The notes beneath the pieces are model-generated. The model had not been told where the DNA came from. It did not search any database and saw only the letters and a list, made by a program, of their open reading frames with translations. A DNA stretch of 64,000 bases from Chryseobacterium lacus (GTDB lineage: Bacteria > Bacteroidota > Bacteroidia > Flavobacteriales > Weeksellaceae), in NCBI RefSeq assembly GCF_003336205.1, contig NZ_QPIE01000004.1, forward strand, positions 124,001-188,000, in the 5' to 3' direction. Below, in pieces: positions 1 through 64,000 of the stretch. Numbering within the stretch: position 1 is the stretch's first letter; the number at the start of each line of letters is the position of its first letter. Both the position numbers and the translations under genes were made by a program.

Positions 1-783
1 GCATGTTCTGCTTCTGACAAGAGTGGTTGGTCATCTGTAGTGGCGCTGACCACAGCGTGTGATATTGTACAAACTTTTTCACAGAATTTTGATGGCGTTA
101 CAACACCTGCGCTTCCGAATTGTTGGAAAAAAGTTGGAACAACAGGTACTGTAGATACAAGAAGCGGAACTTTCGGTACGAGTCCTAATGTGATGTATAT
201 GTATTCCAGCAGTGCTTCCAATATAGCGATGGTAGCAATGCCGGCTGTTAGTAATCTGGATACGGGACTTTACAGTCTCAAATTCAAAGCAAGAGCGAAT
301 ATTACTGCAGGCGGAGTGATCGAAGTAGGATACTTAAATAATCCTACCGATCAATCAACGTTTACTATTTTAGGGTCATTCATAGCAACAAGTACAACCA
401 TTGCAAATAATTTCATTATTGAAATTATAGGTGTACCTACTGGCGTGACAACTTTAGCATTCAGACATAATCCAACACCATCGAATAGTGTTCTTATTGA
501 CGATGTAGAGTATGCTCTTACTTCTTCTCTAGCAATTACTGAAACAAAAGTAACCACCAGCGAAGTGAAGGTATATCCAAATCCATTTACAGACGTGATC
601 AACATCTCTGATGTAAAAGACCTGAAATCAGTATCCGTAATAGATGCTTCCGGAAGAATGGTGAAAACCATTGCTACTCCAGGTACTCAAATCCATTTAG
701 GAGAACTAAAATCAGGATTGTATATACTGAAACTGGATTACAGAAACGGTTCTGTAAAAACGGTGAAAGTGGTTAAAAAATAA
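1..783 (+). CDS. T9SS-secreted protein, C-terminal part (5' end outside window)
   Basis: The frame is open from base 1, so this is the 3' part of a longer gene; the GTG at position 40 is only an internal codon. The last 75 or so residues form a type A sorting domain of the type IX secretion system: VYPNPFTDVINI, then VIDASGRMVKT, then LKSGLYILKL, and a basic end VKVVKK. Proteins with this tail cross the outer membrane through the Por/Spr machinery and are anchored or released at the surface. The preceding part (TFSQNFDGVTTPALPNCWKKVG) looks like the jelly-roll or cleaved-adhesin type of module that often precedes such tails. The catalytic or adhesive domain lies upstream of the window, so function cannot be named. 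Confidence 0.85.
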   Translation, partial: ACSASDKSGWSSVVALTTACDIVQTFSQNFDGVTTPALPNCWKKVGTTGTVDTRSGTFGTSPNVMYMYSSSASNIAMVAMPAVSNLDTGLYSLKFKARANITAGGVIEVGYLNNPTDQSTFTILGSFIATSTTIANNFIIEIIGVPTGVTTLAFRHNPTPSNSVLIDDVEYALTSSLAITETKVTTSEVKVYPNPFTDVINISDVKDLKSVSVIDASGRMVKTIATPGTQIHLGELKSGLYILKLDYRNGSVKTVKVVKK

Positions 784-804
784 CCTACAATACTTTTAGT
801 AATG

Positions 805-835
805 GAAGGCTGCCTTAGGGTAGCCTTCTTTTTTT
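805..835 (+). terminator. Rho-independent terminator after the T9SS gene
   Basis: The arms GAAGGCT (805-811) and AGCCTTC (822-828) pair perfectly, and a run of seven T follows. It sits 22 bases after the stop codon of the T9SS gene. Confidence 0.8.
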
Positions 836-865
836 GAAAGAATATCTGTCTATTGAATAATAACA

Positions 866-900
866 CAAAAAAAAACCTCCCAAACTAAATTCGGAAGGTT
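866..900 (-). terminator. Terminator of the isocitrate dehydrogenase gene
   Basis: On the minus strand an imperfect hairpin (AACCTTCCG... pairing with GGGAGGTT, one bulge) is followed by a run of T, which appears as the A tract at 867-875 on the plus strand. It lies just downstream of the stop codon at 926. Confidence 0.6.
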
Positions 901-925
901 TATTTCGTATTGAAGTACGTTGGTA

Positions 926-3187
<2,262 letters not shown>

Positions 3188-3317
3188 TTAATTTCTATTC
3201 CTGAAGAAGAGGAACCGCAATTCTCTTGCACAGAAATGAGAAAAAAAATGATTTATAGTTTATCTGAATAGTTTTACATAATTGAATCAAAACTATGGAA
3301 TAACATTTTTTCAGCCT

Positions 3318-3325
3318 TATTTTTG
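3318..3325 (+). promoter_or_regulatory. Candidate -7 box for the DUF892 gene
   Basis: TATTTTTG matches the Bacteroidota -7 consensus TAnnTTTG, 40 bases before the ATG at 3365. No -33 TTG is at the usual 17-23 base spacing, so this is tentative. Confidence 0.4.
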
Positions 3326-3364
3326 TTTTCCGAATCGAACAATTTTAATATTAAAAAAATTATT

Positions 3365-3898
3365 ATGGCAAAGAAAAGTACCGCAGCAGGCAAAATAAAA
3401 CCAAAGGCTGACGCTGCAGAAGAACTGAAAGATTTCATGATTGATGGCATGAAAGACATGTATTGGGCTGAAAAAGCCTTAGTGAAATCACTTCCAAAGA
3501 TGAAAAAGAATGCGACTTCAGAAAATTTGAAAGCAGCAATAGATGATCATCTGGAAGAAACAAAAACACAGGTCACCCGTTTGGAAGATGCTTTTAAAGC
3601 GTTGAAACTAAAACCAGAAGCAGAAAAATGTGATGCAATGGATGGTCTCATCAAGGAAGCAGAAAGTATCATGGAAGAAACCCAACCGGGATCGGTACGT
3701 GATGCTGCGATTATCGCTGCTGCACAAAAAGTGGAGCATTACGAAATCGCTTCTTATGGAACGTTGGCTACTTATGCTAAGCTTCTCAAAGAAAAAGAAG
3801 TCCTCAACTTGATGTTGGAAACTCTCGACGAAGAGAAAACCTGCGACAAGGATCTGACGAAATTAGCCAAAAAGGAAATCAACCTTAAGGCAAAATAA
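3365..3898 (+). CDS. Ferritin-like DUF892 (YciE/YciF family) stress protein
   Basis: A 177-residue protein whose body matches the DUF892 four-helix family: LKDFMIDGMKDMYWAEKAL near residue 25, DHLEETKTQVTRLE near residue 65, and AQKVEHYEIASYGTL near residue 125. The E and H residues in these helices are those used for a di-metal site in ferritin-like proteins. Members are induced by osmotic, oxidative or envelope stress in enterobacteria; their reaction is not settled. The short lysine-rich N-terminus (AKKSTAAGKIKPKADA) is an extension. I took the ATG at 3365 since the upstream in-frame codons overlap the probable promoter. The next gene also belongs to a stress family, but a small terminator separates them. 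Confidence 0.88.
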   Translation: MAKKSTAAGKIKPKADAAEELKDFMIDGMKDMYWAEKALVKSLPKMKKNATSENLKAAIDDHLEETKTQVTRLEDAFKALKLKPEAEKCDAMDGLIKEAESIMEETQPGSVRDAAIIAAAQKVEHYEIASYGTLATYAKLLKEKEVLNLMLETLDEEKTCDKDLTKLAKKEINLKAK

Positions 3899-3901
3899 AC
3901 G

Positions 3902-3921
3902 TGGCCAAAAGGCCATTTTTT
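3902..3921 (+). terminator. Short terminator between the two stress genes
   Basis: TGGCC-AAAA-GGCCA is a perfect five-pair hairpin, followed by six T. It begins four bases after the DUF892 stop codon. Confidence 0.6.
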
Positions 3922-3945
3922 ATGAATAAAATTAATTTTAAAAAA

Positions 3946-4482
3946 ATGAAAAATCTAAATAATAAAAGAATTGCAGTACTCGCCGCCGACGGTTATGAAC
4001 AGTCTGAACTTGTGGAACCCATTAACGCATTAAAAGAAAATGGTGCTCAGGTAGAAATTATTTCCCTGAAATCCGGTGAAATCCGTGGAATGGTAGATCA
4101 TGAATGGGCAGAAAGCATTGCGGTGGACAAAACCGTGAAAGAAGCAAATCATTCGGAATATGACGCTTTATTGCTTCCCGGAGGTGTGCTGAATCCTGAT
4201 GCTGTGCGTTCTGATGAAGCAGCCGTAGCTTGGGTAAAGAAATTTTTTGAAGCAGAAAAACCTGTGGCCGCCATTTGTCACGGTCCGCAAACTTTAATTG
4301 ATGCTGAGGTAGTGAAAGGTAGAAAAATGACTTCCTATAAAGCCATTCATAAAGATCTTAAAAATGCAGGTGCCAATTGGGTTGATGAAGAAGTTGTCAC
4401 AGACGAAAATCTTACCACCAGCCGTTCTCCTGAGGATATTCCAGCATTTAATGAAAGAATAATAAAGGAATTCTCCAAGTAA
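3946..4482 (+). CDS. DJ-1/PfpI family protein (general stress protein 18 type)
   Basis: About 178 residues with the DJ-1/PfpI fold: KRIAVLAADGYEQSELVEP at the start (the glutamate of the active-site triad is in GYEQSE), LLLPGGVLNPDAVR in the middle, and the nucleophile elbow AAICHGPQ with the reactive cysteine near residue 105. Members of this subgroup act as deglycases, chaperones or cysteine peptidases; which one applies here is not visible. The first start codon in the frame (GTG 3901) lies in the terminator hairpin; ATG 3922 and 3946 are both possible, and 3946 fits the length of the family. Confidence 0.88.
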   Translation: MKNLNNKRIAVLAADGYEQSELVEPINALKENGAQVEIISLKSGEIRGMVDHEWAESIAVDKTVKEANHSEYDALLLPGGVLNPDAVRSDEAAVAWVKKFFEAEKPVAAICHGPQTLIDAEVVKGRKMTSYKAIHKDLKNAGANWVDEEVVTDENLTTSRSPEDIPAFNERIIKEFSK

Positions 4483-4543
4483 TTTCTTTTCAAATAAGAT
4501 AATCAGAACCAATTCGTCGCACATTTAAGAACCAACAAATTTA

Positions 4544-4573
4544 TTGCTCACAAAAGAGTTTTTAGTACATTTG
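4544..4573 (+). promoter_or_regulatory. Promoter of the AI-2E family gene
   Basis: TTG at 4544-4546 and TACATTTG at 4566-4573 are 19 bases apart, matching the Bacteroidota consensus. The -7 box ends 11 bases before the ATG. Confidence 0.6.
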
Positions 4574-4584
4574 AGTAAAGAAAA

Positions 4585-5688
4585 ATGACTATGGATAAAC
4601 TTTTTAAAGAGACAACGGTTCTGCGCGCACTGGTTCTGTTTTCTATATTTCTTGTCTTAGTCATCGCTTTTCAACTTAGTTATTTTGTAACGGGATTTCT
4701 TGGCGCAGTAACTTTATATGTTGTCACCAGAAACTTCTATCACCGATTGGTAGAAAGGAATCGATGGAACAAAAATCTGGCTACAATTCTCATTATTTTG
4801 TCCATTATCGTATGTTTCGGAATACCAATATGGATTGTTTTGGAAATTTTGATTCCTCAGATTAATGACGCTTTGAAAGATCCGCAAAAAATCATCGAAC
4901 GTTTTCAGCCTATCGTCCGTTATCTTCAGAATCATGAATTCATACAGCGTTTTGATATAGAGTTTACTTCTCACGATTTACTGAATGTGGTGAACAGGAT
5001 TATCAGTTATATTCCGTCTACGCTCAATTGGGTCGGACAGTTTTTCGCGAATATTCTGGTCGCGCTTTTTATTCTCTATTTTATGTTGATGGGAAGCCGC
5101 AGCATGGAGCGCAGCCTGAAGGAAATGCTTCCTTTTTCAGAAAAATCAAAACGGTATTTCATCAAAGAAAATCTGGATCTCATCCGTTCCAATGCGTATG
5201 GAGTTCCAATAATGGCCGTCAGTCAGGGCATTATTGCGATTATCGGCTATTCAATTTTCGGTGTGGAGCAAGCTGTCTTTTGGGGATTGATGACAGGTTT
5301 GGCTTCCATAGTTCCTGTTGTCGGAACGATGGTCGTTTGGGTTCCGCTCTGCATTTACCAGATGGCGACGGGCGATGTCAATTCCGGATTGTTGTTGTCG
5401 TTGTACTGCCTTATTTTCGTTGGAGGAATTGATAATGTGCTGCGTTTTACTTTATTAAAAAAAATGGCAGACATTCATCCGCTGATCACAGTGTTTGGCG
5501 TTATTCTCGGGTTGCAGCTTTTTGGAGCTATGGGTTTGGTTTTCGGGCCGCTGCTGCTGTCACTTCCCCGAATTTTATATGCTGTTTATAAAATAGAAAA
5601 ACGACAGTACCTTCCACTAACTACTGAAGAAACAGAGGAAGCATTTCTTGTTACCGATGAAAATATTACTGAAAATGTGGAAAAGTGA
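4585..5688 (+). CDS. AI-2E family transporter (DUF20 permease)
   Basis: A 367-residue inner-membrane protein with about eight hydrophobic segments: two at the N-terminus (residues 12-50), one near 62-85, a soluble stretch of about 90 residues, then a cluster from residue 150 to the end. The motifs FWGLMTGLASIVPVVGTMVVWVP and HPLITVFGVILGLQLFGAMGLVFGP are the family signatures. Characterised relatives export autoinducer-2 (TqsA), act as Na+/H+ antiporters or stay unknown, so the substrate cannot be deduced. A second ATG two codons downstream is equally likely as the start. It appears monocistronic. Confidence 0.85.
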   Translation: MTMDKLFKETTVLRALVLFSIFLVLVIAFQLSYFVTGFLGAVTLYVVTRNFYHRLVERNRWNKNLATILIILSIIVCFGIPIWIVLEILIPQINDALKDPQKIIERFQPIVRYLQNHEFIQRFDIEFTSHDLLNVVNRIISYIPSTLNWVGQFFANILVALFILYFMLMGSRSMERSLKEMLPFSEKSKRYFIKENLDLIRSNAYGVPIMAVSQGIIAIIGYSIFGVEQAVFWGLMTGLASIVPVVGTMVVWVPLCIYQMATGDVNSGLLLSLYCLIFVGGIDNVLRFTLLKKMADIHPLITVFGVILGLQLFGAMGLVFGPLLLSLPRILYAVYKIEKRQYLPLTTEETEEAFLVTDENITENVEK

Positions 5689-5795
5689 TTTTGCTTCGTT
5701 ATAACAATTCTCTCAAGATTTATCTTGAAACTACGCTAAAATCTAAAAGTTTATTTTAAAAAATCAATCTCGTTGGTAAAGTTAGAAAACTACAC

Positions 5796-7076
5796 TCAAT
5801 CTGACTCTAGCTTCGTGACTTCAATTTTGTCAATTCGGACACCTTCTACATGTAAAATTTTAAACAAAAGCCCTTTCCATTCCATCGTTTCTCCCGCAGC
5901 CGGAAAATGCTGAAGTTCATTAATGATGAATCCCGCTACAGTGTGATAATCGCCGGCTTCGTATTCCTCTTCCATGTCCAATTGATGAAGAAATTTGTAA
6001 AAAGGATATGACCCGTCCATTTCATAACGTCCTTTTTCATATTCTGTCATGTTAGCTTCCTCATGTTGATCTTCTATTGCATTTCCGATCAGGGCATCCA
6101 GAAGATCGTCCATCGTTACCATGCCTTCAAAAGTTCCGTATTCGTTCACCACAAAAGCGTAGTGCATTCGTTCTTCTTTTATTTTTTCCAGAACTTTATA
6201 GGCGGGCGTATTTTCGTAGACAGTGATGGGTTGTCTGAGGTAATTCTGCAGGTCAAAAGCAACTTCCGAACCGGCTACGGGGAAAATTTCCTTCAGCAAA
6301 ACCAATCCCAGAAGATTGTCAAGATTTTTATGAACCACTGGATATACGGAATGTGGCGATTCCTGAACTTTACTTTTTATGGTAAAACCATCATCCTGAA
6401 TATCAAAATAGATAAGATCCTGGCGATGCGTCATCAATTCTCTTACTTTACGGTCGCCCAGGGCAAAAACGCGCTGTACAATCTGTTGTTCTATTTCCTG
6501 AACATCACCTCCATCTGCACTTTCTTTCACCATCGCTTTTATTTCTTCTTCGCTGACGATGTTTTCATTTCCGCCTTTAATTCCAAAAATACCCAAAATC
6601 AGATTATTGGTAGTTGTTAAAAGCCAAATAAAAGGCCTTGTAATCACTGAGACCAAAGTCATCGGCTGCGCCATCAAAATGGCGATTTTCTCCGGAAACA
6701 TCAGCCCGATTCTTTTCGGAATCAATTCTCCTAAAACAATAGAAAAAAAAGTGAGGATAATAAGCACAACAGTTACCGACAAAGTATCGGCGTAAGGCAT
6801 CAGTAAAGGAATATTGCTGAAAAATGTTTTGACGTCTACTGTAATTTTTTCGCCACTGTAAATTCCGGTAAGAATTCCGATAAGGGTAATTCCGATTTGA
6901 ACGGTGGAAAGAAAAATATTCGGGTTTTCTGAAAGATTCAGGGCTTTTTGTGCATGGGAATTCCCTTTGCGGGCCGCACTTTCTAGCTTAAATTTTTTCG
7001 CAGAAACCAGTGCGATTTCACTCATGGAGAAAATTCCGTTCAATAAAATAAGAGTAAAAATAATAAAGATCTCCAT
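5796..7076 (-). CDS. CNNM/CorC (hemolysin C) family membrane protein with CBS pair
   Basis: The 426-residue protein has the full three-part layout: a CNNM transmembrane domain in residues 1-150 (ILLNGIFSMSEIALVSAKKFKLE is its opening helix), a CBS pair around 205-335 (VRELMTHRQDLIYFD; YAFVVNEYGTFEGMVTMDDLLDALIG), and a CorC_HlyC domain from about 345 (YPFYKFLHQLDMEEEYEAGDYHTVAGFI). Relatives are implicated in Mg2+ and Co2+ efflux; older annotation as hemolysin is not supported for most. The start is 24 bases after the mutS2 stop, so the two are probably cotranscribed. Confidence 0.9.
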   Translation of the reverse strand: MEIFIIFTLILLNGIFSMSEIALVSAKKFKLESAARKGNSHAQKALNLSENPNIFLSTVQIGITLIGILTGIYSGEKITVDVKTFFSNIPLLMPYADTLSVTVVLIILTFFSIVLGELIPKRIGLMFPEKIAILMAQPMTLVSVITRPFIWLLTTTNNLILGIFGIKGGNENIVSEEEIKAMVKESADGGDVQEIEQQIVQRVFALGDRKVRELMTHRQDLIYFDIQDDGFTIKSKVQESPHSVYPVVHKNLDNLLGLVLLKEIFPVAGSEVAFDLQNYLRQPITVYENTPAYKVLEKIKEERMHYAFVVNEYGTFEGMVTMDDLLDALIGNAIEDQHEEANMTEYEKGRYEMDGSYPFYKFLHQLDMEEEYEAGDYHTVAGFIINELQHFPAAGETMEWKGLLFKILHVEGVRIDKIEVTKLESD

Positions 7077-7100
7077 TGATATTCAGTTGATTATTGTTTT

Positions 7101-9248
7101 CTACACCCTTTCCAGTTCATCTGCATTTATGGTAGTTTTGAATGTGCCGTAGTTTACTACCACTTTAGTTTTGGTGATTTTTTCAATCGTTCCAACACTG
7201 GTAGATCCGGTGATACGAACGCGCTGTCCGGTTTTCAGCCAAATTGCCCGTTCATCTTTGCGCTGCTGATCCATTTTCTCGTTGGTTTCCGCAATTTTTT
7301 CTATTACATCTACTTTTTTCAATTGTTGGGTAATTTTCCGTTTGATAACCTGCAGTTTTTTGTTCTCATCTTTATCACTTCCCAAACGCCTGAATTTTTC
7401 CTGCTCCAGAATTTTAACAAAATCTTTCACCACATCTTTCCGGGATTTTCCTTTGATATACGAATCTATAAAAGTTTCAATTTTGTTCCCGAACTGAAGT
7501 TTGCGGTGTTCCTCTTCATACAGTTTTTGAAAATTATAAAGCTTCTGCTGCAACTGCTCATTGAGCTTCTGGAGATTTCCTCGCTTATCTTCTACAGATT
7601 CCTTCTGCTCGGTAAGATTCGTCTTTAATTTTTCAACTTCAAATTTTTCCTGTTGCAGTTTTACGATGGTTTTATCTAGGTTCACCACATCTTTTTCCAC
7701 TTTTTCTCTTGCTTTTTTAATGATAAATCGCGGAATTTTATTTTTCTCAGCCACTTCAAAAGTGAACGAACTTCCGGCCTGTCCAACTTCCAGTTTGTAC
7801 AAAGGTTCCAGGGAATGTTCATCAAAAAGCATGGCTGCATTTTCCGCATTCGGAAGCTGCTCCACGACCAGTTTGATATTCGTGTAATGCGTGGTGATAA
7901 TGGCAAAACTCTTCTTGTCGTAAAAATATTCCAGAAAACTTTCAGCCAATGCGCCGCCGAGTTCAGGGTCTGATCCAGTGCCAAATTCATCGATCAATAA
8001 CAGTGTTTTATGATCGGCTTCCCGAATGATGCCCGACATTTTTTTGAGCCGGGAAGAGTAGGTGGATAGATGGTTTTCAATCGATTGATTGTCTCCGATA
8101 TCGGTCATGATTTTGTCGAAAAAAAACATTTCCGATTTCGGATGTACCGGTACCAGAATCCCGCTCTGAATCATCAGTTGAAGCAATCCTACCGTTTTCA
8201 AGGTGATGGATTTTCCACCGGCATTGGGCCCGGAAATACAAATAATGCGGTTATGCTCTGTAAGCGTGAGCGATTGTGGATAAATTTTCTTTTTTTCAAC
8301 ACTGTTTCTCAGCCAAAGCAACGGATGAAAAGCATCCCTCAGCCGAAGCGTAGGATGGCTGTTGATCTTAGGAAGGACCGCATTTATTTTTTCTGCGAAT
8401 TTTGCTTTGGCTCTTATCAGATCCAAATCGAAAATATATTTTTGGTATGATTCCAGCCATGGTTGATATTCAGCAATTTCAGCAGTAAGCTTGCGCAGAA
8501 TCCGGTCGGTCTCCTTTTTTTCTTCTTCCTCATTTTCGCGGAGTTTGAAGTAATGTTTCAGGACAGATTCGGGCTGAATATACGTGATAGAACCGGTTTT
8601 GGAAATACCCAACACTCTTCCCGGTACCCGTTTTTTAAATCCGGATTTCACAGCCAGCACACGTTGGTCTTCCAGGATGGTTTCGCGAATTTCATCTAAT
8701 AAATCGTTTTGAGAATAGGTGGCTAATGCCCTGTTAAAATTCTCCTGAATGGCTTTTTTAGCATGTTGAATTTCGGTTCTCAGGACTTTAAGATCCGGCG
8801 ATGCTTCGCTTTTTACCTCTCCAAAACGGTTGAAAACTTTGTCAATTTTTTCAATAATAGCTTTGTGAAATTCTAAAGCCTGAACTTCTTTCAAAAGCAA
8901 AGGAAAAGTTTCGGAAAAAGTGGGAAAGAATTTCTGTAATTTCCCGATTTGCTCTGTAATATTTTTGATTTTCAGAAACGCCTTGTTTTCCAGATGGAAA
9001 TTCTCAATAATCATGAGTCTCAGTTCCTGTTCAATATCTTCATATTCATGAAAAGGAATGGCATTGGAACTTTCAAAACTGGTAAGAAACTCCGAGGTCT
9101 TTTTTAAAGAAATTTCAGCTTCGTCCCTGCTCATGGGAAGCAGGCTCATGATTTTATCTTCTGTTTTCGGGGAGTACGCGAACGGAGCAATCTCCGAAAG
9201 GAGTTCCGGGAATTCGAGTTCTTCTAAATCTTCTTTCTGGATGTGCAC
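7101..9248 (-). CDS. mutS2: MutS2-type ATPase without Smr domain
   Basis: About 715 residues starting V(M)HIQKEDLEELEFPELL. It carries the MutS core domain and an ABC-type ATPase with Walker A GPNAGGKSITLKTVGLLQ, signature and Walker B LLLIDEFGTGSDPELGGA, followed by a long coiled coil (VNLDKTIVKLQQEKFEVEKLKTNLTEQ and on). MutS2 proteins are not mismatch repair factors; they suppress recombination or resolve stalled ribosomes in studied species. The C-terminal Smr nuclease typical of Firmicutes MutS2 is absent here: the protein ends in a small KOW-like beta region (GQRVRITGSTSVGTIEKI). A GTG start at 9248 fits both the family N-terminus and the promoter four bases upstream. Confidence 0.87.
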   Translation of the reverse strand: MHIQKEDLEELEFPELLSEIAPFAYSPKTEDKIMSLLPMSRDEAEISLKKTSEFLTSFESSNAIPFHEYEDIEQELRLMIIENFHLENKAFLKIKNITEQIGKLQKFFPTFSETFPLLLKEVQALEFHKAIIEKIDKVFNRFGEVKSEASPDLKVLRTEIQHAKKAIQENFNRALATYSQNDLLDEIRETILEDQRVLAVKSGFKKRVPGRVLGISKTGSITYIQPESVLKHYFKLRENEEEEKKETDRILRKLTAEIAEYQPWLESYQKYIFDLDLIRAKAKFAEKINAVLPKINSHPTLRLRDAFHPLLWLRNSVEKKKIYPQSLTLTEHNRIICISGPNAGGKSITLKTVGLLQLMIQSGILVPVHPKSEMFFFDKIMTDIGDNQSIENHLSTYSSRLKKMSGIIREADHKTLLLIDEFGTGSDPELGGALAESFLEYFYDKKSFAIITTHYTNIKLVVEQLPNAENAAMLFDEHSLEPLYKLEVGQAGSSFTFEVAEKNKIPRFIIKKAREKVEKDVVNLDKTIVKLQQEKFEVEKLKTNLTEQKESVEDKRGNLQKLNEQLQQKLYNFQKLYEEEHRKLQFGNKIETFIDSYIKGKSRKDVVKDFVKILEQEKFRRLGSDKDENKKLQVIKRKITQQLKKVDVIEKIAETNEKMDQQRKDERAIWLKTGQRVRITGSTSVGTIEKITKTKVVVNYGTFKTTINADELERV

Positions 9249-9252
9249 ACTG

Positions 9253-9260
9253 CAAAAATA
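9253..9260 (-). promoter_or_regulatory. -7 box of mutS2 directly before its GTG start
   Basis: On the minus strand TATTTTTG ends four bases before the GTG start at 9248, so the transcript would be leaderless or nearly so. No good -33 TTG is in place, which lowers confidence. Confidence 0.4.
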
Positions 9261-9343
9261 GTGAGTTTTCTTTTCTCTTGCAGGCATCATGCAAATATTG
9301 TACATTTTTTATTTATTTTTGAAACCCATTTTGATACTTTATT

Positions 9344-9985
9344 ATGACTTGGGAAGATATTTTAGAGCCGATAAAAAGCAGTATTTATTTCAAAAATTTG
9401 TGGGAAAAAGTCAATCAGGAATATGCCGAATCGAAGGTTTTTCCGCCCAAAAATCAAATATTTCGCGCATTGGAACTTACACCTTTTGAAGAGATCAAAG
9501 TTGTAATTCTTGGCCAAGATCCTTACCATAATGATGATCAGGCGAATGGCTTGTGTTTCTCTGTTTCCGAAAAAGTGAAGGCACCACCTTCGCTCAGAAA
9601 TATTTTTGCTGAACTGAAAACCGATATGGGTACAGAGAGAACTTCCAAAGAGCTGGATGACTGGGCAACACAGGGCGTACTCCTTTTGAACGCGACGCTT
9701 ACAGTGCGGGCGCATTCGCCCAATTCTCACAAGGATCTGGGTTGGGAGCAATTCACGGATTTTATTATCAAAGAGATTTCCGATAAAAAAGAAAATGTTG
9801 TTTTTTTGTTGTGGGGTGCTTTTGCTCAAAAAAAATCAGAATTGATCGATACACAAAAGCATTGCATTATCAAAGCGGCGCATCCTTCACCTTTCTCTGC
9901 TTACCGTGGCTTTTTCGGAAGCCGGCCTTTTTCCAGAATTAATGAATATCTGGTTTCAAAGAGTAAGATTCCTGTTGTCTGGTAA
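9344..9985 (+). CDS. ung: Uracil-DNA glycosylase
   Basis: It removes uracil from DNA in base-excision repair. The 213-residue protein shows all family-1 motifs: the water-activating loop VVILGQDPYHNDDQANGLCFS (Asp near residue 61), the uracil-binding NATLTVRAHSPNSH (Asn near residue 120), and the leucine-loop segment AAHPSPFSAYRGFFGSRPFS with catalytic His and intercalating loop. Length is normal for Ung. It is divergent from mutS2 and convergent with the DUF456 gene, three bases away from that gene's stop codon. Confidence 0.97.
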   Translation: MTWEDILEPIKSSIYFKNLWEKVNQEYAESKVFPPKNQIFRALELTPFEEIKVVILGQDPYHNDDQANGLCFSVSEKVKAPPSLRNIFAELKTDMGTERTSKELDDWATQGVLLLNATLTVRAHSPNSHKDLGWEQFTDFIIKEISDKKENVVFLLWGAFAQKKSELIDTQKHCIIKAAHPSPFSAYRGFFGSRPFSRINEYLVSKSKIPVVW

Positions 9986-9988
9986 AAA

Positions 9989-10477
9989 TCAAAACAAAAG
10001 ATCCAAAACCACCGCCAACAGCATAGCCACGCCTACTAAAAAATTAAAACCTGTTCCCAAAACAAATCCGATAAAAGCGCCTTTTACAGAATTGAAAGCC
10101 TTCTTGCTGTCGCTAACATCGTGAAGCAGTTCGCCGATGAATACGCCCAGAAACATTCCGATCAGAAATCCAAAAGGAACGGGAATCAGGAACATTCCCG
10201 CAAAAGTTCCGACAATCGAACCGATGCTGCCCCATTTGGTGCCGCCATATTTTCGGTTGGTTTTTGCCGGAATAATATAATTCAGAAACACAGAAAGAAG
10301 GGTTAAAGCTGAAAAAATCCAGACATACACCATTGAAAGTTCAGAATCTGTTCCGAATTTGTAAATTAAAAGTCCGCAAAGACTCAGTAAAAGTCCGGGC
10401 AATACGGGAACTATGGTTCCTACAATTCCTAGAATAAGCAAAATGATACAAACCAAAATAATCAATCCTTCCTGCAT
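9989..10477 (-). CDS. DUF456 family membrane protein
   Basis: About 162 residues starting MQEGLIILVCIILLILGIVG. It has four to five hydrophobic segments rich in glycine, with the typical DUF456 order: an N-terminal helix with GTIVPVLPGLL, a helix pair, a loop KYGGTKWGSIGSIVGTFAGMF, and PVPFGFLIGMFLGVFIGE followed by a soluble stretch and a final helix. The family is widespread and of unknown function. An upstream in-frame ATG at 10510 would overlap the neighbour's terminator, so I prefer 10477. Confidence 0.85.
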   Translation of the reverse strand: MQEGLIILVCIILLILGIVGTIVPVLPGLLLSLCGLLIYKFGTDSELSMVYVWIFSALTLLSVFLNYIIPAKTNRKYGGTKWGSIGSIVGTFAGMFLIPVPFGFLIGMFLGVFIGELLHDVSDSKKAFNSVKGAFIGFVLGTGFNFLVGVAMLLAVVLDLLF

Positions 10478-10491
10478 AAAGTTATAACTAA

Positions 10492-10523
10492 AAAATAAAA
10501 AAAGCAGCAATTTTGTTGCCGCT
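10492..10523 (-). terminator. Terminator of the lipoprotein gene
   Basis: A hairpin with arms AGCAGCAA (10504-10511) and TTGCCGCT (10516-10523) has one mismatch; on the minus strand it is followed by a T-rich run (A tract 10492-10502 on the plus strand). Confidence 0.65.
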
Positions 10524-10546
10524 TTTCTGTGAAATTACTTTTTGTT

Positions 10547-11737
10547 TTAAAGATTTAAAATAACATATTGTAAAATCGGTCCGGTGTTGCCGATGTTTCC
10601 ACTTGCATGGTTATGAAAAGTAGTGTAATAAATATTTCCGCTGTTGGTGGATGTTGCACAGGGTCCTACCGTATCGCCGTGTCCCAAATGTGCCTGAAGG
10701 TCGCTTTGGCTGATGGTGATCGTAGCGGAAGTGCCGTTATCATCATGACAGATGGTTACAAATCCGCTGTTGGCAGAATTTCCCACAGCCATTTGTGGAG
10801 CCGTAGGTTGCTGAAATTTATTGGTTCTGATCATCAGAGGTTCGCTGCTGTGGCTTACCAAAACATCCCAGAACGTGGCATCATAATTAATAATTCTTTG
10901 CCATGATCCCAAATCATACTGGATATCCAGAGAGGTGAATCCCAAAGCACCGGCAAGGCCTGCGTTGGCCACAGTACAATTTGTGAAAGTGGTGGAAGGA
11001 CCTGTGTTGGTGGAGCACAGTAAGGCATCCGGAATAAATCCGCCTGCGGTATTACATGCGTTGGTATTGGAATTTCCTCCCAAGAGATAGGCAACATCCC
11101 AGTCTGACGCATACAAGCTTCCTCCATTGGTAACAAAAGTAGCAAGATTATCATAAATCATTGTATCATTATTCGGAGTTGCCGTTCCTGAATTCCCCTG
11201 TGTTCTGGAACCGCAGTTCAGGAAAATCACATCGTATGCGGCAATGGTACTCATGTTTTTTAAATCGTCGTACGAAATCTGAGAAACCGTATAACCAAGT
11301 CCAATGACAATATCCTCTATTTCATCGTAAGATCCTTTTACATAAGCCATATTGGCAATTTGATTGAGTTTGGAAACACTAGCCGGAAGGGTATGAGTTT
11401 CGTTATTCACTACGACCAGAGGAATTTCTGTCCGAAAGTTAGATCCGTCGCCGGTTTGGATATGAATAATTCGGTTTCCGGCAGGAGCTTCCAGATGAAA
11501 CTTTCCGTCGGCTCCAGAAGTTGTCATATGAATTTTGTGATTGTCATCAAAAGTGAAAATAATTGCGCCGCCAATGGTTTTCACTCCGTTTTCCGCATAC
11601 ACCGTTCCGTTAACGACTCCTTTTTTGAAAGCCACAGGTTTGGGTGTAGTGAAGGGTGCCGGTTCGTCTTCTGTCATCTTACAGCCTGTAAGGCTGAAGA
11701 GAATAAACATTAAAAATAGATAGCTGAGTTTTCTCAT
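10547..11737 (-). CDS. Lipoprotein with carboxypeptidase-regulatory-like domain and ThuA-like region
   Basis: The 396-residue product begins with a lipoprotein signal (MRKLSYLFLMFILFSLTGC, lipid-carrying Cys at 19). Residues about 42-110 resemble a carboxypeptidase regulatory-like beta domain (VNGTVYAENGVKTIGGA, GADGKFHLEAPAG). From about 130 a Rossmann-like segment follows (VKGSYDEIEDIVIGLGYTVSQI, YDVIFLNCGSR, LATFVTNGGSLYASDWD) that resembles ThuA/GATase-type domains used for carbohydrate binding or catalysis. The C-terminal third has alternating hydrophobic strands. No catalytic residues can be named, and a role at the cell surface is inferred only from the lipoprotein signal. Confidence 0.7.
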   Translation of the reverse strand: MRKLSYLFLMFILFSLTGCKMTEDEPAPFTTPKPVAFKKGVVNGTVYAENGVKTIGGAIIFTFDDNHKIHMTTSGADGKFHLEAPAGNRIIHIQTGDGSNFRTEIPLVVVNNETHTLPASVSKLNQIANMAYVKGSYDEIEDIVIGLGYTVSQISYDDLKNMSTIAAYDVIFLNCGSRTQGNSGTATPNNDTMIYDNLATFVTNGGSLYASDWDVAYLLGGNSNTNACNTAGGFIPDALLCSTNTGPSTTFTNCTVANAGLAGALGFTSLDIQYDLGSWQRIINYDATFWDVLVSHSSEPLMIRTNKFQQPTAPQMAVGNSANSGFVTICHDDNGTSATITISQSDLQAHLGHGDTVGPCATSTNSGNIYYTTFHNHASGNIGNTGPILQYVILNL

Positions 11738-11919
11738 AATAATTTGGATTTGATTTGTTAATGTACGAACAAATGTAATAAATAATTGATAATCAAGGCA
11801 AGAAATTATAATTTATTTGAATATTTACATTGTGTTTTATTACAACAGGTGCAATAAACGAAATACCGTCTTTATGGAAACGATCTCTAAAAGCAGAGTT
11901 ACAGACTAAATACAAAGTT

Positions 11920-11953
11920 TTGTTCAGCATTCAAAGGAGATTTCTTATTTTTG
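11920..11953 (+). promoter_or_regulatory. Promoter of the MscS gene
   Basis: TTG (11920-11922) and TATTTTTG (11946-11953) are 23 bases apart, the upper end of the Bacteroidota range. The -7 box ends six bases before the ATG, so the mRNA is predicted to be leaderless. Confidence 0.6.
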
Positions 11954-11959
11954 CTTTTT

Positions 11960-13219
11960 ATGAAAGACGAATTCAAAGAAACGAAAGGCTTTTTCGAAGC
12001 ATTAAGCGAACAGATCCATTATTTTATGAAAGATAATGTACCTGATCCATTAGTACTAACTTCTCAGATAGCGGCCAAATTGCTGTTTTTTGTGTTGATT
12101 GTAATCATTGCCGATTTTGTTTTTAAAAGTCTTTTCAAATTGATTCATTCTGCGTTTTATTGGAAATTCAAAAAGACACCTCTTATACAGGCAATGTATG
12201 AAAGCAAAGTGTTGAACTCTGTAGCCAATTTTATTGCATTGGGTTTTGCTCAACAATTGATTAAACCCGTAATGGGAAGGCATCCCAATAGTCATGATTT
12301 GCTGCAACTCATTTGTGCGGTTCTCATGATCATCGCCGGATATGTGCTTTACAAAAGATTTTTGAAATCTATCGAGAGATTTTATGTTCTGAAAAACGAT
12401 TTCTACCGGATCACGGCTATTCGGGCCATCACATCTACGCTCAACATTATCGGCGGAATTCTCTTTTCTTTTCTAGCAATTTCCATTATTTTCGGTGTCA
12501 GCACATCGACGATTTGGGGAAGTCTTACTGCCATGACGGCTGTGATTATCCTCATTTTCAGAGATACCATTTTAGGATTTGTTACCGGAATTCATGTCTC
12601 GCTTTCCCGAAATCTGAAAGTGGGCGACTGGATCGGAATTCCAAAATACAACATAGAAGGAACTATTGCAGATATTAATTTGCTGACCACGAAAATTCAC
12701 AATTTCGACAAAACCATTTCTACCGTTCCTACCTACGACCTGCTTTCTACCGAAATCAAAAATATGCAGGTAATGGCAGAAGGCAACAGAAGAAGAATTA
12801 AAAAATCGATTGTTTTCAATATTAATTCCTTTAAGTTTATTGATGAAGAACTGTTGGAAGAATTGAAAAAAGTCAATCTCATTTCTGATTATCTGGAACA
12901 GAAATCTTCGGAAATATTTTCGGAGCGTTCCACAATGAGAAATGCAGAATTCCTTATCAACGGCAGGCAGCTCACCAACATTGGTGTTTTCCGAAAATAT
13001 GCACTCAATTTTTTAAAACAGAATAAATCCATCGATCAGGATGAAGTAGTGTTGGTTCGCCAACTGGAAATTACCTCGCAGGGCATGCCTCTGGAAGTGT
13101 ATTGTTTTGCCACTCAGGCTGCTTTGCAGGATTATGAGGAAATACAGGCCGATATTTTTGATCATCTTCTGGCTTCTGCGAAAATTTTCGATCTCGAAAT
13201 CATGCAGGTTAAAATTTAA
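11960..13219 (+). CDS. MscS-family mechanosensitive ion channel
   Basis: About 419 residues. The N-terminal half has five hydrophobic helices (about residues 30-55, 75-95, 105-125, 150-180, 185-205); the pore-lining helix is in the stretch GSLTAMTAVIILIFRDTILGFVTGI, followed by the conserved beta domain DWIGIPKYNIEGTIADINLLTTKIHNFDKTISTVPTYDLLS. The cytoplasmic C-terminal part (RRRIKKSIVFNINSFKFID) matches the YbdG/MscS-like large family. It would release solutes upon hypo-osmotic shock. The ATG at 11960 is chosen because of the promoter directly upstream. pdxJ follows after 17 bases and is probably cotranscribed. Confidence 0.9.
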   Translation: MKDEFKETKGFFEALSEQIHYFMKDNVPDPLVLTSQIAAKLLFFVLIVIIADFVFKSLFKLIHSAFYWKFKKTPLIQAMYESKVLNSVANFIALGFAQQLIKPVMGRHPNSHDLLQLICAVLMIIAGYVLYKRFLKSIERFYVLKNDFYRITAIRAITSTLNIIGGILFSFLAISIIFGVSTSTIWGSLTAMTAVIILIFRDTILGFVTGIHVSLSRNLKVGDWIGIPKYNIEGTIADINLLTTKIHNFDKTISTVPTYDLLSTEIKNMQVMAEGNRRRIKKSIVFNINSFKFIDEELLEELKKVNLISDYLEQKSSEIFSERSTMRNAEFLINGRQLTNIGVFRKYALNFLKQNKSIDQDEVVLVRQLEITSQGMPLEVYCFATQAALQDYEEIQADIFDHLLASAKIFDLEIMQVKI

Positions 13220-13236
13220 CATCTACGGAAAATATT

Positions 13237-13956
13237 ATGACGAAACTCAGCGTAAATATCAATAAAATTGCGACAATCCGAAATGCGCGCGGCGGCAATT
13301 TGCCCAGTGTTACCGAAGCTGCAGTGAAAATTCAGGAATTTGGCGCGCACGGAATCACCATACATCCAAGGCCGGACGAAAGACACATTACCCGAAAAGA
13401 TGTTTACGATCTTAAACCTTTGGTATACACCGAATTTAATATTGAAGGAAATCCGCATCGCCCGTTTATTGATATGGTTCTGGAGGTAAAACCAGAACAG
13501 GTGACTTTGGTTCCGGATGCTGAAAATGCCATTACTTCCAATGCAGGCTGGGATTGTGAAAAAAATCTGGATTTCCTGAAATCCGTTATTGCTGAATTTA
13601 AAAATGCCGGAATTCGTACTTCCATTTTCCTGGATCCAAATCCTGAAATGGTAAAGTTTGCAGCCGAAACGGGAACGGATCGTATCGAACTATACACAGA
13701 AGCGTACGCCAAAAATTACGCTGCTGATAAAGAAAAAGCGATTTTACCTTATATCAAGACAGCAGAAGAAGCTTCGAAATACAACCTCGGAATCAACGCA
13801 GGACACGATTTGTCGCTAGAAAACCTGAAATATTTCGCAGAGAATATCCCTAATTTACTGGAAGTTTCCATCGGTCACGCCCTCATCAGCGAAGCATTAT
13901 ACATGGGAATGGAAAACACCGTGCAGGCTTATTTGAAAAGATTGATGGTGTGGTAA
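13237..13956 (+). CDS. pdxJ: Pyridoxine 5'-phosphate synthase
   Basis: PdxJ condenses 1-deoxyxylulose 5-phosphate with 3-amino-2-oxopropyl phosphate in the DXP-dependent route to vitamin B6. The 239-residue TIM barrel shows TKLSVNINKIATIRNARGG at the N-terminus, the general-base region HGITIHPRPDERHI, EFNIEGNP, QVTLVPD, FLDPNPEM, LYTEAYA, GINAGHDLSLENL and VSIGHALISEAL, all expected PdxJ motifs including the three His residues used in catalysis. It follows the MscS gene in the same direction. Confidence 0.97.
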   Translation: MTKLSVNINKIATIRNARGGNLPSVTEAAVKIQEFGAHGITIHPRPDERHITRKDVYDLKPLVYTEFNIEGNPHRPFIDMVLEVKPEQVTLVPDAENAITSNAGWDCEKNLDFLKSVIAEFKNAGIRTSIFLDPNPEMVKFAAETGTDRIELYTEAYAKNYAADKEKAILPYIKTAEEASKYNLGINAGHDLSLENLKYFAENIPNLLEVSIGHALISEALYMGMENTVQAYLKRLMVW

Positions 13957-13970
13957 TTTTTGTAACTTTG
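13942..13970 (+). promoter_or_regulatory. Promoter of the frameshifted small gene
   Basis: TTG at 13942-13944, 18 bases, then TAACTTTG at 13963-13970. It overlaps the end of pdxJ, and its -7 box ends four bases before the ATG at 13975. Confidence 0.5.
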
Positions 13971-13974
13971 AAAT

Positions 13975-14168
13975 ATGATATCTAAAATCACAGTTTGGGA
14001 TTTTTTCAAAAAATCTCTTTTTGGTTGTCGGTAGATATTGATTTGTTTGGCGAAAAGAATATTCTTGAAGAACACTTTTATGCGGAACTTCAAAAATTTA
14101 GTGAAGTAATCATTAAATGTTTACCAACTTTGATTGGGAAAGATGTACCAACGAATATCAAAGATTAA
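13975..14168 (+). pseudogene. Small unrecognised gene with a frameshift
   Basis: The ATG at 13975 opens a frame reading MISKITVWDFFKKSLFGCR that stops at 14032-14034. A -1 shift in the T run at 14018-14022 leads into another open frame that runs WLSVDIDLFGEKNILEEHF and on to TNIKD, stop at 14166-14168. Joined, they make a protein of about 64 residues. I recognise no family. The intact promoter and coding-like composition on both sides suggest a gene that lost one base recently, though a programmed shift or sequencing error at the homopolymer is possible. Confidence 0.5.
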
Positions 14169-14185
14169 AAATTTAATTTTTTTTA

Positions 14186-14977
14186 ATGAATCAGATTTTA
14201 CACTCAAAAATATACGGAGAAGAAAAATCCGGATCGCCTTTATTGGTGTTTCACGGATTATTCGGAATGCTTGATAACTGGGGAAGTTTCGGGAAAGAAT
14301 TCGGCGAAATCATGCCGGTGCATCTTATGGATCTTCGGAATCATGGCAGAAGTTTTCATTCTGAAGAAATGTCGCACGATGTGATGGCGGAAGATATTTT
14401 GCGTTATATGGAACATCATGGGATGCAAAAAGCACATCTTTTGGGACACTCTTTGGGTGGAAAAGCGGTGATGCAGTTTGCTATTCATTATCCTGAAAAA
14501 GTCGATAAACTCATCGTGGTGGATATTGGTCCGAAAGCGTATCCTCCGCATCACCAGGGAATTATTAAAGCACTGGAAAGCGTCGATTTTGAAACCGCAA
14601 CTTCCCGAAGCGAAGTGGAAGAAGTGATGAGCCAATTCATTAAGGAACGATTTGTCATTCAGTTTCTTTCCAAAAATTTATACTGGACCGATGATAAAAA
14701 ACTGGCGTGGAGATTCAATCTGAAAACCCTTTCAGAAAAATATGAAGATTTCGTTTCCAATGCAATAAAACCTGGAGTTTATGAAGGCGAGACACTTTTT
14801 GTTTCCGGTGCAAAATCAAATTACATTCTTCCTGAGGATGAATCTCAGATCAGACAACAGTTTCCTAACTTCCAATTGGTGACTATTCCAAACGCCGGAC
14901 ATTGGGTGCAGGCGGAAAATCCAACAGATTTCAACCGTGTTGCTGAAGAGTTTCTCTTAGGAAGTTCCACTTTATAA
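14186..14977 (+). CDS. Alpha/beta-fold hydrolase (YbfF-like esterase)
   Basis: A 263-residue alpha/beta hydrolase. The oxyanion-hole region is LLVFHGLFGMLDNWGSF, the nucleophile elbow is LLGHSLGGKA (Ser near residue 92), a VVDIGPKAYPPHH segment follows, and the catalytic His is in NAGHWVQAENP near residue 236. This pattern is that of the YbfF subgroup of acyl esterases, whose physiological substrates are unclear (malonyl-CoA and short acyl esters in vitro for E. coli YbfF). It is cytoplasmic: no signal peptide. Confidence 0.88.
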   Translation: MNQILHSKIYGEEKSGSPLLVFHGLFGMLDNWGSFGKEFGEIMPVHLMDLRNHGRSFHSEEMSHDVMAEDILRYMEHHGMQKAHLLGHSLGGKAVMQFAIHYPEKVDKLIVVDIGPKAYPPHHQGIIKALESVDFETATSRSEVEEVMSQFIKERFVIQFLSKNLYWTDDKKLAWRFNLKTLSEKYEDFVSNAIKPGVYEGETLFVSGAKSNYILPEDESQIRQQFPNFQLVTIPNAGHWVQAENPTDFNRVAEEFLLGSSTL

Positions 14978-15039
14978 ACCGATCTTAAAGAAATAAATTT
15001 GATGAATTCTCAACTCCTAACTTTCAATTTTCAGCTGCT

Positions 15040-16068
15040 GTGATTTTCGTTACGGGTGCAACAGGAATTCTCGGAAGAGTGATCGTTTTAGAGCTACTGA
15101 AACGGGGTAAAAAGGTGCGTGCAGCAAAAAGGAAATCAAGCAATCTGAAAGAAGTCCGTCATTCGTATCAATTTTATACTGATCATCCGGATGATTTTTT
15201 TAATAAAATTGAATGGATAGATATCGATTTTGAGGATATGGATTCTTTGGAATCAGCTTTAAATGGAGTAGAAGAGGTGTATCACTGTGCAGCTGTAGTC
15301 AGTTTTCATCCTGCGAAAAGAAAAGAAATGTTTAACACCAATATTGAAGGTACCCAAAACCTTTTGTATGCGTGTGATGGTTCGTCGGTAAAGAAATTTC
15401 TGTTCGTAAGTTCGATGGCGGTTTTTGATGGCCTGAATGAGGAGGGAATGATAGACGAAAAGTCTGATTTCAATCCTAAACTCGATCATTCCGATTATGC
15501 AGTTTCCAAACATTTTTCAGAAATGGAAGCGTGGCGTGCGGCCGCAGAAGGCCTGAATGTAACCATCATCAATCCGGGAATCATCATTGGAAGCGGCAAC
15601 TGGAACAGCAGCAGCGGCGAACTTTTCGGGAGTTTTGAGAAATATCCGTTTGCCATGCGCGGAACCGCGGCTTATGTTGATGTGCGCGATGTAGCAACTA
15701 TCGCTGTTGAGCTTATGGACAAAAATATTTTCGATCAAAAATTCATTCTTATTTCTGAAAATAAAAAGTACAGGGATATTGCCAATTATATACGGAAAAA
15801 ACTCCATTTGAAGCCTGTAAAGGTTATTTCAAAATCGATTCTTACGATGGGATATTTGATGAATTTGCTTTTTGGCTGGGCATTTCCAATGTTGCGAATG
15901 ATGAACAAAGTGAATCTTGACACCGTGTCCAACAATGATTTGGTTTCAAATAAAAAAATCAGGAAACTTCTCAATTTTGAATTTATTCCTGTGAATGAAA
16001 GCATTGATTTTCATCTCGAAAATTATATAAAAGATAAAAATAACACGGCGTTTGATTTTACTCATTAG
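15040..16068 (+). CDS. NAD-dependent epimerase/dehydratase family protein (extended SDR)
   Basis: The 342-residue protein starts with a GTG and the nucleotide-binding loop IFVTGATGILGRVIVLELLKRG (GxxGxxG). Further SDR landmarks are WIDIDFEDMDSL, VYHCAAVVSFHP, FVSSMAVFDG with the catalytic Ser/Thr region, and SDYAVSKHFSE, the YxxxK active site near residue 155. The fold suggests a sugar-nucleotide, dihydroflavonol-like or sterol-like substrate; nothing nearby decides it. It lies 62 bases after the hydrolase and 16 bases before mvaD, so it may share a transcript with mvaD. Confidence 0.85.
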   Translation: MIFVTGATGILGRVIVLELLKRGKKVRAAKRKSSNLKEVRHSYQFYTDHPDDFFNKIEWIDIDFEDMDSLESALNGVEEVYHCAAVVSFHPAKRKEMFNTNIEGTQNLLYACDGSSVKKFLFVSSMAVFDGLNEEGMIDEKSDFNPKLDHSDYAVSKHFSEMEAWRAAAEGLNVTIINPGIIIGSGNWNSSSGELFGSFEKYPFAMRGTAAYVDVRDVATIAVELMDKNIFDQKFILISENKKYRDIANYIRKKLHLKPVKVISKSILTMGYLMNLLFGWAFPMLRMMNKVNLDTVSNNDLVSNKKIRKLLNFEFIPVNESIDFHLENYIKDKNNTAFDFTH

Positions 16069-16084
16069 CGCTGAATAAAAATAT

Positions 16085-17140
16085 ATGGAAAACCAGTTTT
16101 TAGGAATTCAAAACGTTCAGGTCTCATCGCAAACCGTTGCTGCATCGTGCCCCAGCAATATTGCGCTTATCAAATATTGGGGAAAATATGCAAATCAGAT
16201 TCCTGCGAATCCCAGCATCAGTTACACTTTGAACCATTGCAAAACCAACACGAGCATAGAGTTTTTGGCGAATGAACCTTTTTGCGTCCAAACTTTTCTC
16301 GCCGGCAATAAAGAAGTGAATTTTTCGGAAAAAATCCATAAATATTTCAAAAGTATTGAGCCTTATCTGCCTTGGATTTTACAGGGAAAGTATATCATCA
16401 AAACCGAAAATACCTTTCCTCATAGTTCCGGAATTGCAAGTTCCGCTTCCGGTTTCGGAGCCATAGCGAAATGTCTGATGCAACTGGATGAAGTTTTCTC
16501 AGGAAAAACGGAAGAAGATTTCAGAATAAAAAAAGAAAGTTTTTTGGCAAGACTGGGCAGCGGCAGTGCGTGTCGAAGTCTGTACAATGGATTGGTCGTT
16601 TGGGGCGAAACCTCAGAAGTAGAAGGCAGTTCAGATTTATTCGCCGTTCAGTATCCTAACTATGCTGTTCATCCTGTGTTTAAAAACTTTAACGATTGGG
16701 TGCTCCTCATTCACGAAGGCCAAAAGTCCGTTAGTTCCACAATTGGTCATGGCTTGATGAACACAAATCCTTATGCAGAACGGCGTTTTCAGGAAGCAAA
16801 AGAGAATTTTGTTCCGATGAAAGAAATTCTGAAATCCGGGGATTTAAAAAAATTTATCACATTAGTTGAACACGAAGCGCTCACCCTTCACGCCATGATG
16901 ATGATGAGCGAGCCGGCTTTTATCCTTATGAAAACCGGAACCATGGAGGTTATTCATAAAATCTGGAAATTCCGTGAGGAAACCGGATTACCTTTGTTTT
17001 TTACATTAGATGCAGGGGCGAACGTTCATGTGCTGTTTCCAAATAACGGCGATGAAGAAAAAATTAAAAACTTTATTGAAACCGATTTGCTTCAACACAC
17101 ACAGAAAGGCAGCGTAGTGAAAGATGTCATGATTTTTTAA
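16085..17140 (+). CDS. mvaD: Diphosphomevalonate decarboxylase
   Basis: MvaD converts mevalonate 5-diphosphate to isopentenyl diphosphate, the last step of the mevalonate route. The 351-residue GHMP-family protein has CPSNIALIKYWGKYANQIPANPSISYTL at its N-terminus, the ATP loop TFPHSSGIASSASGFGA, RLGSGSACRSLYNGLVVW, and LDAGANVHVLFP. All are MvaD hallmarks. The product feeds carotenoid and quinone synthesis, including the crt operon at 32-37 kb. Other mevalonate genes are not in the window. Confidence 0.95.
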   Translation: MENQFLGIQNVQVSSQTVAASCPSNIALIKYWGKYANQIPANPSISYTLNHCKTNTSIEFLANEPFCVQTFLAGNKEVNFSEKIHKYFKSIEPYLPWILQGKYIIKTENTFPHSSGIASSASGFGAIAKCLMQLDEVFSGKTEEDFRIKKESFLARLGSGSACRSLYNGLVVWGETSEVEGSSDLFAVQYPNYAVHPVFKNFNDWVLLIHEGQKSVSSTIGHGLMNTNPYAERRFQEAKENFVPMKEILKSGDLKKFITLVEHEALTLHAMMMMSEPAFILMKTGTMEVIHKIWKFREETGLPLFFTLDAGANVHVLFPNNGDEEKIKNFIETDLLQHTQKGSVVKDVMIF

Positions 17141-17155
17141 TTTAGAAAAAGAGAA

Positions 17156-18229
17156 TCAGGAAACCTGAGTTCTGTTGCTACTTTCTTCCTCTTTTCCTTC
17201 TTGTATCAGTTGTTCCACTTCTTTGATTTCTTCCTTTTTGATGTGCTGTACTTCTTTTTCCTGTTGATGGCGGTGGACATCTACATGAAAAGTACAATAA
17301 ATAGGAAGATGGTCAGAACCGATATATTCGAGGGTTTTTAGTTTTTCGATGAAAATGTCCGGGCTGTGAAATAATAAATCCAGCGGAACCCTGAAAAACC
17401 AGTATTTAGCGTGAAATGTTGCCAGAATTCCGCGCCCTACTCTCGCATCTATAAGCCCGCTCATTTTCCGGAAAAGTATAGAAGTGTCGGACCATGCCAC
17501 AGTATTAAAATCACCGATCACCAAAGTGGGAATGTTGTTTTTCCTGCATATTTTAGCCACGCTTAGCAAATCGCCGTCGCGTTCCTTAGAGGTGGATTCT
17601 TCCGTAGGACTGGGAGGTGGCGGATGAACTGCAAAAACAGTAAAAAGTCGGCCATTTGTGTTTTTAAATTTTGCTTCTATGCTAGGAATGTCATCGGCAA
17701 CAAAAAAATGAACTTTACAGTTCTCAATAGGAATTTTAGAATACAGATGCATTCCGTAGGTGTTTTCCAGCGTAACTTTCTCCGTGAAAGGATATTCCTG
17801 TTCCAGACTGCGGTTGGCCATTTCCCATGCTGCATTGCTCTCCATAGTAATGAAAATATCAGGTTGGTACTTTCGAATGAGTTGATGAAATCTTTCAAAA
17901 TCCTGATTAAACTGATAAATATTACAGGAAATGATGGAAATAGTATCCGCTTCTGCGGGAGGCATTACGGTTTTTTTATAGAAAGTAGTGTAGCGTATCA
18001 AAATGTACAAATGATAAAGCATCAGCAGAAACTGTACTCCCACAACAAACCAGAAGAGCGTGTTTTTTTCCAGAAAAATAAATCCGGTTACGATGGTTGC
18101 CAACTGAAAAAAGAATAGTTGGATTTTCAAAAATTCAGGAACTCTGAAGATCCAGTGTTGGTTTTTGGAAATGGGCAAAACACTCAGGAAGATGAGCAGG
18201 CCCGAAAATAAATAAAAAGTGGTTTCCAT
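17156..18229 (-). CDS. Membrane-anchored endonuclease/exonuclease/phosphatase (EEP) family protein
   Basis: Of 357 residues, the first 80 or so hold three hydrophobic helices; the rest is an EEP domain with ISCNIYQFNQDFERF, DIFITMESNAAWE (metal-binding Glu), VFAVHPPPPSP, VIGDFNTVAWSDTS (the GDFN active-site motif) and GSDHLPIYCTF (catalytic SDH). A highly charged tail of about 40 residues follows (HQQEKEVQHIKKEEIKEVEQL). The domain should face the periplasm or cytoplasm as a phosphodiesterase; substrate unknown. It is divergent from purK. Confidence 0.87.
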   Translation of the reverse strand: METTFYLFSGLLIFLSVLPISKNQHWIFRVPEFLKIQLFFFQLATIVTGFIFLEKNTLFWFVVGVQFLLMLYHLYILIRYTTFYKKTVMPPAEADTISIISCNIYQFNQDFERFHQLIRKYQPDIFITMESNAAWEMANRSLEQEYPFTEKVTLENTYGMHLYSKIPIENCKVHFFVADDIPSIEAKFKNTNGRLFTVFAVHPPPPSPTEESTSKERDGDLLSVAKICRKNNIPTLVIGDFNTVAWSDTSILFRKMSGLIDARVGRGILATFHAKYWFFRVPLDLLFHSPDIFIEKLKTLEYIGSDHLPIYCTFHVDVHRHQQEKEVQHIKKEEIKEVEQLIQEGKEEESSNRTQVS

Positions 18230-18282
18230 GTTTAGTGTCGCGAGAGCGATAAAGCTAATTTATGCCCGAATTTACAAAAATC

Positions 18283-18313
18283 TTGGTACACGTCATATTA
18301 TCTGTTATTTTTG
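18283..18313 (+). promoter_or_regulatory. Promoter of purK-purE
   Basis: TTG (18283-18285), 20 bases, TATTTTTG (18306-18313). This supports the ATG at 18333 over the longer open frame, whose first 38 codons would lie upstream of or across the promoter. Confidence 0.65.
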
Positions 18314-18332
18314 TAAAATTAATATCAGAAGA

Positions 18333-19439
18333 ATGAAAATAGGAATCCTCGGTGGCGGCCAGCTTGGCAGAATGTTGATACAGAATGCGCTGAAATATGA
18401 TGATGAATGGTTCACTCTGGATCCTGCGAAAGATGCTCCGTGTTCCTCTATTTCTTATTTTACAGAAGGAAATTTCAACGACTACGAATCGGTTTTCAAT
18501 TTCGGAAAAGGAAAAGATGTTGTTTCCATTGAAATTGAACATGTGAATGTAGATGCGCTTTTTGAACTTCAGGAATGTGGAATCAAAATAATTCCGAGCC
18601 CCGAAATCATCAAAACCATTCAGCAGAAAATCCTTCAGAAGGAATTTTATAAAAAACATCAGATCCCAAGCCCGGAATTTCAGGTGATTCAACGAAAATC
18701 TGAAGCAAATTTTCCGTTGCCGTTTGTTCAAAAAATGAATACCGGAGGTTATGACGGCAAAGGAGTTCAGGTCATCACAAACGAAGCGGATATAGAGAAA
18801 TTGTGGGACGTTCCTTCTGTTCTGGAAACTTTGGTGGATATTGACAAAGAACTTTCCATTATCATAGCCAAAAATGAAAAGGGCGAAACCAGAACTTTTC
18901 CCGTCACGGAAATGGTGGCCGATCCGAAGCTGAATCTTTTGGATTTTAATATTTGTCCCAGCAGTATTTCTGAGGATGTTCAGCATCAGATTGGGCAAAT
19001 TGCTCAACAGTTTATCGAAGCGGCCGATTCTCCCGGATTGTTTGCCATTGAACTTTTTCTGGATAAAAATGGGAAAGTTTGGGTGAATGAAACGGCACCG
19101 CGCCTGCATAATTCTGGTCATCAGACTCAGGAAGGAAACTCCAACTCGCAGTTTGAACAGATGTATCGTGTTCTGAAAAATCTTCCTTTGGCAGATACCG
19201 ACATCCTCAGTTTTTCAGGAATGGTGAATTTGGTGGGTGAAGAAGGTTTTTCGGGAAAAGCAAAATATGAAGGCATAGAAGAAATCCTGAAACTCCCGAA
19301 AACTTATGTTCATTTGTACGGAAAATCCGAAACAAAACCCGGAAGAAAAATGGGCCACATCAATGTTTTGGCAGATTCGCGGGAAGAGTTGATGGAAAAA
19401 CTGGTCCGAATTAAATCTTTGATAAAAGTGAAATCTTAG
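18333..19439 (+). CDS. purK: 5-(carboxyamino)imidazole ribonucleotide synthase
   Basis: PurK uses ATP and bicarbonate to make N5-CAIR from AIR in purine synthesis. The 368-residue ATP-grasp protein begins [20 protein letters not shown], then [31 protein letters not shown] (ATP-binding lysine and glycine loop), [46 protein letters not shown], the metal-binding Glu and Asn-Glu of the ATP-grasp fold. The gene is followed 41 bases later by purE, its partner enzyme, forming a standard purKE pair. Confidence 0.97.
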
Positions 19440-19480
19440 TTTACAATAGATATTGTCTCGTTAAAAAATATAACAAAATT

Positions 19481-19984
19481 ATGATCGGAATCATCATGGG
19501 CAGCCAAAGCGATTTGGCGATAATGCAACAGGCGGCAGATTTTTTGAAATCTCTCGACATTCCTTACGAATTAACGGTAGTTTCCGCACACCGCACACCG
19601 GAAAGAATGTTTGAGTATGCCAAAACCGCCAAAGAGCGCGGTTTAAAAGTGATTATTGCCGGAGCCGGCGGCGCTGCACATCTTCCGGGAATGGTGGCAA
19701 GCTGTACTACTTTGCCTGTGATTGGCGTACCTATTTTGTCTTCAAACTCCATTGACGGTTGGGATTCTGTTTTGTCGATTTTGCAAATGCCGTCAGGAAT
19801 TCCTGTGGCAACGGTAGCACTGAACGGAGCGATGAACGCCGGTATTTTGGCAGCAAAAATCCTCGGAAGTGCTGATGAAAAAGTAGCTGAAAAACTACAG
19901 CAATATCAGGATTCCCTAAAAGAAAAAGTCCTCGGAACAGTGGAAGATATTAAGAAAAACCATCCAAATGGTTTTGATCAATAA
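19481..19984 (+). CDS. purE: N5-carboxyaminoimidazole ribonucleotide mutase
   Basis: PurE class I rearranges N5-CAIR to CAIR. The 167-residue protein shows [36 protein letters not shown] with the active-site His, [17 protein letters not shown], and [26 protein letters not shown]. The order and length are standard. It is the last gene of the transcript, with a strong terminator right after the stop. Confidence 0.97.
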
Positions 19985-19985
19985 A

Positions 19986-20017
19986 AAAGACTTTCCAGCA
20001 CGGAAAGTCTTTTTTTT
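19986..20017. terminator. Bidirectional terminator between purE and the PLP enzyme gene
   Basis: The arms AGACTTTCC (19988-19996) and GGAAAGTCT (20002-20010) form a perfect nine-pair stem with a five-base loop, flanked by an A run on the left and a T run on the right, so it serves both converging genes. Confidence 0.85.
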
Positions 20018-20032
20018 GTGATTGGAGCTGTT

Positions 20033-21238
20033 TTACAAAACGCCAACTTTTTCCATACATGTTTTCATTTTGAGATAAGTTCTTTCGATATCGTGATCCA
20101 GACCGATAGAAAAGCGGATAAGTCCCGGTGACAAGCCCATTTCTTTTTGCTCGTCTTCAGGAATTTCTGATGATGTTGAAGTTCCGGATGCTGAGAACAG
20201 TGTTTTATAAAAACCTAAACTTACCGCCAGATAACCCAAGTTTTCGTTCTGCATCATTTCCATTAGTTCGTTTGCTTTTTCTACGGTCTTCACGTCCAGC
20301 GCAACCAGTCCGCCAAAACCAAATTCTTCATGCATCATTGTTTTAAAAAGTTCGTGCTGAGGATGGCTTTTCAGTCCGGGATATTTCACTTTCAATCCGT
20401 CTTTTTCCCAGTTTTCAGCGAGAAACAGCGCATTTTCACTGTGCTTTCTCATACGGATCGGAAGGGTTCTCAGATTTTTAAGAACACTTGCTGCACGAAG
20501 GCTGTCCATCGTTGGTCCCAAAAGCATACACGCTCCGGAATTGACATCTTTCGTAGCATTGATAAATTCCTGGGTTCCGCAATAAACTCCGCCAACAGTA
20601 TCGCTGCTGCCATTGATGAATTTGGTGAGACTATGAAGCGTAACATCGGCGCCTAAAAGCTGAGGTGTTACAGAAAGCGGCGAAAAAGTATTGTCCACCA
20701 CCAGTTTCAGATGGTGTTTTTTGGCAATTTTTGAAAGGCCTTCCAAATCGGCAATTTCCAGAAGAGGATTGCTCACGGTTTCACAATAAAGTACTTTGGT
20801 ATTTTTCGTAATGGAACTTTCAACTTTCTGTAAATCAGTAATATCAACAAAAGAAGTTTCTATTTTATAACCGGGCAGAAAATTTTTCATGAAAGCATAC
20901 GTTCCGCCATATATGGTTCTGCTGGAAACAATATGATCCCCGCTTTTGCAGAGTTGAAGCAGTGCAGAAGTAATCGCACCCATTCCCGAAGCAGTCACAT
21001 TAGCGCTTTCTGTTCCTTCCATTTTTGCCAAAGCTTCCGCAAGATATAAGTTGCTGGGCGACGAATGGCGGGAATACAGATAACATCCGTCCGTATTGCC
21101 TTCGAAAGTGTCAGACATGGTTTTGGCGGAAAGAAAAGTGTACGTGGAACTGTCGGATATAGAAGGATTTACCCCTCCGAATTCTCCGAAAAACTGCAGA
21201 TCCTGAATTTGATCTGCACCATTGAATTTTTTCATCAT
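20033..21238 (-). CDS. PLP-dependent Cys/Met metabolism enzyme, methionine gamma-lyase-like
   Basis: A protein of about 401 residues of the cystathionine gamma-lyase/methionine gamma-lyase family. Landmarks are YSRHSSPSNLYLAEALAKMEG, ASGMGAITSALLQL, RTIYGGTYAFM, LYCETVSNPLLEIAD, LVVDNTFSPL (Asp holding the pyridine nitrogen), HSLTKFINGSSDTVGG with the PLP lysine, and SLGFYKTLFSASGTSTSSE. The divergent Lrp gene matches the usual setting of methionine gamma-lyases (methionine to methanethiol, ammonia and 2-oxobutyrate), but O-acetylhomoserine sulfhydrylase or gamma-synthase activity cannot be excluded. ATG 21238 or 21235 is the start; the longer frame adds a basic AT-rich stretch. Confidence 0.85.
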   Translation of the reverse strand: MMKKFNGADQIQDLQFFGEFGGVNPSISDSSTYTFLSAKTMSDTFEGNTDGCYLYSRHSSPSNLYLAEALAKMEGTESANVTASGMGAITSALLQLCKSGDHIVSSRTIYGGTYAFMKNFLPGYKIETSFVDITDLQKVESSITKNTKVLYCETVSNPLLEIADLEGLSKIAKKHHLKLVVDNTFSPLSVTPQLLGADVTLHSLTKFINGSSDTVGGVYCGTQEFINATKDVNSGACMLLGPTMDSLRAASVLKNLRTLPIRMRKHSENALFLAENWEKDGLKVKYPGLKSHPQHELFKTMMHEEFGFGGLVALDVKTVEKANELMEMMQNENLGYLAVSLGFYKTLFSASGTSTSSEIPEDEQKEMGLSPGLIRFSIGLDHDIERTYLKMKTCMEKVGVL

Positions 21239-21392
21239 GATTCTATTTTTAATTTTCCTAAAAGTGATTATTTTCAGACTTTTAAACAATAAATTTTGTT
21301 CAATACAGAATATAAATCAGTTAAATGAAGTTTTTTCGGATTATTAATTTATTTTTGAAAGATTAAACCTACTTTCACCAAAATATTTTCGG

Positions 21393-21854
21393 ATGAATCT
21401 TGACAAAAAAGATAAAAAACTACTGGTTTTGCTGCAGCAGGACGCCAAAAAAACGACCAAAGAATTAGCCAGCGAACTTCATTTGTCGGTAACCGCAGTT
21501 TTTGAGCGAATTAAAAAGCTTGAAAAACAGAAAGTTATTGAAAAGTACGTCGCTCTCGTAGATAAAGAAAAAATTCAAAAGAACTTTATTGCGCTTTGCC
21601 ATGTAAAATTAGCACAACACCGAAAGGAATACATCACCCAATTTGAAAGGGAAATCATCGAATTTCCGGAAGTACTGGAATGTTTCCACGTGAGCGGCGA
21701 TTACGATTATATTTTGAAAATTTGTGTGAAAGATCTTCAGGAATACCGCGAATTTATGGTAACCAAACTCACCAGTCTGCAACATATTGGAAGTACGCAC
21801 AGTTCTTTCACCATCAAAGTAGTGAAAAGAACAACCGGAGTTTTTCTGGAATAA
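21393..21854 (+). CDS. Lrp/AsnC family transcriptional regulator
   Basis: 153 residues with an N-terminal winged HTH (LDKKDKKLLVLLQQDAKKTTKELASELHLSVTAVFERIKKLE) and a C-terminal RAM ligand-binding domain (FPEVLECFHVSGDYDYILKICVKDLQEYREFM). Such regulators sense amino acids. It is divergent from the methionine-gamma-lyase-like gene with about 150 bases between the starts, so it is the probable regulator of that enzyme, as in known mde loci; this is inference. Confidence 0.92.
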   Translation: MNLDKKDKKLLVLLQQDAKKTTKELASELHLSVTAVFERIKKLEKQKVIEKYVALVDKEKIQKNFIALCHVKLAQHRKEYITQFEREIIEFPEVLECFHVSGDYDYILKICVKDLQEYREFMVTKLTSLQHIGSTHSSFTIKVVKRTTGVFLE

Positions 21855-21904
21855 TTCAGTGTAGATTTCTGAGAATCACCTATTTTTTTTATCTATCATC
21901 GAAA

Positions 21905-21941
21905 TTGGTTCGCTAAAAAACGAACTAATTTTTTATCTTTG
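21905..21941 (+). promoter_or_regulatory. Promoter and candidate operator of the GbsR-RND operon
   Basis: The -7 box TATCTTTG is at 21934-21941. Just upstream, TTGGTTCG (21905-21912) and CGAACTAA (21921-21928) form an inverted repeat with one mismatch and an eight-base centre, placed where a repressor would block the polymerase. The nearest TTG to act as -33 is 26 bases away, within the repeat. Confidence 0.55.
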
Positions 21942-21948
21942 CGCTGTG

Positions 21949-22422
21949 ATGCATTCCAGAACTTTATTAGGCCCTTTTGAAATCAATGAATCCATCTATT
22001 TGGAAATGGTAAAATATTATATTGAAGTGTACCATCTTCCGCCATTGGCTGCCAAAATTTATTCTTTTCTAATTTTCGATTTTGAAAGAAAAGGAATTAC
22101 TTTTGATGAATTGGTCGATATTTTTAAATCCTCGAAAAGTTCTGTTTCCGGCTCATTGCAACTGTTGCTATCTCAAAGATTGATTGTGGACGTAACTCTT
22201 GCTGATGAAAGAAAACGCCATTTTTTCCTGAATGAAGATTATATTAAAATCCGCTTCGAACAGGTGATACAACGTCTGGAAAAAGAACTTTCGATTGTGA
22301 AACAGCTTCAGGAATTTAATCGAGATCGGAAGCAGCATCATGCCAATTTCAATTTGTATAAAGATTTATTGGAAAATAATATCTCTAATCTGAGAGAAAC
22401 TTTAAAAGAAATTTCAAATTAA
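21949..22422 (+). CDS. GbsR/MarR-type transcriptional regulator of the efflux operon
   Basis: About 157 residues. The middle is a winged helix of the GbsR type (LPPLAAKIYSFLIFDFERKGITFDELVDIFKSSKSSVSGSLQLLLSQRLI), followed by a basic wing (ADERKRHFFLNEDY) and a long helical dimerisation tail. The stop is one base from the start of the RND adaptor gene, so it heads that operon and probably represses it. The ATG at 21949 is seven bases after the -7 box, giving a leaderless mRNA; a GTG one codon upstream is also possible. Confidence 0.87.
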   Translation: MHSRTLLGPFEINESIYLEMVKYYIEVYHLPPLAAKIYSFLIFDFERKGITFDELVDIFKSSKSSVSGSLQLLLSQRLIVDVTLADERKRHFFLNEDYIKIRFEQVIQRLEKELSIVKQLQEFNRDRKQHHANFNLYKDLLENNISNLRETLKEISN

Positions 22423-22423
22423 T

Positions 22424-23650
22424 ATGAATCATAAAATAATCATCTTAGCACTGGCAATGTTGTCTCTTTCTGCCTGTAAAAAAGAAGAAAAACCGCCTCA
22501 AACCCCCAAAGCAGTAACGACTGTTGTGGTAGAAACCAGAAATGTTACCGGATATTCTACTTTCCCTACTACCATACAGGGACGGAATAATAATGATGTG
22601 CGTGCAAAAATTCAAGGTTACATTACTCAGGTTTTGGTCGATGAAGGGCAATATGTTACGAAAGGACAGCCACTTTTCAGAATTGAAACCAATACATTGA
22701 ACGAAAATGCTTCGGCTGCAAGAGCCGGAATTGGTGCCGCCAGATCCAGTGTGACTGCAGCAGAAGCCAATGTGAAAGCCGCGCAAGCCGCCGTTAATGC
22801 GGCACAAGTGGAAGTAGAAAAACTTCAGCCTTTGGTGAGTAAAAATATCATCAGTTCCGTTCAGCTTCAGACTGCGCAGGCGAATTTGGCCAGAACTCAG
22901 GCGCAACTGTCTCAATCCATTGCAGCCAAACAACAAGCTAGTGCAGGAGTTTCTCAGGCACAGGCTAATTTTCAGGGAATTCAGGAAAATATCAATTATT
23001 CCGTTATTCGTGCTCCTATTTCAGGAGTTGTTGGAAAAATCAACCTAAGAACCGGAAGTTTAGTAGGGCCGGGCGATCCTTCTCCCATTACCACGGTTTC
23101 GGATACCAGTATGTTATATGCTTATTTTTCGATGAATGAAAAAGAATATTTGGATTTTCTTCTGGATTCGCGCGGAGCCACGATGTCGGAAAAATTGAAA
23201 AATATGCCGATGGTAGAATTGCTTCTGGCCAATGGTGACGTATATTCTGAAAAAGGCCGGATAGAAGCAGTAACCGGACAGATAGATCCGGCAACGGGAA
23301 GTATTCAGTTTCGGGTTTCATTTCCTAATCCGCAGAAATTACTAAGTAACGGAAACAGCGGAACCGTCAGAATTCCGATTGCGTATGATAATGTGTTGGT
23401 GCTTCCTGAAAGTGCAACTTATGAACAACAAGGTTTGGTTTATATTTATAAAGTGGAACAGGATACTGCAAGAAGTGCAGTAATTAGCGTGGAAGACCGC
23501 GTGAATAATATGGTGGTGATAAAAGAAGGCGTTGCGAAAGGTGAAATAGTTGTTGCTGAAGGAGTGGGGACGTTGAAGCCTGGGATGCCGGTGAAATCGC
23601 AGCCTAAGAAATTTGATGATATTATCAACGCCATTCAACCTGTATTTTAA
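22424..23650 (+). CDS. RND efflux system periplasmic adaptor (membrane fusion protein)
   Basis: 408 residues with a lipoprotein signal peptide (LALAMLSLSAC, Cys 18). It has the adaptor layout: lipoyl-like halves (VRAKIQGYITQVLVDEGQYVTKGQPLFRIE and later NYSVIRAPISGVVGKINLRTGSLV) around an alpha-helical hairpin rich in Ala, Gln and Val (about residues 95-185), then beta-barrel and membrane-proximal domains (RIEAVTGQIDPATGSIQFRVSFPNP, VLPESATYEQQG). It would link the inner-membrane pump to the outer-membrane channel encoded downstream. Confidence 0.95.
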   Translation: MNHKIIILALAMLSLSACKKEEKPPQTPKAVTTVVVETRNVTGYSTFPTTIQGRNNNDVRAKIQGYITQVLVDEGQYVTKGQPLFRIETNTLNENASAARAGIGAARSSVTAAEANVKAAQAAVNAAQVEVEKLQPLVSKNIISSVQLQTAQANLARTQAQLSQSIAAKQQASAGVSQAQANFQGIQENINYSVIRAPISGVVGKINLRTGSLVGPGDPSPITTVSDTSMLYAYFSMNEKEYLDFLLDSRGATMSEKLKNMPMVELLLANGDVYSEKGRIEAVTGQIDPATGSIQFRVSFPNPQKLLSNGNSGTVRIPIAYDNVLVLPESATYEQQGLVYIYKVEQDTARSAVISVEDRVNNMVVIKEGVAKGEIVVAEGVGTLKPGMPVKSQPKKFDDIINAIQPVF

Positions 23651-23656
23651 TTTGTT

Positions 23657-26600
23657 ATGGTAAAAAGATTTATAGACCGGCCGGTATTGTCCACTGTGGT
23701 TTCCATTCTCATTGTAATTTTGGGAATCCTTGGATTAGTATCACTTCCGGTAACACAATATCCGGATATTGCACCGCCAACGGTACGTATTTCAGCGAAC
23801 TATACCGGAGCTAATGCCCAAACGGTGATGAACAGTGTCATCATTCCCATTGAAGAACAAGTCAACGGAGTAGAGGGGATGGATTATATTTCGTCAACTG
23901 CCTTAAATAACGGTTCAGCCAGTATTCAGATTTTCTTTAAACAGGGAATAGATCCGGATATCGCTGCCGTCAATGTACAGAACCAGGTACAGCGCGCCAT
24001 GCCGCTTCTCCCTTCGGAAGTTACCCGCTCTGGTGTGCAGGTGAACAAACAACAGACGAGTGCGCTGATGTTTCTTTCCTTCTATACTTCCAATCCTGAT
24101 CTCAACGAGGTTTGGCTTCAGAATTACATGAATATCAATATTATTCCGGCACTGAAAAGAGTGAATGGAGTAGGAGATGCAATGGCTTTCGGAGGAAAAA
24201 CCTATGCGATGCGAATCTGGCTAGATCCGGCAAAAATGGCAGCGTACGGACTGGAACCTTTAGAGGTTTCAAACGCGATCAATGAGCAATCCCGAGAAGC
24301 TGCAGCGGGACAATTAGGAGAAAACAGCGGAAGTTCTTTTCAATATGTGATTACCTACCAAGGAAAATATAATGAAGTAGAAGAATTTGAAAATATTATT
24401 ATTCGTGCCCTCGGAAATGGAGATTATCTTCGGTTGAAAGATGTGGCCGAAATCAGGCTGGATGCCCTTTCGTATGGAGGAATCGGGGAGAACAACGGGA
24501 GACGTTCTGTAAGTATGGGTATTTTTCAAACTCCGGGTTCTAATGCTCAGGAGATTATCAAAGAAATTAAAACTTTTTTGACCGAAACTGAAAAAACATT
24601 GCCCGAAGGAATCGGATACAGCATTAATTTTGATACCAATGATTTCTTGGAAGCCTCTATCAGTAAAGTGATTACCACCTTAATAGAAGCGTTTATTCTG
24701 GTTTTCCTGGTCGTGTTTATTTTTCTTCAGGATTTCCGTTCAACGATTATTCCCGCGATTGCAGTTCCGGTTTCTATTATTGGTACTTTTTTCTTCTTGA
24801 ATTTATTGGGATATTCTGTCAATTTGCTTACTCTTTTCGCATTAGTTTTGGCCATTGGTATTGTGGTGGATGACGCTATTGTGGTAGTGGAAGCCGTTCA
24901 TGCAAAAATGGAACAGGGTATTGCTGATGCCAGAAAAGCGACCATAGAAGCAATGGATGAAATTACCGGAGCCATTATTTCTATTACATTGGTGATGGCT
25001 GCCGTTTTTATTCCTGTAACGTTTCTGCAAGGTCCTACTGGAGTTTTTTATCAGCAGTTTGGTGTTACTCTGATTATTGCGATTTTAATTTCTGCGGTAA
25101 ATGCACTTACCCTCAGTCCGGTGTTGTGTGCGATTTTTCTGAAACCTCCTGCGCATCACCAGAAAGAGTATTCCAATATGAATATCATGCAGAAATTCTT
25201 TACAAAATTCAATGTAGGATTTAATGCAACTATCAAAAAATATGGTCATGCCGTCGGGTTTTTGTTGAGGCACAAATGGGTTACGATTTTAATATTTGCA
25301 GCAGGCGGACTTACCTTTTGGTGGGCCAATTCCACAATGCCGACAGGATTTATTCCTAAAGAAGACCGTGGAATTATCTTTACAGATGTGCAGCTTCCTC
25401 CCGGAGCTTCCATGGAAAGAACTTACAATATACTGAAAGATCTTCAGGAAGAAGCCAGAAAAATTCCAGGCGTTCTGAATGTTACTTTCACAGCAAGCCG
25501 TGGATTTATGTCAGGACAAGGATCGAATGTTGGTCAGGCTTTCGTTCGGCTAAAACCTTTTGACGAAAGAGGAAAAGAAGACGGACAAAGTGTAGATGAA
25601 ATTACCGGAAGACTTTTTGGAATTGCTTCCAAATATCCTGATGCAAAAATTATATTTTTCTCGCCACCAAGTGTACCTGGATTTGGACAAAGCGACGGTT
25701 TTTCTGCTGTACTTCTCGATAAATCCGGAGGCGAAATTACAGAACTGAATACCGTAACTCAGAATTACATCGCAGCGTTGATGCAGCGGCCAGAAATTCA
25801 GTTTGCTTCTTCTTCTTTTAATACTAATTATCCCCAGTTTGAAATGGTCATTGACGTTCCACGAGCAAAGGAAAGCGGTGTTTCTCTGAATAATATCCTG
25901 AGTACGATGCAAGGATATATCGGGGGAATTTATTCTTCAGATTTTACAAAATACGGAAAGCAGTTTCGGGTGATGATTCAGGCTTTGCCTGCAGACAGGC
26001 AATCTCCGGAGAGTCTCAATGGATTGTTCGTGAAAACCAATTCCGGAGCGATGGCTCCTATTTCCCAGTTTGTTACGCTGAAAAAATCCTTCGGGCCACA
26101 GTCGCTGGAGCGGTATAATTTATTTACTTCCGTAGGAATCAGTGGATCTAGTAACCCTGGATATTCCACCGGTGATGCCATAAAAGCTGTTCAGGAAGTG
26201 GCCGCACAAAATCTCCCCGCCGATTATGATGTAGAATTTACCGGTCTTTCAAAAGAAGAAATGAAAGCAGGTTCACAAACATATGTGGTATTTCTTCTCA
26301 GCTTTTTGTTTGTGTATTTTATTCTGGCAGCGCAATACGAAAGCTATTTATTGCCTTTTTCAGTGATTCTGTCGCTGCCATTAGGCGTTATTGGAGCCTA
26401 TTTCGGACAGCGCGTGTTTGGGCTGGAAAACAATATTTATTTCCAGATTGCGATTATCATGTTAATTGGACTTTTGGGTAAAAACGCCATCCTTATCGTA
26501 GAATTTGCGGTTCAGCGAAGGCATCATGGAGAATCCATTGCCATGTCCGCCGTGAATGCTGCGAAAGCCAGGCTGCGTCCGATTCTGATGACCTCTTTCG

Positions 26601-26806
26601 CCTTTATTTTCGGAATGATTCCGCTGGTATTTGCTACAGGAATCGGTTCTGTTGGTAACCGTTCCATCGGGACGGGAGCTGCTGCGGGACTTCTCATCGG
26701 AACGTTCTTCGGAGTTTTGGCAATTCCTGTGTTATATGTTATTTTCCAATGGCTTCAGGAAAAAATAAGTCCTGTGAAAGCAGAAAAAATAAACTTGAAT
26801 GAATAA
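23657..26806 (+). CDS. RND multidrug efflux permease, HAE1 (AcrB-like) family
   Basis: 1049 residues, normal for AcrB-type pumps. The start MVKRFIDRPVLSTVVSILIVILGILGL is the first membrane helix; two large periplasmic loops follow the first and seventh helices. The proton relay motif is GIVVDDAIVVVEAVHAKME (paired Asp near residues 405-406), with a lysine in LIGLLGKNAILIVEFA (about residue 940). Other landmarks: QYPDIAPPTVRISANYTGANAQTV and FIPKEDRGIIFTDVQLPPGAS. It should export hydrophobic or amphiphilic compounds using the proton gradient; the substrate is not deducible. Confidence 0.96.
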   Translation: MVKRFIDRPVLSTVVSILIVILGILGLVSLPVTQYPDIAPPTVRISANYTGANAQTVMNSVIIPIEEQVNGVEGMDYISSTALNNGSASIQIFFKQGIDPDIAAVNVQNQVQRAMPLLPSEVTRSGVQVNKQQTSALMFLSFYTSNPDLNEVWLQNYMNINIIPALKRVNGVGDAMAFGGKTYAMRIWLDPAKMAAYGLEPLEVSNAINEQSREAAAGQLGENSGSSFQYVITYQGKYNEVEEFENIIIRALGNGDYLRLKDVAEIRLDALSYGGIGENNGRRSVSMGIFQTPGSNAQEIIKEIKTFLTETEKTLPEGIGYSINFDTNDFLEASISKVITTLIEAFILVFLVVFIFLQDFRSTIIPAIAVPVSIIGTFFFLNLLGYSVNLLTLFALVLAIGIVVDDAIVVVEAVHAKMEQGIADARKATIEAMDEITGAIISITLVMAAVFIPVTFLQGPTGVFYQQFGVTLIIAILISAVNALTLSPVLCAIFLKPPAHHQKEYSNMNIMQKFFTKFNVGFNATIKKYGHAVGFLLRHKWVTILIFAAGGLTFWWANSTMPTGFIPKEDRGIIFTDVQLPPGASMERTYNILKDLQEEARKIPGVLNVTFTASRGFMSGQGSNVGQAFVRLKPFDERGKEDGQSVDEITGRLFGIASKYPDAKIIFFSPPSVPGFGQSDGFSAVLLDKSGGEITELNTVTQNYIAALMQRPEIQFASSSFNTNYPQFEMVIDVPRAKESGVSLNNILSTMQGYIGGIYSSDFTKYGKQFRVMIQALPADRQSPESLNGLFVKTNSGAMAPISQFVTLKKSFGPQSLERYNLFTSVGISGSSNPGYSTGDAIKAVQEVAAQNLPADYDVEFTGLSKEEMKAGSQTYVVFLLSFLFVYFILAAQYESYLLPFSVILSLPLGVIGAYFGQRVFGLENNIYFQIAIIMLIGLLGKNAILIVEFAVQRRHHGESIAMSAVNAAKARLRPILMTSFAFIFGMIPLVFATGIGSVGNRSIGTGAAAGLLIGTFFGVLAIPVLYVIFQWLQEKISPVKAEKINLNE

Positions 26807-26837
26807 TGCAGTGGTACATTTAATGGGTATTAAAAAT

Positions 26838-28244
26838 ATGAAAAACAGATCATCAATAGCGGCTACGCTGGGTGCAATGGCAATTTTAACTTCTTGTGTA
26901 GCCCGGAAACCTTACGAAAGACCGGACAATATTATTCCGCAGGAAACCTTGTTCAGATCGGATCAATTACCGCAAGACAGCACAAGTTTAGGATCCGTTT
27001 CCTGGAAAGAAATATTTACAGATCCAGTTTTGCAGAATCATATCTCAAAAGCACTGGATCATAATCTGGATATCAGAATGGCGCTGCAGAATATTGTTTC
27101 GGCGGAAGCATTCCTGAAACAAAGTAAAGCTGCCTATTTACCTACCATAAATGTTGGACCAAATTATACTTTCAGTACGCAATCGCTGAACACACAATTC
27201 GGGCAAATCATTGGTGCGAGAAGATATGTTCACCAATTTGATATTACCGGAAGTCTGAATTGGGAAATTGATATTTGGGGAAAATTAGGAGCTCAGGAAC
27301 GCGCACAATTAGCCACTTATCTCGGATCTGTTGCAGGACATCAGGCCATCAAAAGCGATCTGGTGGCGGCTGTTGCCAATGCTTATTATCAGTTGCTGAC
27401 TTTTGATGAACAGAAAAGAATCATCAACGAAACGATAAAAATCAGAACTAAGAATCTTGAAACGACCAAAGCACTGAAAGATGCCGGAACCCTGACCGAA
27501 GTCGCAGTGCAGCAAAGCCAGGCGTTGGTATATAATGCCGAAGCCCTACTCATCACTATGGATGTTCAGATAGAATTGTTGGAAAATACCATGAGTCTTC
27601 TGATGGGTGAACCTTCGCAGGCAATCACGCGTAGTTCGGTAAACCAACAGAATTTTCCGGAAGCCATCAGTTTGGGATATCCTGCACAATTGCTTTCTAA
27701 CAGGCCGGATGTTCGCATGGCAGAATTTGAACTGATGAATGCCTTTGAACTTACCAACGCTGCCAAAGCGCAATTCTACCCGTCATTGCGGATTACCGGA
27801 AGTTCCGGATTGCAATCCGTGGAAATTGATCAGCTTTTTAGCGTGAATTCGATTTTTGCCAATGTGGTGGGAGGATTATTGCAGCCGGTTTTCAATAAAA
27901 GACAAATCCGGACTCAGTATGAAGTAAGCTTGGCCAATCAGGAACGGGCGTATCTGAACTTCAGAAAAAGCCTTTTGAATGCCGGAAAGGAAGTTTCCGA
28001 TGCCATTAAAATGTATCAATCTCAGGACGCTTTTATCAGCCTGAAATCTAAGGAACTGGACGCTTACGAAAAATCTGTCGGATTTTCACAGGAACTCGTC
28101 AACTATGGAATGGCAAATTACCTCGAAGTACTGAATGCAAGTGTGAACCAACTGAATGCCGAACTGAATATTTCCAACGCAAGATATGCAAAAATGCAGG
28201 CGGGGATAGAACTTTATAGGGCATTGGGAGGAGGATGGAAGTAG
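26838..28244 (+). CDS. Outer-membrane efflux channel, TolC/NodT family lipoprotein
   Basis: About 468 residues from the ATG at 26838, chosen because it gives a clean lipoprotein signal (MKNRSSIAATLGAMAILTSC). An ATG at 26799 overlapping the permease stop would put 13 odd residues in front. The body has the paired outer-membrane efflux domains (LDHNLDIRMALQNIVSAEAFLKQSKAAYLPTI; LSNRPDVRMAEFELMNAFELTNAAKAQFYP), each with long amphipathic helices. It completes the tripartite pump with the two preceding genes. Confidence 0.94.
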   Translation: MKNRSSIAATLGAMAILTSCVARKPYERPDNIIPQETLFRSDQLPQDSTSLGSVSWKEIFTDPVLQNHISKALDHNLDIRMALQNIVSAEAFLKQSKAAYLPTINVGPNYTFSTQSLNTQFGQIIGARRYVHQFDITGSLNWEIDIWGKLGAQERAQLATYLGSVAGHQAIKSDLVAAVANAYYQLLTFDEQKRIINETIKIRTKNLETTKALKDAGTLTEVAVQQSQALVYNAEALLITMDVQIELLENTMSLLMGEPSQAITRSSVNQQNFPEAISLGYPAQLLSNRPDVRMAEFELMNAFELTNAAKAQFYPSLRITGSSGLQSVEIDQLFSVNSIFANVVGGLLQPVFNKRQIRTQYEVSLANQERAYLNFRKSLLNAGKEVSDAIKMYQSQDAFISLKSKELDAYEKSVGFSQELVNYGMANYLEVLNASVNQLNAELNISNARYAKMQAGIELYRALGGGWK

Positions 28245-28307
28245 AGTAGTAAAAAAATTTCGGAATATAAGTTTCTTTTTGTTACTTTATTGAACAATTG
28301 ATTTTTT

Positions 28308-28883
28308 ATGGAAAATATTGAGCATTATCTGTCGGAGGTTTTGGAAATTCCCCGCTCAGAAACGGCGTTGTGCGGCTCATTTTATACTGTCCGCAGTATA
28401 AAAAAAGGGGAACTGTTGCTTAGAGAGGGCGAAGTGTGCCGCCACACCTATTTTGTGGAAAAAGGATTGCTTCGGATGTATTCGATTGCCAAAAACGGAA
28501 AAGAACATATCATTCAGTTTGCGCCGGAAAGTTGGCTGATGAGCGACAGAAGTTCGCTGTATTTTAATGAAAAATCAAATTATTACATCGAAGCGATTGA
28601 AGACTCCGAAGTTCTTTTTCTAAGTCCTGATTTTTTCCAGAATCTGAATCAGTCATTTCCCGAAACCGTTACCAATAATGACCTTTTGCTTCAGAAACAC
28701 ATTAGAAATCTCCAAAACCGCGTGAATTCACTGCTCGCGGAAACTGCCGAAGAGCGATACCTGAATTTTATAAAAATGTATCCCAATATTTTGCAGCGCG
28801 TTCCGCAATGGATGGTGGCTTCCTATTTGGGCGTCACTCCCGAAAGTTTGAGCAGGGTGAGAAAAGAACTGGTGAAAAAATAA
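28308..28883 (+). CDS. Crp/Fnr family transcriptional regulator
   Basis: 191 residues: an N-terminal cyclic-nucleotide-binding-like beta roll (SIKKGELLLREGEVCRHTYFVEKGLLRMYSIAKNGKEHIIQFAPESW) and a C-terminal helix-turn-helix (RVPQWMVASYLGVTPESLSRVRKEL). No cysteine cluster for an iron-sulfur centre is seen, so it is not an Fnr-type oxygen sensor; the residues that bind cAMP in Crp are not obvious either. It has its own promoter region after the efflux operon and converges with the thioesterase gene. Confidence 0.9.
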   Translation: MENIEHYLSEVLEIPRSETALCGSFYTVRSIKKGELLLREGEVCRHTYFVEKGLLRMYSIAKNGKEHIIQFAPESWLMSDRSSLYFNEKSNYYIEAIEDSEVLFLSPDFFQNLNQSFPETVTNNDLLLQKHIRNLQNRVNSLLAETAEERYLNFIKMYPNILQRVPQWMVASYLGVTPESLSRVRKELVKK

Positions 28884-28899
28884 AAAGTAGATTTGGTTC

Positions 28900-29313
28900 T
28901 CAACTTTCTTTCCAGTTTTTCATGATGAGTTCCATCAGGAATTGCGGACACCGAATAATTTTGTTATCTTTTGAATCCAGAAAAAAAAGGGTTGTTTCCG
29001 CCTCGGTAATCTTCTCTTTCGCTTCGTTGTAAATTTCATATTCAAATACAATTCTCACTCCCGGAATCTGGCGAATAAAGGTGTGAATTTCCAGAGGTTG
29101 ATCATACAGCGCAGGCTTCAGATATTTAATTTTAAATTCCGAAACCGGAAGCCAAATTCCTTTTTTTTCGATGTCATCATAAGACATTCCGATGGTGCGG
29201 AAAAGCTCAACACGGGCTACCTCCAAGTACGCTGCATAGTTGCCATAGTAAGCGTATTTCATAGGGTCAGTTTCTGCATAACGTACTCGTAATGAGTGTG
29301 TTGTGTGTATCAT
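28900..29313 (-). CDS. Acyl-CoA thioesterase, 4HBT hotdog family
   Basis: About 137 residues starting MIHTTHSLRVRYAETDPMKYAYYGNYAAYLEVARVELFR. The RYAETDxMxxxYxGNYxxYxExAR pattern is the 4-hydroxybenzoyl-CoA thioesterase/YbgC signature, with the catalytic Asp in ETDPM near residue 17. It hydrolyses acyl-CoA or acyl-ACP thioesters; substrate unknown. An in-frame ATG seven codons upstream is less likely because it lies in the AT-rich leader. Confidence 0.9.
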   Translation of the reverse strand: MIHTTHSLRVRYAETDPMKYAYYGNYAAYLEVARVELFRTIGMSYDDIEKKGIWLPVSEFKIKYLKPALYDQPLEIHTFIRQIPGVRIVFEYEIYNEAKEKITEAETTLFFLDSKDNKIIRCPQFLMELIMKNWKES

Positions 29314-29449
29314 TTTAAGTGTAATATTATACATACAAATATATTTTTAAATAATCAAGAGTGCAATGGTTTTTTTTTAATAATTAAATTGATCATCTTT
29401 GCTTTCACGATAAAAATTAATAATCCCGATGATAAATTGAAGTTAGAAA

Positions 29450-30907
29450 ATGGATGAAAAATTAGTATTGATTTGGGAGAAATGCCTTCAGTTTATGAGG
29501 GATAATCTCAATGCCGCAGAAAACACTTCCAACCTGAAAAAACTTGAAAATTCCTTCGATCTGCTGTTCGATAAAGTGCAGCCTGTTTCTTTGGTTGATA
29601 ATAACCTGACCCTGATGGTGCCAAGTGATTTCTATAAGGAATACATTGAAGACAACTATCTGTCTTTACTGTCTGCAGCGCTGAAGAAATACATCGGCAA
29701 AGGGGTGAAACTCTGGTATCAGGTGATGGAAAACAAACCTGCCGGAAAAGAAAAACCGATTACCGTCAATGTAAAAGGACAGACTGTGCCTACACCAAAA
29801 GTACAGGAAACAGTACCGCAACATTTTTCCGCCCAGAAATTCGTGAACCCTTTCACGGTTCCGGGAATTCCCAAAGTGAATATCGATTCCAATTTGAAAG
29901 CTGATTTTTCTTTTGATAATTATGTGGAAGGCGAAAGCAATAAATTCGCTTCTTCTGTAGCAAAATCAATCGCTAAAAGACCAGGTTCCACGGCGTTCAA
30001 TCCATTGTTTCTTCATGGCGGTTACGGTGTTGGTAAAACACATTTGAGTCACGCCGTCGGACTGGAAGTGAAAAGCAGTTTTCCGGACAAAGTAGTGCTG
30101 TATCTTTCTTCAGAAAAATTTATCCAGCAATTTGTGTCCGCTGCCAAGGCGCATAAACAGACAGAATTTGCTAATTTTTATCAGATGGTGGATGTTCTCA
30201 TTATTGATGATATCCAGTTTCTCTCAGGAAAATCTGCAACACAGGACAGCTTTTTCCATATTTTCGATTATCTGCACCAAAACGGAAAACAGATTATTCT
30301 GACCTCCGACCGTGCTCCGGTGGACATCATGGATATTCAGGAGCGTATTGTTTCCAGATTCAAATGGGGACTTACCGCTGAAATAAAAGCACCTGATTTC
30401 GATACCCGCAGAAAAATTATTATCGACAAACTGAGCCGCGACGGAATTTCACTTTCCGAAGATATGCTGGATTTTCTGGCCAACGAAGTGAAAAGCAGTG
30501 TAAGAGATTTAATCGGAGTCATCAATTCCGTGATCGCCTATTCCACCGTTTATAAGTCGGAACTTACGCTGGAACTGCTGAAAGAAACCATCAGCAAAAT
30601 TGCCTCTACCAAGAAAAAAGTCATCAACATTCCTTATATTCAGGAAGTGGTGTGCGAATATTTCGGAATTCAGCGCGATCAGTTGCTTTCCAAAACCCGA
30701 AAAAGAGAAATTGCTTTGCCGCGACAGCTGGCCATGTATTTCGCTAAGGAATATACCAATGCAACCTTCACCAAAATTGGAGAAGAAATGGGCGGAAAAG
30801 ACCATTCTACCGTCATGTACGCCTGCGAAACCATAAAAGATGTGTCTAAAATAGACAAGGAAATAAAAAAATACGTGAAGGAACTGACAGAAAAATTGAA
30901 ACATTAA
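29450..30907 (+). CDS. dnaA: Chromosomal replication initiator protein DnaA
   Basis: 485 residues with all four domains: an N-terminal interaction domain (1-90), a linker, the AAA+ domain with Walker A HGGYGVGKTHLSH (near residue 190), Walker B VLIIDDIQFLSGK and sensor motifs, and the C-terminal DNA-binding domain with ALPRQLAMYFAKEYT and the signature GGKDHSTVMYACE. It opens the replication origin. I found no cluster of TTATCCACA boxes in the flanking intergenic DNA, so the origin itself is not called here. A terminator follows directly, so the gene is monocistronic. Confidence 0.98.
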   Translation: MDEKLVLIWEKCLQFMRDNLNAAENTSNLKKLENSFDLLFDKVQPVSLVDNNLTLMVPSDFYKEYIEDNYLSLLSAALKKYIGKGVKLWYQVMENKPAGKEKPITVNVKGQTVPTPKVQETVPQHFSAQKFVNPFTVPGIPKVNIDSNLKADFSFDNYVEGESNKFASSVAKSIAKRPGSTAFNPLFLHGGYGVGKTHLSHAVGLEVKSSFPDKVVLYLSSEKFIQQFVSAAKAHKQTEFANFYQMVDVLIIDDIQFLSGKSATQDSFFHIFDYLHQNGKQIILTSDRAPVDIMDIQERIVSRFKWGLTAEIKAPDFDTRRKIIIDKLSRDGISLSEDMLDFLANEVKSSVRDLIGVINSVIAYSTVYKSELTLELLKETISKIASTKKKVINIPYIQEVVCEYFGIQRDQLLSKTRKREIALPRQLAMYFAKEYTNATFTKIGEEMGGKDHSTVMYACETIKDVSKIDKEIKKYVKELTEKLKH

Positions 30908-30930
30908 TCTGACAGAAAAACAGACAACAG

Positions 30931-30957
30931 TGAAGAATAGCGATATTCTTCATTTTT
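30931..30957 (+). terminator. Terminator after dnaA
   Basis: TGAAGAATA (30931-30939) and TATTCTTCA (30944-30952) form a perfect nine-pair stem closed by a GCGA loop, followed by five T. Confidence 0.8.
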
Positions 30958-30989
30958 GTTTATTTTAGCCGGTATAAACACCAATGAGT

Positions 30990-31454
30990 ATGAAAATTTT
31001 AGTGGTATGTCTGGGAAATATCTGCAGAAGCCCTTTAGCTGAAGGAATACTGAAGAAGAAACTTTCCTCGGACTTTAAAGTGGACAGTGCAGGAACGATT
31101 GATTTGCATCAGGGCGAACTGCCGGATCATCGTGCGATTGCAATAGGGAAAAATCACGATGTTAATATTTCGGATCAGCGCTCGCGGCCGGTTACAGATC
31201 AGGATTTTGATGAATTCGATTTGATTCTGTGCATGGATCAGTCGGTGTATGAGGATGTTTCGAAGATGGCAAAAACCGACAGCCAGCGTCGGAAAATTTC
31301 CTTGTTTATGGATGCGGCAGGTTTGGGAAAAGATGAAAATGTTCCCGATCCGTATTGGGGAGATATGGAAGATTTTGAGAATGTATATCAGATGCTAAAT
31401 CACGCTTCTGAACAATTGAAACATAAACTTCATACTTCCTTTGCTAATCGGTAA
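30990..31454 (+). CDS. Low-molecular-weight protein-tyrosine phosphatase
   Basis: About 154 residues with the P-loop VVCLGNICRSPLAEGIL right at the N-terminus, the C(X)5R active site (Cys near residue 8), and the acid-loop DPYWGDMEDFENVYQM near residue 115, where the Asp acts as general acid. Members dephosphorylate protein tyrosines, often on capsule regulators, or act as arsenate reductases; no capsule genes are adjacent. ATG 30984 (two codons upstream) is an alternative start. It overlaps the open frame of the next gene only in that gene's unlikely longer form. Confidence 0.92.
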   Translation: MKILVVCLGNICRSPLAEGILKKKLSSDFKVDSAGTIDLHQGELPDHRAIAIGKNHDVNISDQRSRPVTDQDFDEFDLILCMDQSVYEDVSKMAKTDSQRRKISLFMDAAGLGKDENVPDPYWGDMEDFENVYQMLNHASEQLKHKLHTSFANR

Positions 31455-31470
31455 TTATCCTGAAAACGCT

Positions 31471-32169
31471 ATGTTATTTCTCCTTCCCGCATATCTTTCC
31501 GAAGAAACGCCTTTGTCTTATTTCGCACCTGTAATTCGTGAATATATCCTGAAAACGGATTATTTCTTTGTGGAAAATGAAAAGACGGCCAGAAAAGTGA
31601 TCCGGTTTTTCTGTCCAGAGAAAAAGCAGCCGGATCTTAAGTTTTTTCTTTTGGGCAAACATGCCGATCCTGCGTTACTTCAGGAAGCTTTTGATTTGTT
31701 AAAAAAAGGCCAGGATTTCGGATTGTTGTCAGAAGCGGGTTTGCCTTGCATTGCGGATCCGGGAAATACTGTGGTGGCGTGGTGTCATGAGAATGATGTT
31801 CAGGTCATCCCGATAAATGGGCCAAGTTCTATTATTCTTGCTTTAATTTCCAGTGGATTCAACGGACAGCAATTTGCGTTTCACGGATATCTTCCGATAG
31901 ATAAATCCGAAAAAAAATCAAAAATTATCTGGCTTGAAAATCAGGTGCAGAAAACCGGAGCTTCACAAATTTTCATGGAAACGCCGTACCGGAATCTGCA
32001 ACTTTTTGAAGATCTTTGCAACATCCTTACTCCGGACACGAAGCTTTGTATCGCCGCCAATATCAACCATCCTTCTCGCGAATTCATCAAAACACGGACG
32101 ATAAAACACTGGAAAAAACAACCGCCGCAACTTCATAAAATTCCGGCGGTGTACGTTTTGGGGAGATAG
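31471..32169 (+). CDS. SAM-dependent methyltransferase of the RsmI/tetrapyrrole methylase family
   Basis: About 232 residues starting MLFLLPAYLSEETPLSYFAPVI. The GLLSEAGLPCIADPGNTVVAWCHE segment matches the RsmI signature (SDAGxPxIxDPG in typical members), followed by VIPINGPSSIILALISSGFNGQQFAFHGYLP and the ETPYRNLQLFEDL motif. RsmI 2'-O-methylates C1402 of 16S rRNA, but this shorter protein lacks the usual N-terminal VATPIGN motif, so it may be the RsmI-like paralogue common in Bacteroidota with an uncertain substrate. Confidence 0.85.
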   Translation: MLFLLPAYLSEETPLSYFAPVIREYILKTDYFFVENEKTARKVIRFFCPEKKQPDLKFFLLGKHADPALLQEAFDLLKKGQDFGLLSEAGLPCIADPGNTVVAWCHENDVQVIPINGPSSIILALISSGFNGQQFAFHGYLPIDKSEKKSKIIWLENQVQKTGASQIFMETPYRNLQLFEDLCNILTPDTKLCIAANINHPSREFIKTRTIKHWKKQPPQLHKIPAVYVLGR

Positions 32170-32184
32170 GATTTCTATTGAAAG

Positions 32185-32730
32185 CTATTTCAAATTCGGA
32201 TTCTTCTTATCGTGCGCTACCCAGACGAACCGCGAAGTGTCATAACCCACTTCCTGAGCTTTTTTCAGATAATCGTTTTTAATGTTTTCAGGAAGGGCAG
32301 GTGTGCGGGATAGGATCCAGAGATAATCCAAGTCTTTGCCGGCCACTAAAGCGTATTGATAATTTTCATCCAACGCAATCACATTATAACCGGAATAAAA
32401 CGGCCCGAAAAAACTGACTTTTAAAGCGGCTACCGTTTCGTCTCCGCGAAATTTCGCTTTACCTTCCGCCTGTTTCCATTTTTGCTCTTTGTAATTGTAA
32501 CCGCTGTTCAGAACACGAATGCTTCCATCATCGTTAAGGCTGTACTGCGCAATGGTGTTGTTCATATTTCTTTCGTGCTTGAAATCAAATCTGGCGATTT
32601 CATACCAAGTTCCCAGATAGCGGTCTTTCTGGAAATTCGTCACTGGTTCGGCTTTTTCAGGAATGGAACTGCATGATGCCGTTAGGATCAGTGCGCTCAC
32701 TAATATCAGGAATATGGGAATCTTTTTCAT
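32185..32730 (-). CDS. Lipocalin family lipoprotein (Blc-like)
   Basis: About 181 residues with a lipoprotein signal (MKKIPIFLILVSALILTASC) and the lipocalin body: VTNFQKDRYLGTWYEIARFDFKHERNM contains the GxW motif, then NYQYALVAGKDLDYLWILSRTP. It probably binds a lipid or carotenoid at the outer membrane. The signal-peptide region overlaps the end of the lycopene cyclase gene by 74 bases in another frame. As the last gene of the carotenoid operon it may help place or carry the pigment; that is inference. A decayed copy of its 3' end lies near 45.1 kb. Confidence 0.9.
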   Translation of the reverse strand: MKKIPIFLILVSALILTASCSSIPEKAEPVTNFQKDRYLGTWYEIARFDFKHERNMNNTIAQYSLNDDGSIRVLNSGYNYKEQKWKQAEGKAKFRGDETVAALKVSFFGPFYSGYNVIALDENYQYALVAGKDLDYLWILSRTPALPENIKNDYLKKAQEVGYDTSRFVWVAHDKKNPNLK

Positions 32731-33421
32731 TATAGTATAATTTTTTAATTTTTTTGAAGAAGTACAGTACCCATAAAAACTGGGTGTAGCCATAAACGGC
32801 ATCTTCCACCGGGATTGTCAGAATTCGGATTCCAAGAAAATCACCGGGGTTGTAGTTGACAATCGGAGAATCCAAACCTGTGCCAGTGAGCACACCGTTC
32901 ACCGGAAAAAAGCCCAGCATAAGGATGGTGAAAACCAGCGAAGCACTTCCGATCCATTCTCTTTTTGAAATAAAATGAAGGTAAATAAGCGTGGCAACTG
33001 TGGCAACCGCAGTCACCAGCGTATAAATTTTATCATAATGAATCAGGGCAATAACTGAACAGATAATCACTGCTACGAACACAATCAAATTGTTAAAAAT
33101 ATTGGCCCAGCTGATGTCAAAAAACTTCTCGATACAGTAATACGTGAAAATGCAGGAAAACGGAATCAGAAAAAAGAACAGCCATTCTTCCATCGGCAAA
33201 CCCCAGAAGGTAATTCCCAAAGTATACTGAGTATCAAACCACCAGACACCGTGCGCAGTAAACCAAATATCCCAGAGAATAAACGGAATGGCGACCACCG
33301 TGACTGCCAGTAAGAAAATCCCAAAATATCGGTAAAACCGGATGCGCCGGTCGAAAGAAGCGATAAAGCAAATGATGATCGTGAAAAAAAGGACGAGTAA
33401 ATAGGTGTATTCTTTCATCAT
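32657..33421 (-). CDS. Lycopene cyclase, CrtYc-CrtYd fused membrane type
   Basis: 254 residues with about seven hydrophobic helices. The two halves each carry the PxE(E/D) motif of this cyclase family: GLPMEEWLFFFLIP near residue 77 and IPVEDAVYGYTQFLW near residue 208. It would turn lycopene into beta-carotene in the inner membrane. The start overlaps the crtZ stop by four bases (ATGA). The last 24 residues (after KKLYYNEK) look non-conserved and coincide with the lipocalin signal peptide, suggesting a recent C-terminal extension (see findings). Confidence 0.9.
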   Translation of the reverse strand: MMKEYTYLLVLFFTIIICFIASFDRRIRFYRYFGIFLLAVTVVAIPFILWDIWFTAHGVWWFDTQYTLGITFWGLPMEEWLFFFLIPFSCIFTYYCIEKFFDISWANIFNNLIVFVAVIICSVIALIHYDKIYTLVTAVATVATLIYLHFISKREWIGSASLVFTILMLGFFPVNGVLTGTGLDSPIVNYNPGDFLGIRILTIPVEDAVYGYTQFLWVLYFFKKIKKLYYNEKDSHIPDISERTDPNGIMQFHS

Positions 33422-33879
33422 GATTTGGCTTTTCGGTACATTTTAAAATATTTCAGCGGAACGATAAGAAATCCAAAACATTCTCCATCCTCTTTTCCCA
33501 GATGTTTGTGGTGTTGTTTGTGTGCCCTTCTCAATGCAAGAAAATAAGGATTTTTGGTGTGGGTCAATGCTTTGAAGCGCTGATGAATAAAAATATCATG
33601 AACGAAGAAATACGCCATCCCGTACAGCATAATTCCAAGGCCTATATAGAAAAGAGTATTAAATCCGTTGAGCGATCCGAAATACATGAGCGCAATCGTG
33701 GGAAGGGCGAAAATGGCGAAAAATAAATCGTTTCGCTCGAAAGCTCCATCGCTGCTGTGGTCATGGTGATCCCGGTGAAGCATCCATAAAAAACCGTGCA
33801 TGACGTATTTGTGAATCAGCCAAGTAGCGCCTTCCATCAGAATAAATACGGTGATAACTGTGAGGATATTGATCAGCAT
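33418..33879 (-). CDS. crtZ: Beta-carotene hydroxylase (CrtZ-like, fatty acid hydroxylase superfamily)
   Basis: 153 residues, four hydrophobic helices and the histidine clusters of the di-iron hydroxylase: HKYVMHGFLWMLHRDHHDH, HDIFIHQRF and HKQHHKHLG. It adds hydroxyl groups at C3 and C3' of beta-carotene to give zeaxanthin. Within the operon it lies between the unknown secreted-looking gene and the cyclase, one base after the first and overlapping the second by ATGA. Confidence 0.92.
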   Translation of the reverse strand: MLINILTVITVFILMEGATWLIHKYVMHGFLWMLHRDHHDHSSDGAFERNDLFFAIFALPTIALMYFGSLNGFNTLFYIGLGIMLYGMAYFFVHDIFIHQRFKALTHTKNPYFLALRRAHKQHHKHLGKEDGECFGFLIVPLKYFKMYRKAKS

Positions 33880-33880
33880 T

Positions 33881-34351
33881 TTATGTATTTTTTAAAAGTA
33901 AAGTTTCTTCTATAAGATTTTTCAGATCGGGATCCGGTACCTGGTGTTTATTTTTTTGAAGGAAGCGTCTGTCTTCTTCTATATGCTCCGAATACCCCAG
34001 AAATTTAGGAATATTTTTCTGTACCGAATGGCGCAGAAAGCGGATTTCTATATTATTTGGTTCGCTTTTTACAGCCTTTTCCAGATTGTTTTTTCCACGC
34101 CTGAAAGTGGAGAGTTTAGAAACAGGATTGGGAGTGTGTTTCGCCCAGATGGTTTGCAAAGCTCCCAGATACGCCACTTGTGTCGCACTGTTGTTTTGTT
34201 TTTCCAGCGTTTGAATGAGCCGGTCACAAAGTTTTTTGTCTTCCACCACTTTCGTATAATTTTTACGCAGTTGTGGAAGATCCGTTTCCATTGTCGATGA
34301 CTGAAAACCCAATAAAGCAAAGCAAATCCAAAGCGTGGCAAAGTTCATCAT
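33881..34351 (-). CDS. Unknown protein of the carotenoid operon
   Basis: 156 residues, not recognised. The N-terminus (MMNFATLWICFALLGFQSS) is a plausible signal peptide or a single membrane anchor; the rest is charged and helical, with the segment VAYLGALQTIWAKHTPNPVSKLSTFRRGKNNLEKAVKSEPNNIEIRFLRHSVQ reminiscent of a TPR-like helix pair. Its start overlaps crtB by ATGA and its stop is one base from crtZ, so it is translated with the pigment enzymes. A periplasmic or membrane-side role in carotenoid assembly is a guess based on position alone. Confidence 0.8.
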   Translation of the reverse strand: MMNFATLWICFALLGFQSSTMETDLPQLRKNYTKVVEDKKLCDRLIQTLEKQNNSATQVAYLGALQTIWAKHTPNPVSKLSTFRRGKNNLEKAVKSEPNNIEIRFLRHSVQKNIPKFLGYSEHIEEDRRFLQKNKHQVPDPDLKNLIEETLLLKNT

Positions 34352-35184
34352 AACATGGTGGTTTTGTATCGGATATAACTTTTCAGCGTAAGTGAAAGTT
34401 TGTGATAATTGGGAATTCTGATGCGTTCCTCCATGATTTTTTCAGGCGTCTTGTTCTTTATTTTTCTGAACAGTTCCAGATAATATTTGTATGCAAGATA
34501 AACCCCGAATCGGGAAGAAGAAGGCAGTCTTCGGATTCCGGAAAGCGCTTCTTTAAACTCACTTGCAATTTCTTTTTCAATTTCATCTTTTGTTTGCCCG
34601 TCGAAAATGCTGAGTTCAATATTCGGAAAATACGTTCGTCCCAATACATGATAATCATCTTTCAGATCCCGAAGGAAATTGACTTTCTGAAAAGCCGATC
34701 CCAGTTTTTGTGCATAAGGTTTCAGCTCTTCATACTGGTGTTTCCGCCCTTCTGTGAACACCTGAAGACACATCAACCCGACTACTTCTGCAGAACCGTA
34801 AATGTATCGCTCATATTCTTTAGAAGTGTATTGCAGAGGTTCCAGATCCATTTCCATACTGTGGAGGAAATGCCAGATCAGTGATTCATCAATCGTATAT
34901 TTTTTCACGCTGTCCTGAAACGAATGGAGAATCGGATTCAGAGATATGCCTTCCTGTAACGCAGTTTCGGTTTCTTTTTTTAACCGTTCCAGTAACGTTT
35001 TTTTATCGTATCCGTGAAAACTGTCTACAATTTCATCCGCCAACCTTACATAGCCGTAGATGGCATAAATCGCATTCCGGATAGACGGTTTCAGGGCGAG
35101 AATTCCAAGCGAAAAACTGGTGCTGTACTTTCGCGTGGTCTTCTTGCTCACTTCGGTCGAGAGTTCGTCAAATAGTTTTTTCAT
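34348..35184 (-). CDS. crtB: Phytoene synthase
   Basis: About 278 residues of the squalene/phytoene synthase family: KYSTSFSLGILALKPSIRNAIYAIYGYVRLADEIVDSF contains the first aspartate-rich motif (DEIVD), YVRL and YGSAEVVGLMCLQVF, LGSAFQKVNFLRDLKDDYHVLGRTYFP the second. It joins two geranylgeranyl diphosphates to phytoene. I chose the ATG at 35184, overlapping the crtI stop by 17 bases; the longer frame back to 35283 would read through crtI codons. Confidence 0.95.
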   Translation of the reverse strand: MKKLFDELSTEVSKKTTRKYSTSFSLGILALKPSIRNAIYAIYGYVRLADEIVDSFHGYDKKTLLERLKKETETALQEGISLNPILHSFQDSVKKYTIDESLIWHFLHSMEMDLEPLQYTSKEYERYIYGSAEVVGLMCLQVFTEGRKHQYEELKPYAQKLGSAFQKVNFLRDLKDDYHVLGRTYFPNIELSIFDGQTKDEIEKEIASEFKEALSGIRRLPSSSRFGVYLAYKYYLELFRKIKNKTPEKIMEERIRIPNYHKLSLTLKSYIRYKTTML

Positions 35185-36658
35185 ATTGTTTTTTTTGTAA
35201 TTTATTAACTTCTGTGGCCACAATTTTCCCTGAAATAATCGCCGGAGGAACGCCGGGGCCGGGAACGGTGAGCTGTCCTGCATAAAACAGGTTTTTCAAT
35301 TTTTTGTTCCGGAGCTTGGGTTTCAGTACCGCAGTTTGAGAGAGCGTATTGGCAAGTCCGTAGGCATTACCGCCATAGGCGTTATAATCCTGAATGAAAT
35401 CCGAAACACAGTAGCTTCTTTTATATTCGATTTTGGTGTGTAAATCCTTCACACCGGTGAGTTTTTCAACACGGCGAAGCATCCTGCTCAGATATTCTTC
35501 ACGGTAGGATTCGTGATCTTCAATTCCTGTGGCTAAAGGCATCAATAAGAAAAGGTTCTCTTTCTCTCCCGGAGCGGTGGAAGGATCCGTTTTGGAAGGA
35601 CAGCAGGCATAAAAGAGCGGCTCTTCTGGCCATTTTTTATCCTTATAAATAGCATCAATATGGACATCGAGATCATGTTCGAAAAACAGGGTGTGGTGTT
35701 TTAAATTCGGAATTTTCTCATTGAAACCAAGATAATAAATAAGACACGAAGGAGCAAAAGTCTTTTTTTTCCAGTACGATTCGGGATAGTTTTTGGCATG
35801 AGTATCTTCGAGCAAACTTTCGGTATGATGATAATCTGAAGCGCCAATTACCGCATCAAATTCAAGTTCCTCACCATTGACGGTGATGGATTTCACTCGC
35901 TTCTCTTCACTTTTAATTTTCTCTGCACAGGCGTTATAATGAAACTGAGCTCCTGCTTCTGAAGCAATGCTTTCCATAGCTCCCACCAGTTTATAAAAAC
36001 CGCCTTGCGGATAATGAGTGCCGAGAGCATAGCCTCCGTAGTTCATCAGGCTGTATAAGGCGGGTATTTTTTCCGGCGAAGCACCGAGGAAAATGACTGG
36101 AAACTCCATGAGTGCTCTCAGCTTGGGATGCTTGAAATATTTCTTTACATACGACCGGAAATTGGTTAAGAGATCGAGCTTCAATGCATTTTGCGCAATC
36201 TGCGGAGTAGCAAATTCCAGCCAGCTGTGGCAGGGAAGGATCACGAATTTCCCCATTCCTTCTTCGTATTTGAACTGTGCAGCTTTCATGAAAGCGTCCA
36301 GTTTTTCACCGGCACCGGGTTCCATTTCTTCAAATAGCTTTTTCATTTCCTCATCATCTGCGGGAATGGCTGTAATTCCGTCTGAAAATACCATTTCAAA
36401 CTGCGGATCCAAAGGAATGAGTTCAAAAAAATCGGAAGTCGTACGCCCGAAATCACGGAAAAAATTTTCGATAATATCAGGCATCCAGTACCAGCTGGGA
36501 CCCATATCGAATACAAAACCTTCTTCGGTAGTAAACTGTCGTGCGCGGCCTCCCGGTTGGTGGTGTTTTTCTAAAACATGAACTTCATGTCCAGCTTTGG
36601 CGAGATAAGCAGCGGCGGAAAGCCCGGAAAATCCGGCTCCAATAATGGCTATTTTCAT
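35168..36658 (-). CDS. crtI: Phytoene desaturase (lycopene-forming)
   Basis: 496 residues. The FAD-binding dinucleotide fold is at the very N-terminus (IAIIGAGFSGLSAAAYLAKAGHEVHVLEKH), followed by GGRARQF, FDMGPSWYW, and the C-terminal CrtI-type signature YAGQLTVPGPGVPPAIISGKIVA. It carries out the desaturations from phytoene to lycopene with FAD. It overlaps the MarR gene by four bases upstream and crtB downstream. Confidence 0.96.
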   Translation of the reverse strand: MKIAIIGAGFSGLSAAAYLAKAGHEVHVLEKHHQPGGRARQFTTEEGFVFDMGPSWYWMPDIIENFFRDFGRTTSDFFELIPLDPQFEMVFSDGITAIPADDEEMKKLFEEMEPGAGEKLDAFMKAAQFKYEEGMGKFVILPCHSWLEFATPQIAQNALKLDLLTNFRSYVKKYFKHPKLRALMEFPVIFLGASPEKIPALYSLMNYGGYALGTHYPQGGFYKLVGAMESIASEAGAQFHYNACAEKIKSEEKRVKSITVNGEELEFDAVIGASDYHHTESLLEDTHAKNYPESYWKKKTFAPSCLIYYLGFNEKIPNLKHHTLFFEHDLDVHIDAIYKDKKWPEEPLFYACCPSKTDPSTAPGEKENLFLLMPLATGIEDHESYREEYLSRMLRRVEKLTGVKDLHTKIEYKRSYCVSDFIQDYNAYGGNAYGLANTLSQTAVLKPKLRNKKLKNLFYAGQLTVPGPGVPPAIISGKIVATEVNKLQKKQYEKTI

Positions 36659-37323
36659 TCTTTTTCTTCTTTCTTTTCTGAGGTTTTTATAGCTTCTTCC
36701 AGAAGTAATTCCGGCGGAATATTTTTTTGATACAACGGAAGATGAAAATCATTCAGCGCAGTTAACAGCCGGATCAGTTCCATTTTTTCCGTATCCTTCA
36801 GGTTTCCTGTGACAATTTTCGTGGCCTTTCGGATTTTATCCATATGCTCTTGCAGTATTTTTTCACCAGCGGTTGTCATGCTGATGACTTTGCTCCTTTT
36901 GTCTTTTTCAGATGTCGTTTGCGTTACCCAGCCGTTTGCAATCAGCCGGTTAATGATCTGCATACCTGCAGGCTTTTCGTGGATATTTTTTTTAATAAGT
37001 TCCATTTTCGACATCGCTCCGAAAGCTTTCAGGTTGATCAGATAAATGAAATCTTCCTGTGTGGAAAATTCCGAATCGTGAATCACAGATTTTGAATAAC
37101 TTTTTGCATACCGGTTCATGTGGACAATGAGCGTGTTGATCACACTTTCCGCACTTCTGCCCAATTCTTTCCCTTCCCATTGCGGTTCCGGCTTATTGGT
37201 TTCCCGGTCCGTAATCCACTCCTGAAATCCTTTGACATCATTTTGATACTTTAAAGATTGTGCATTTTCTTCTTCAAATTTTTGAACAAGATCAATAACA
37301 CTTTTTAATAACTCGTAACTCAT
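36655..37323 (-). CDS. MarR family regulator heading the carotenoid operon
   Basis: 222 residues, longer than typical MarR (about 145) because of an N-terminal region of some 70 residues. The winged helix is INLKAFGAMSKMELIKKNIHEKPAGMQIINRLIANGWVTQTTSEKDKRSKVISMTTAGEKIL, with the wing DKRSKV. A C-terminal acidic-basic tail follows. It is the first gene of the crt operon and overlaps crtI by ATGA, so it most likely regulates pigment synthesis and itself. It may belong to the group of MarR proteins seen near crt genes in flavobacteria. Confidence 0.88.
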   Translation of the reverse strand: MSYELLKSVIDLVQKFEEENAQSLKYQNDVKGFQEWITDRETNKPEPQWEGKELGRSAESVINTLIVHMNRYAKSYSKSVIHDSEFSTQEDFIYLINLKAFGAMSKMELIKKNIHEKPAGMQIINRLIANGWVTQTTSEKDKRSKVISMTTAGEKILQEHMDKIRKATKIVTGNLKDTEKMELIRLLTALNDFHLPLYQKNIPPELLLEEAIKTSEKKEEKE

Positions 37324-37352
37324 TAATGGTTTAACAATATACTAATTCACTG

Positions 37353-37417
37353 CAAATATACATTTTTGATGCCAAGTATCATTCTTTTTATAAATATTAA
37401 GTATAATATAATACTAA
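37353..37417 (-). promoter_or_regulatory. Promoter region of the carotenoid operon with repeated ATACTAA motifs
   Basis: On the minus strand TATATTTG (37360-37353) is a -7 box 29 bases before the ATG. AGTAT (37400-37404) and ATACT (37411-37415) form an inverted repeat, and the ATACTAA half-site recurs at 37339-37345 near the start codon. These are candidate MarR sites; assignment is weak. Confidence 0.35.
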
Positions 37418-37454
37418 ATATGTTGTAATAAACCACAAGTACACTGGTTTTAAA

Positions 37455-37487
37455 ACAAAAAAATCCTCACCTTAAGGGGGTGATGAT
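37455..37487 (-). terminator. Terminator of the XRE pseudogene transcript
   Basis: ATCCTCACC (37463-37471) pairs with GGTGATGAT (37479-37487) with one mismatch; on the minus strand a run of T follows (A tract 37456-37463). Confidence 0.55.
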
Positions 37488-37579
37488 TCGTAATGGGTGT
37501 CTTGGACTGGTAAATTTACAGTTTTATTAAATCAGGTTTCTGAGCAGGCTTCGGTGTTTGATCAGGGACCAACCCCATG

Positions 37580-37954
37580 CTATTCCTTCTTTTCCTGTAA
37601 TAGCCTGATTTCAGTCCGAAGTTGCTGATTTTCTTCTTTCAAATGTTTTATAAAATCCTCTAAATTTTTGATTATAGATTCTGGAATATTGTGATAGGTA
37701 CTGAAATTTCCTGAGTTTTCCGCAATGGTAGAATTTTCATAATTTATAGATATAGCGGGAGTGTCCTCCTCAAATATTTCATCAAAAGAAACCTCAAGAA
37801 CTTGAGCAACTTTTTCCCATTCTTGCTTAGTGATACGCACATCACCCGACTCTTTGCGGCAATAATTTGAAACATCTGTGGGCAATGCAGCTGCTAACTA
37901 TTTCTGTGACATGCCTTTTTTGATACGGATCTGGCGGAGTTTTTCTTTAACCAT
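37580..37954 (-). pseudogene. XRE-family regulator interrupted by an amber codon
   Basis: From the ATG at 37954 the frame reads MVKEKLRQIRIKKGMSQK, then TAG (37900-37898), then LAAALPTDVSNYCRKESGDVRITKQEWEKVAQVLEV and on, all in one frame. This is an HTH of the XRE type (MSQKxLA...VSNYxRKES) broken by a single substitution at codon 19. The rest is a linker and a short coiled coil (IIKNLEDFIKHLKEENQQLRTEIRLL). It faces the first precursor peptide gene, like the intact XRE gene faces the second. Restart at a TTG (37885) could give a truncated product lacking the first helix. Confidence 0.75.
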
Positions 37955-37975
37955 TAGATTATGATTTTAGACATA

Positions 37976-37991
37976 TGTACATATTTGTACA
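37976..37991. promoter_or_regulatory. TGTACA-TATT-TGTACA candidate operator
   Basis: Two TGTACA palindromes separated by four bases lie 22 bases upstream of the broken XRE gene, in the divergent region. The spacing resembles a regulator dimer site. Function is not shown. Confidence 0.35.
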
Positions 37992-38036
37992 ATTGCATAC
38001 GAAAACTTGCAAAAAAATACAATGAATTTATTACTT

Positions 38037-38063
38037 TTGATATAATTCCTCTTTTTACATTTG
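38037..38063 (+). promoter_or_regulatory. Promoter of precursor peptide 1
   Basis: TTG (38037-38039), 16 bases, TACATTTG (38056-38063). The leader that follows starts with the repeat shared with cassette 2. Confidence 0.6.
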
Positions 38064-38066
38064 ATA

Positions 38067-38119
38067 TGTCAATAATGACACAAAATCATTAAAAATTATT
38101 TTATGAAAACATTAGAAAA
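38067..38119 (+). repeat. 53-base direct repeat, copy 1, with TGTCA-N4-TGACA inverted repeat
   Basis: These 53 bases equal 40178-40230 except for one position, the first base of the start codon (ATG here, GTG there). The first 14 bases are the perfect inverted repeat TGTCA-ATAA-TGACA, three bases after the -7 box, a likely operator. The repeat ends after codon 5 of the precursor (MKTLEK). Confidence 0.9.
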
Positions 38120-38339
38120 AATTCAAAATTCAATTTTGGAAGAAAAGTTGCTAAATCGACTTTCAATGAAAAATGTTCAAGGTGCAGGAAATAGCACAGG
38201 AGCAGGTGAGGTATGTCAACCAGACCTCACAGGTCAGCTTTCAATATATATTTATACTGGAGATGATTATGTGGAAGGGATTGGGATGATTTATTTTAAT
38301 AAAAAAATCACTGATCGACTGTGTGATATTCAACCTTAA
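38103..38339 (+). CDS. GG-leader type natural product precursor peptide 1
   Basis: 78 residues. The leader MKTLEKIQNSILEEKLLNRLSMKNVQGAG is of the class found in Bacteroidota ribosomal peptides exported by C39-peptidase ABC transporters, though here the expected GG is GA. The core after it (NSTGAGEVCQPDLTGQLSIY and on) contains Thr, Ser, Lys plus Asp/Glu, the residues that ATP-grasp ligases join in graspetides. It is followed by the first secreted family protein. Its own maturase fragment (39431) is wrecked, so any processing would need enzymes encoded elsewhere. Confidence 0.65.
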   Translation: MKTLEKIQNSILEEKLLNRLSMKNVQGAGNSTGAGEVCQPDLTGQLSIYIYTGDDYVEGIGMIYFNKKITDRLCDIQP

Positions 38340-38369
38340 TACACTGATCATAATCTTCTCATTTTATTT

Positions 38370-39434
38370 ATGATGAAAAGGATTTTGTTTATTATGGTAT
38401 GCTTTCTTGGCAAAGCATACCATTGTCAGGATTATACATTGCAGAATAAACCGTTACTTCATTATTATGATCTTGTAAATAAAGCAGAAAACTATATTAC
38501 TAAAAAAAGCTGGGATTCTGCCTTTGTCCATTATAAATTAGCATTTAAGAAAAATAAACAGCCACCGGCAATTGATTTGTATAATAGTATGCTTGTCGCA
38601 TTAAAATTGAACAAGCAGAAATTTGCATCTGGAAAATTCCGCTCGTTACAATGCCTTCATTACCAATTTGAGGATGATTTTGCCAAAAACATGCATGCAT
38701 CTACCAAACAAACTAAATGCAGGAATGTTATAGATGAGAATTATAGATCCGAGTTAGACAAGCTGTATGTTATAGATCAGAAATATAGAAAACTATCTAA
38801 GGGCAATTATGCACAGTACAGAAATGAACTCACCCAAACGGACAGTATTGTAGCGGTAAAATTGATGCAATTAATTTCTAAAAAGGGCTTTCCTAACGAG
38901 TATGATATTGGACTCACTTCTGCCAATAAAGATTTCATGCAAAACTTCTATTTTATTATTCATCATCAGTTAGCAACCAATATTTATAGTCCACAAATTG
39001 TCAATTTTTCTAACCTTTTGGTGAAGGCTTTAAACGACGGAAAAATAACCCCTGCTAATGCTGCGTATCTGATAGACCTTAATAATGGAACTACAAATTA
39101 TGAATTACGTTTGTTTTCAGTGCAAGGAATTGTTAAAAACAACGGAACTATGACAGATTCGATAAGGGCATTGAATAAAGTTGATTATTATATCAGTAAA
39201 GCAATATATCCCGAAAATCAGAATGAGAGAATTAGAAAAATCATTATAGAGAAAAACCAGAATCGAAAAAAAATTGGCTTGAGTAATTTGGAAAATATGC
39301 TGGAAAAAAGTCTTTTCAGAAGAAAAAATAAAGCATTTGTTTTTCCGGATGCTTCGGTCAGCATCAGTAGCTTTGCGACCGATAAAGATATTACTGATTA
39401 TATACAAAATATGGGCTTAATTAAAATCCAATGA
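38370..39434 (+). CDS. Secreted cassette protein 1 (DUF6624-like)
   Basis: 354 residues with a type I signal peptide (KRILFIMVCFLGKAYHCQ). It is a paralogue of the proteins at 40560 and 43719. Shared landmarks: YDLVNKAENYI, FKKNKQPPAIDLYNSML, ELDKLYVIDQKYRKLSKG, TDSIV, LISKKGFPNEYDIG, AAYLIDLNNGT, and NQNRKKIGLSNLE. The pattern DQxYR, D..., GxP..., ...HQ... in the middle resembles DUF6624, a guess from memory of the family. The function is unknown. The stop overlaps the ATP-grasp start by ATGA, so it was cotranslated with the maturase and probably acts in the same system. Confidence 0.75.
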   Translation: MMKRILFIMVCFLGKAYHCQDYTLQNKPLLHYYDLVNKAENYITKKSWDSAFVHYKLAFKKNKQPPAIDLYNSMLVALKLNKQKFASGKFRSLQCLHYQFEDDFAKNMHASTKQTKCRNVIDENYRSELDKLYVIDQKYRKLSKGNYAQYRNELTQTDSIVAVKLMQLISKKGFPNEYDIGLTSANKDFMQNFYFIIHHQLATNIYSPQIVNFSNLLVKALNDGKITPANAAYLIDLNNGTTNYELRLFSVQGIVKNNGTMTDSIRALNKVDYYISKAIYPENQNERIRKIIIEKNQNRKKIGLSNLENMLEKSLFRRKNKAFVFPDASVSISSFATDKDITDYIQNMGLIKIQ

Positions 39435-39594
39435 TTTTATTGATAAGTTTAGCCAACGATTCCGTAACGGATGCTATTTGCAACTATCTCAGTTGTGAAA
39501 ATAAATTTTTTCTTCCCAGAAAGATTTAGAATGTATTGAAAGTTCAGGCAGGGGGTATATTACGAAAGCTATTTCATAAATGCAACCCGTTTTT
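39431..39594 (+). pseudogene. Wrecked ATP-grasp peptide maturase (GwsG-like), cassette 1
   Basis: The ATG overlaps the previous stop and opens MILLISLANDSVTDAICNYL, the same start as the better preserved copy at 41633 (MILLISLDNDTVTDTICNWL). After about 27 codons an internal deletion of roughly 340 bases joins to a piece that matches 42063-42145, reading KDLECIESS...YITKAIS, now out of frame and with a TAA in place of a Glu codon. The match ends at ATGCAACCCGTTTTT (39580-39594), where another deletion begins. Confidence 0.7.
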
Positions 39595-39596
39595 AC

Positions 39597-39704
39597 AGAA
39601 GGGAAGGAAGTTCTCTTTTGGGCTTAAGCGATGCAGCAGAAAATTTGGGTTTTCGTACAATGGGAGTGCAGGTGGATTTCAAAACATTGGTGGAAGAGGT
39701 GCCG
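39597..39704 (+). pseudogene. Scrap of a C39-peptidase ABC exporter
   Basis: One frame of 36 codons reads REGSSLLGLSDAAENLGFRT then MGVQVDFKTLVEEVP. This matches what I know of the N-terminal C39 peptidase domain of Bacteroidota bacteriocin exporters (the stretch after the HitREGtSLlGLSdAAE motif). The catalytic Cys and His and the rest of the transporter are gone. It shows that the decayed cassette once extended into an exporter gene that cuts GG leaders. After position 704 the similarity stops, and the end of the XRE gene begins at 39770. Confidence 0.6.
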
Positions 39705-39769
39705 TCTTATGATTTGATGAATTTATCCATAAAACCATTTTGCTTTTCAAGTAATTCGGAAATACTTTT

Positions 39770-40084
39770 TCAAGTTTCTAAAATAGACTGAATAATTTCG
39801 GTAGGAGTATAGTTGTTTACGGTAACATTGTTAGTATGTGCCACATAATTTCCTTTTCTGAATTTGTTATGAGAAATAACCACATTAGAAACATTTTCTA
39901 AGAGTTCATAGATGTCGATACGGTAAAAATTGCATATTTTGATAATGTTATCCAAACTTGGTTTGGCTTTGTCTGCTTCCCATTTTACGACAGCGGTTTT
40001 TGAAATATCTATCTGTGTAGCAAACTCTTCCATAGAGATACCTTTATCTGTTCGCAGATTACGAAGTTTGGTACCGAGTGTCAT
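39770..40084 (-). CDS. XRE-family transcriptional regulator of cassette 2
   Basis: 104 residues. The HTH is GTKLRNLRTDKGISMEEFATQIDISKTAVVKWEADKAKPSLDNIIKICNFYRI, a complete XRE domain; a tail with NVTVNNYTPTEIIQSILE follows, similar in kind to the end region of the broken regulator at 37580. It is divergent from precursor 2, 129 bases apart, and the shared TGTCA-N4-TGACA element lies in front of that precursor. It is the intact counterpart of the pseudogene and could still control both cassettes. Confidence 0.88.
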   Translation of the reverse strand: MTLGTKLRNLRTDKGISMEEFATQIDISKTAVVKWEADKAKPSLDNIIKICNFYRIDIYELLENVSNVVISHNKFRKGNYVAHTNNVTVNNYTPTEIIQSILET

Positions 40085-40112
40085 AGTATATTTTGTAAAA
40101 AGTTAAAAAAAC

Positions 40113-40138
40113 AAAAGTTACCAAAAAAAGAAACTTTT
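40113..40138. promoter_or_regulatory. Inverted repeat AAAAGTT...AACTTTT in the divergent region
   Basis: Seven-base arms at 40113-40119 and 40132-40138 flank 12 bases, between the XRE start and the -33 box of precursor 2. A second candidate regulator site; weak evidence. Confidence 0.3.
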
Positions 40139-40146
40139 ATTTACCT

Positions 40147-40174
40147 TTGGTTTAAAGAAGCCTTTTTAGTTTTG
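40147..40174 (+). promoter_or_regulatory. Promoter of precursor peptide 2
   Basis: TTG (40147-40149), 17 bases, TAGTTTTG (40167-40174). It is followed three bases later by the shared repeat, the same geometry as in cassette 1. Confidence 0.6.
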
Positions 40175-40177
40175 AAT

Positions 40178-40230
40178 TGTCAATAATGACACAAAATCAT
40201 TAAAAATTATTTTGTGAAAACATTAGAAAA
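40178..40230 (+). repeat. 53-base direct repeat, copy 2
   Basis: Second copy of the element at 38067-38119, differing only at the first base of the start codon. It contains the TGTCA-ATAA-TGACA inverted repeat at 40178-40191. Confidence 0.9.
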
Positions 40231-40471
40231 GTTGGAGAACTTTAAACTTGAGAATGAGAAATTGAAAATGACCAGAGGTGGATCTAGGACACTAGATATA
40301 GGTGTCGGCGGACCTGATACTGGTGCAGGTACTCGTACCGTATGCGACTGGCCATCTCCGGGTTGGACTACTGTAATGGCATTTACAGCAGATTATAGTG
40401 GTCCTGGAGGTATTCTTGGTCTGAATGAAACGGTTCTATGTCAAGAGCCTTCTGTAACAATTTTACCATAA
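40214..40471 (+). CDS. GG-leader type natural product precursor peptide 2
   Basis: 85 residues with a GTG start fixed by the shared repeat. The leader MKTLEKLENFKLENEKLKMTRGG ends in a canonical double glycine, the cut site of C39 peptidases. The core contains glycine-rich stretches, a Cys-Asp-Trp-Pro run (VCDWPSPGWTTV) and Thr/Ser plus Asp/Glu, with a second Cys near the end (LCQEPSV). It is followed by a hairpin with T run and then the second secreted protein. No complete maturase or exporter gene is in the window. Confidence 0.72.
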   Translation: MKTLEKLENFKLENEKLKMTRGGSRTLDIGVGGPDTGAGTRTVCDWPSPGWTTVMAFTADYSGPGGILGLNETVLCQEPSVTILP

Positions 40472-40477
40472 ATATAG

Positions 40478-40548
40478 TGAGAGACTGTCGTAGGAAAATT
40501 ATTATATAATAGTTTAATTAAGGAAAACTTGGTAGTCTCTCATTTTTT
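40478..40548 (+). terminator. Long-loop hairpin with T run between precursor 2 and its companion
   Basis: TGAGAGACT (40478-40486) and AGTCTCTCA (40534-40542) pair perfectly over nine bases around a 47-base AT-rich loop, followed by six T. It may end most transcripts after the precursor so that the peptide is made in excess over the downstream proteins. Confidence 0.6.
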
Positions 40549-40559
40549 ATATTTAGTTT

Positions 40560-41636
40560 ATGAAATTCTTTTTAATAATCTTTATTTTTCTAAGCACATT
40601 TTGCCACTCTCAGAACTATGAAGTGAAGAATCAAGAGTTGTTGATATATTTTGACAATATCCGTCTGGCAGAAAATGCTATCTTAGAAAATCAGCCCCAT
40701 ATTGCTCATTCTTTCTATAAAAAATCTTTTTCGATTAACCAAAGACCATTTGCAAAAGACTTGTATAACAGCATGCTGAATGCAAAAAAACTCGGAATAT
40801 TTGAATATGCATACGATAAATACTCAGCTTTGAAATGTTTGCAATATCCTTTTACTGCGAATTTTGTGAAGAATAATTTTCCTAAAAAGTATGGTAAGAG
40901 AAAAGAAAAATGTAAGAACAATCTGGATATTACTTATAAGAAACAGCTAGATTCATTGTTTGAATTAGATCAATATTATCGAAAATTAGCGGAAGGAAAT
41001 CTTATGAATAAAAAGAAAGAAATTACAGAAAGTGATAGTATTACTTCCACTACATTGTTAAAATTAATCGAACAAAAGGGATTTCCCAGTGAATATGATA
41101 TTGGTTTAAGTTCAATAAACAGTTCACTGATGCAAAATTTCTATCTTATTATTTGGCATCAAATGGCTATGAATCATGTGAGTACGCAAAAAGTTAATTT
41201 TTCTCAAAAGCTCATCGAAGCACTCAATAATGGGAAAATACTTCCGGAACATGCATCTTTCTTAATTGATTTGAATAATGGAACCAGTGATTTCTGGCTT
41301 AGACATTTTACTGTTTTTGGTTTTCTTACAGATAATGGCACTGGCGAATCCATAAGAGATCAGATTTTTAACCAAACTTCGAAAAAGGACTGTTGTTATA
41401 TTCATAATTATTATAAATCGGAAACCCGGGATACGGAGTTTGAAAAGACGATAAATAAAGTAAATAACAACAGAAAAAAATTAGGGCTTTCTTCCTTGGA
41501 GGAAACCGTCAAATTCAGTGTATTCAGTTTGAATAATAATGATTATATATTTCCTCAAAAAATGATAGAAATGTCTTTTGTTTTTACTGAAGAACAAATA
41601 AAAATGCAAAAGGCACCACTTATCAAAATCCCATGA
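40560..41636 (+). CDS. Secreted cassette protein 2 (DUF6624-like)
   Basis: 358 residues, signal peptide MKFFLIIFIFLSTFCHSQ, paralogue of the proteins at 38370 and 43719. It has the same landmarks: FSINQRPFAKDLYNSML, QLDSLFELDQYYRKLAEG, SDSITSTTLLKLIEQKGFPSEYDIGLSS, ASFLIDLNNGTSDFWLRHF, NNNRKKLGLSSLEE. It also has a CC pair (KKDCCYIHNYY) shared with copy 3 but not copy 1. The stop overlaps the ATP-grasp ATG by four bases. Frame and all landmarks are intact, in contrast to the maturase downstream. Function unknown. Confidence 0.77.
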   Translation: MKFFLIIFIFLSTFCHSQNYEVKNQELLIYFDNIRLAENAILENQPHIAHSFYKKSFSINQRPFAKDLYNSMLNAKKLGIFEYAYDKYSALKCLQYPFTANFVKNNFPKKYGKRKEKCKNNLDITYKKQLDSLFELDQYYRKLAEGNLMNKKKEITESDSITSTTLLKLIEQKGFPSEYDIGLSSINSSLMQNFYLIIWHQMAMNHVSTQKVNFSQKLIEALNNGKILPEHASFLIDLNNGTSDFWLRHFTVFGFLTDNGTGESIRDQIFNQTSKKDCCYIHNYYKSETRDTEFEKTINKVNNNRKKLGLSSLEETVKFSVFSLNNNDYIFPQKMIEMSFVFTEEQIKMQKAPLIKIP

Positions 41637-42399
41637 TCCTCTTAATCAGTTTAGACAACGACACGGTGACAGATACTATCTGCAATTGGTTGGCTTTGCA
41701 AAATAAAAAGTTTATTCGAATCAACAGCAGCCAGTCCATAACAGGGATACATTTTGATTTTAATACATCTTCACATTTTATTTCTATAAACGAGAATAAG
41801 TTTAGTCTTAAAGATATTACCTCTGTTTTCTACAGAAACGGAAATATAACGTTCTAAAATTTTTTGTGGGATTTGGATGAAAATATGGAGAAGTTCTTCT
41901 TTTCCGAGTACAAATCAATAGCAGATTTCATTAGCTATTTATTAGAAAAATCAGGTGCCAAGATTTACGGAAACTTTCGTGTGAAAGAAGTAAATAAATT
42001 GAAAGTTCTTCATTTTACAAAACAACTCGGTTTTAAAATATCAGGAAGTCAAATTTTTTCTTCTCCGAAAGATTTAGAATGTATTGAAAGTTCAGACAGA
42101 AGGTATATTACGAAAGCTATTTCAGAAATGCAACCCGTTTTTGTTGATGATGCTTTGTATCTTAATTATACAAGAGATATTCTAATGGAAGAGATTTTAG
42201 AAAAAGAACAGAGAATTATCCCAACGCTGTTGCAGGAAAAATTCACAAAGAATATGAAATTAGAGTTTTTTTCTTTGAAGAGAAAATTTGGGCTATTGCT
42301 ACTTTTGATTTTTCAGGAAACACCGACGTACGGAATATGAAAACCAGTGATAAAAATACATTCCTTATGTTATTGCGAAAATCTAGCTTTTTCTCTTAA
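41633..42399 (+). pseudogene. Decayed ATP-grasp peptide maturase (GwsG-like), cassette 2
   Basis: The best preserved of the three. The frame reads MILLISLDNDTVTDTICNWL..., hits an in-frame TAA at 41855-41857, and continues in the same frame NFLWDLDENMEKFFFSEYKS through GNFRVKEVNKLKVLHFTKQLGFKI and YITKAISEMQPVF. Near 42236-42241 a base is missing from an A run; in the shifted frame the protein goes on as KEYEIRVFFFEEKIWAIATF and DFSGNTDVRNM, the ATP-grasp metal and nucleotide region. It then stops at 42397, short of a full ligase. Such ligases make omega-ester or omega-amide rings in graspetides. Two lesions plus truncation make it inactive. Confidence 0.72.
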
Positions 42400-42514
42400 A
42401 ATTCTTAGTTTACTGCCAGTTTCCATGTTATATTTTTTTTGTATAGAAATTAATTCCTTTAAATTAGGAGTTTATTTCTTTTAGTTTATAAATATTTGAT
42501 TAAAGTTTGTATCA

Positions 42515-43462
42515 ATGGAATTAAAAAAAACAAAACCATTTATTATCAATAGAAAATTAAGTAATTTTTATTATGTTTTGTTTATTTTTTATTTTGTCAG
42601 TTGCAAAACTAACCAAACTAATGCTGGAACAAAACATGAAATAAACTATATTCCTTATTATTTAGAATTGTACAAGGCAGACAGTCTAAGAATGATAGGT
42701 GAAAATGAAGAAGCCTTTAAAAAATTAGATAGTTTATTCACGATTTATGAACCGCTTAACTATTCCGTTACAAAAGAATTGGTTTACTATGTGAAATATG
42801 CAGCATCAACAAAAAAGAACATTAATTATAAGTCACACTTAACCAATCTTATTGCAGAAAGAGGATATCCTTATAAATGGATTATACAAGACAGTGATTT
42901 AATGAATGTCTATATCATTAACGGTTTTTCTAAAAATGATATAAAACAATTGGACAGCATTTTTAATGCCCAGATTAATTGGGAATACAGAAAAGAACTT
43001 AAAGAAATGTTTACCCAAGATCAGTTGAGCCGTGGAAAACTCATCGAACCTTCTGTGGATGAGTACAATGCAAAGCGACTAATACAGCTTATTACCCAAT
43101 ATGGATATCCTGATATAAAAACCGTTGGAAGATTAGAAGAAGATAGAATAATGCTTGGGATTATGTATTTCCATTTATCAAGAATTGATAATTATGCAGG
43201 ACTCAAAAATTTATTGATAGAAAAACTTAAAGAAGGAAAAGCTAATCCTTTTGACATCGAAAATATGATTACCTCAAAATATCTTCTTTATTATCATCAG
43301 GACTATTTTGGAAAAATAGATAGAGAAACGAATGGATTAAAAACAATAAAATTTGATGTTCCTTTAGATACGTTTAATATCCGGAGAAAGAAATATGGGC
43401 TACCCAGTTTACAATTTGCCAGAATGAAATATGATTTCTATAAAAATAATACTAACCCTTAA
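42515..43462 (+). CDS. Lipoprotein distantly related to the cassette proteins (DUF6624-like)
   Basis: 315 residues with a hydrophobic N-terminus ending in a lipobox-like FYFVSC (Cys about 30). The C-terminal half reads ELKEMFTQDQLSRGKLIEP, DEYNAKRLIQLITQYGYPDIKTVG, then IMYFHLSRIDN, which matches the DUF6624 pattern better than the three cassette proteins do. The N-terminal half has a similar helical layout (LYKADSLRMIGENEEAFKKLDSLF). It ends 17 bases before precursor 3. Function unknown; it may be a further, lipid-anchored member of the same system. Confidence 0.65.
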   Translation: MELKKTKPFIINRKLSNFYYVLFIFYFVSCKTNQTNAGTKHEINYIPYYLELYKADSLRMIGENEEAFKKLDSLFTIYEPLNYSVTKELVYYVKYAASTKKNINYKSHLTNLIAERGYPYKWIIQDSDLMNVYIINGFSKNDIKQLDSIFNAQINWEYRKELKEMFTQDQLSRGKLIEPSVDEYNAKRLIQLITQYGYPDIKTVGRLEEDRIMLGIMYFHLSRIDNYAGLKNLLIEKLKEGKANPFDIENMITSKYLLYYHQDYFGKIDRETNGLKTIKFDVPLDTFNIRRKKYGLPSLQFARMKYDFYKNNTNP

Positions 43463-43478
43463 TTTAATTTTTTTTACT

Positions 43479-43628
43479 GTGGAAAATCTTGAAAAATTAG
43501 CTGAATTTCAGCTTAAAAATGAAGAACAATTAAAAATTGTTGGTGGTAATCGAAACACTACCGGTGGAGGAAGTTATGTGGAGTATAACTGGCCAACACA
43601 AGGAGTAAATACATTTGTAACCTACTAG
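43479..43628 (+). CDS. Short GG-leader precursor peptide 3
   Basis: 49 residues from a GTG start. The leader V(M)ENLEKLAEFQLKNEEQLKIVGG has the same charge pattern as the others and a double glycine; the core NRNTTGGGSYVEYNWPTQGVNTFVTY is short and has few acidic residues (one Glu), so it differs from the other two. It lacks the 53-base repeat upstream. The double-glycine leader and the following secreted-family gene make it a real member of the array, though perhaps a remnant. Confidence 0.55.
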   Translation: MENLEKLAEFQLKNEEQLKIVGGNRNTTGGGSYVEYNWPTQGVNTFVTY

Positions 43629-43691
43629 TGATATCTGGGATGGCAACGTTTAGGTTGTACCTATATGATGGAACCATAATTTTAGTTAGAG

Positions 43692-43719
43692 AGAAGCTAA
43701 CATGCCTCTATTTTTTTTA
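43692..43719 (+). terminator. Possible hairpin with T run between precursor 3 and its companion
   Basis: TAGAG and CTCTA can pair around a 14-base loop and are followed by a run of eight T, placed as in cassette 2. The stem is short; an alternative GTTAG...CTAAC pairing exists. Confidence 0.35.
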
Positions 43720-44799
43720 TGAAAAAATTGTTTTTATGTTTAGTTATACTGCATAGTTATTTCGGATTTTCACAAGTCGTGGAAATTACTAATCCTGATT
43801 TAATTAAGTATTATGAGATAATTAACAGAGCTGAAATATCTATCACTAACCAAAATATGAAAGAGGCTTCGCATTTGTACAGGGAAGCTTTTGAGAATAA
43901 TCCTCAACCGCACGGAAAAGATCTTTATAATAGCATGTTAGTTTTTTTAAAAATAAAAAATTATCCTCATGCATATAAGAATTACAGTAAGCTAAAATGT
44001 TTGCAATTCAGTTTCCAAAAAAATTTTCTGGAAAATCATTTTCCCATCCGTTTTAAAAACAAAAAGCAGCGTTGCCAGATAAATCTCGATTATAAACTAA
44101 AGAAAGAATTAGACTCGCTTTATGTTTTAGATCAGAAATACAGGAGGTTATCAAAAGGTGATTACGCCAAGGTTCGTACAGAGCTAACCACTACTGACAG
44201 TATTGTATCCAGTAATTTAGCAAGCCTCATAGCAGAAAAGGGTTTTCCGAACGAATATGATATTGGTTTCGGATCTGCTCATGCGGGGTTTTCTCAGAGA
44301 TTTTATGTGATCATTTTGCATCAACTTGCTAATAATATTTTTAGTCCGCAGGTGATTAATTTTTCGAAACAATTAAACGAAGCATTAAACCAAGGCAAGA
44401 TTTCACCAGAAAGTGCTTCATTTTTATTAGACTTAAATAATGGAAGAAATCAGTTTTTTTCAAAACATTTTGCTATTAATGGATTTGTCTATAGCAACGG
44501 TAGTAATCTTTCAATATGGGATCAAACGGAGAAGGGGATCTCAATTCGCGATTGCTGTTATGTTACTTATGGATTTTATCCTGAAAAACGCACAGAAGAA
44601 CTACATTCTTTTAATAAAGCAGCTCAATGAAAACCGAAAGAAAATTGGTTTGTGTACTATTGATGAATCGATAAAGAAAAGTGAGTTTTCTTTAAAAAAT
44701 AAAGATTTTTTTATTTCGGAAAACACTCAAGAAAATCATTCATTCGATGATGAAAAAGATGCACATTTCCTGAGAGACCATATGTTCAAAATCCAATGA
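43719..44799 (+). pseudogene. Secreted cassette protein 3, frameshifted
   Basis: The signal peptide MKKLFLCLVILHSYFGFSQ and most of the protein are intact: ELDSLYVLDQKYRRLSKG, LIAEKGFPNEYDIG, ASFLLDLNNG. The first frame stops at 44628 after EELHSFNKAAQ. In another frame the paralogue sequence continues IKQLNENRKKIGLCTIDESI and ends at 44799. Joining the frames requires one base change in the TTTTAATAAAG stretch at 44610-44620. The C-terminal 55 residues are therefore lost unless the shift is suppressed. Confidence 0.7.
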
Positions 44800-45017
44800 T
44801 TGTGGAAGGGGAGGTGGCGCATATTTCTTTAACACCTGATGATGAGGGAAATTACTATGTCGATATTGTTCTCCCAAAAGGTTTAAAAACATCTTATAAC
44901 AAGACTCTTCCATTTGATAAAGAAGTTAAAGGCAATGCCGATATTGTTACTCAGGATTTGAGGCTGATTGAACGTTTCTTCTATCAAATAAGAAAATTAT
45001 TAGGTTATCAAATCTAA
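44796..45017 (+). pseudogene. HlyD-type adaptor C-terminus fused to a maturase start codon
   Basis: The ATG overlaps the previous stop exactly as the ATP-grasp genes do in cassettes 1 and 2, and the first two codons (ATG ATT) match theirs. The frame then reads EGEVAHISLTPDDEGNYYVD, LPKGLKTSYNKTLPF and ERFFYQIRKLLGYQI, which I recognise as the C-terminal end of HlyD-family adaptors of C39-exporter systems. A single deletion seems to have removed the ligase, SPASM maturase, exporter and most of HlyD. As a 73-residue frame it could be translated but has no plausible function. Confidence 0.65.
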
Positions 45018-45094
45018 ACAAACCTTTAAATCTTAACTGCTTATAACAACAAATAAAAGTAAAAGCCGCACATCTGCATTTAAAAGAAAAAATA

Positions 45095-45186
45095 CAAAAT
45101 TCGGATTCTTCTGATCATGCTTTACCACGCCAACCGCAAGTGTCATAAACCGCTTCCTGAGCTTTTTCTACGTAATCGTGTACCAT
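45095..45186 (-). pseudogene. Remnant of the 3' end of a lipocalin gene
   Basis: These bases resemble the end of the lipocalin gene at 32190-32285 in the same orientation. Both contain AAATTCGGATTCTTCT near one end, and GTGTCATAA and CTTCCTGAGCTTTTT further in. Reading the minus strand gives EKAQEAVYDT, against KKAQEVGYDT in the intact protein, then a frameshift and stop. It lies beside uvrA at the right border of the accessory island. Confidence 0.65.
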
Positions 45187-45212
45187 GGCTATAATTAGAA
45201 CTATGTAGATGG

Positions 45213-48014
45213 TTACAATTTCTCTGCCAGATAACGTGCTGTATGCGATGCTTTAATATCTATTAAATCTTCAGGAGTTCCGGCAAACACAATTTCTCCG
45301 CCATGTTTTCCGGCATCGGGGCCAATATCAATAAGATAATCTGCGAATTTAATAATATCCGGATGGTGCTCAATCACCATTAGTGAATGTCCCAGATTAA
45401 CGAGTGCCTGAAAAGATTTCAGTAATTTGTTGATGTCATGAAAATGAAGTCCTGTAGAAGGTTCATCAAAAATAAAAAGCGATTTCTCGGTAGTCGCCCC
45501 TTTCACCAGAAATGAGGCGAGTTTGATCCGCTGTGCTTCTCCTCCGGAAAGGGTAGAAGAGCTTTGTCCCAGTTGCAGATAACCCAGCCCCACATCTTGA
45601 AGCGGCTGCAGCTTGGTAACGATTTTATTTTCGCCGTTATCATGGAAGAAAATAAGCGCTTCATCCACGGTCATTTGGAGAATATCGGAGATATTTTTAT
45701 CATCATATTTTACTTCCAGAATTTCACTTTTGAAACGGGTTCCTTTGCAGGTTTCACATTCCAATTCAATATCTGCCATAAATTGCATGGAAACGCTGAT
45801 GACGCCTTCGCCCTTACAGTCTTCGCACCTTCCACCATCCACATTGAAGGAGAAATGTTTGGATTTGTAACCCATCATTTTCGCCAGTTTTTGTTTGGCA
45901 AAAAGATCCCGGATATCGTCATACGCTTTCAGATAAGTCACCGGATTGGAACGTGACGATTTTCCAATTGGATTTTGGTCAATCATCTCAATATTCTGAA
46001 TGGTTTTTTTATTAAATTCCACCGAATCGTAATCTCCTTTTTTGCCTCCTTTTCCCAATTGGATCTGCAGGTCGTTGGAAATAATTTCTTTCATCAGCGT
46101 TGATTTTCCGCTGCCTGAAACTCCGGTGATCACCGTAAGGCATTCCAAAGGAATATCCACATCTATATTTTTAAGATTATTCTGTCGGGCTCCGCGAACT
46201 TTAACAAATTCTTTTGGCGTTTTTCGTTTTTCAGGAACTTTTATTTCCAATGTTCCCGTAAGGTAGTGGGAAGTAAGGGTATCCGCATTTTTAAGTTCTT
46301 CAAAATTTCCCGCAAACATCAGTTCTCCACCCAAATATCCGGCTTCGGGACCGATATCAATAATATAATCGGCAGCACGCATCACATCCTCGTCATGTTC
46401 TACAACAATAACGGTATTTCCCAAATCCCGCAGATTTTTCAGAACGGTAATCAGGTTTTCGGTATCGCGTGAATGGAGGCCAATAGAAGGTTCATCCAGA
46501 ACATAAATAGAACCAACCAGCGAACTGCCCAAACTCGTAGCCAGATTAATCCGCTGGCTTTCGCCGCCGGAAAGTGTGTTGGAAGTTCTGTTGAGCGTCA
46601 GATAACCCAAACCTACTTTCAGGAGAAACGAAAGACGGGTAGAGATTTCGTACAGCAGTCGTTTGGCGACATGGGTTTCATACTCAGACAGTTTCAGAGA
46701 CTCTATGGTGGGTAAAAGTTCATCAAGCGGAAGTTCAATCATCGATTGTATGGTGTGTCCACTGATTTTTACCCATTCAGTTTCGGGCCGTAATCGTAAC
46801 CCTTCACACGTAGGACAGGTCGTTTTTCCGCGAAACCGCGACAGCATTACCCGGTACTGAATTTTATACAGATTTTCTTCTACCATTTTGAAAAACGAAG
46901 AAATAGAAGGGAAACTCCGGCTCCCATCTCCTTTCCAAAGCAGGTTTTTCTGGTCTTTGGTCAATTGGAAATAAGGCTTGTGAACGGGGAAATCTTTTCC
47001 GGTTCTTTTAATAAAAGCATTTTTCCATTCGCTCATGCTTTCTCCTTTCCAGCAGGCTACGGCATCCTCAAAAAGCGATAAATTCTTGTTGGGAACCACG
47101 AGATCTTCGTCTATACCGATGACTTTTCCGTAACCTTCACATTCCGGACAGGCGCCGTAAGGATTATTAAAACTGAAAAAATGGACATTCGGTTCAGAAA
47201 ATTCAATGCCGTCCAACTCAAATTTGTTTGAAAATTCCTTTACCGTATTTGTTTCGGTACTTTTCACTGAACAATAGCCATGGCCTTCGTAGAAAGCAAT
47301 CTGAATAGAATCGGCCAGACGCTGCAGGAAACTTTCATCTTCTTCATATTGGAAACGATCGATCACCAGATGGATTTCCATATTTTCTTCCGGGACAAAT
47401 CCAAAACTCTCCAGATCTTCAATTTCTACCGTATTGCCGTTAATATCCAAACGGGTAAATCCGGAAACTTTCAGTGTATTCAGGGTTTCATTGAATTTTT
47501 CTTTTTCAAATGCCAAAGGTGCCCGAAGCGCGAAAAGGGTTTCCTGTCTTTGGTTTTTAATATAATCAATAACATCCGTCACATGATCCTTTTTCACTTC
47601 ATCACCCGAAACTGGCGAATAGGTGCGTCCGATGCGGGCAAAAAGCAGTTTCAGATAATCATAAACTTCTGTGGAAGTTCCTACCGTAGACCGAGGATTG
47701 GAAGAAATTACCTTTTGCTGAATCGCAATAGAAGGTGCAAGTCCTTTGATATCGTCCACTTTTGGTTTCTCCAATTTCCCAAGAAACTGACGGGCATAAG
47801 AACTCAGGCTTTCCACATACCGGCGCTGACCTTCTGCATAAAGAGTATCAAAAGCCAAAGACGATTTGCCGCTTCCTGAAACGCCGGTGATGACGATCAG
47901 TTTATTTTTTGGAATGATAACATCTATGTTTTTCAGATTGTTAAGATGCGCATTCTTAATATAGATTTCTTTTTTTATATCGATTTTATCTTCGTTGATC
48001 ATGGGAATCATCAT
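45213..48014 (-). CDS. uvrA: UvrABC excinuclease subunit A
   Basis: UvrA finds bulky DNA lesions in nucleotide excision repair. The 933-residue protein has two ABC ATPase modules: Walker [27 protein letters not shown] near residue 45 and [14 protein letters not shown] near residue 635. There are two zinc modules (CPECEGYG...CPTCEG and CEDCKGEG...CETCKGTRF), and two signature motifs [12 protein letters not shown] and [12 protein letters not shown]. Length is standard. Several Met codons at the start (48014, 48011, 48002) are possible. It is transcribed towards the accessory island. Confidence 0.97.
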
Positions 48015-48130
48015 GGTGCAAAATTACGGAAAATGCAGCAAAGAATCGGGACAAGGTTTCAGTAATAAATTTCTCTGAAGTTTCTCATAATATTATTTAC
48101 TGTATAGCTTTTAAATTGGTAAAGTGTTAA

Positions 48131-48138
48131 TATATTTG
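48131..48138 (+). promoter_or_regulatory. -7 box of the TonB-dependent receptor gene
   Basis: TATATTTG matches the consensus; the leader to the ATG is about 70 bases, long for this window. Confidence 0.4.
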
Positions 48139-48212
48139 CGCGGAAAAATAGTGCACAGGCAACGAAAGAGATCTGTCTGGAAGCAGGATGATATTGAATT
48201 AATACGGAATAA

Positions 48213-50018
48213 ATGAAAAAATGTATTGTAATGGCAGGGCTGTTGATGCTTGTTTCCAAAATGAACGGACAGCAGCAGGAAGCCCGGATTGAAGAAGTGG
48301 AAATCTATGGCAAGATGATGAATCTGCCGTATAAAAAAATAAATGAAAATGTGGTGCTCATCACGAAGGCAGATATACAGCAGTCGCCGGCGACGAGCAT
48401 TGATGAACTCCTGCAACAAACGGTGGGTTTGGATATTCGCAGAAGAGGTTCCAACGGCGTTCAGAGCGATATTTCAATTCGGGGCGGATCTTTCGAGCAA
48501 ACGATGATTCTCATCAACGGAATTCGGATGAACGATTCGCAAACCGGCCACAACTCCCTGAATATTCCTGTAGATCTGAACAGTATTGAACGGATCGAAA
48601 TTATAAAAGGCCCTGCAGCAAGGCGTTTTGGGAACAATGCTTATGCCGGAGTGATCAACATTATCACCAAAACTTCATCCAACAATAATGTGAAAATTTC
48701 AGCGCAGGGCGGTGATTATTCTACTGTACAAATGGGATTGAGTTCGCAGTTCGGGACAGAAGTTTTTTCGCATTTATTTCAGGTAAATTCCGGACAATCT
48801 GAAGGCTACAGACACAATACTGATTACAAAATCAACAGTGCTTTTTATCAGAATCAATACCAGCTCGGGAACGGAACGCTTCAGTTTCAGGCAGGATTTT
48901 CTGAGAAGAAATTTGGAGCCAACGGATTTTATGCTTCACCACAAGCCACGGAACAATATGAGGAAATGCAGGCTTCTGTTGTCAGTCTGATGCACCGCCA
49001 AAAATTCGGAGAATTCAGTGTAAATTCCAATGTGTATTGGCGTCGCGGGCAAGACCTATATCTTTTCAACAGAGAAAAGCCGGAGATTTACCGCAATATG
49101 CATATCGGAAACAACGTTGGCGGGGAAATCAACGGAAATTATAAATCTGCGTTGGGAACTACTGGAATAGGCATTGAACTGCGAAAAGAATTTCTGGCGA
49201 GCAATAACCTTGGACAAAGAGAGCGGTTCCTAACACAGCTTTTTGCCGAACATCATTTTTCTTTCATCAACGACAGATTACATATTTCACCCGGAATTTC
49301 CTGGGCACATTTCTCCAACACGGGAGATTTTTTCTACCCGGGAATGGATGTCGGTTTTGAGCTGAATGACCAGCATAAAATCTTTGGAAATATTGCCAAA
49401 GTGCACCGTATCCCTACTTTTACGGATTTGTTTTACGTCAGCGGAACAGAAGCCGGAAATCCCAATCTGAAACCTGAAAATGCCATTTCGTATGAGGCCG
49501 GCTATCGTTTTCTGAAAAATAAAACGCAACTGAAAACCAGTTTTTTCGGCCGTGAAACAAACAACAGTATCGATTGGGTGAAAAATGAATCTGCCGAAAA
49601 ATGGCAGGCCGAGAATATTGGGAAAATGTCTACAAAAGGAATCGAAGCGGAAGTTGAGCAGCGTTTTGACGGTTTTCTAAGTGCGATTTCTGCGGGGTAT
49701 ACTTTTCTGGATATTGAGATGAAAACACAAACGGAGTTTTCCAGATATGCGATGGATCATCTGAAACATCAGTTCACAGCCAAAATGGAGAACCGTTTTC
49801 TAAAAAATTTCAGCAATCAGCTGGTGTATCGTTATCAGGAAAGGGCCAACGGATACAGTTACCATCTTTTGGATGAAAAACTGAGTTATCAATTCCGGAA
49901 TCTGAATGTTTTTGTGCTGATTAATAACCTCACCAATACGCAGTACACAGAGGCTTTCGGCGTTCCAATGCCGGGAAGGTGGTTTCATGTTGGAGTAAAC
50001 TACACTATAAAACAATAA
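48213..50018 (+). CDS. TonB-dependent outer-membrane receptor (BtuB-like)
   Basis: 601 residues with a signal peptide (MKKCIVMAGLLMLVSKMNGQ). The plug domain has VVLITKADIQQSPATSIDELLQQTVGLDIRRRG, SIRGGSFEQTMILINGIRMND, IERIEIIKGPAARRFGNNAYAGVINIITK. The beta-barrel follows with alternating strands and the usual end GVNYTIKQ. This size and plug resemble the cobalamin or siderophore receptors of the BtuB group; no CarboxypepD_reg domain is present, so it is not SusC-like. The ligand is not evident. It is divergent from uvrA and monocistronic. Confidence 0.9.
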   Translation: MKKCIVMAGLLMLVSKMNGQQQEARIEEVEIYGKMMNLPYKKINENVVLITKADIQQSPATSIDELLQQTVGLDIRRRGSNGVQSDISIRGGSFEQTMILINGIRMNDSQTGHNSLNIPVDLNSIERIEIIKGPAARRFGNNAYAGVINIITKTSSNNNVKISAQGGDYSTVQMGLSSQFGTEVFSHLFQVNSGQSEGYRHNTDYKINSAFYQNQYQLGNGTLQFQAGFSEKKFGANGFYASPQATEQYEEMQASVVSLMHRQKFGEFSVNSNVYWRRGQDLYLFNREKPEIYRNMHIGNNVGGEINGNYKSALGTTGIGIELRKEFLASNNLGQRERFLTQLFAEHHFSFINDRLHISPGISWAHFSNTGDFFYPGMDVGFELNDQHKIFGNIAKVHRIPTFTDLFYVSGTEAGNPNLKPENAISYEAGYRFLKNKTQLKTSFFGRETNNSIDWVKNESAEKWQAENIGKMSTKGIEAEVEQRFDGFLSAISAGYTFLDIEMKTQTEFSRYAMDHLKHQFTAKMENRFLKNFSNQLVYRYQERANGYSYHLLDEKLSYQFRNLNVFVLINNLTNTQYTEAFGVPMPGRWFHVGVNYTIKQ

Positions 50019-50042
50019 TCCGATGTTGCTATTAAAGCATAA

Positions 50043-50078
50043 AAAAGCCGGAATTTTTGGATTCCGGCTTAGTTTTTT
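50043..50078. terminator. Bidirectional terminator
   Basis: AAGCCGGAAT (50045-50054) and ATTCCGGCTT (50061-50070) form a perfect ten-pair stem with a six-base loop, flanked by A and T runs, between the receptor gene and the convergent lipoprotein gene. Confidence 0.85.
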
Positions 50079-50085
50079 TAAGTGT

Positions 50086-50517
50086 TTAATACTGGTACAC
50101 CACAACCTGTCCGTTATTTTCTATATTCAGCGCGACTGATTGCGCACCACTGACCTGAAGATTTGAAATATCGAAACTCTTCTCTTTATTGATGACGGCA
50201 GTACAGGTTTCCTGACTTAGCAGAACCAATTTTAATTTTCTGGTTGCAGGAATTGTAGAAAGATCCACAGTGCCATCCGTCATCAATTGTACTTGCCACG
50301 AACTGCCATCACAGCCGCTGCTGCTGTAGGAAATTTTCAGGCAGTTTCCGGAAACTACAGCTTGGGAAACGGTTGCATTTCCAATGGGAGCAGAAGGATA
50401 GCCAGACTGATCAATCAGGGTCGTCTGGTCACATTTTACCACCGGGCCGTCATCTTCTGTTTCCGTTTTACAGGAAAGCGCAAAAAGCAACAGACAGGAA
50501 AGTGCAATACGTTTCAT
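50086..50517 (-). CDS. Small lipoprotein
   Basis: 143 residues with a lipoprotein signal (MKRIALSCLLLFALSC). The mature part looks like a single beta-sandwich domain (LKISYSSSGCDGSSWQVQLMTDG, ATRKLKLVLLSQETCTAVI), with Cys pairs that could form disulfides. The family resembles small lipoproteins of flavobacteria without known function. It is the last gene of the operon starting with the acyl-CoA dehydrogenase gene, five bases after the acidic protein. Confidence 0.78.
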   Translation of the reverse strand: MKRIALSCLLLFALSCKTETEDDGPVVKCDQTTLIDQSGYPSAPIGNATVSQAVVSGNCLKISYSSSGCDGSSWQVQLMTDGTVDLSTIPATRKLKLVLLSQETCTAVINKEKSFDISNLQVSGAQSVALNIENNGQVVVYQY

Positions 50518-50522
50518 ATGTA

Positions 50523-50765
50523 TTAGTCTTCCTCGTCTTCTTCGTCGTATTTGGCAAGTTCTTCGTCACACCAGTTAAGAGCCATTCCTACCACTTCGGT
50601 AGCTTCGTTGGCGATGGTTTCTTCATCATCTCCATCCAGGTCATCCAGCCATTCTACCTCTTCTTCCTCCACATTCAGGATGAATCTTGGATATTCTGTA
50701 TGCACCACAAAAAGATCCTCTGGCATTTCAGAATTGTCTGCTAATAAAAACTTTGGTAATTTCAT
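50523..50765 (-). CDS. Small acidic conserved protein
   Basis: 80 residues from MKLPKFLLADNSEMPEDLFVVHTEYPRFILNV, ending in a strongly acidic tail (CDEELAKYDEEDEED). The central part (DDLDGDDEETIANEATEVVGMALNWCDEEL) is also acidic. I know such proteins as conserved among flavobacteria, with no function. It is cytoplasmic, in the operon between the membrane protein and the lipoprotein. The longer start at 50792 adds a basic stretch and is less likely. Confidence 0.75.
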   Translation of the reverse strand: MKLPKFLLADNSEMPEDLFVVHTEYPRFILNVEEEEVEWLDDLDGDDEETIANEATEVVGMALNWCDEELAKYDEEDEED

Positions 50766-50803
50766 TTTATTGGGTTTTGTAAACTTTTTCAAATATAAAT
50801 AAT

Positions 50804-52153
50804 TTATCTGTATTTGTTTTCGTCCAGAGTAATCTTTTGCAAAACTTTGTGCTTTGTTAACGTATTCCGCTGCAGCGTATCCTCTTTCTTGAAAGTAAGG
50901 GTAAGATTGGATTGTACAGTAGAAAAAAGTTCTGCCAGATCAATGGCTTCTCCGTCTTCATAATTTTCTGCATAGAAAAGCAAAGGAGTTTCTTCCAGAT
51001 TTTCCGCTTTCAGATAGCGTGCCGCTTCAGCCCGGTTTTCAAGATAATTTCCTCGTGCCATCCACATAAAAGCAACACCGACTCCCATACTTAAAAAGGT
51101 GATCAGATAAGTTTTCATTCCTAAAATTGGCTTTATTTTAGAGAAAAAGAACAGCCACAAAGGCAAAGTAAACATGGATATTAACCGGTAATTAATCGGA
51201 TCAACCACATAAAAATACTGTATAAAAAAGGAACAGAGAATTCCGGAAACACCGGTGATGATGAAAAACATTTCGTGTTTTGTCCCCCTTTTCTTTATCA
51301 TAAAATAAATCAGAACCAGCACTGTGAAAGCACCGATTCCATAAATGCCGATATTCAGGATACTTCCACCCGGATCCGTCATGTGAATAAAAGGATTAAA
51401 AGAAGTGGCGACACCTGCAAAAAATTCAGGAATCAGTTTAGAAGTAGGATAGTGGGCAATTTCCAAAGCACCATCCAGATAGGTTTCATTAAACGTATCA
51501 ATGAACAGAAATTTGTACAAAACTATAAATATAAAACCTATGAGTGAGCTGATGATAAATTGTTTGCCATAACTCTTTTTCACACTCAGAACTCCGAAAA
51601 GAAAACTCGCTCCCATGATGAATAAGCCGCTGTAGCGGACATTGAAAATGGCGAGTAATGCCAGAGTTAACAAAAGCGTTCCTTTCCTGAAATTATACTT
51701 CTGATGAATAACGCCCTGCGAAACATACAGCAAAAGAAAAACAAAAAGCAGGGTGAAAGATTCGCTCAATGTAGCTGCGAAAATGGACACAAAACTGAAC
51801 AATCCGCCTGTCAGAACCACTTCACGGAAGTAAAAATTCTTCTTCCAGGCAAAATAGACCATAGAAAGATAGGATAAAATGCCTACAATTTTGCTGCTCC
51901 AAAACTCACTGAAGGTGAAATAGGAAAAGAATTTTAAAATCAGCGGATAACCGAGCGGCGTGGTGGTATTATCAATAACGGGCAGCACGTTCGCAAAACG
52001 CATAAATCGTATAGAATCCGGAGAAATTCTACCTTTTTCGTTCAGGAAAATCCGGAGAACAATCATGACAATAGTGAGCGCAACCACTGAAATAATGATC
52101 CAGTGGTCGCGTTGCAACTTTTTGTTATTGTTCAGCCCGGAAAGACCGTTCAT
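50804..52153 (-). CDS. Polytopic membrane protein, GT-C glycosyltransferase-like
   Basis: 449 residues with about eleven hydrophobic helices. Near the start, in the first periplasmic loop, ISPDSIRFMRFANVLP carries an acidic residue as in GT-C enzymes (ArnT or PMT type), and VIDNTTTPLGYPLILKFFSYF matches the common second segment of such proteins. A soluble C-terminal domain of about 90 residues follows the last helix. A lipid-linked sugar transferase is plausible but not proven. It follows the 3-hydroxyacyl-CoA dehydrogenase gene by 28 bases. Confidence 0.7.
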   Translation of the reverse strand: MNGLSGLNNNKKLQRDHWIIISVVALTIVMIVLRIFLNEKGRISPDSIRFMRFANVLPVIDNTTTPLGYPLILKFFSYFTFSEFWSSKIVGILSYLSMVYFAWKKNFYFREVVLTGGLFSFVSIFAATLSESFTLLFVFLLLYVSQGVIHQKYNFRKGTLLLTLALLAIFNVRYSGLFIMGASFLFGVLSVKKSYGKQFIISSLIGFIFIVLYKFLFIDTFNETYLDGALEIAHYPTSKLIPEFFAGVATSFNPFIHMTDPGGSILNIGIYGIGAFTVLVLIYFMIKKRGTKHEMFFIITGVSGILCSFFIQYFYVVDPINYRLISMFTLPLWLFFFSKIKPILGMKTYLITFLSMGVGVAFMWMARGNYLENRAEAARYLKAENLEETPLLFYAENYEDGEAIDLAELFSTVQSNLTLTFKKEDTLQRNTLTKHKVLQKITLDENKYR

Positions 52154-52181
52154 CTCAGAAGGATTTAAGGGAAAAAGAAGA

Positions 52182-53072
52182 TTATTTCAAAAACATCTTC
52201 GCAACTTTTTCGGCTTTTCGGCTTTCAGAATAATCATAGAAACCTTCACCGGATTTTACCCCCATTTTTCCGGCCATCACCATATTCACCAACAAAGGAT
52301 TCGGAGCGTATTTCGGGTTTTTGAAACCGTCGTACATCACGTTCAAAATAGCCAGGCAAACATCCAGACCGATAAAATCTGCCAACTGAAGCGGCCCCAT
52401 TGGATGTGCCATTCCGAGTTTCATGACGGTATCAATTTCTTCAACGCCGGCTACGCCGTTATAGAGTGTTTCAATGGCTTCATTAATCATCGGCATCAGA
52501 ATTCTGTTGGCTACAAATCCGGGATAATCGTTCACTTCTACCGGAACTTTCCCTAAGGTTTTCGACATTTCGTATACCGCATCGAAAGTTTCCTTTGAAG
52601 TAGAATATCCTTTGATGATTTCTACCAGTTTCATGATCGGAACAGGATTCATAAAGTGCATTCCGATCACTTTTTCAGGTCTTTTGGTGGCGGCAGCAAT
52701 TTTGGTAATAGAAATAGAAGAAGTATTGGTCGCCAGAATGCAGTTTTCAGGAGCCAGTTCGTCCATCTGCGTAAAGATTTTCAGTTTTAATTCCTGATTC
52801 TCGGTCGCCGCTTCCACGATTAAATCTGCATTTCCGCAGGCATCAGAAAGCTGGGTGAAGATGGTGATGTTGCCGAGTGTTTCGTTTTTTTGTTGTTCTG
52901 TAAGGTTGCCTTTGGCAATGATTCTGTCCAGATTCGTGCTGATGGTTTTCAGGCCTTTGTCCAGCGCTTCCTGCGAAACATCCACCAGATTGACTTTAAA
53001 ATTGGTTTGTGCAAAAGTGTGTGCGATGCCGTTTCCCATAGTTCCGGCACCGATAACAACAATATTCTTCAT
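52182..53072 (-). CDS. 3-hydroxybutyryl-CoA dehydrogenase
   Basis: 296 residues. The NAD-binding fold is at the N-terminus (KNIVVIGAGTMGNGIAHTFAQTNFKVNLVDVS, GxGxxG), followed by ILATNTSSISITKIAAATKRPEKVIGMHFMNPVPIMKLVEII with the catalytic His, and the C-terminal domain with VEVNDYPGFVANRILMPMINEA and MGPLQLADFIGLDVCLAI. It oxidises 3-hydroxyacyl-CoA or reduces acetoacetyl-CoA. The length is that of the single-function enzyme. It heads an operon of four genes. Confidence 0.95.
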   Translation of the reverse strand: MKNIVVIGAGTMGNGIAHTFAQTNFKVNLVDVSQEALDKGLKTISTNLDRIIAKGNLTEQQKNETLGNITIFTQLSDACGNADLIVEAATENQELKLKIFTQMDELAPENCILATNTSSISITKIAAATKRPEKVIGMHFMNPVPIMKLVEIIKGYSTSKETFDAVYEMSKTLGKVPVEVNDYPGFVANRILMPMINEAIETLYNGVAGVEEIDTVMKLGMAHPMGPLQLADFIGLDVCLAILNVMYDGFKNPKYAPNPLLVNMVMAGKMGVKSGEGFYDYSESRKAEKVAKMFLK

Positions 53073-53149
53073 GTTTTTATATTTGATTTTTGAAAGGCCT
53101 AAAGATAATAAAATTGAAGGGTTTAGAGAAATGAGGGGATACGATTCTT

Positions 53150-54580
53150 TTAGCTGGATGTCTTAAAACCTTTCCGTGACATTTCTCCCCAACCTTTTTG
53201 TCCTTTCATTTTTTCCCAATTTCCTTTCAGTGCGGCATACACCGTGAATGGATGAAAAAAGAGCGGTTCCAGAAAAGCAATCGCCACCAGTTTGTTAAGA
53301 TCCCGGAAGGTGGTGTATCTCCGGAAGGTGGCTTCTTCGGTATAAATCGCCATCATGGAGAACATGACTGAAAAAGCGTACACCATCGCAAAAAGGAGAA
53401 GGAAAAATTTCCATTCCAGAATGCCCAACGAAACGAAAAGCACTGACATCAGGATGCCGGCAAACTCAAGGAGGGGAGCCAAATACTCATACAGAAGCCA
53501 GTAAGGGTAGCTCACCATTCCGATAACTTTATATTTTGGATTCAGCAGTATTTTTTTGTGAATCCACAGAGTTTCCATTGTTCCGCGGGTCCATCTGCTG
53601 CGCTGTTTGCGAAGCACTTCGTAACTCTCCGGCGCTTCGGTCCAGCACAGTGGATCCGGAATATATTTCACATCGTATTCGAGTTTATTGTCAATCATAT
53701 ATCTCCTCATGCGAACCACGAGTTCCATATCCTCTCCTACGGTATTGGTATCATAACCGCCGGCTTTCACGACAATTTCCCTGTCGAACATCCCAAAGGC
53801 CCCGCTGATAAGCAGCAGCCCGTCGAGTTTTGCCCAGGCCATTCGTCCCAACAGGAAGGCTCTAAGATATTCGAGAACCTGAGCTCTGGCGACGAGATTG
53901 TCGGGAGCGTTCACTTTGATCAGTTTTCCGGCTTTAATGACACACGAATTGGCAATACGCACCACGCCACCGGTCGCAATAATTCTTTTGCTGTGCTGTT
54001 CCAGAAATGGTTTGGCCAGTTTCAGCAGTACATCTTTATCCATAATGCAGTCTACATCGATACATACAACGTAGGGCATATTGGAGACATTAATTCCGGC
54101 ATTGATGGCATCTGCTTTTTTTCCGTTTTCTTTATCAATGACCAATAGTTTGGAAAACGCTGGGTTAGACGACTTATAGACTGCCTTTATTTTTTTGGAT
54201 GGGATAGCGGAGGTGAGCGGACGATCGGTTACTTCCAGCTGATAAGCGTTTATCAGCAGTTCCATTGTATTGTCGCTGCTTCCATCGTTCACTACGATGA
54301 CTTCAAAATTATTGTAATTAATCGACAGAAGTGAGTTGATACTTTCAATAATAACGACTCCTTCATTATACGCCGGCGCGACAATTGAAATCCACGGAGC
54401 CCCTTTCAGCGAGAGCAACGCATTGTAATTGACGAACCGGTTTTTCTTATGGTATGATTTCAGCGCTGTGGCAGAAATAACAGCCAGAATGATATACGAA
54501 AGCATCACACTCACAGCAAATGCAAGAATGACGTAGTTGAAAATATAAATTCCGGAATCTACCCAATCAATACCTGTCAT
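53150..54580 (-). CDS. Processive family 2 glycosyltransferase (membrane)
   Basis: 476 residues: one N-terminal helix, a GT2 domain with WISIVAPAYNEGVVIIESINSLLSI, VIVVNDGSSDNT, CIDVDCIMDKDVL (the DxD-like motif), GAFGMFDREIVVKAGGYDTNTVGEDMELVVRMRR, and the processive signature KQRSRWTRGTMETL (QxxRW). Three to four hydrophobic helices follow. The pattern is that of PgaC/hyaluronan-synthase type polymerases that extrude a polysaccharide. The stop of the HEAT-like gene overlaps the start by ATGA. It is the end of the kinase-YaiO operon. Confidence 0.92.
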   Translation of the reverse strand: MTGIDWVDSGIYIFNYVILAFAVSVMLSYIILAVISATALKSYHKKNRFVNYNALLSLKGAPWISIVAPAYNEGVVIIESINSLLSINYNNFEVIVVNDGSSDNTMELLINAYQLEVTDRPLTSAIPSKKIKAVYKSSNPAFSKLLVIDKENGKKADAINAGINVSNMPYVVCIDVDCIMDKDVLLKLAKPFLEQHSKRIIATGGVVRIANSCVIKAGKLIKVNAPDNLVARAQVLEYLRAFLLGRMAWAKLDGLLLISGAFGMFDREIVVKAGGYDTNTVGEDMELVVRMRRYMIDNKLEYDVKYIPDPLCWTEAPESYEVLRKQRSRWTRGTMETLWIHKKILLNPKYKVIGMVSYPYWLLYEYLAPLLEFAGILMSVLFVSLGILEWKFFLLLFAMVYAFSVMFSMMAIYTEEATFRRYTTFRDLNKLVAIAFLEPLFFHPFTVYAALKGNWEKMKGQKGWGEMSRKGFKTSS

Positions 54581-55395
54581 GGCTGTTCATTTTTAATTCG
54601 GTTTAATACGATCTGTAGTTTGTTTCTCAGCGTGTTATTTCCCGTGGTGACAATCGCATTTTCAATCGCACCGGTATGTTGAAACATCTGATAATATTCT
54701 ATTAATCTTGCAGCAAGCAGCCGGATGGTTTCATTCGGACTTTCCAGGAGGTGCTGCGGATGGGTGGGTGGCTTCATGGCGGTTCGTTTCAGGTTGTAGA
54801 GAATATTACTTTGTGCCCAGTCATCCAGATACAGATCACTGTTTCGCAGCTTTTGCAACTCTTCTGTTCCCCTTAATACGACAAGAGCAATGAAGGCTTC
54901 ACTTCTCACTACCAATTTGGGATGCCGAAGCTGATCTGAAATGGCCTTGTAGGCAGGTTGATGATTCATCGTGGAGAGATCGCGGATGCCTTCTACTACT
55001 TTAGACCAGTCGCGGGAATTGAGTTTATTGAAAGAATATTGGCTCAGTCCGCTCTGTACGTAAAAACTTTCCAGTTTTAATCTCAGCTGGCCGCTGTAAT
55101 TCCTGTGAAGAACCATAAGAGATTTCAAGCCGAGTTTCGATGCGATTCGGTGGTTTTGTGTTTTCGTTTTAAAAATAGCGGCAGCAGTGCTCGGATCGGT
55201 ATGTTCATCAAAAAGAAGATCAAATAAGACTTTATCGATAATTTCCTGATAGTATATTTTTGTTCTGCTTTTTTTAATTCTTCGATATCTGCTGTAATAA
55301 GTCAGAAAAAAAAACAAAGCAAACATCAAAATGAAGGTCGCCAAAAGCGCCAGAATGAGCTGTAACTGAAAATCGTAATGCTGAAACTGATTCAC
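54577..55395 (-). CDS. HEAT-repeat-like protein with one N-terminal membrane helix
   Basis: 272 residues. A hydrophobic segment (LQLILALLATFILMFALFFFLTYY) anchors it; a basic stretch follows, and the rest is alpha-helical with repeats such as VVEGIRDLSTMNHQPAYKAISDQLRHPKLVVRSEAFIALVVLRG and LLESPNETIRLLAARLIEYYQMF, the HEAT pattern. The domain probably sits in the cytoplasm or periplasm as a scaffold. It is translated with the GT2 (four-base overlap) and lies 12 bases after the YaiO-like gene, so it is likely a partner of the polysaccharide synthase. Confidence 0.75.
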   Translation of the reverse strand: MNQFQHYDFQLQLILALLATFILMFALFFFLTYYSRYRRIKKSRTKIYYQEIIDKVLFDLLFDEHTDPSTAAAIFKTKTQNHRIASKLGLKSLMVLHRNYSGQLRLKLESFYVQSGLSQYSFNKLNSRDWSKVVEGIRDLSTMNHQPAYKAISDQLRHPKLVVRSEAFIALVVLRGTEELQKLRNSDLYLDDWAQSNILYNLKRTAMKPPTHPQHLLESPNETIRLLAARLIEYYQMFQHTGAIENAIVTTGNNTLRNKLQIVLNRIKNEQP

Positions 55396-55407
55396 TTTTC
55401 TTTATTT

Positions 55408-56625
55408 TTAAAAACGTTTGCTGAGGCTGAGCTGCGCAGTTATTCTGTTTCTGAATTCATCCGGAACAAATTCTTCTCGTTCATACATGATCACGGGATG
55501 AATGAAAAAATTTCTCTGAATACGGAGTTTTGAGCTGATTCCGATTCTGTAGGCACTCAGCCGAAGTAAGGATTCATTATTCAAAAAGAAATAGGGGAGT
55601 GTTCCGTACTGCAGTTCGAGTTGTGCGTAGGATTCTGTGGCTTCAAAATTCTTTCTGATGTTGACGATTCCCGACGACAGCCATTCGCTGTTGTTTTCCG
55701 AAAGATAATGACGGTATTCCAGTTTCCAGGTGTCTATATTCCAGCCGGCATGTCCGGTGAGCAAAAGTGTTTTATTATTTTCATTAAAGGCAAGGTACCG
55801 GGCGCCCAGCGAAGCGGTTATTTTCTTGAATTCATGAAAATATTCGCCGCCAAGTTTGTATTGCGGAAATATTTTTCCTCCTGATATGCCCGCATTCAGA
55901 TAAAAGTAACCTTCACGATTCAGTTTCATATAAGCATCTGCTTCTCCCTGTATTTCATCGGTATAGGATTGTCCATAATTGATGCGGCCTGCCAGAGTAA
56001 ACCGCTCATACCGGCGTGAATATTCAAGATGAGTGATGTGATATGCCTGAGGAGAATTGTCGTAATCGGTGAAAAAATGTCCGAGAACAATATTGTTTTT
56101 TTTCTTCTTATCGAGTTTGGTTTGCAGATACTCTGCATCTTTGAAATACGGTGAAGTTTTGCTGAGGTCGTCTAAAAGCGTCAGGGCTTCCGAATATTTT
56201 CCTGTTTTTTCAAGTGCCACAGCTTCCTGCAAAATATAGAAATCGACAGTTTCCGGAAATTTCTGTTTCCCTTCTTTGGCCATTTGGATTGCAGTATGAT
56301 ATTCTTTATTCCCCATCCGTACTCTCAGCAGCAGGTCGAATGCCTCTTTACTGGATCCGTTTTCAGCACGCAGTTTTTTCAGCAATTCTGTCGCAGCGTC
56401 ATAATCTCCACTCCAGAAATAAAGCGATGCCAGATACACGGTGTAATCTGCATTGTCGGGGAATCGGAGATGAAGAGGCTGAATCAGTGCAATAGATTCT
56501 GAAAACCGCTGTTCTTTGGCCAGTTCCTGCGCTTTTTTAAAATCCATATCAGGATTCTCCTGTGCGGAAAGAACTGATGATAGTGCCAGAAAACCGGCAA
56601 CAAAATAAATTTTAATATCTTTCAT
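55408..56625 (-). CDS. YaiO-like outer-membrane beta-barrel with TPR domain
   Basis: About 405 residues starting MKDIKIYFVAGFLALSSVLSAQ, a signal peptide. Residues 25-160 are TPR-like (LAKEQRFSESIALIQPLHLRFPDNADYTVYLASLYFWSGDYDAATELLKKL). Residues 185-405 form a barrel of alternating strands (HFFTDYDNSPQAYHITHLEYSRRY, LAGRINYGQSYTDEIQGEADAYMKL) ending RNRITAQLSLSKRF, the YaiO layout. TPR plus barrel is the architecture of exopolysaccharide export proteins such as PgaA. An upstream ATG at 56646 inside the response regulator gene is less likely. Confidence 0.85.
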   Translation of the reverse strand: MKDIKIYFVAGFLALSSVLSAQENPDMDFKKAQELAKEQRFSESIALIQPLHLRFPDNADYTVYLASLYFWSGDYDAATELLKKLRAENGSSKEAFDLLLRVRMGNKEYHTAIQMAKEGKQKFPETVDFYILQEAVALEKTGKYSEALTLLDDLSKTSPYFKDAEYLQTKLDKKKKNNIVLGHFFTDYDNSPQAYHITHLEYSRRYERFTLAGRINYGQSYTDEIQGEADAYMKLNREGYFYLNAGISGGKIFPQYKLGGEYFHEFKKITASLGARYLAFNENNKTLLLTGHAGWNIDTWKLEYRHYLSENNSEWLSSGIVNIRKNFEATESYAQLELQYGTLPYFFLNNESLLRLSAYRIGISSKLRIQRNFFIHPVIMYEREEFVPDEFRNRITAQLSLSKRF

Positions 56626-56626
56626 T

Positions 56627-56992
56627 TCAAGCCATGAGTTTTTCAATTCTTTTTAAAAGTACAGACGGGCTGAAGGGTTTGGTAATAAAATCATCAGCGC
56701 CCATATTCAGCAGATCGAGTTCTGTTTCTTCTACTCCGGAGGCTGTGAGTACCATCACCGGCATCTGGGCTCCTTCAATTTCTTTGCAGGCCTGCACCAC
56801 CTGATGGCCACCTTTGAACGGCAGAAACAGATCGGTTATTACGAGATCAATGGACGGGTATTCCTTCTCAATATAACTGATGGCATCCAGACCATTGTCG
56901 AATTCCAAAACAAGATAACTTTTGGAAGTAAGGAAATGGGCTAAGGATTTCCTTAAAATCTCTTCGTCTTCTATCAATACAATTTTCTTCAT
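56627..56992 (-). CDS. Single-domain response regulator
   Basis: 121 residues, a CheY-like receiver with nothing else: IVLIEDEEILRKSL carries the acidic pair, LVITDLFLPFKGGHQ the phosphate-accepting Asp 54, VLTASG the conserved Thr/Ser region and DDFITKPFSP the Lys. It overlaps the hybrid kinase by ATGA and is one base before the YaiO-like gene. Without an output domain it probably acts by protein contact, for instance with the HEAT-like protein or the GT2; inference. Confidence 0.92.
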   Translation of the reverse strand: MKKIVLIEDEEILRKSLAHFLTSKSYLVLEFDNGLDAISYIEKEYPSIDLVITDLFLPFKGGHQVVQACKEIEGAQMPVMVLTASGVEETELDLLNMGADDFITKPFSPSVLLKRIEKLMA

Positions 56993-59445
56993 GACTTTTT
57001 GGATAAATAAAAACTGATTTCCTCATTTATTTGGTCTATCCGCTGAAAAAGCTGTTCCAAAAGCGGCATTATTAAAGGTAAAACCGAGGGATCTTCCTGG
57101 AGGATGATCTGACTTTCAATGGCCTGCAATAGCGTATCATCCGAACCGATGACCCCAAAAGATGATTTCAAAGAATGAACGGTTTTCCGGATATTTTCAG
57201 CGTCATTTTCTTCAATAGCTTTCTGCATGTTTTCTTTACTTTGCACGCTGTTTACGGTGAAGGTTTCCAGCATGGATGCAATAAATGCGTCATCATTCAC
57301 CGCAATTTCTTTCAGATAATCCAGTTGTAATACCGGAACTTCAGATGTGAGCACTTCCCGGTTTTCATGATCCGCAATAGTTGGCTGATGGGACCAATAA
57401 TGGATAAGATCAAAAAGTACTTTTTTCTGAAAAGGTTTTGACAGGCATTCGTTCATTCCGATTTTAAGACATTTCTCCTTTTCATTTTCAGTGGAATGAG
57501 CGGTGATTGCGATGATAGGAAGATTTAATTTCATTTCATCGCGAATAATTCTGGTGGTTTCATACCCGTCCATTTCGGGCATTTGTATATCCATCAGTAT
57601 CAGATCATAACTGTTATTGCGGAGCAGTTCCAAACCTTTTATTCCGTTTTCTGCAATGTCGAGGAGGTAGTCGGTATCGGTAAACAGGGCGCGCATGAGT
57701 TTTTGGTTCAGCTCATTATCTTCACAGAGGAGCACCCGTGTTCCGAGTTTCAGCTTCGGTAAACTCTCCTTTTTCTCTTCTGTATCTTCAGTATTGTCTT
57801 CTGCTTTTTCGAAAGGTAGAATGAAGGAAAAGACAGACCCTTTTCCCAGTTCGCTTTTTACCCATATCCTTCCGTTCTGTTTTTCTACCAGCTGTTTTGA
57901 AATATTGAGTCCCAGACCTGTGCCGCCATATTTTCTTGAAGTACTTTCTTCTGCCTGACGGAACCGGTCGAAAATCGTGTCGATCTGATCTTCCGGAATG
58001 CCGATACCAGTATCCCGGATGTCAAATTTCAAGGTGGAGTTGTCTAGAAGTGAAACCCGTAAACTTACTTCGCCTTCTGCAGTAAATTTGATGGCATTGT
58101 TCAGAAGATTCAGCAGAATCTGTGACAGCCTTAGGCGGTCGCCGGTGATCCAGTCTGGCACATCTTCTTCTATAAAATATTGATATATAATATCTTTTTT
58201 CTTTGCCGATACTTCCAGAAGATAAAAAGTATTTTTAATGGTATTGCATAAAGGAAATGTTTTGCTCTCTGCCTGAAAATGTCCGCTTTCAATCTTAGAA
58301 AAATCCAGAATGTCGTTCACCAGATACAGAAGATTATCGCCTGCATTTTTTACAGATTTAAGATAATTGAGTTTCTTTTCTTCTGTTTCTTCTTCCAGCA
58401 GTATTTCGGTAAAACCCAGGATGGCGTTGATGGGGGTGCGGATTTCGTGACTCATATTGGCAATAAAGCGATCTTTCTGAATACTCAGCTCGTCTGCAAG
58501 TCTTTTAGATTCCTGCAGATTTTCATTGGCAGCAATTTCCAAGGTGATGTTTCTGGCGATTTTGGTTACTTTGATCACTTCGTCATTTTCATTCAGAATA
58601 GGGCTGTAAGTAGCGTAAATCCAGAGCACAGAACCGTCCTTATGCAGCCTTCGGAATATTCCGGATTGAAATTCTCCCCGTTGTAGCGCTTCCCAGAAAC
58701 CAGTATTGTGAGCCAGATCTTCTTCCATAAGGAGTATACTGTGGGGCATGCCTATTAGTTCTTCTGAAGTATATCCCAGAATTTCTTCATACTGCCGGTT
58801 CACATACAGTATTGTACCTTCAGGAGAAAATTCAATAACCGGGTTGGATTTAGCTATGGCGCGGAACAGCGTGTTATAAGCTTCTTCTACCTGCCTGATC
58901 TGAACCTGTGCTTTTTCTATTTTTTCTTCCAGAATCTGACTGATTTCATTCTCAAGTTCCCGGTTTCTTTTGGTGAGTTCCAAGAGATGCATCGTTTGCC
59001 GGGCTACGATTTTCAGGGATTCTTTCTGTTCCTTTGTCAGTGTTTTCGGCACCATATCGAACGCGCATACCGTACCGATGATATGTCCGGAAGCACTGCG
59101 CAGCGGAACACCAATATAGAACCGTACGCCGTTTTCCTGCTGTACATTGGGATTGTCCAACAGCCGTGCATCCTCCAGTGTATTAGGAATTTCCAACAGA
59201 TCATCTTCTATGAGAGCATACTGACAGATGGTCTGTTCATAGGGAACTTCTGTATTTTCGGTACCTACTTTGGCTTTATACCACTGTACTTTATCATCAA
59301 TAAAAGTTATCAGCCCGGCAGGAACATCACAGATAAAAGATACCAGCTGAGCCAGTTCATTAAAACACTCTTCTTCCCGGGTGTGCATAATCTGGTAGGA
59401 AAGGAGATCTTGCAGGCGTGAAATATCGTTTTGGATTTGCTTCAT
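56989..59445 (-). CDS. Hybrid sensor histidine kinase (GAF-PAS-HisKA-HATPase-REC-Hpt)
   Basis: 818 residues. Domains in order: GAF (about 20-165, YIGVPLRSASGHIIGTVCAFD), PAS with PAC (about 195-315), HisKA with FIANMSHEIRTPINAILGF (His 333), HATPase with NLLNNAIKFT, DTGIGIPEDQ and GGTGLGLNISKQLV, a receiver with YDLILMDIQMPEMDGYE (Asp 619), and a C-terminal Hpt with TVHSLKSSFGVIGS (His 757). It thus holds a full phosphorelay on one chain and can pass phosphate to the next gene's receiver. No membrane helix is seen, so it senses a cytoplasmic or redox signal. It starts a tight operon. Confidence 0.94.
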   Translation of the reverse strand: MKQIQNDISRLQDLLSYQIMHTREEECFNELAQLVSFICDVPAGLITFIDDKVQWYKAKVGTENTEVPYEQTICQYALIEDDLLEIPNTLEDARLLDNPNVQQENGVRFYIGVPLRSASGHIIGTVCAFDMVPKTLTKEQKESLKIVARQTMHLLELTKRNRELENEISQILEEKIEKAQVQIRQVEEAYNTLFRAIAKSNPVIEFSPEGTILYVNRQYEEILGYTSEELIGMPHSILLMEEDLAHNTGFWEALQRGEFQSGIFRRLHKDGSVLWIYATYSPILNENDEVIKVTKIARNITLEIAANENLQESKRLADELSIQKDRFIANMSHEIRTPINAILGFTEILLEEETEEKKLNYLKSVKNAGDNLLYLVNDILDFSKIESGHFQAESKTFPLCNTIKNTFYLLEVSAKKKDIIYQYFIEEDVPDWITGDRLRLSQILLNLLNNAIKFTAEGEVSLRVSLLDNSTLKFDIRDTGIGIPEDQIDTIFDRFRQAEESTSRKYGGTGLGLNISKQLVEKQNGRIWVKSELGKGSVFSFILPFEKAEDNTEDTEEKKESLPKLKLGTRVLLCEDNELNQKLMRALFTDTDYLLDIAENGIKGLELLRNNSYDLILMDIQMPEMDGYETTRIIRDEMKLNLPIIAITAHSTENEKEKCLKIGMNECLSKPFQKKVLFDLIHYWSHQPTIADHENREVLTSEVPVLQLDYLKEIAVNDDAFIASMLETFTVNSVQSKENMQKAIEENDAENIRKTVHSLKSSFGVIGSDDTLLQAIESQIILQEDPSVLPLIMPLLEQLFQRIDQINEEISFYLSKKS

Positions 59446-59502
59446 GAATAATGAAAATGATAAGAGATATAAACAATACGACGGTATGAAGATAAGGAAT
59501 TT

Positions 59503-60327
59503 CTAGTAATCCCGCCGATACTTTTGTTTTTCTTTCAGCAATTCGCCTTCAGGAACTTCCGCTGTCCGGAATTTTGTTTTAAGATAATCTCTTTTCCCGT
59601 CAATACGGTTGATAAAAACCGAAAAATGGAGATGCGGACCTGTAGAATACCCTGTATTTCCGCTGTATCCAATGAATTGTCCCTGTTGCACAACATCGCC
59701 TTTCAGCACTTCGGAACCGTTGTGTTTCAGATGGCTGTATTCGGCAAAGGTGCCGTCGCTGTGAAGGATCAGGATATAATTGTTGAATTTCGCACAGGAA
59801 ATATCCGGACAGTTTCGGGTGTTGTTTTCCACTGCTTCAACGACCAGACCGCCGCGCGCCGCGAATACTTTATCGCCCACATTCAAGTCAAAATCCAAAG
59901 CATCAGCGTTATGGTGAGAAAGTTTTCCTCGGTATCCCTGGAAAATCAGCTGGGTTTTTCCGTTTTCAAACGGCAGCGTATATAGATGATCTTCATCATA
60001 TTCCTCCAGAAGTACATTACCGAAATTGATCAAGGTTTGATATGAAAAACGGTTGGAGGCATTTTGTTTTATTTTCGTAAGCCTCATGATTTCTGTCTTT
60101 TCAGATAATGGCGGAAGCACCACCGTAGTTCCGGAAGGAAGCGTGGATTTCATATTCTGCAGTGTATAGCTGAGCTGAGCCGACATCGGCATGATCTCAG
60201 GATTATCAGCATAAATAACAGCTTCCTGACCCTCAGTTTCATGATAAAAACGAACGTTCCATTGCTGTTGAGCGAAAACCAAACCTGAAATCAGAATAAA
60301 TAAAAAGGCTGTAACATTCTTGAGCAT
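59503..60327 (-). CDS. M23-family metallopeptidase (LytM domain), secreted
   Basis: 274 residues with a signal peptide (MLKNVTAFLFILISGLVFAQ). The LytM domain is C-terminal: HHNADALDFDLNVGDKVFAARGGLVVEAV contains the HxxxD zinc ligands and TGPHLHFSVFINRIDG the HxH motif. M23 enzymes cut peptide bridges of peptidoglycan. The N-terminal 130 residues are a beta domain with ATVYAD-like strands. It has its own gap of some 55 bases after the kinase gene, in the same direction. Confidence 0.9.
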   Translation of the reverse strand: MLKNVTAFLFILISGLVFAQQQWNVRFYHETEGQEAVIYADNPEIMPMSAQLSYTLQNMKSTLPSGTTVVLPPLSEKTEIMRLTKIKQNASNRFSYQTLINFGNVLLEEYDEDHLYTLPFENGKTQLIFQGYRGKLSHHNADALDFDLNVGDKVFAARGGLVVEAVENNTRNCPDISCAKFNNYILILHSDGTFAEYSHLKHNGSEVLKGDVVQQGQFIGYSGNTGYSTGPHLHFSVFINRIDGKRDYLKTKFRTAEVPEGELLKEKQKYRRDY

Positions 60328-60354
60328 TCGCAGGATTTAAAATAAGATTTTTAA

Positions 60355-61320
60355 TTAGTATGAAATCATTTTCATAATCTCCAAAGCTACTTTTAAAGCT
60401 TCGGTACCGTCTTCTAACGAAACTTCTACGTTTTTATTTTCGGTTACGGCATCTGCAAAAGAGTTCAGTTCGTCCAGAATGGCGTTGTTCGGCTGAATAT
60501 TCGGATATTCAAAAAGAATCTGATTCTTCTCTCCGTCGGCATTTTCAATAATCATATCAAAAGGCGTGGGAAATTCAGGCGCTTCTTTCATCCGGATCAC
60601 TTCTGCTTTTTTCTCCAGAAAGTCCACGGAAATATAGGCGTCCTGCTGGAAAAACCTCGACTTTCTCATGGCTTTCATCGAGATTCTGGAAGTGGTAAGG
60701 TTCGCGACACAGCCGTTTTCAAACTCAATGCGGGCATTGCAGATATCAGGCGTTTTGGAAACCACACAAACTCCCGAAGCATGAATGTATTTTACCTTCG
60801 ATTTTACCAGGCTCAACAGAATATCCAGATCGTGAATCATCAGATCGAGAACAACTGAAACATCGGTTCCGCGCGGATTAAATTCTGCCAGACGGTGAAT
60901 CTCAATAAACATCGGGTTGTTGATGTATTCTTTCGTGGCGATAAAAGCCGGATTGTAGCGTTCCACATGGCCTACCTGTGCCTTAATGCCAAATTCTCGG
61001 CATTTCTGAAGAATCTCTTCGGCTTCTTCCAGGGTTTGGGTAATGGGTTTTTCAATGAAAAAATGTTTCCGGTTTTCAATCGCTTTCAGGGCGTAATCAT
61101 AATGATACAACGTTGGCGTTACGATATCCAGCATATCGATATGTTGTAACAGCTCGTCGAAATCGTCAAAATACCGGTATCCGAATTCGGCTTCCAGTTT
61201 TTTGCCGTTGTCTGCATCCACATCATGAAAACCCACGAGTTCGTATTTTTCCGATTGGGCCAGCAGTTTCAAATGAATTTTACCCAAATGTCCTGCGCCC
61301 ACCAAGCCTGCTTTCAGCAT
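60355..61320 (-). CDS. Gfo/Idh/MocA family oxidoreductase
   Basis: About 321 residues starting MLKAGLVGAGHLGKIHLKLL with the GxGxxG NAD(P) loop. DIVTPTLYHYDYALKAIENRKHFFIEKPITQTLEEAEEIL carries the EKP motif typical of the family, and HVERYNPAF follows. Substrates are sugars or sugar nucleotides. Some members make the N-acetylated sugars of lipopolysaccharide; no sugar genes nearby decide this. The ATG at 61320 is chosen for the Rossmann start and a promoter 14 bases upstream. Confidence 0.92.
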   Translation of the reverse strand: MLKAGLVGAGHLGKIHLKLLAQSEKYELVGFHDVDADNGKKLEAEFGYRYFDDFDELLQHIDMLDIVTPTLYHYDYALKAIENRKHFFIEKPITQTLEEAEEILQKCREFGIKAQVGHVERYNPAFIATKEYINNPMFIEIHRLAEFNPRGTDVSVVLDLMIHDLDILLSLVKSKVKYIHASGVCVVSKTPDICNARIEFENGCVANLTTSRISMKAMRKSRFFQQDAYISVDFLEKKAEVIRMKEAPEFPTPFDMIIENADGEKNQILFEYPNIQPNNAILDELNSFADAVTENKNVEVSLEDGTEALKVALEIMKMISY

Positions 61321-61334
61321 ATTTTTAGTTTGCC

Positions 61335-61342
61335 CAAAGATA
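61335..61342 (-). promoter_or_regulatory. -7 box of the Gfo/Idh gene
   Basis: TATCTTTG on the minus strand ends 14 bases before the ATG. Confidence 0.5.
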
Positions 61343-61386
61343 ATCAATTGAGGCGATTTGCAGAAGCAGACCAGCGAAAGTTGAAG

Positions 61387-61417
61387 TTGCTTTTCCGTGG
61401 GAAAAGGTTTAGTTTTG
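61387..61417 (+). promoter_or_regulatory. Promoter of pcm
   Basis: TTG (61387-61389), 20 bases, TAGTTTTG (61410-61417), 24 bases before the ATG at 61442. Confidence 0.5.
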
Positions 61418-61441
61418 TTATTTTGTAAGCTTTTGATCATC

Positions 61442-62086
61442 ATGCAGGACTCATTTTTACACAAGGGGAAACGTAAACAGCTGATTGCCTATCTACGGGG
61501 GGCAGGGATTTCAGATGAAAAAGTACTGACGGCCATGAATGAAGTGCCGAGGCATTTGTTTATAGAGAGTATTTTTGAAGATTTTGCTTACGAAGACCGG
61601 GCTTTTCCGATTGCAGCGCAGCAAACCATCTCCCATCCTTCAACGGTTGCGGAACAAACCGAACTCTTAGCATTAAAGGAAGGGGAAAAAGTGCTGGAAA
61701 TTGGAACCGGCTGCGGTTACCAGACTGCGGTATTGGTGGCCATGAAAACGTTGGTCTTCACAGTGGAAAGGCAGAAAGACCTCTTTGATTTTTCCCGGAA
61801 AAAACTTTCAGAACTGCACCTGAAACCCCGGTTTCAGAGTTTTGGTGACGGCTTCGCCGGACTGCCCACTTTTGCGCCTTTCGACAAAATTCTCGTGACC
61901 TGTGGTGCTGAAGAACTTCCGGTGGAACTCCTTAAACAATTGCGGATTGGTGGGAAAATGGTGATTCCCTTAGGTGCACAGGATCAGCAGGTGCTGTACC
62001 GTTTTACCAAAATATCCGCAACCGAAATCGAAAAGGAGGCGTTCGGAATTTACAAGTTCGTTCCCATGCTGAACAATACCCAATAA
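61442..62086 (+). CDS. pcm: Protein-L-isoaspartate O-methyltransferase
   Basis: It methylates isoaspartyl residues in aged proteins with SAM so that they can revert. About 214 residues from MQDSFLHKGKRKQLIAYL: the motif PRHLFIESIFEDFAYEDRAFPIAAQQTISHPSTVAEQTELL, then the SAM loop KVLEIGTGCGYQTAVLVAM, and DKILVTCGAEELPVELLKQLRIGGKMVIPLG. Length is standard. It is divergent from the oxidoreductase gene. Confidence 0.96.
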   Translation: MQDSFLHKGKRKQLIAYLRGAGISDEKVLTAMNEVPRHLFIESIFEDFAYEDRAFPIAAQQTISHPSTVAEQTELLALKEGEKVLEIGTGCGYQTAVLVAMKTLVFTVERQKDLFDFSRKKLSELHLKPRFQSFGDGFAGLPTFAPFDKILVTCGAEELPVELLKQLRIGGKMVIPLGAQDQQVLYRFTKISATEIEKEAFGIYKFVPMLNNTQ

Positions 62087-62189
62087 CTTTATTCTTTGCT
62101 GAATATACTGTAACGATTCAAAAAGATGCTGTAATGAAAATTGTTTTTGTAGATCTATTTTTACAGAACAATTATAAAATAATAGCATT

Positions 62190-62459
62190 ATGGATAACAA
62201 TCAGTTTAAGCGGTCACAGGACTTCAGCAATATCGAAAGCAATAAAGCCAACAGCCCGAACCAGTCCATGGAAGAATACAATAAGAAAGCGCAGGAATAT
62301 CTTCGCGAAATGCGCAGCCGCAATGAGGAAGCGACCCGCGACGGTTTCCTGAACACCATGAAGAATGCATCACCACCCGATGCGTGGGAAAACCAGCACA
62401 AAGCCTACGATGATGCCTGGGAAAACAATAAAAATTATCAGGAAGATCCGGGGGAATAA
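62190..62459 (+). CDS. Small hydrophilic protein
   Basis: 89 residues, very polar: MDNNQFKRSQDFSNIESNKANSP, then a helix MEEYNKKAQEYLREMRSRNEEATRDGFLNTMKNA, then SPPDAWENQHKAYDDAWENNKNYQEDPGE. I do not recognise a named family. Composition and a likely terminator after the stop suggest a real, probably soluble and partly disordered protein. Confidence 0.6.
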   Translation: MDNNQFKRSQDFSNIESNKANSPNQSMEEYNKKAQEYLREMRSRNEEATRDGFLNTMKNASPPDAWENQHKAYDDAWENNKNYQEDPGE

Positions 62460-62474
62460 GAGTATATAAGACCT

Positions 62475-62503
62475 AAGCCTGCAGCCATGTTGCAGGCTGT
62501 TTT
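62475..62503 (+). terminator. Terminator after the small hydrophilic protein
   Basis: GCCTGCA (62477-62483) and TGCAGGC (62491-62497) form a perfect seven-pair stem, followed by TGTTTTA. Confidence 0.65.
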
Positions 62504-62645
62504 ATGAGATTTAACTGCTTTTCCTTTTTTCTATAAATAATTTTATATATTGAACCCTTATAACGCAGAGTAGTCTTTTCATCATCAGAAACTTTAACAA
62601 GAGGAATGCTTTCGGGCGAACATCTATATTTAAAATCGGCACATA

Positions 62646-63368
62646 ATGAAACTGAAGGAGCTATTAGAAAAGGGAGTTGAAATTTTTGCGCATGAAAATA
62701 ATCCTGATTTCGAACATGGGATTCTGACCAGTAAAAATATTGTTCCGTTCCGGATTTATTCCTTTATCTATAATTGTATCACCGCAAGGATCGATTTTGT
62801 AAGCCCCGAAATACAGACGGTTTTGGGCTATGAACCGGAAGACTTCACCATCGAATTTCTGTTTGAGATCATTCATCCGGAAGATAAAGAAAAGTTCATC
62901 GCTCACGAAACCAGAGCCCTGGAATTCTGTCGCGAACTGCCAACCGAACTTCAGGATCAGTATTACATCGTGCATGATTTCAGGCTGAAAACCAGTTCCG
63001 GAGCTTATGTCCGAATATTGCAGCAGGCGTTTGCCTCCGAGATGGTGGATGGAAATTTAGTAAAAACCAAAGTCATCCATTCGGATATTTCCCATGTAAA
63101 AAACCAGAGCGATTCTCAGCTGCATTTCATTGGGTTAGAGGGACAACCTTCGTATTACAATGTGATGAGTGAGGAACATCCGTTTTCAGAAAAGGAAAAA
63201 GAAATACTCGCTATGATGGTGCAGGGCCTCACCAGCGAAGCCATCGCACAGAAACTGAACCGCAGCATCCACACGGTGCGCAATCACCGGAAAAATATTT
63301 TACAAAAGTCCGGCTGTATCAATGTTCAGGATCTTCTGGTGAAAGCAACGAAAGAAGGATGGGTGTGA
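62646..63368 (+). CDS. PAS domain regulator with LuxR-type HTH
   Basis: 240 residues. Residues 30-145 form a PAS fold (FVSPEIQTVLGYEPEDFTIEFLFEIIHPEDKEKFIAHETRALEF and LKTSSGAYVRILQQAFA), and the C-terminal 60 are a GerE/LuxR HTH (FSEKEKEILAMMVQGLTSEAIAQKLNRSIHTVRNHRKNILQKSGC). The protein would bind DNA in response to a small ligand or redox cue. The layout is common in Chryseobacterium-type genomes; the target genes are unknown. Confidence 0.9.
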   Translation: MKLKELLEKGVEIFAHENNPDFEHGILTSKNIVPFRIYSFIYNCITARIDFVSPEIQTVLGYEPEDFTIEFLFEIIHPEDKEKFIAHETRALEFCRELPTELQDQYYIVHDFRLKTSSGAYVRILQQAFASEMVDGNLVKTKVIHSDISHVKNQSDSQLHFIGLEGQPSYYNVMSEEHPFSEKEKEILAMMVQGLTSEAIAQKLNRSIHTVRNHRKNILQKSGCINVQDLLVKATKEGWV

Positions 63369-63399
63369 CCGCAATCATTTGATTTCTGTTAAAAGTAGG

Positions 63400-64000
63400 T
63401 TACTTATCTTCATCCTCCAGCCCGGAAATCAAACCTTCGGTCAGCAGTTTCCACTGGGCTTTCCCTGCGCCCAGAATTCCGCCGCTGCCGATGAAGAAAT
63501 TGCGGACCGCGTCCAGCCAACCGGCTTTCTTCGTATTCGGCTTTTCATTCCGGCCGTGCACGGAGGCCATGACATAATCTTTACCTTTGGTAATCCTAAA
63601 AGTAGACGTTGCATCATCACCATAAAAATGCGCAATGTTTTCCTCATTTTCCTGGCGGGGAGGATGAGCTGGGCGGCAGGTCATCACAATACTGAAGGTT
63701 CCTTCATCTGCATTTTTGGTTTCTCTGTAATCAATGACATCCACCCAGTCATAGCTGTCGGTCTGTATACCTCCAGGTCCCGGAATGTTGATTCTGATTT
63801 TGTCCCCGATTTCCGGACGGCGGTTTGCGGGTTGGCCGTTTTTAGAAAAGAGTTTAAATTCGGAAGCACCCACCGCACTATTTTCTTTCCATGAATTAAC
63901 ATCCAAAAAACGCTGTTTCAGAATCTCAAATTTTTCATCCACAAGGTTCGCGGAGGTCTTTGCTGTACTTTCCGTATCATGAAAACCTCCTTTTTCATGT
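63400..64000 (-). CDS. Unknown protein, 5' end outside the window
   Basis: The frame is open to the window edge (HEKGGFHDTESTAKTSANL before VDEKFEILKQRF), so the GTG at 63942 is only an internal codon and the gene continues to the right. The visible part has a beta-rich domain (GDKIRINIPGPGGIQTDSYDWVDVIDY, EGTFSIVMTCRPAHPP, STFRITKGKDYVMASVHGRNE). I know proteins of this type in Bacteroidota as uncharacterised, and no catalytic motif is visible. It converges with the LuxR gene. Confidence 0.7.
   Translation of the reverse strand, partial: HEKGGFHDTESTAKTSANLVDEKFEILKQRFLDVNSWKENSAVGASEFKLFSKNGQPANRRPEIGDKIRINIPGPGGIQTDSYDWVDVIDYRETKNADEGTFSIVMTCRPAHPPRQENEENIAHFYGDDATSTFRITKGKDYVMASVHGRNEKPNTKKAGWLDAVRNFFIGSGGILGAGKAQWKLLTEGLISGLEDEDK

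Follow-up and report, generated by a model that had tools for sequence, protein, structure and literature searches.

The window, a stretch of 64,000 nucleotides of Chryseobacterium lacus DNA, carries three cassettes between positions 38103 and 45017, each composed of a precursor peptide, a secreted companion protein and the start of a GwsG gene or its overlap with the companion. Four-base ATGA overlaps are situated at 39431, 41633 and 44796, and the remnant that follows the companion differs in each cassette (Table 1). The open reading frames and overlaps thus confirm the original prediction of three such cassettes in a row. It had also read ATGATT at each overlap, whereas the second one reads ATGATC, and a GG-type leader in each cassette; the leaders are of this type, with GG sites in precursors 2 and 3 but a GA site in precursor 1. 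None of the precursor family models scanned on the three precursors scored over its cut-off, precursor 2 reaching 12.7 bits with TIGR04149 (cut-off of 25). The core of precursor 1 looks, by eye, like that of the related locus L013, and precursor 3, with its stop at 43628, is shorter than the precursors of relatives.

XRE-type regulators 1 and 2 are divergent to cassettes 1 and 2, respectively. The palindrome TGTCAATAATGACA, a possible regulator site, is present in the promoters of both cassettes, and the L013 promoter holds the same palindrome. Neither the regulators nor the palindrome figured in the original prediction. A companion-like lipoprotein (42515–43462), which it also overlooked, is of a type that adjoins many of the family's GwsG genes. 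The same-genus genome G001 does not share the lipoprotein's first codon, and the comparison with G001 yielded a dN/dS of 0.97 on 13 changes, with no constraint seen.

Table 1. Features of the array, in positions of the window.
Feature	Position	Strand	Basis
XRE-type regulator 1 (named by eye), in-frame stop after residue 18	37580..37954	-	translation
Palindrome, promoter 1	38067..38080	.	promoter comparison
Precursor peptide 1, 78 aa, leader ends GA	38103..38339	+	ORF and leader comparison
Companion 1, 354 aa, open, signal peptide by eye	38370..39434	+	ORF and family alignment
GwsG residues 1-28, ATGA overlap with companion 1	39431..39514	+	57% over 28 residues, E 3e-6
GwsG residues 148-172 after internal deletion, with stop	39526..39600	+	protein E 0.008
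C39 exporter scrap (residues 43-77 of L012 protein)	39600..39704	+	83% over 35 residues, E 6e-14
XRE-type regulator 2 (named by eye), open	39770..40084	-	ORF
Palindrome, promoter 2	40178..40191	.	promoter comparison
Precursor peptide 2, 85 aa, GTG start, GG leader	40214..40471	+	ORF and leader comparison
Companion 2, 358 aa, open, signal peptide by eye	40560..41636	+	ORF; structure models made
GwsG remnant	41633..42384	+	TIGR04192 match and comparison with G001
Companion-like lipoprotein, lipobox by eye	42515..43462	+	homology to lipoproteins beside the family's GwsG genes
Precursor peptide 3, GTG start, GG leader, core truncated	43479..43628	+	ORF and comparison with relatives
Companion 3, first frame	43719..44630	+	ORF and family alignment
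Companion 3, continuation in another frame	44614..44799	+	family alignment
HlyD C-terminal end fused to start-codon overlap of companion 3	44796..45017	+	homology to HlyD

Lesions of the cassettes and state of the genome

The remnant matches to GwsG, the C39 exporter and HlyD are beyond chance, except for the protein match to GwsG residues 148–172 taken alone; at the DNA level, positions 39503–39594 are 93.5% identical to positions 42051–42142 (E 4e-35). In cassette 2, the stretch 41633–42286 matches TIGR04192 (E 5e-32), and the GwsG remnant is interrupted by one internal TAA (41855), differs from G001 by two single-base changes that shift the frame (near 42237 and 42351) and lacks about the last, C-terminal quarter. 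In cassette 3, companion 3 is frameshifted near 44600, and positions 44799–45011 correspond to HlyD residues 363–433 of 434 (69%, E 1e-29). In G001, GwsG is truncated in the same way and an HlyD tail is present as well.

The comparison of the scraps with intact clusters and the GwsG, C39 and HlyD fragments bear out the lesions proposed originally, a different one in each cassette: an internally deleted ATP-grasp with an exporter scrap (39431–39704), a nonsense mutation with frameshift and truncation (41633–42399) and a jump to the end of HlyD (44796–45017). The precursors and companions had been taken for what these losses left behind; companions 1 and 2 are open, but in cassette 3 the companion is frameshifted and the precursor truncated.

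A look for intact counterparts elsewhere, as had been proposed, matched none in the genome, whose completeness is rated 99.96%. No intact GwsG over the TIGR04192 cut-off of 230 bits was found; one gene reached 111 bits, with an internal stop, and no other matched. GwsS (TIGR04193) had 0 matches across the genome, whereas the relatives G012 and G161 do match. The C39 peptidase (PF03412) was likewise unmatched in the genome, and within the array both the C39 exporter and the HlyD adaptor occur only as fragments. A plasmid search gave no match. Compared with grasp-with-spasm clusters (TIGR04192, TIGR04193, C39, HlyD), a term that we did not meet in the literature searched, the locus is alike in precursor type, gene order and ATGA overlap and differs in its broken GwsG, the lack of a GwsS or C39 peptidase match and its three modules side by side. 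On sequence grounds, the locus is thus supported as the remnants of such clusters with differing lesions.

Relationships of the companion proteins

An alignment search for companion relatives led to 18 loci; searching named genomes with a single sequence gave no confirmed result. Companions 1 and 2 were not seen in any close relative at hand. Companions 1 and 2 are 43–44% identical, and the companions overall about 43%, in contrast to 93% DNA identity between cassettes 1 and 2 in the promoter and leader start and in the inner GwsG stretch. In the companion tree, whose branch lengths omit L078, the three window companions have end branches of 0.74–0.79 changes per site and an unresolved base, and the distances among them are about the same as their distances to companions in other genera. 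A single clade for the three was not rejected (AU p = 0.24, with L077–L080 omitted). The family alignment contains invariant His, Arg and Asp residues. Among columns invariant elsewhere (L077–L080 again omitted), companion 1 deviates in 3 of 44 and companion 2 in 4 of 45, the range for 27 other companions being 0–3.

Pfam and NCBIfam scans offered only weak names below cut-off, and HMMER found no PF20329 (DUF6624) hit in the window companions, in 20 members of alignment A3 or in the genome. Profile-profile comparison with hhalign, however, aligned the companion profile to DUF6624 over 151 columns (probability 91.6, E 8e-7) and the lipoprotein profile with a probability of 67.9 (E 5e-5). On the best reading, the companion would be a distant DUF6624 relative, from which it differs by an extra TPR-like N-terminal part. 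No PDB sequence matched the companion profile, and Foldseek at E 0.001 retrieved no PDB match for the whole companion model or its C-terminal part. A second aligner returned mostly TPR proteins for residues 24–113 of the model (best Z 10.8; the first three rows, which include a designed protein, have rmsd 1.4–3.0 over 73–87 residues); helical repeats can score in this range by chance. With the C-terminal part its best Z was 7.0, and no fold match explains the domain.

By description, the companion can be likened to the cluster 23 proteins of graspetide branch 5. PMC8939145 describes many of these as having a signal peptide and lipoprotein site with conserved His and Arg, reports them from nearly every branch 5 locus, accompanied by a small LPL protein immediately upstream of the SPASM gene, and considers an enzymatic activity while leaving the function open. 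The companion resembles them in its signal peptide or lipobox (both read by eye), in having conserved His and Arg and in its LPL neighbour: 60-residue proteins with an LPL motif, recognised by eye, are encoded between GwsG and GwsS in relatives' loci.

Exchange and persistence of companions in relatives

The order precursor–companion–GwsG–GwsS–C39–HlyD is found in L013 and L066. Between L068 and L074, identity is 0.92 in the leader, 0.49 in the core, 0.63 in the companion and 0.90 in both GwsG and GwsS, whereas L071 compared with L073 and L074 gives 0.61–0.65, 0.85–0.86, 0.73–0.74, 0.72 and 0.73–0.75, respectively. In the exchange case, DNA identity falls after the leader and returns at the companion 3' end. 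With groups picked after the trees were seen, GwsG rejects the companion grouping (AU p about 1e-71) and the companion rejects the GwsG grouping (p 6e-7). The core tracks the companion given GwsG with r 0.58 (0 of 2000 permutations) in a set of 14 loci, selected from the 31 companion loci by requiring a recognised precursor as well as GwsG and GwsS; this set keeps the near-copies L051, L052 and L054 and counts the L071 GwsG as intact though it lies in two frames. In 42 of the 59 GwsG units, the corresponding r is 0.53 (0 of 1000), and the core also tracks GwsG given the companion (r 0.40, 0 of 1000); 16 units without exactly one companion, a recognised precursor with leader site, or GwsS were dropped, and 1 near-copy was removed. 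These comparisons make it well supported that, in one case in relatives, core and companion were swapped as a unit apart from the leader, GwsG and GwsS. Physical linkage alone may perhaps account for exchange as a unit between conserved flanks.

L152, L154 and L160 each have more companions than precursors. An orphan companion clade of 7 members with a conserved neighbourhood shows dN/dS values of 0.09–0.23, indicating purifying selection, and no GwsG match was found in 6 of the 7 genomes; this clade could have gained another function.

Origin of the array and role of the companion

We favour, at a probability of roughly 0.55, the reading that the array consists of retired peptide-protection modules and that the companion is a putative cognate self-protection protein. 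Each module would comprise a precursor core and its own secreted companion from a grasp-with-spasm (ATP-grasp and SPASM radical SAM) RiPP cluster; new modules would displace or join older ones, and deletions would afterwards have taken GwsG, GwsS, C39 and most of HlyD. The companion, periplasmic or lipoprotein-anchored, would shield the cell from the cognate modified peptide, probably by binding. Given such a role, it would be expected to co-vary with the core, its copies might exceed those of the peptide, and it could outlast the biosynthetic genes. The open companions 1 and 2 may still guard against neighbours' peptides, with companion 3 already decaying.

We consider it rather unlikely that one cluster was tandem-duplicated and then underwent neutral decay, in which the precursors and companions still open would simply not have broken yet. 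Real lesions that differ per cassette, the 93% identity between cassettes 1 and 2, the additional damage to companion 3, precursor 3 and regulator 1, and an AU test compatible with one companion clade agree with it; the divergence of the companions beside such similar flanks, the exchange of core and companion in relatives and the selected orphan clade do not. The original prediction of three sister clusters arising by duplication with independent losses therefore keeps its differing lesions, while its duplication step is weakened by companion divergence; a duplication of old date would still be compatible with the AU test. Purifying selection on relatives' genes, which it had named as evidence against decay, was found in part, because the companion is kept where GwsG is unmatched.

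It is improbable that the companion is instead a biosynthetic or export factor specific to the core, such as a protease, an isomerase or a periplasmic chaperone. GwsG and GwsS are cytoplasmic enzymes, and the companion, unlike them, is exported by its leader; it is also kept by selection in genomes without a GwsG match, its copies can exceed the precursors, and a different sort of protein, of GLPGLI type by eye, occupies its position in L168. A biosynthetic role would nevertheless fit the co-variation with the core, the invariant His, Arg and Asp, and the four-base overlap with GwsG in 25 of 54 units having a lipoprotein companion, a count from 56 loci that were hand-chosen among the best GwsG matches listed, and so are not a random sample, and that exclude L168 and L169, two of another 18-locus set. 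DUF6624 moreover co-occurs with several graspetide groups, and a biosynthetic role has been suggested for it in groups other than the SPASM-linked group 14 (Carter et al. 2026). Finally, it is scarcely credible that the lesions are assembly or sequencing errors in functional clusters: two GwsG indels do lie in short A runs, but large deletions have brought C39 sequence against GwsG and HlyD sequence against companion 3, no match to GwsS or the C39 peptidase was found in a nearly complete genome, and G001 shares the truncated GwsG and HlyD tail.

Retired protection modules would have parallels among orphan immunity arrays, such as those of orphan CDI/Rhs modules. In the orphan immunity arrays of type VI secretion (PMC5361080), diverse alleles stand side by side, as the companions here may do. 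Shared with these arrays would also be module exchange from a conserved upstream anchor and the retention of a protective gene once its weapon has been displaced. Here, by comparison, a modified peptide is paired with a secreted partner of presumed immunity function, and two precursors are also open. As far as the literature was searched, we found no immunity family named for grasp-with-spasm RiPPs, and no growth inhibition was seen with the graspetide rosaritide (Carter et al. 2026).

For Flavobacteria more broadly, we give even odds that grasp-with-spasm RiPPs are polymorphic weapons in which a core and a DUF6624-like exported protein would form a swappable peptide-immunity module, with modules accumulating in arrays and orphan immunity genes kept by selection in genomes unable to make the peptide. 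If the companion is a cognate protection protein rather than a biosynthetic enzyme, the peptides would be weapons, the diversity of their cores would be partly explained, and orphan companions would offer a genomic marker for which peptides strains are exposed to.

Remnants of the cluster genes in the window

The array in the window comprises three cassettes, each consisting of a precursor peptide, a companion of approximately 355 residues with a signal peptide recognized by eye, and an ATGA overlap that contains a start codon. The original prediction assigned a different lesion to each cassette, and remnants of GwsG (the ATP-grasp ligase), the C39 exporter and the HlyD adaptor were indeed matched; the GwsG remnant of cassette 2 additionally carries two single-base indels relative to G001, the genome of a sister species of the same genus. 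Precursors and companions were also thought to have been left in all three cassettes; since companion 3 is frameshifted near position 44600 and precursor 3 terminates early, two of the three modules are open, not three. The predicted loss of the maturation genes is borne out by the rest of the 2.375 Mb genome, which has a completeness rating of 99.96%: GwsG had no match besides the window remnants and neither GwsS (the SPASM radical SAM enzyme) nor a C39 peptidase was matched, so that the usual maturation and export of the peptides is impossible.

The palindrome TGTCAATAATGACA, found at two exact places window-wide, lies in the promoters of cassettes 1 and 2 and recurs in the promoter of the Amniculibacterium aquaticum KYPW7 cluster (L013). 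Together with the divergent XRE-type regulators it suggests local control, and it is possibly the site of the divergent XRE-type regulator. In both species of the genus the next gene after the array is of UvrA type (933 aa, by eye).

Features of the array and related loci (L-numbers, loci in relatives)
Feature	Position	Orientation	Description
Three-cassette array	window 37580-45017		
XRE-type regulator 1 (by eye)	window 37580-37954	divergent	contains stop
TGTCAATAATGACA, cassette 1	window 38067-38080		promoter
Cassette 1 remnant	window 39431-39704		GwsG residues 1-28 and 148-172, then 35-residue C39 exporter scrap
C39 N-terminal scrap	window 39600-39704		at border preceding next cassette
XRE-type regulator 2 (by eye)	window 39770-40084	divergent	open
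TGTCAATAATGACA, cassette 2	window 40178-40191		promoter
Cassette 2 remnant	window 41633-42384		GwsG with in-frame TAA at 41855, about the last quarter gone
Tract near-identical to L014 (G001)	window 42080-43551		ends at precursor 3 leader/core junction
Lipoprotein	window 42515-43462		distant companion
Cassette 3 remnant	window 44799-45011		HlyD end, residues 363-433 of 434
UvrA-type gene (by eye)	window 45213-48014		
C39 N-terminal scrap	L012:373-618	reverse-complement coordinates	at border preceding next cassette
C39 N-terminal scrap	L076:3633-3860	reverse-complement coordinates	at border preceding next cassette
C39 N-terminal scrap	L168:6922-7099		at border preceding next cassette
Repeated pairs (by eye)	L168:3200-8457		precursor-like peptide and GLPGLI-type protein
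Orphan companion locus L098	G025:C1:2076141-2076251		only short C39 fragment

Age, probable exchange and constraint of the cassettes

An origin of the three cassettes by duplication had been proposed, and in its recent form it does not hold: judged by sequence, they do not appear to be recent duplicates, as the end branches of companions 1-3 measure 0.74-0.79 changes per site, in a tree that does not resolve at its base, whereas cassettes 1 and 2 share 93% identity over short stretches (69 bases of promoter and leader start, 92 bases of inner GwsG), with 77% over 64 bases at the GwsG start. A single old clade for companions 1-3 is still compatible with the data (AU p 0.24).

In G001, where contigs break off to either side of cassettes 1 and 2, a 1033-base stretch with the lipoprotein and the precursor 3 leader shares 98.5% identity with the window. 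The G001 core differs past the cleavage site and then runs into the HlyD tail, so the border of similarity is again the leader/core junction. With the neighbouring uvrA as the yardstick for divergence between the two species, the lipoprotein tract is far more alike (dS 0.014 versus 0.25), and it was therefore probably exchanged between them recently. The lipoprotein differs by 13 changes (dN/dS 0.97, too few for a verdict), and its first codon is not conserved in G001.

Constraint on the GwsG remnant is almost gone, with 33 nonsynonymous and 14 synonymous changes relative to G001 (dN/dS 0.56), compared with 33 and 131 in uvrA (dN/dS 0.06). Companions 1 and 2 look near normal, since they deviate at few otherwise invariant columns (3/44 and 4/45; companion 3, 0/41; 27 other companions, 0-3 each).

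Companions among relatives

At E 0.001, 39 of the 320 genomes searched in the family matched the companion, the weakest matches being short and partial, whereas GwsG occurs in 172, which indicates that many GwsG clusters lack this companion type. Among 31 loci around companions, 18 contain GwsG, two a GwsG fragment (L072, L077) and ten no cluster genes within the stretch examined; in Chryseobacterium polytrichastri (L059) GwsG is absent and only the GwsS end is left, while C39 and HlyD lie upstream. Both L013 and L066 show the gene order precursor-companion-GwsG-GwsS-C39-HlyD. The C. soldanellicola cassette (L071) looks complete except for a GwsG split over two frames, and is possibly a further decaying cluster. 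C39 N-terminal scraps recur near cassette borders in L012, L076, L168 and the window, as though this were where new cassettes are added. In the last of the repeated pairs of L168, the GLPGLI-type protein occupies the usual companion position.

By hhalign (E 5e-7) the window lipoprotein is distantly related to the companions, and in many of the family's clusters its relatives directly precede GwsG. In 59 GwsG units from 56 loci, chosen by hand among the best GwsG matches, at least one lipoprotein-type companion lies upstream in 54 and none in five; 25 of the 54 show the four-base overlap with GwsG.

Companions can outnumber the single recognized precursor: L152 has two (sister copies), L154 three (within one small clade, one closest to L163), and L160 two before GwsG and one after. 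The copies in L160, and likewise in L164, are not sisters.

Seven companions of one genus, including those of Chryseobacterium balustinum, C. luquanense and Chryseobacterium sp. YIM B08800, form an orphan clade (support 100/99) with shared neighbours, an 800-residue protein taken for PheT and a small lipoprotein. None of the seven was found to have a precursor in the 900 bases upstream or an adjacent GwsG. The family search gave no GwsG match in six of the seven genomes (G078, G123 and G132 with a count of zero; G136, G209 and G233 absent from the 172 matching genomes); the match in the seventh, G161, is consistent with its cluster L066. Against the plain decay originally predicted for the array, these orphans in relatives are under purifying selection (dN/dS 0.09-0.23, 21 pairs) comparable to that in intact clusters (0.10-0.16, 13 pairs). 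Another orphan companion occurs in Bergeyella zoohelcum (L098), in whose genome neither GwsG nor GwsS was matched and C39 gave just a short fragment.

Covariation of core and companion, and the possible role of the companion

Clusters L068 and L074 agree closely in leader (0.92), GwsG (0.90) and GwsS (0.90) and less in core (0.49) and companion (0.63), and their DNA identity drops past the leader and recovers at the companion 3' end. L071 resembles L073 and L074 in core (0.85-0.86) and companion (0.73-0.74), with leader at 0.61-0.65, GwsG at 0.72 and GwsS at 0.73-0.75. For groups picked after the trees were seen, AU tests rejected L071+L073+L074 for GwsG (p 1e-71) and GwsS (p 4e-4), L067+L068 for GwsG (2e-6), and L068+L073+L074 for the companion (p 6e-7). 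On these comparisons of sequences, core-companion exchange in these clusters is a single event, not many.

In partial Mantel tests on 14 clusters, near-copies retained, the correlation between core and companion with GwsG controlled for was r 0.58 (0/2000 permutations), against r -0.09 (p 0.76) for core and GwsG given companion and r 0.18 (p 0.05) for leader and companion given GwsG. For 42 clusters with a lipoprotein-type companion, the core correlated with the companion given GwsG (r 0.53, 0/1000) and, given the companion, with GwsG (r 0.40, 0/1000); for core and GwsS given the companion, r was -0.04 (787/1000). Thus, in each set the companion tracks the core over and above GwsG, which is itself informative in the larger set.

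The companion profile matched DUF6624 across 151 columns (E 8e-7); HMMER did not detect DUF6624 in the companions. The structure model (pLDDT 87) has a TPR-like N-terminal part, and its C-terminal domain gave no clear match in the PDB. The companion probably corresponds to cluster 23 of a graspetide survey (PMC8939145), which leaves the function of this cluster open and describes every graspetide characterized to date as a protease inhibitor. We put the chance that the companion is a self-protection protein at about one in two; this role fits better because the companion is exported, varies with the core, can exceed the precursors in number and is kept without GwsG. This is the pattern described for type VI immunity arrays (PMC5361080).
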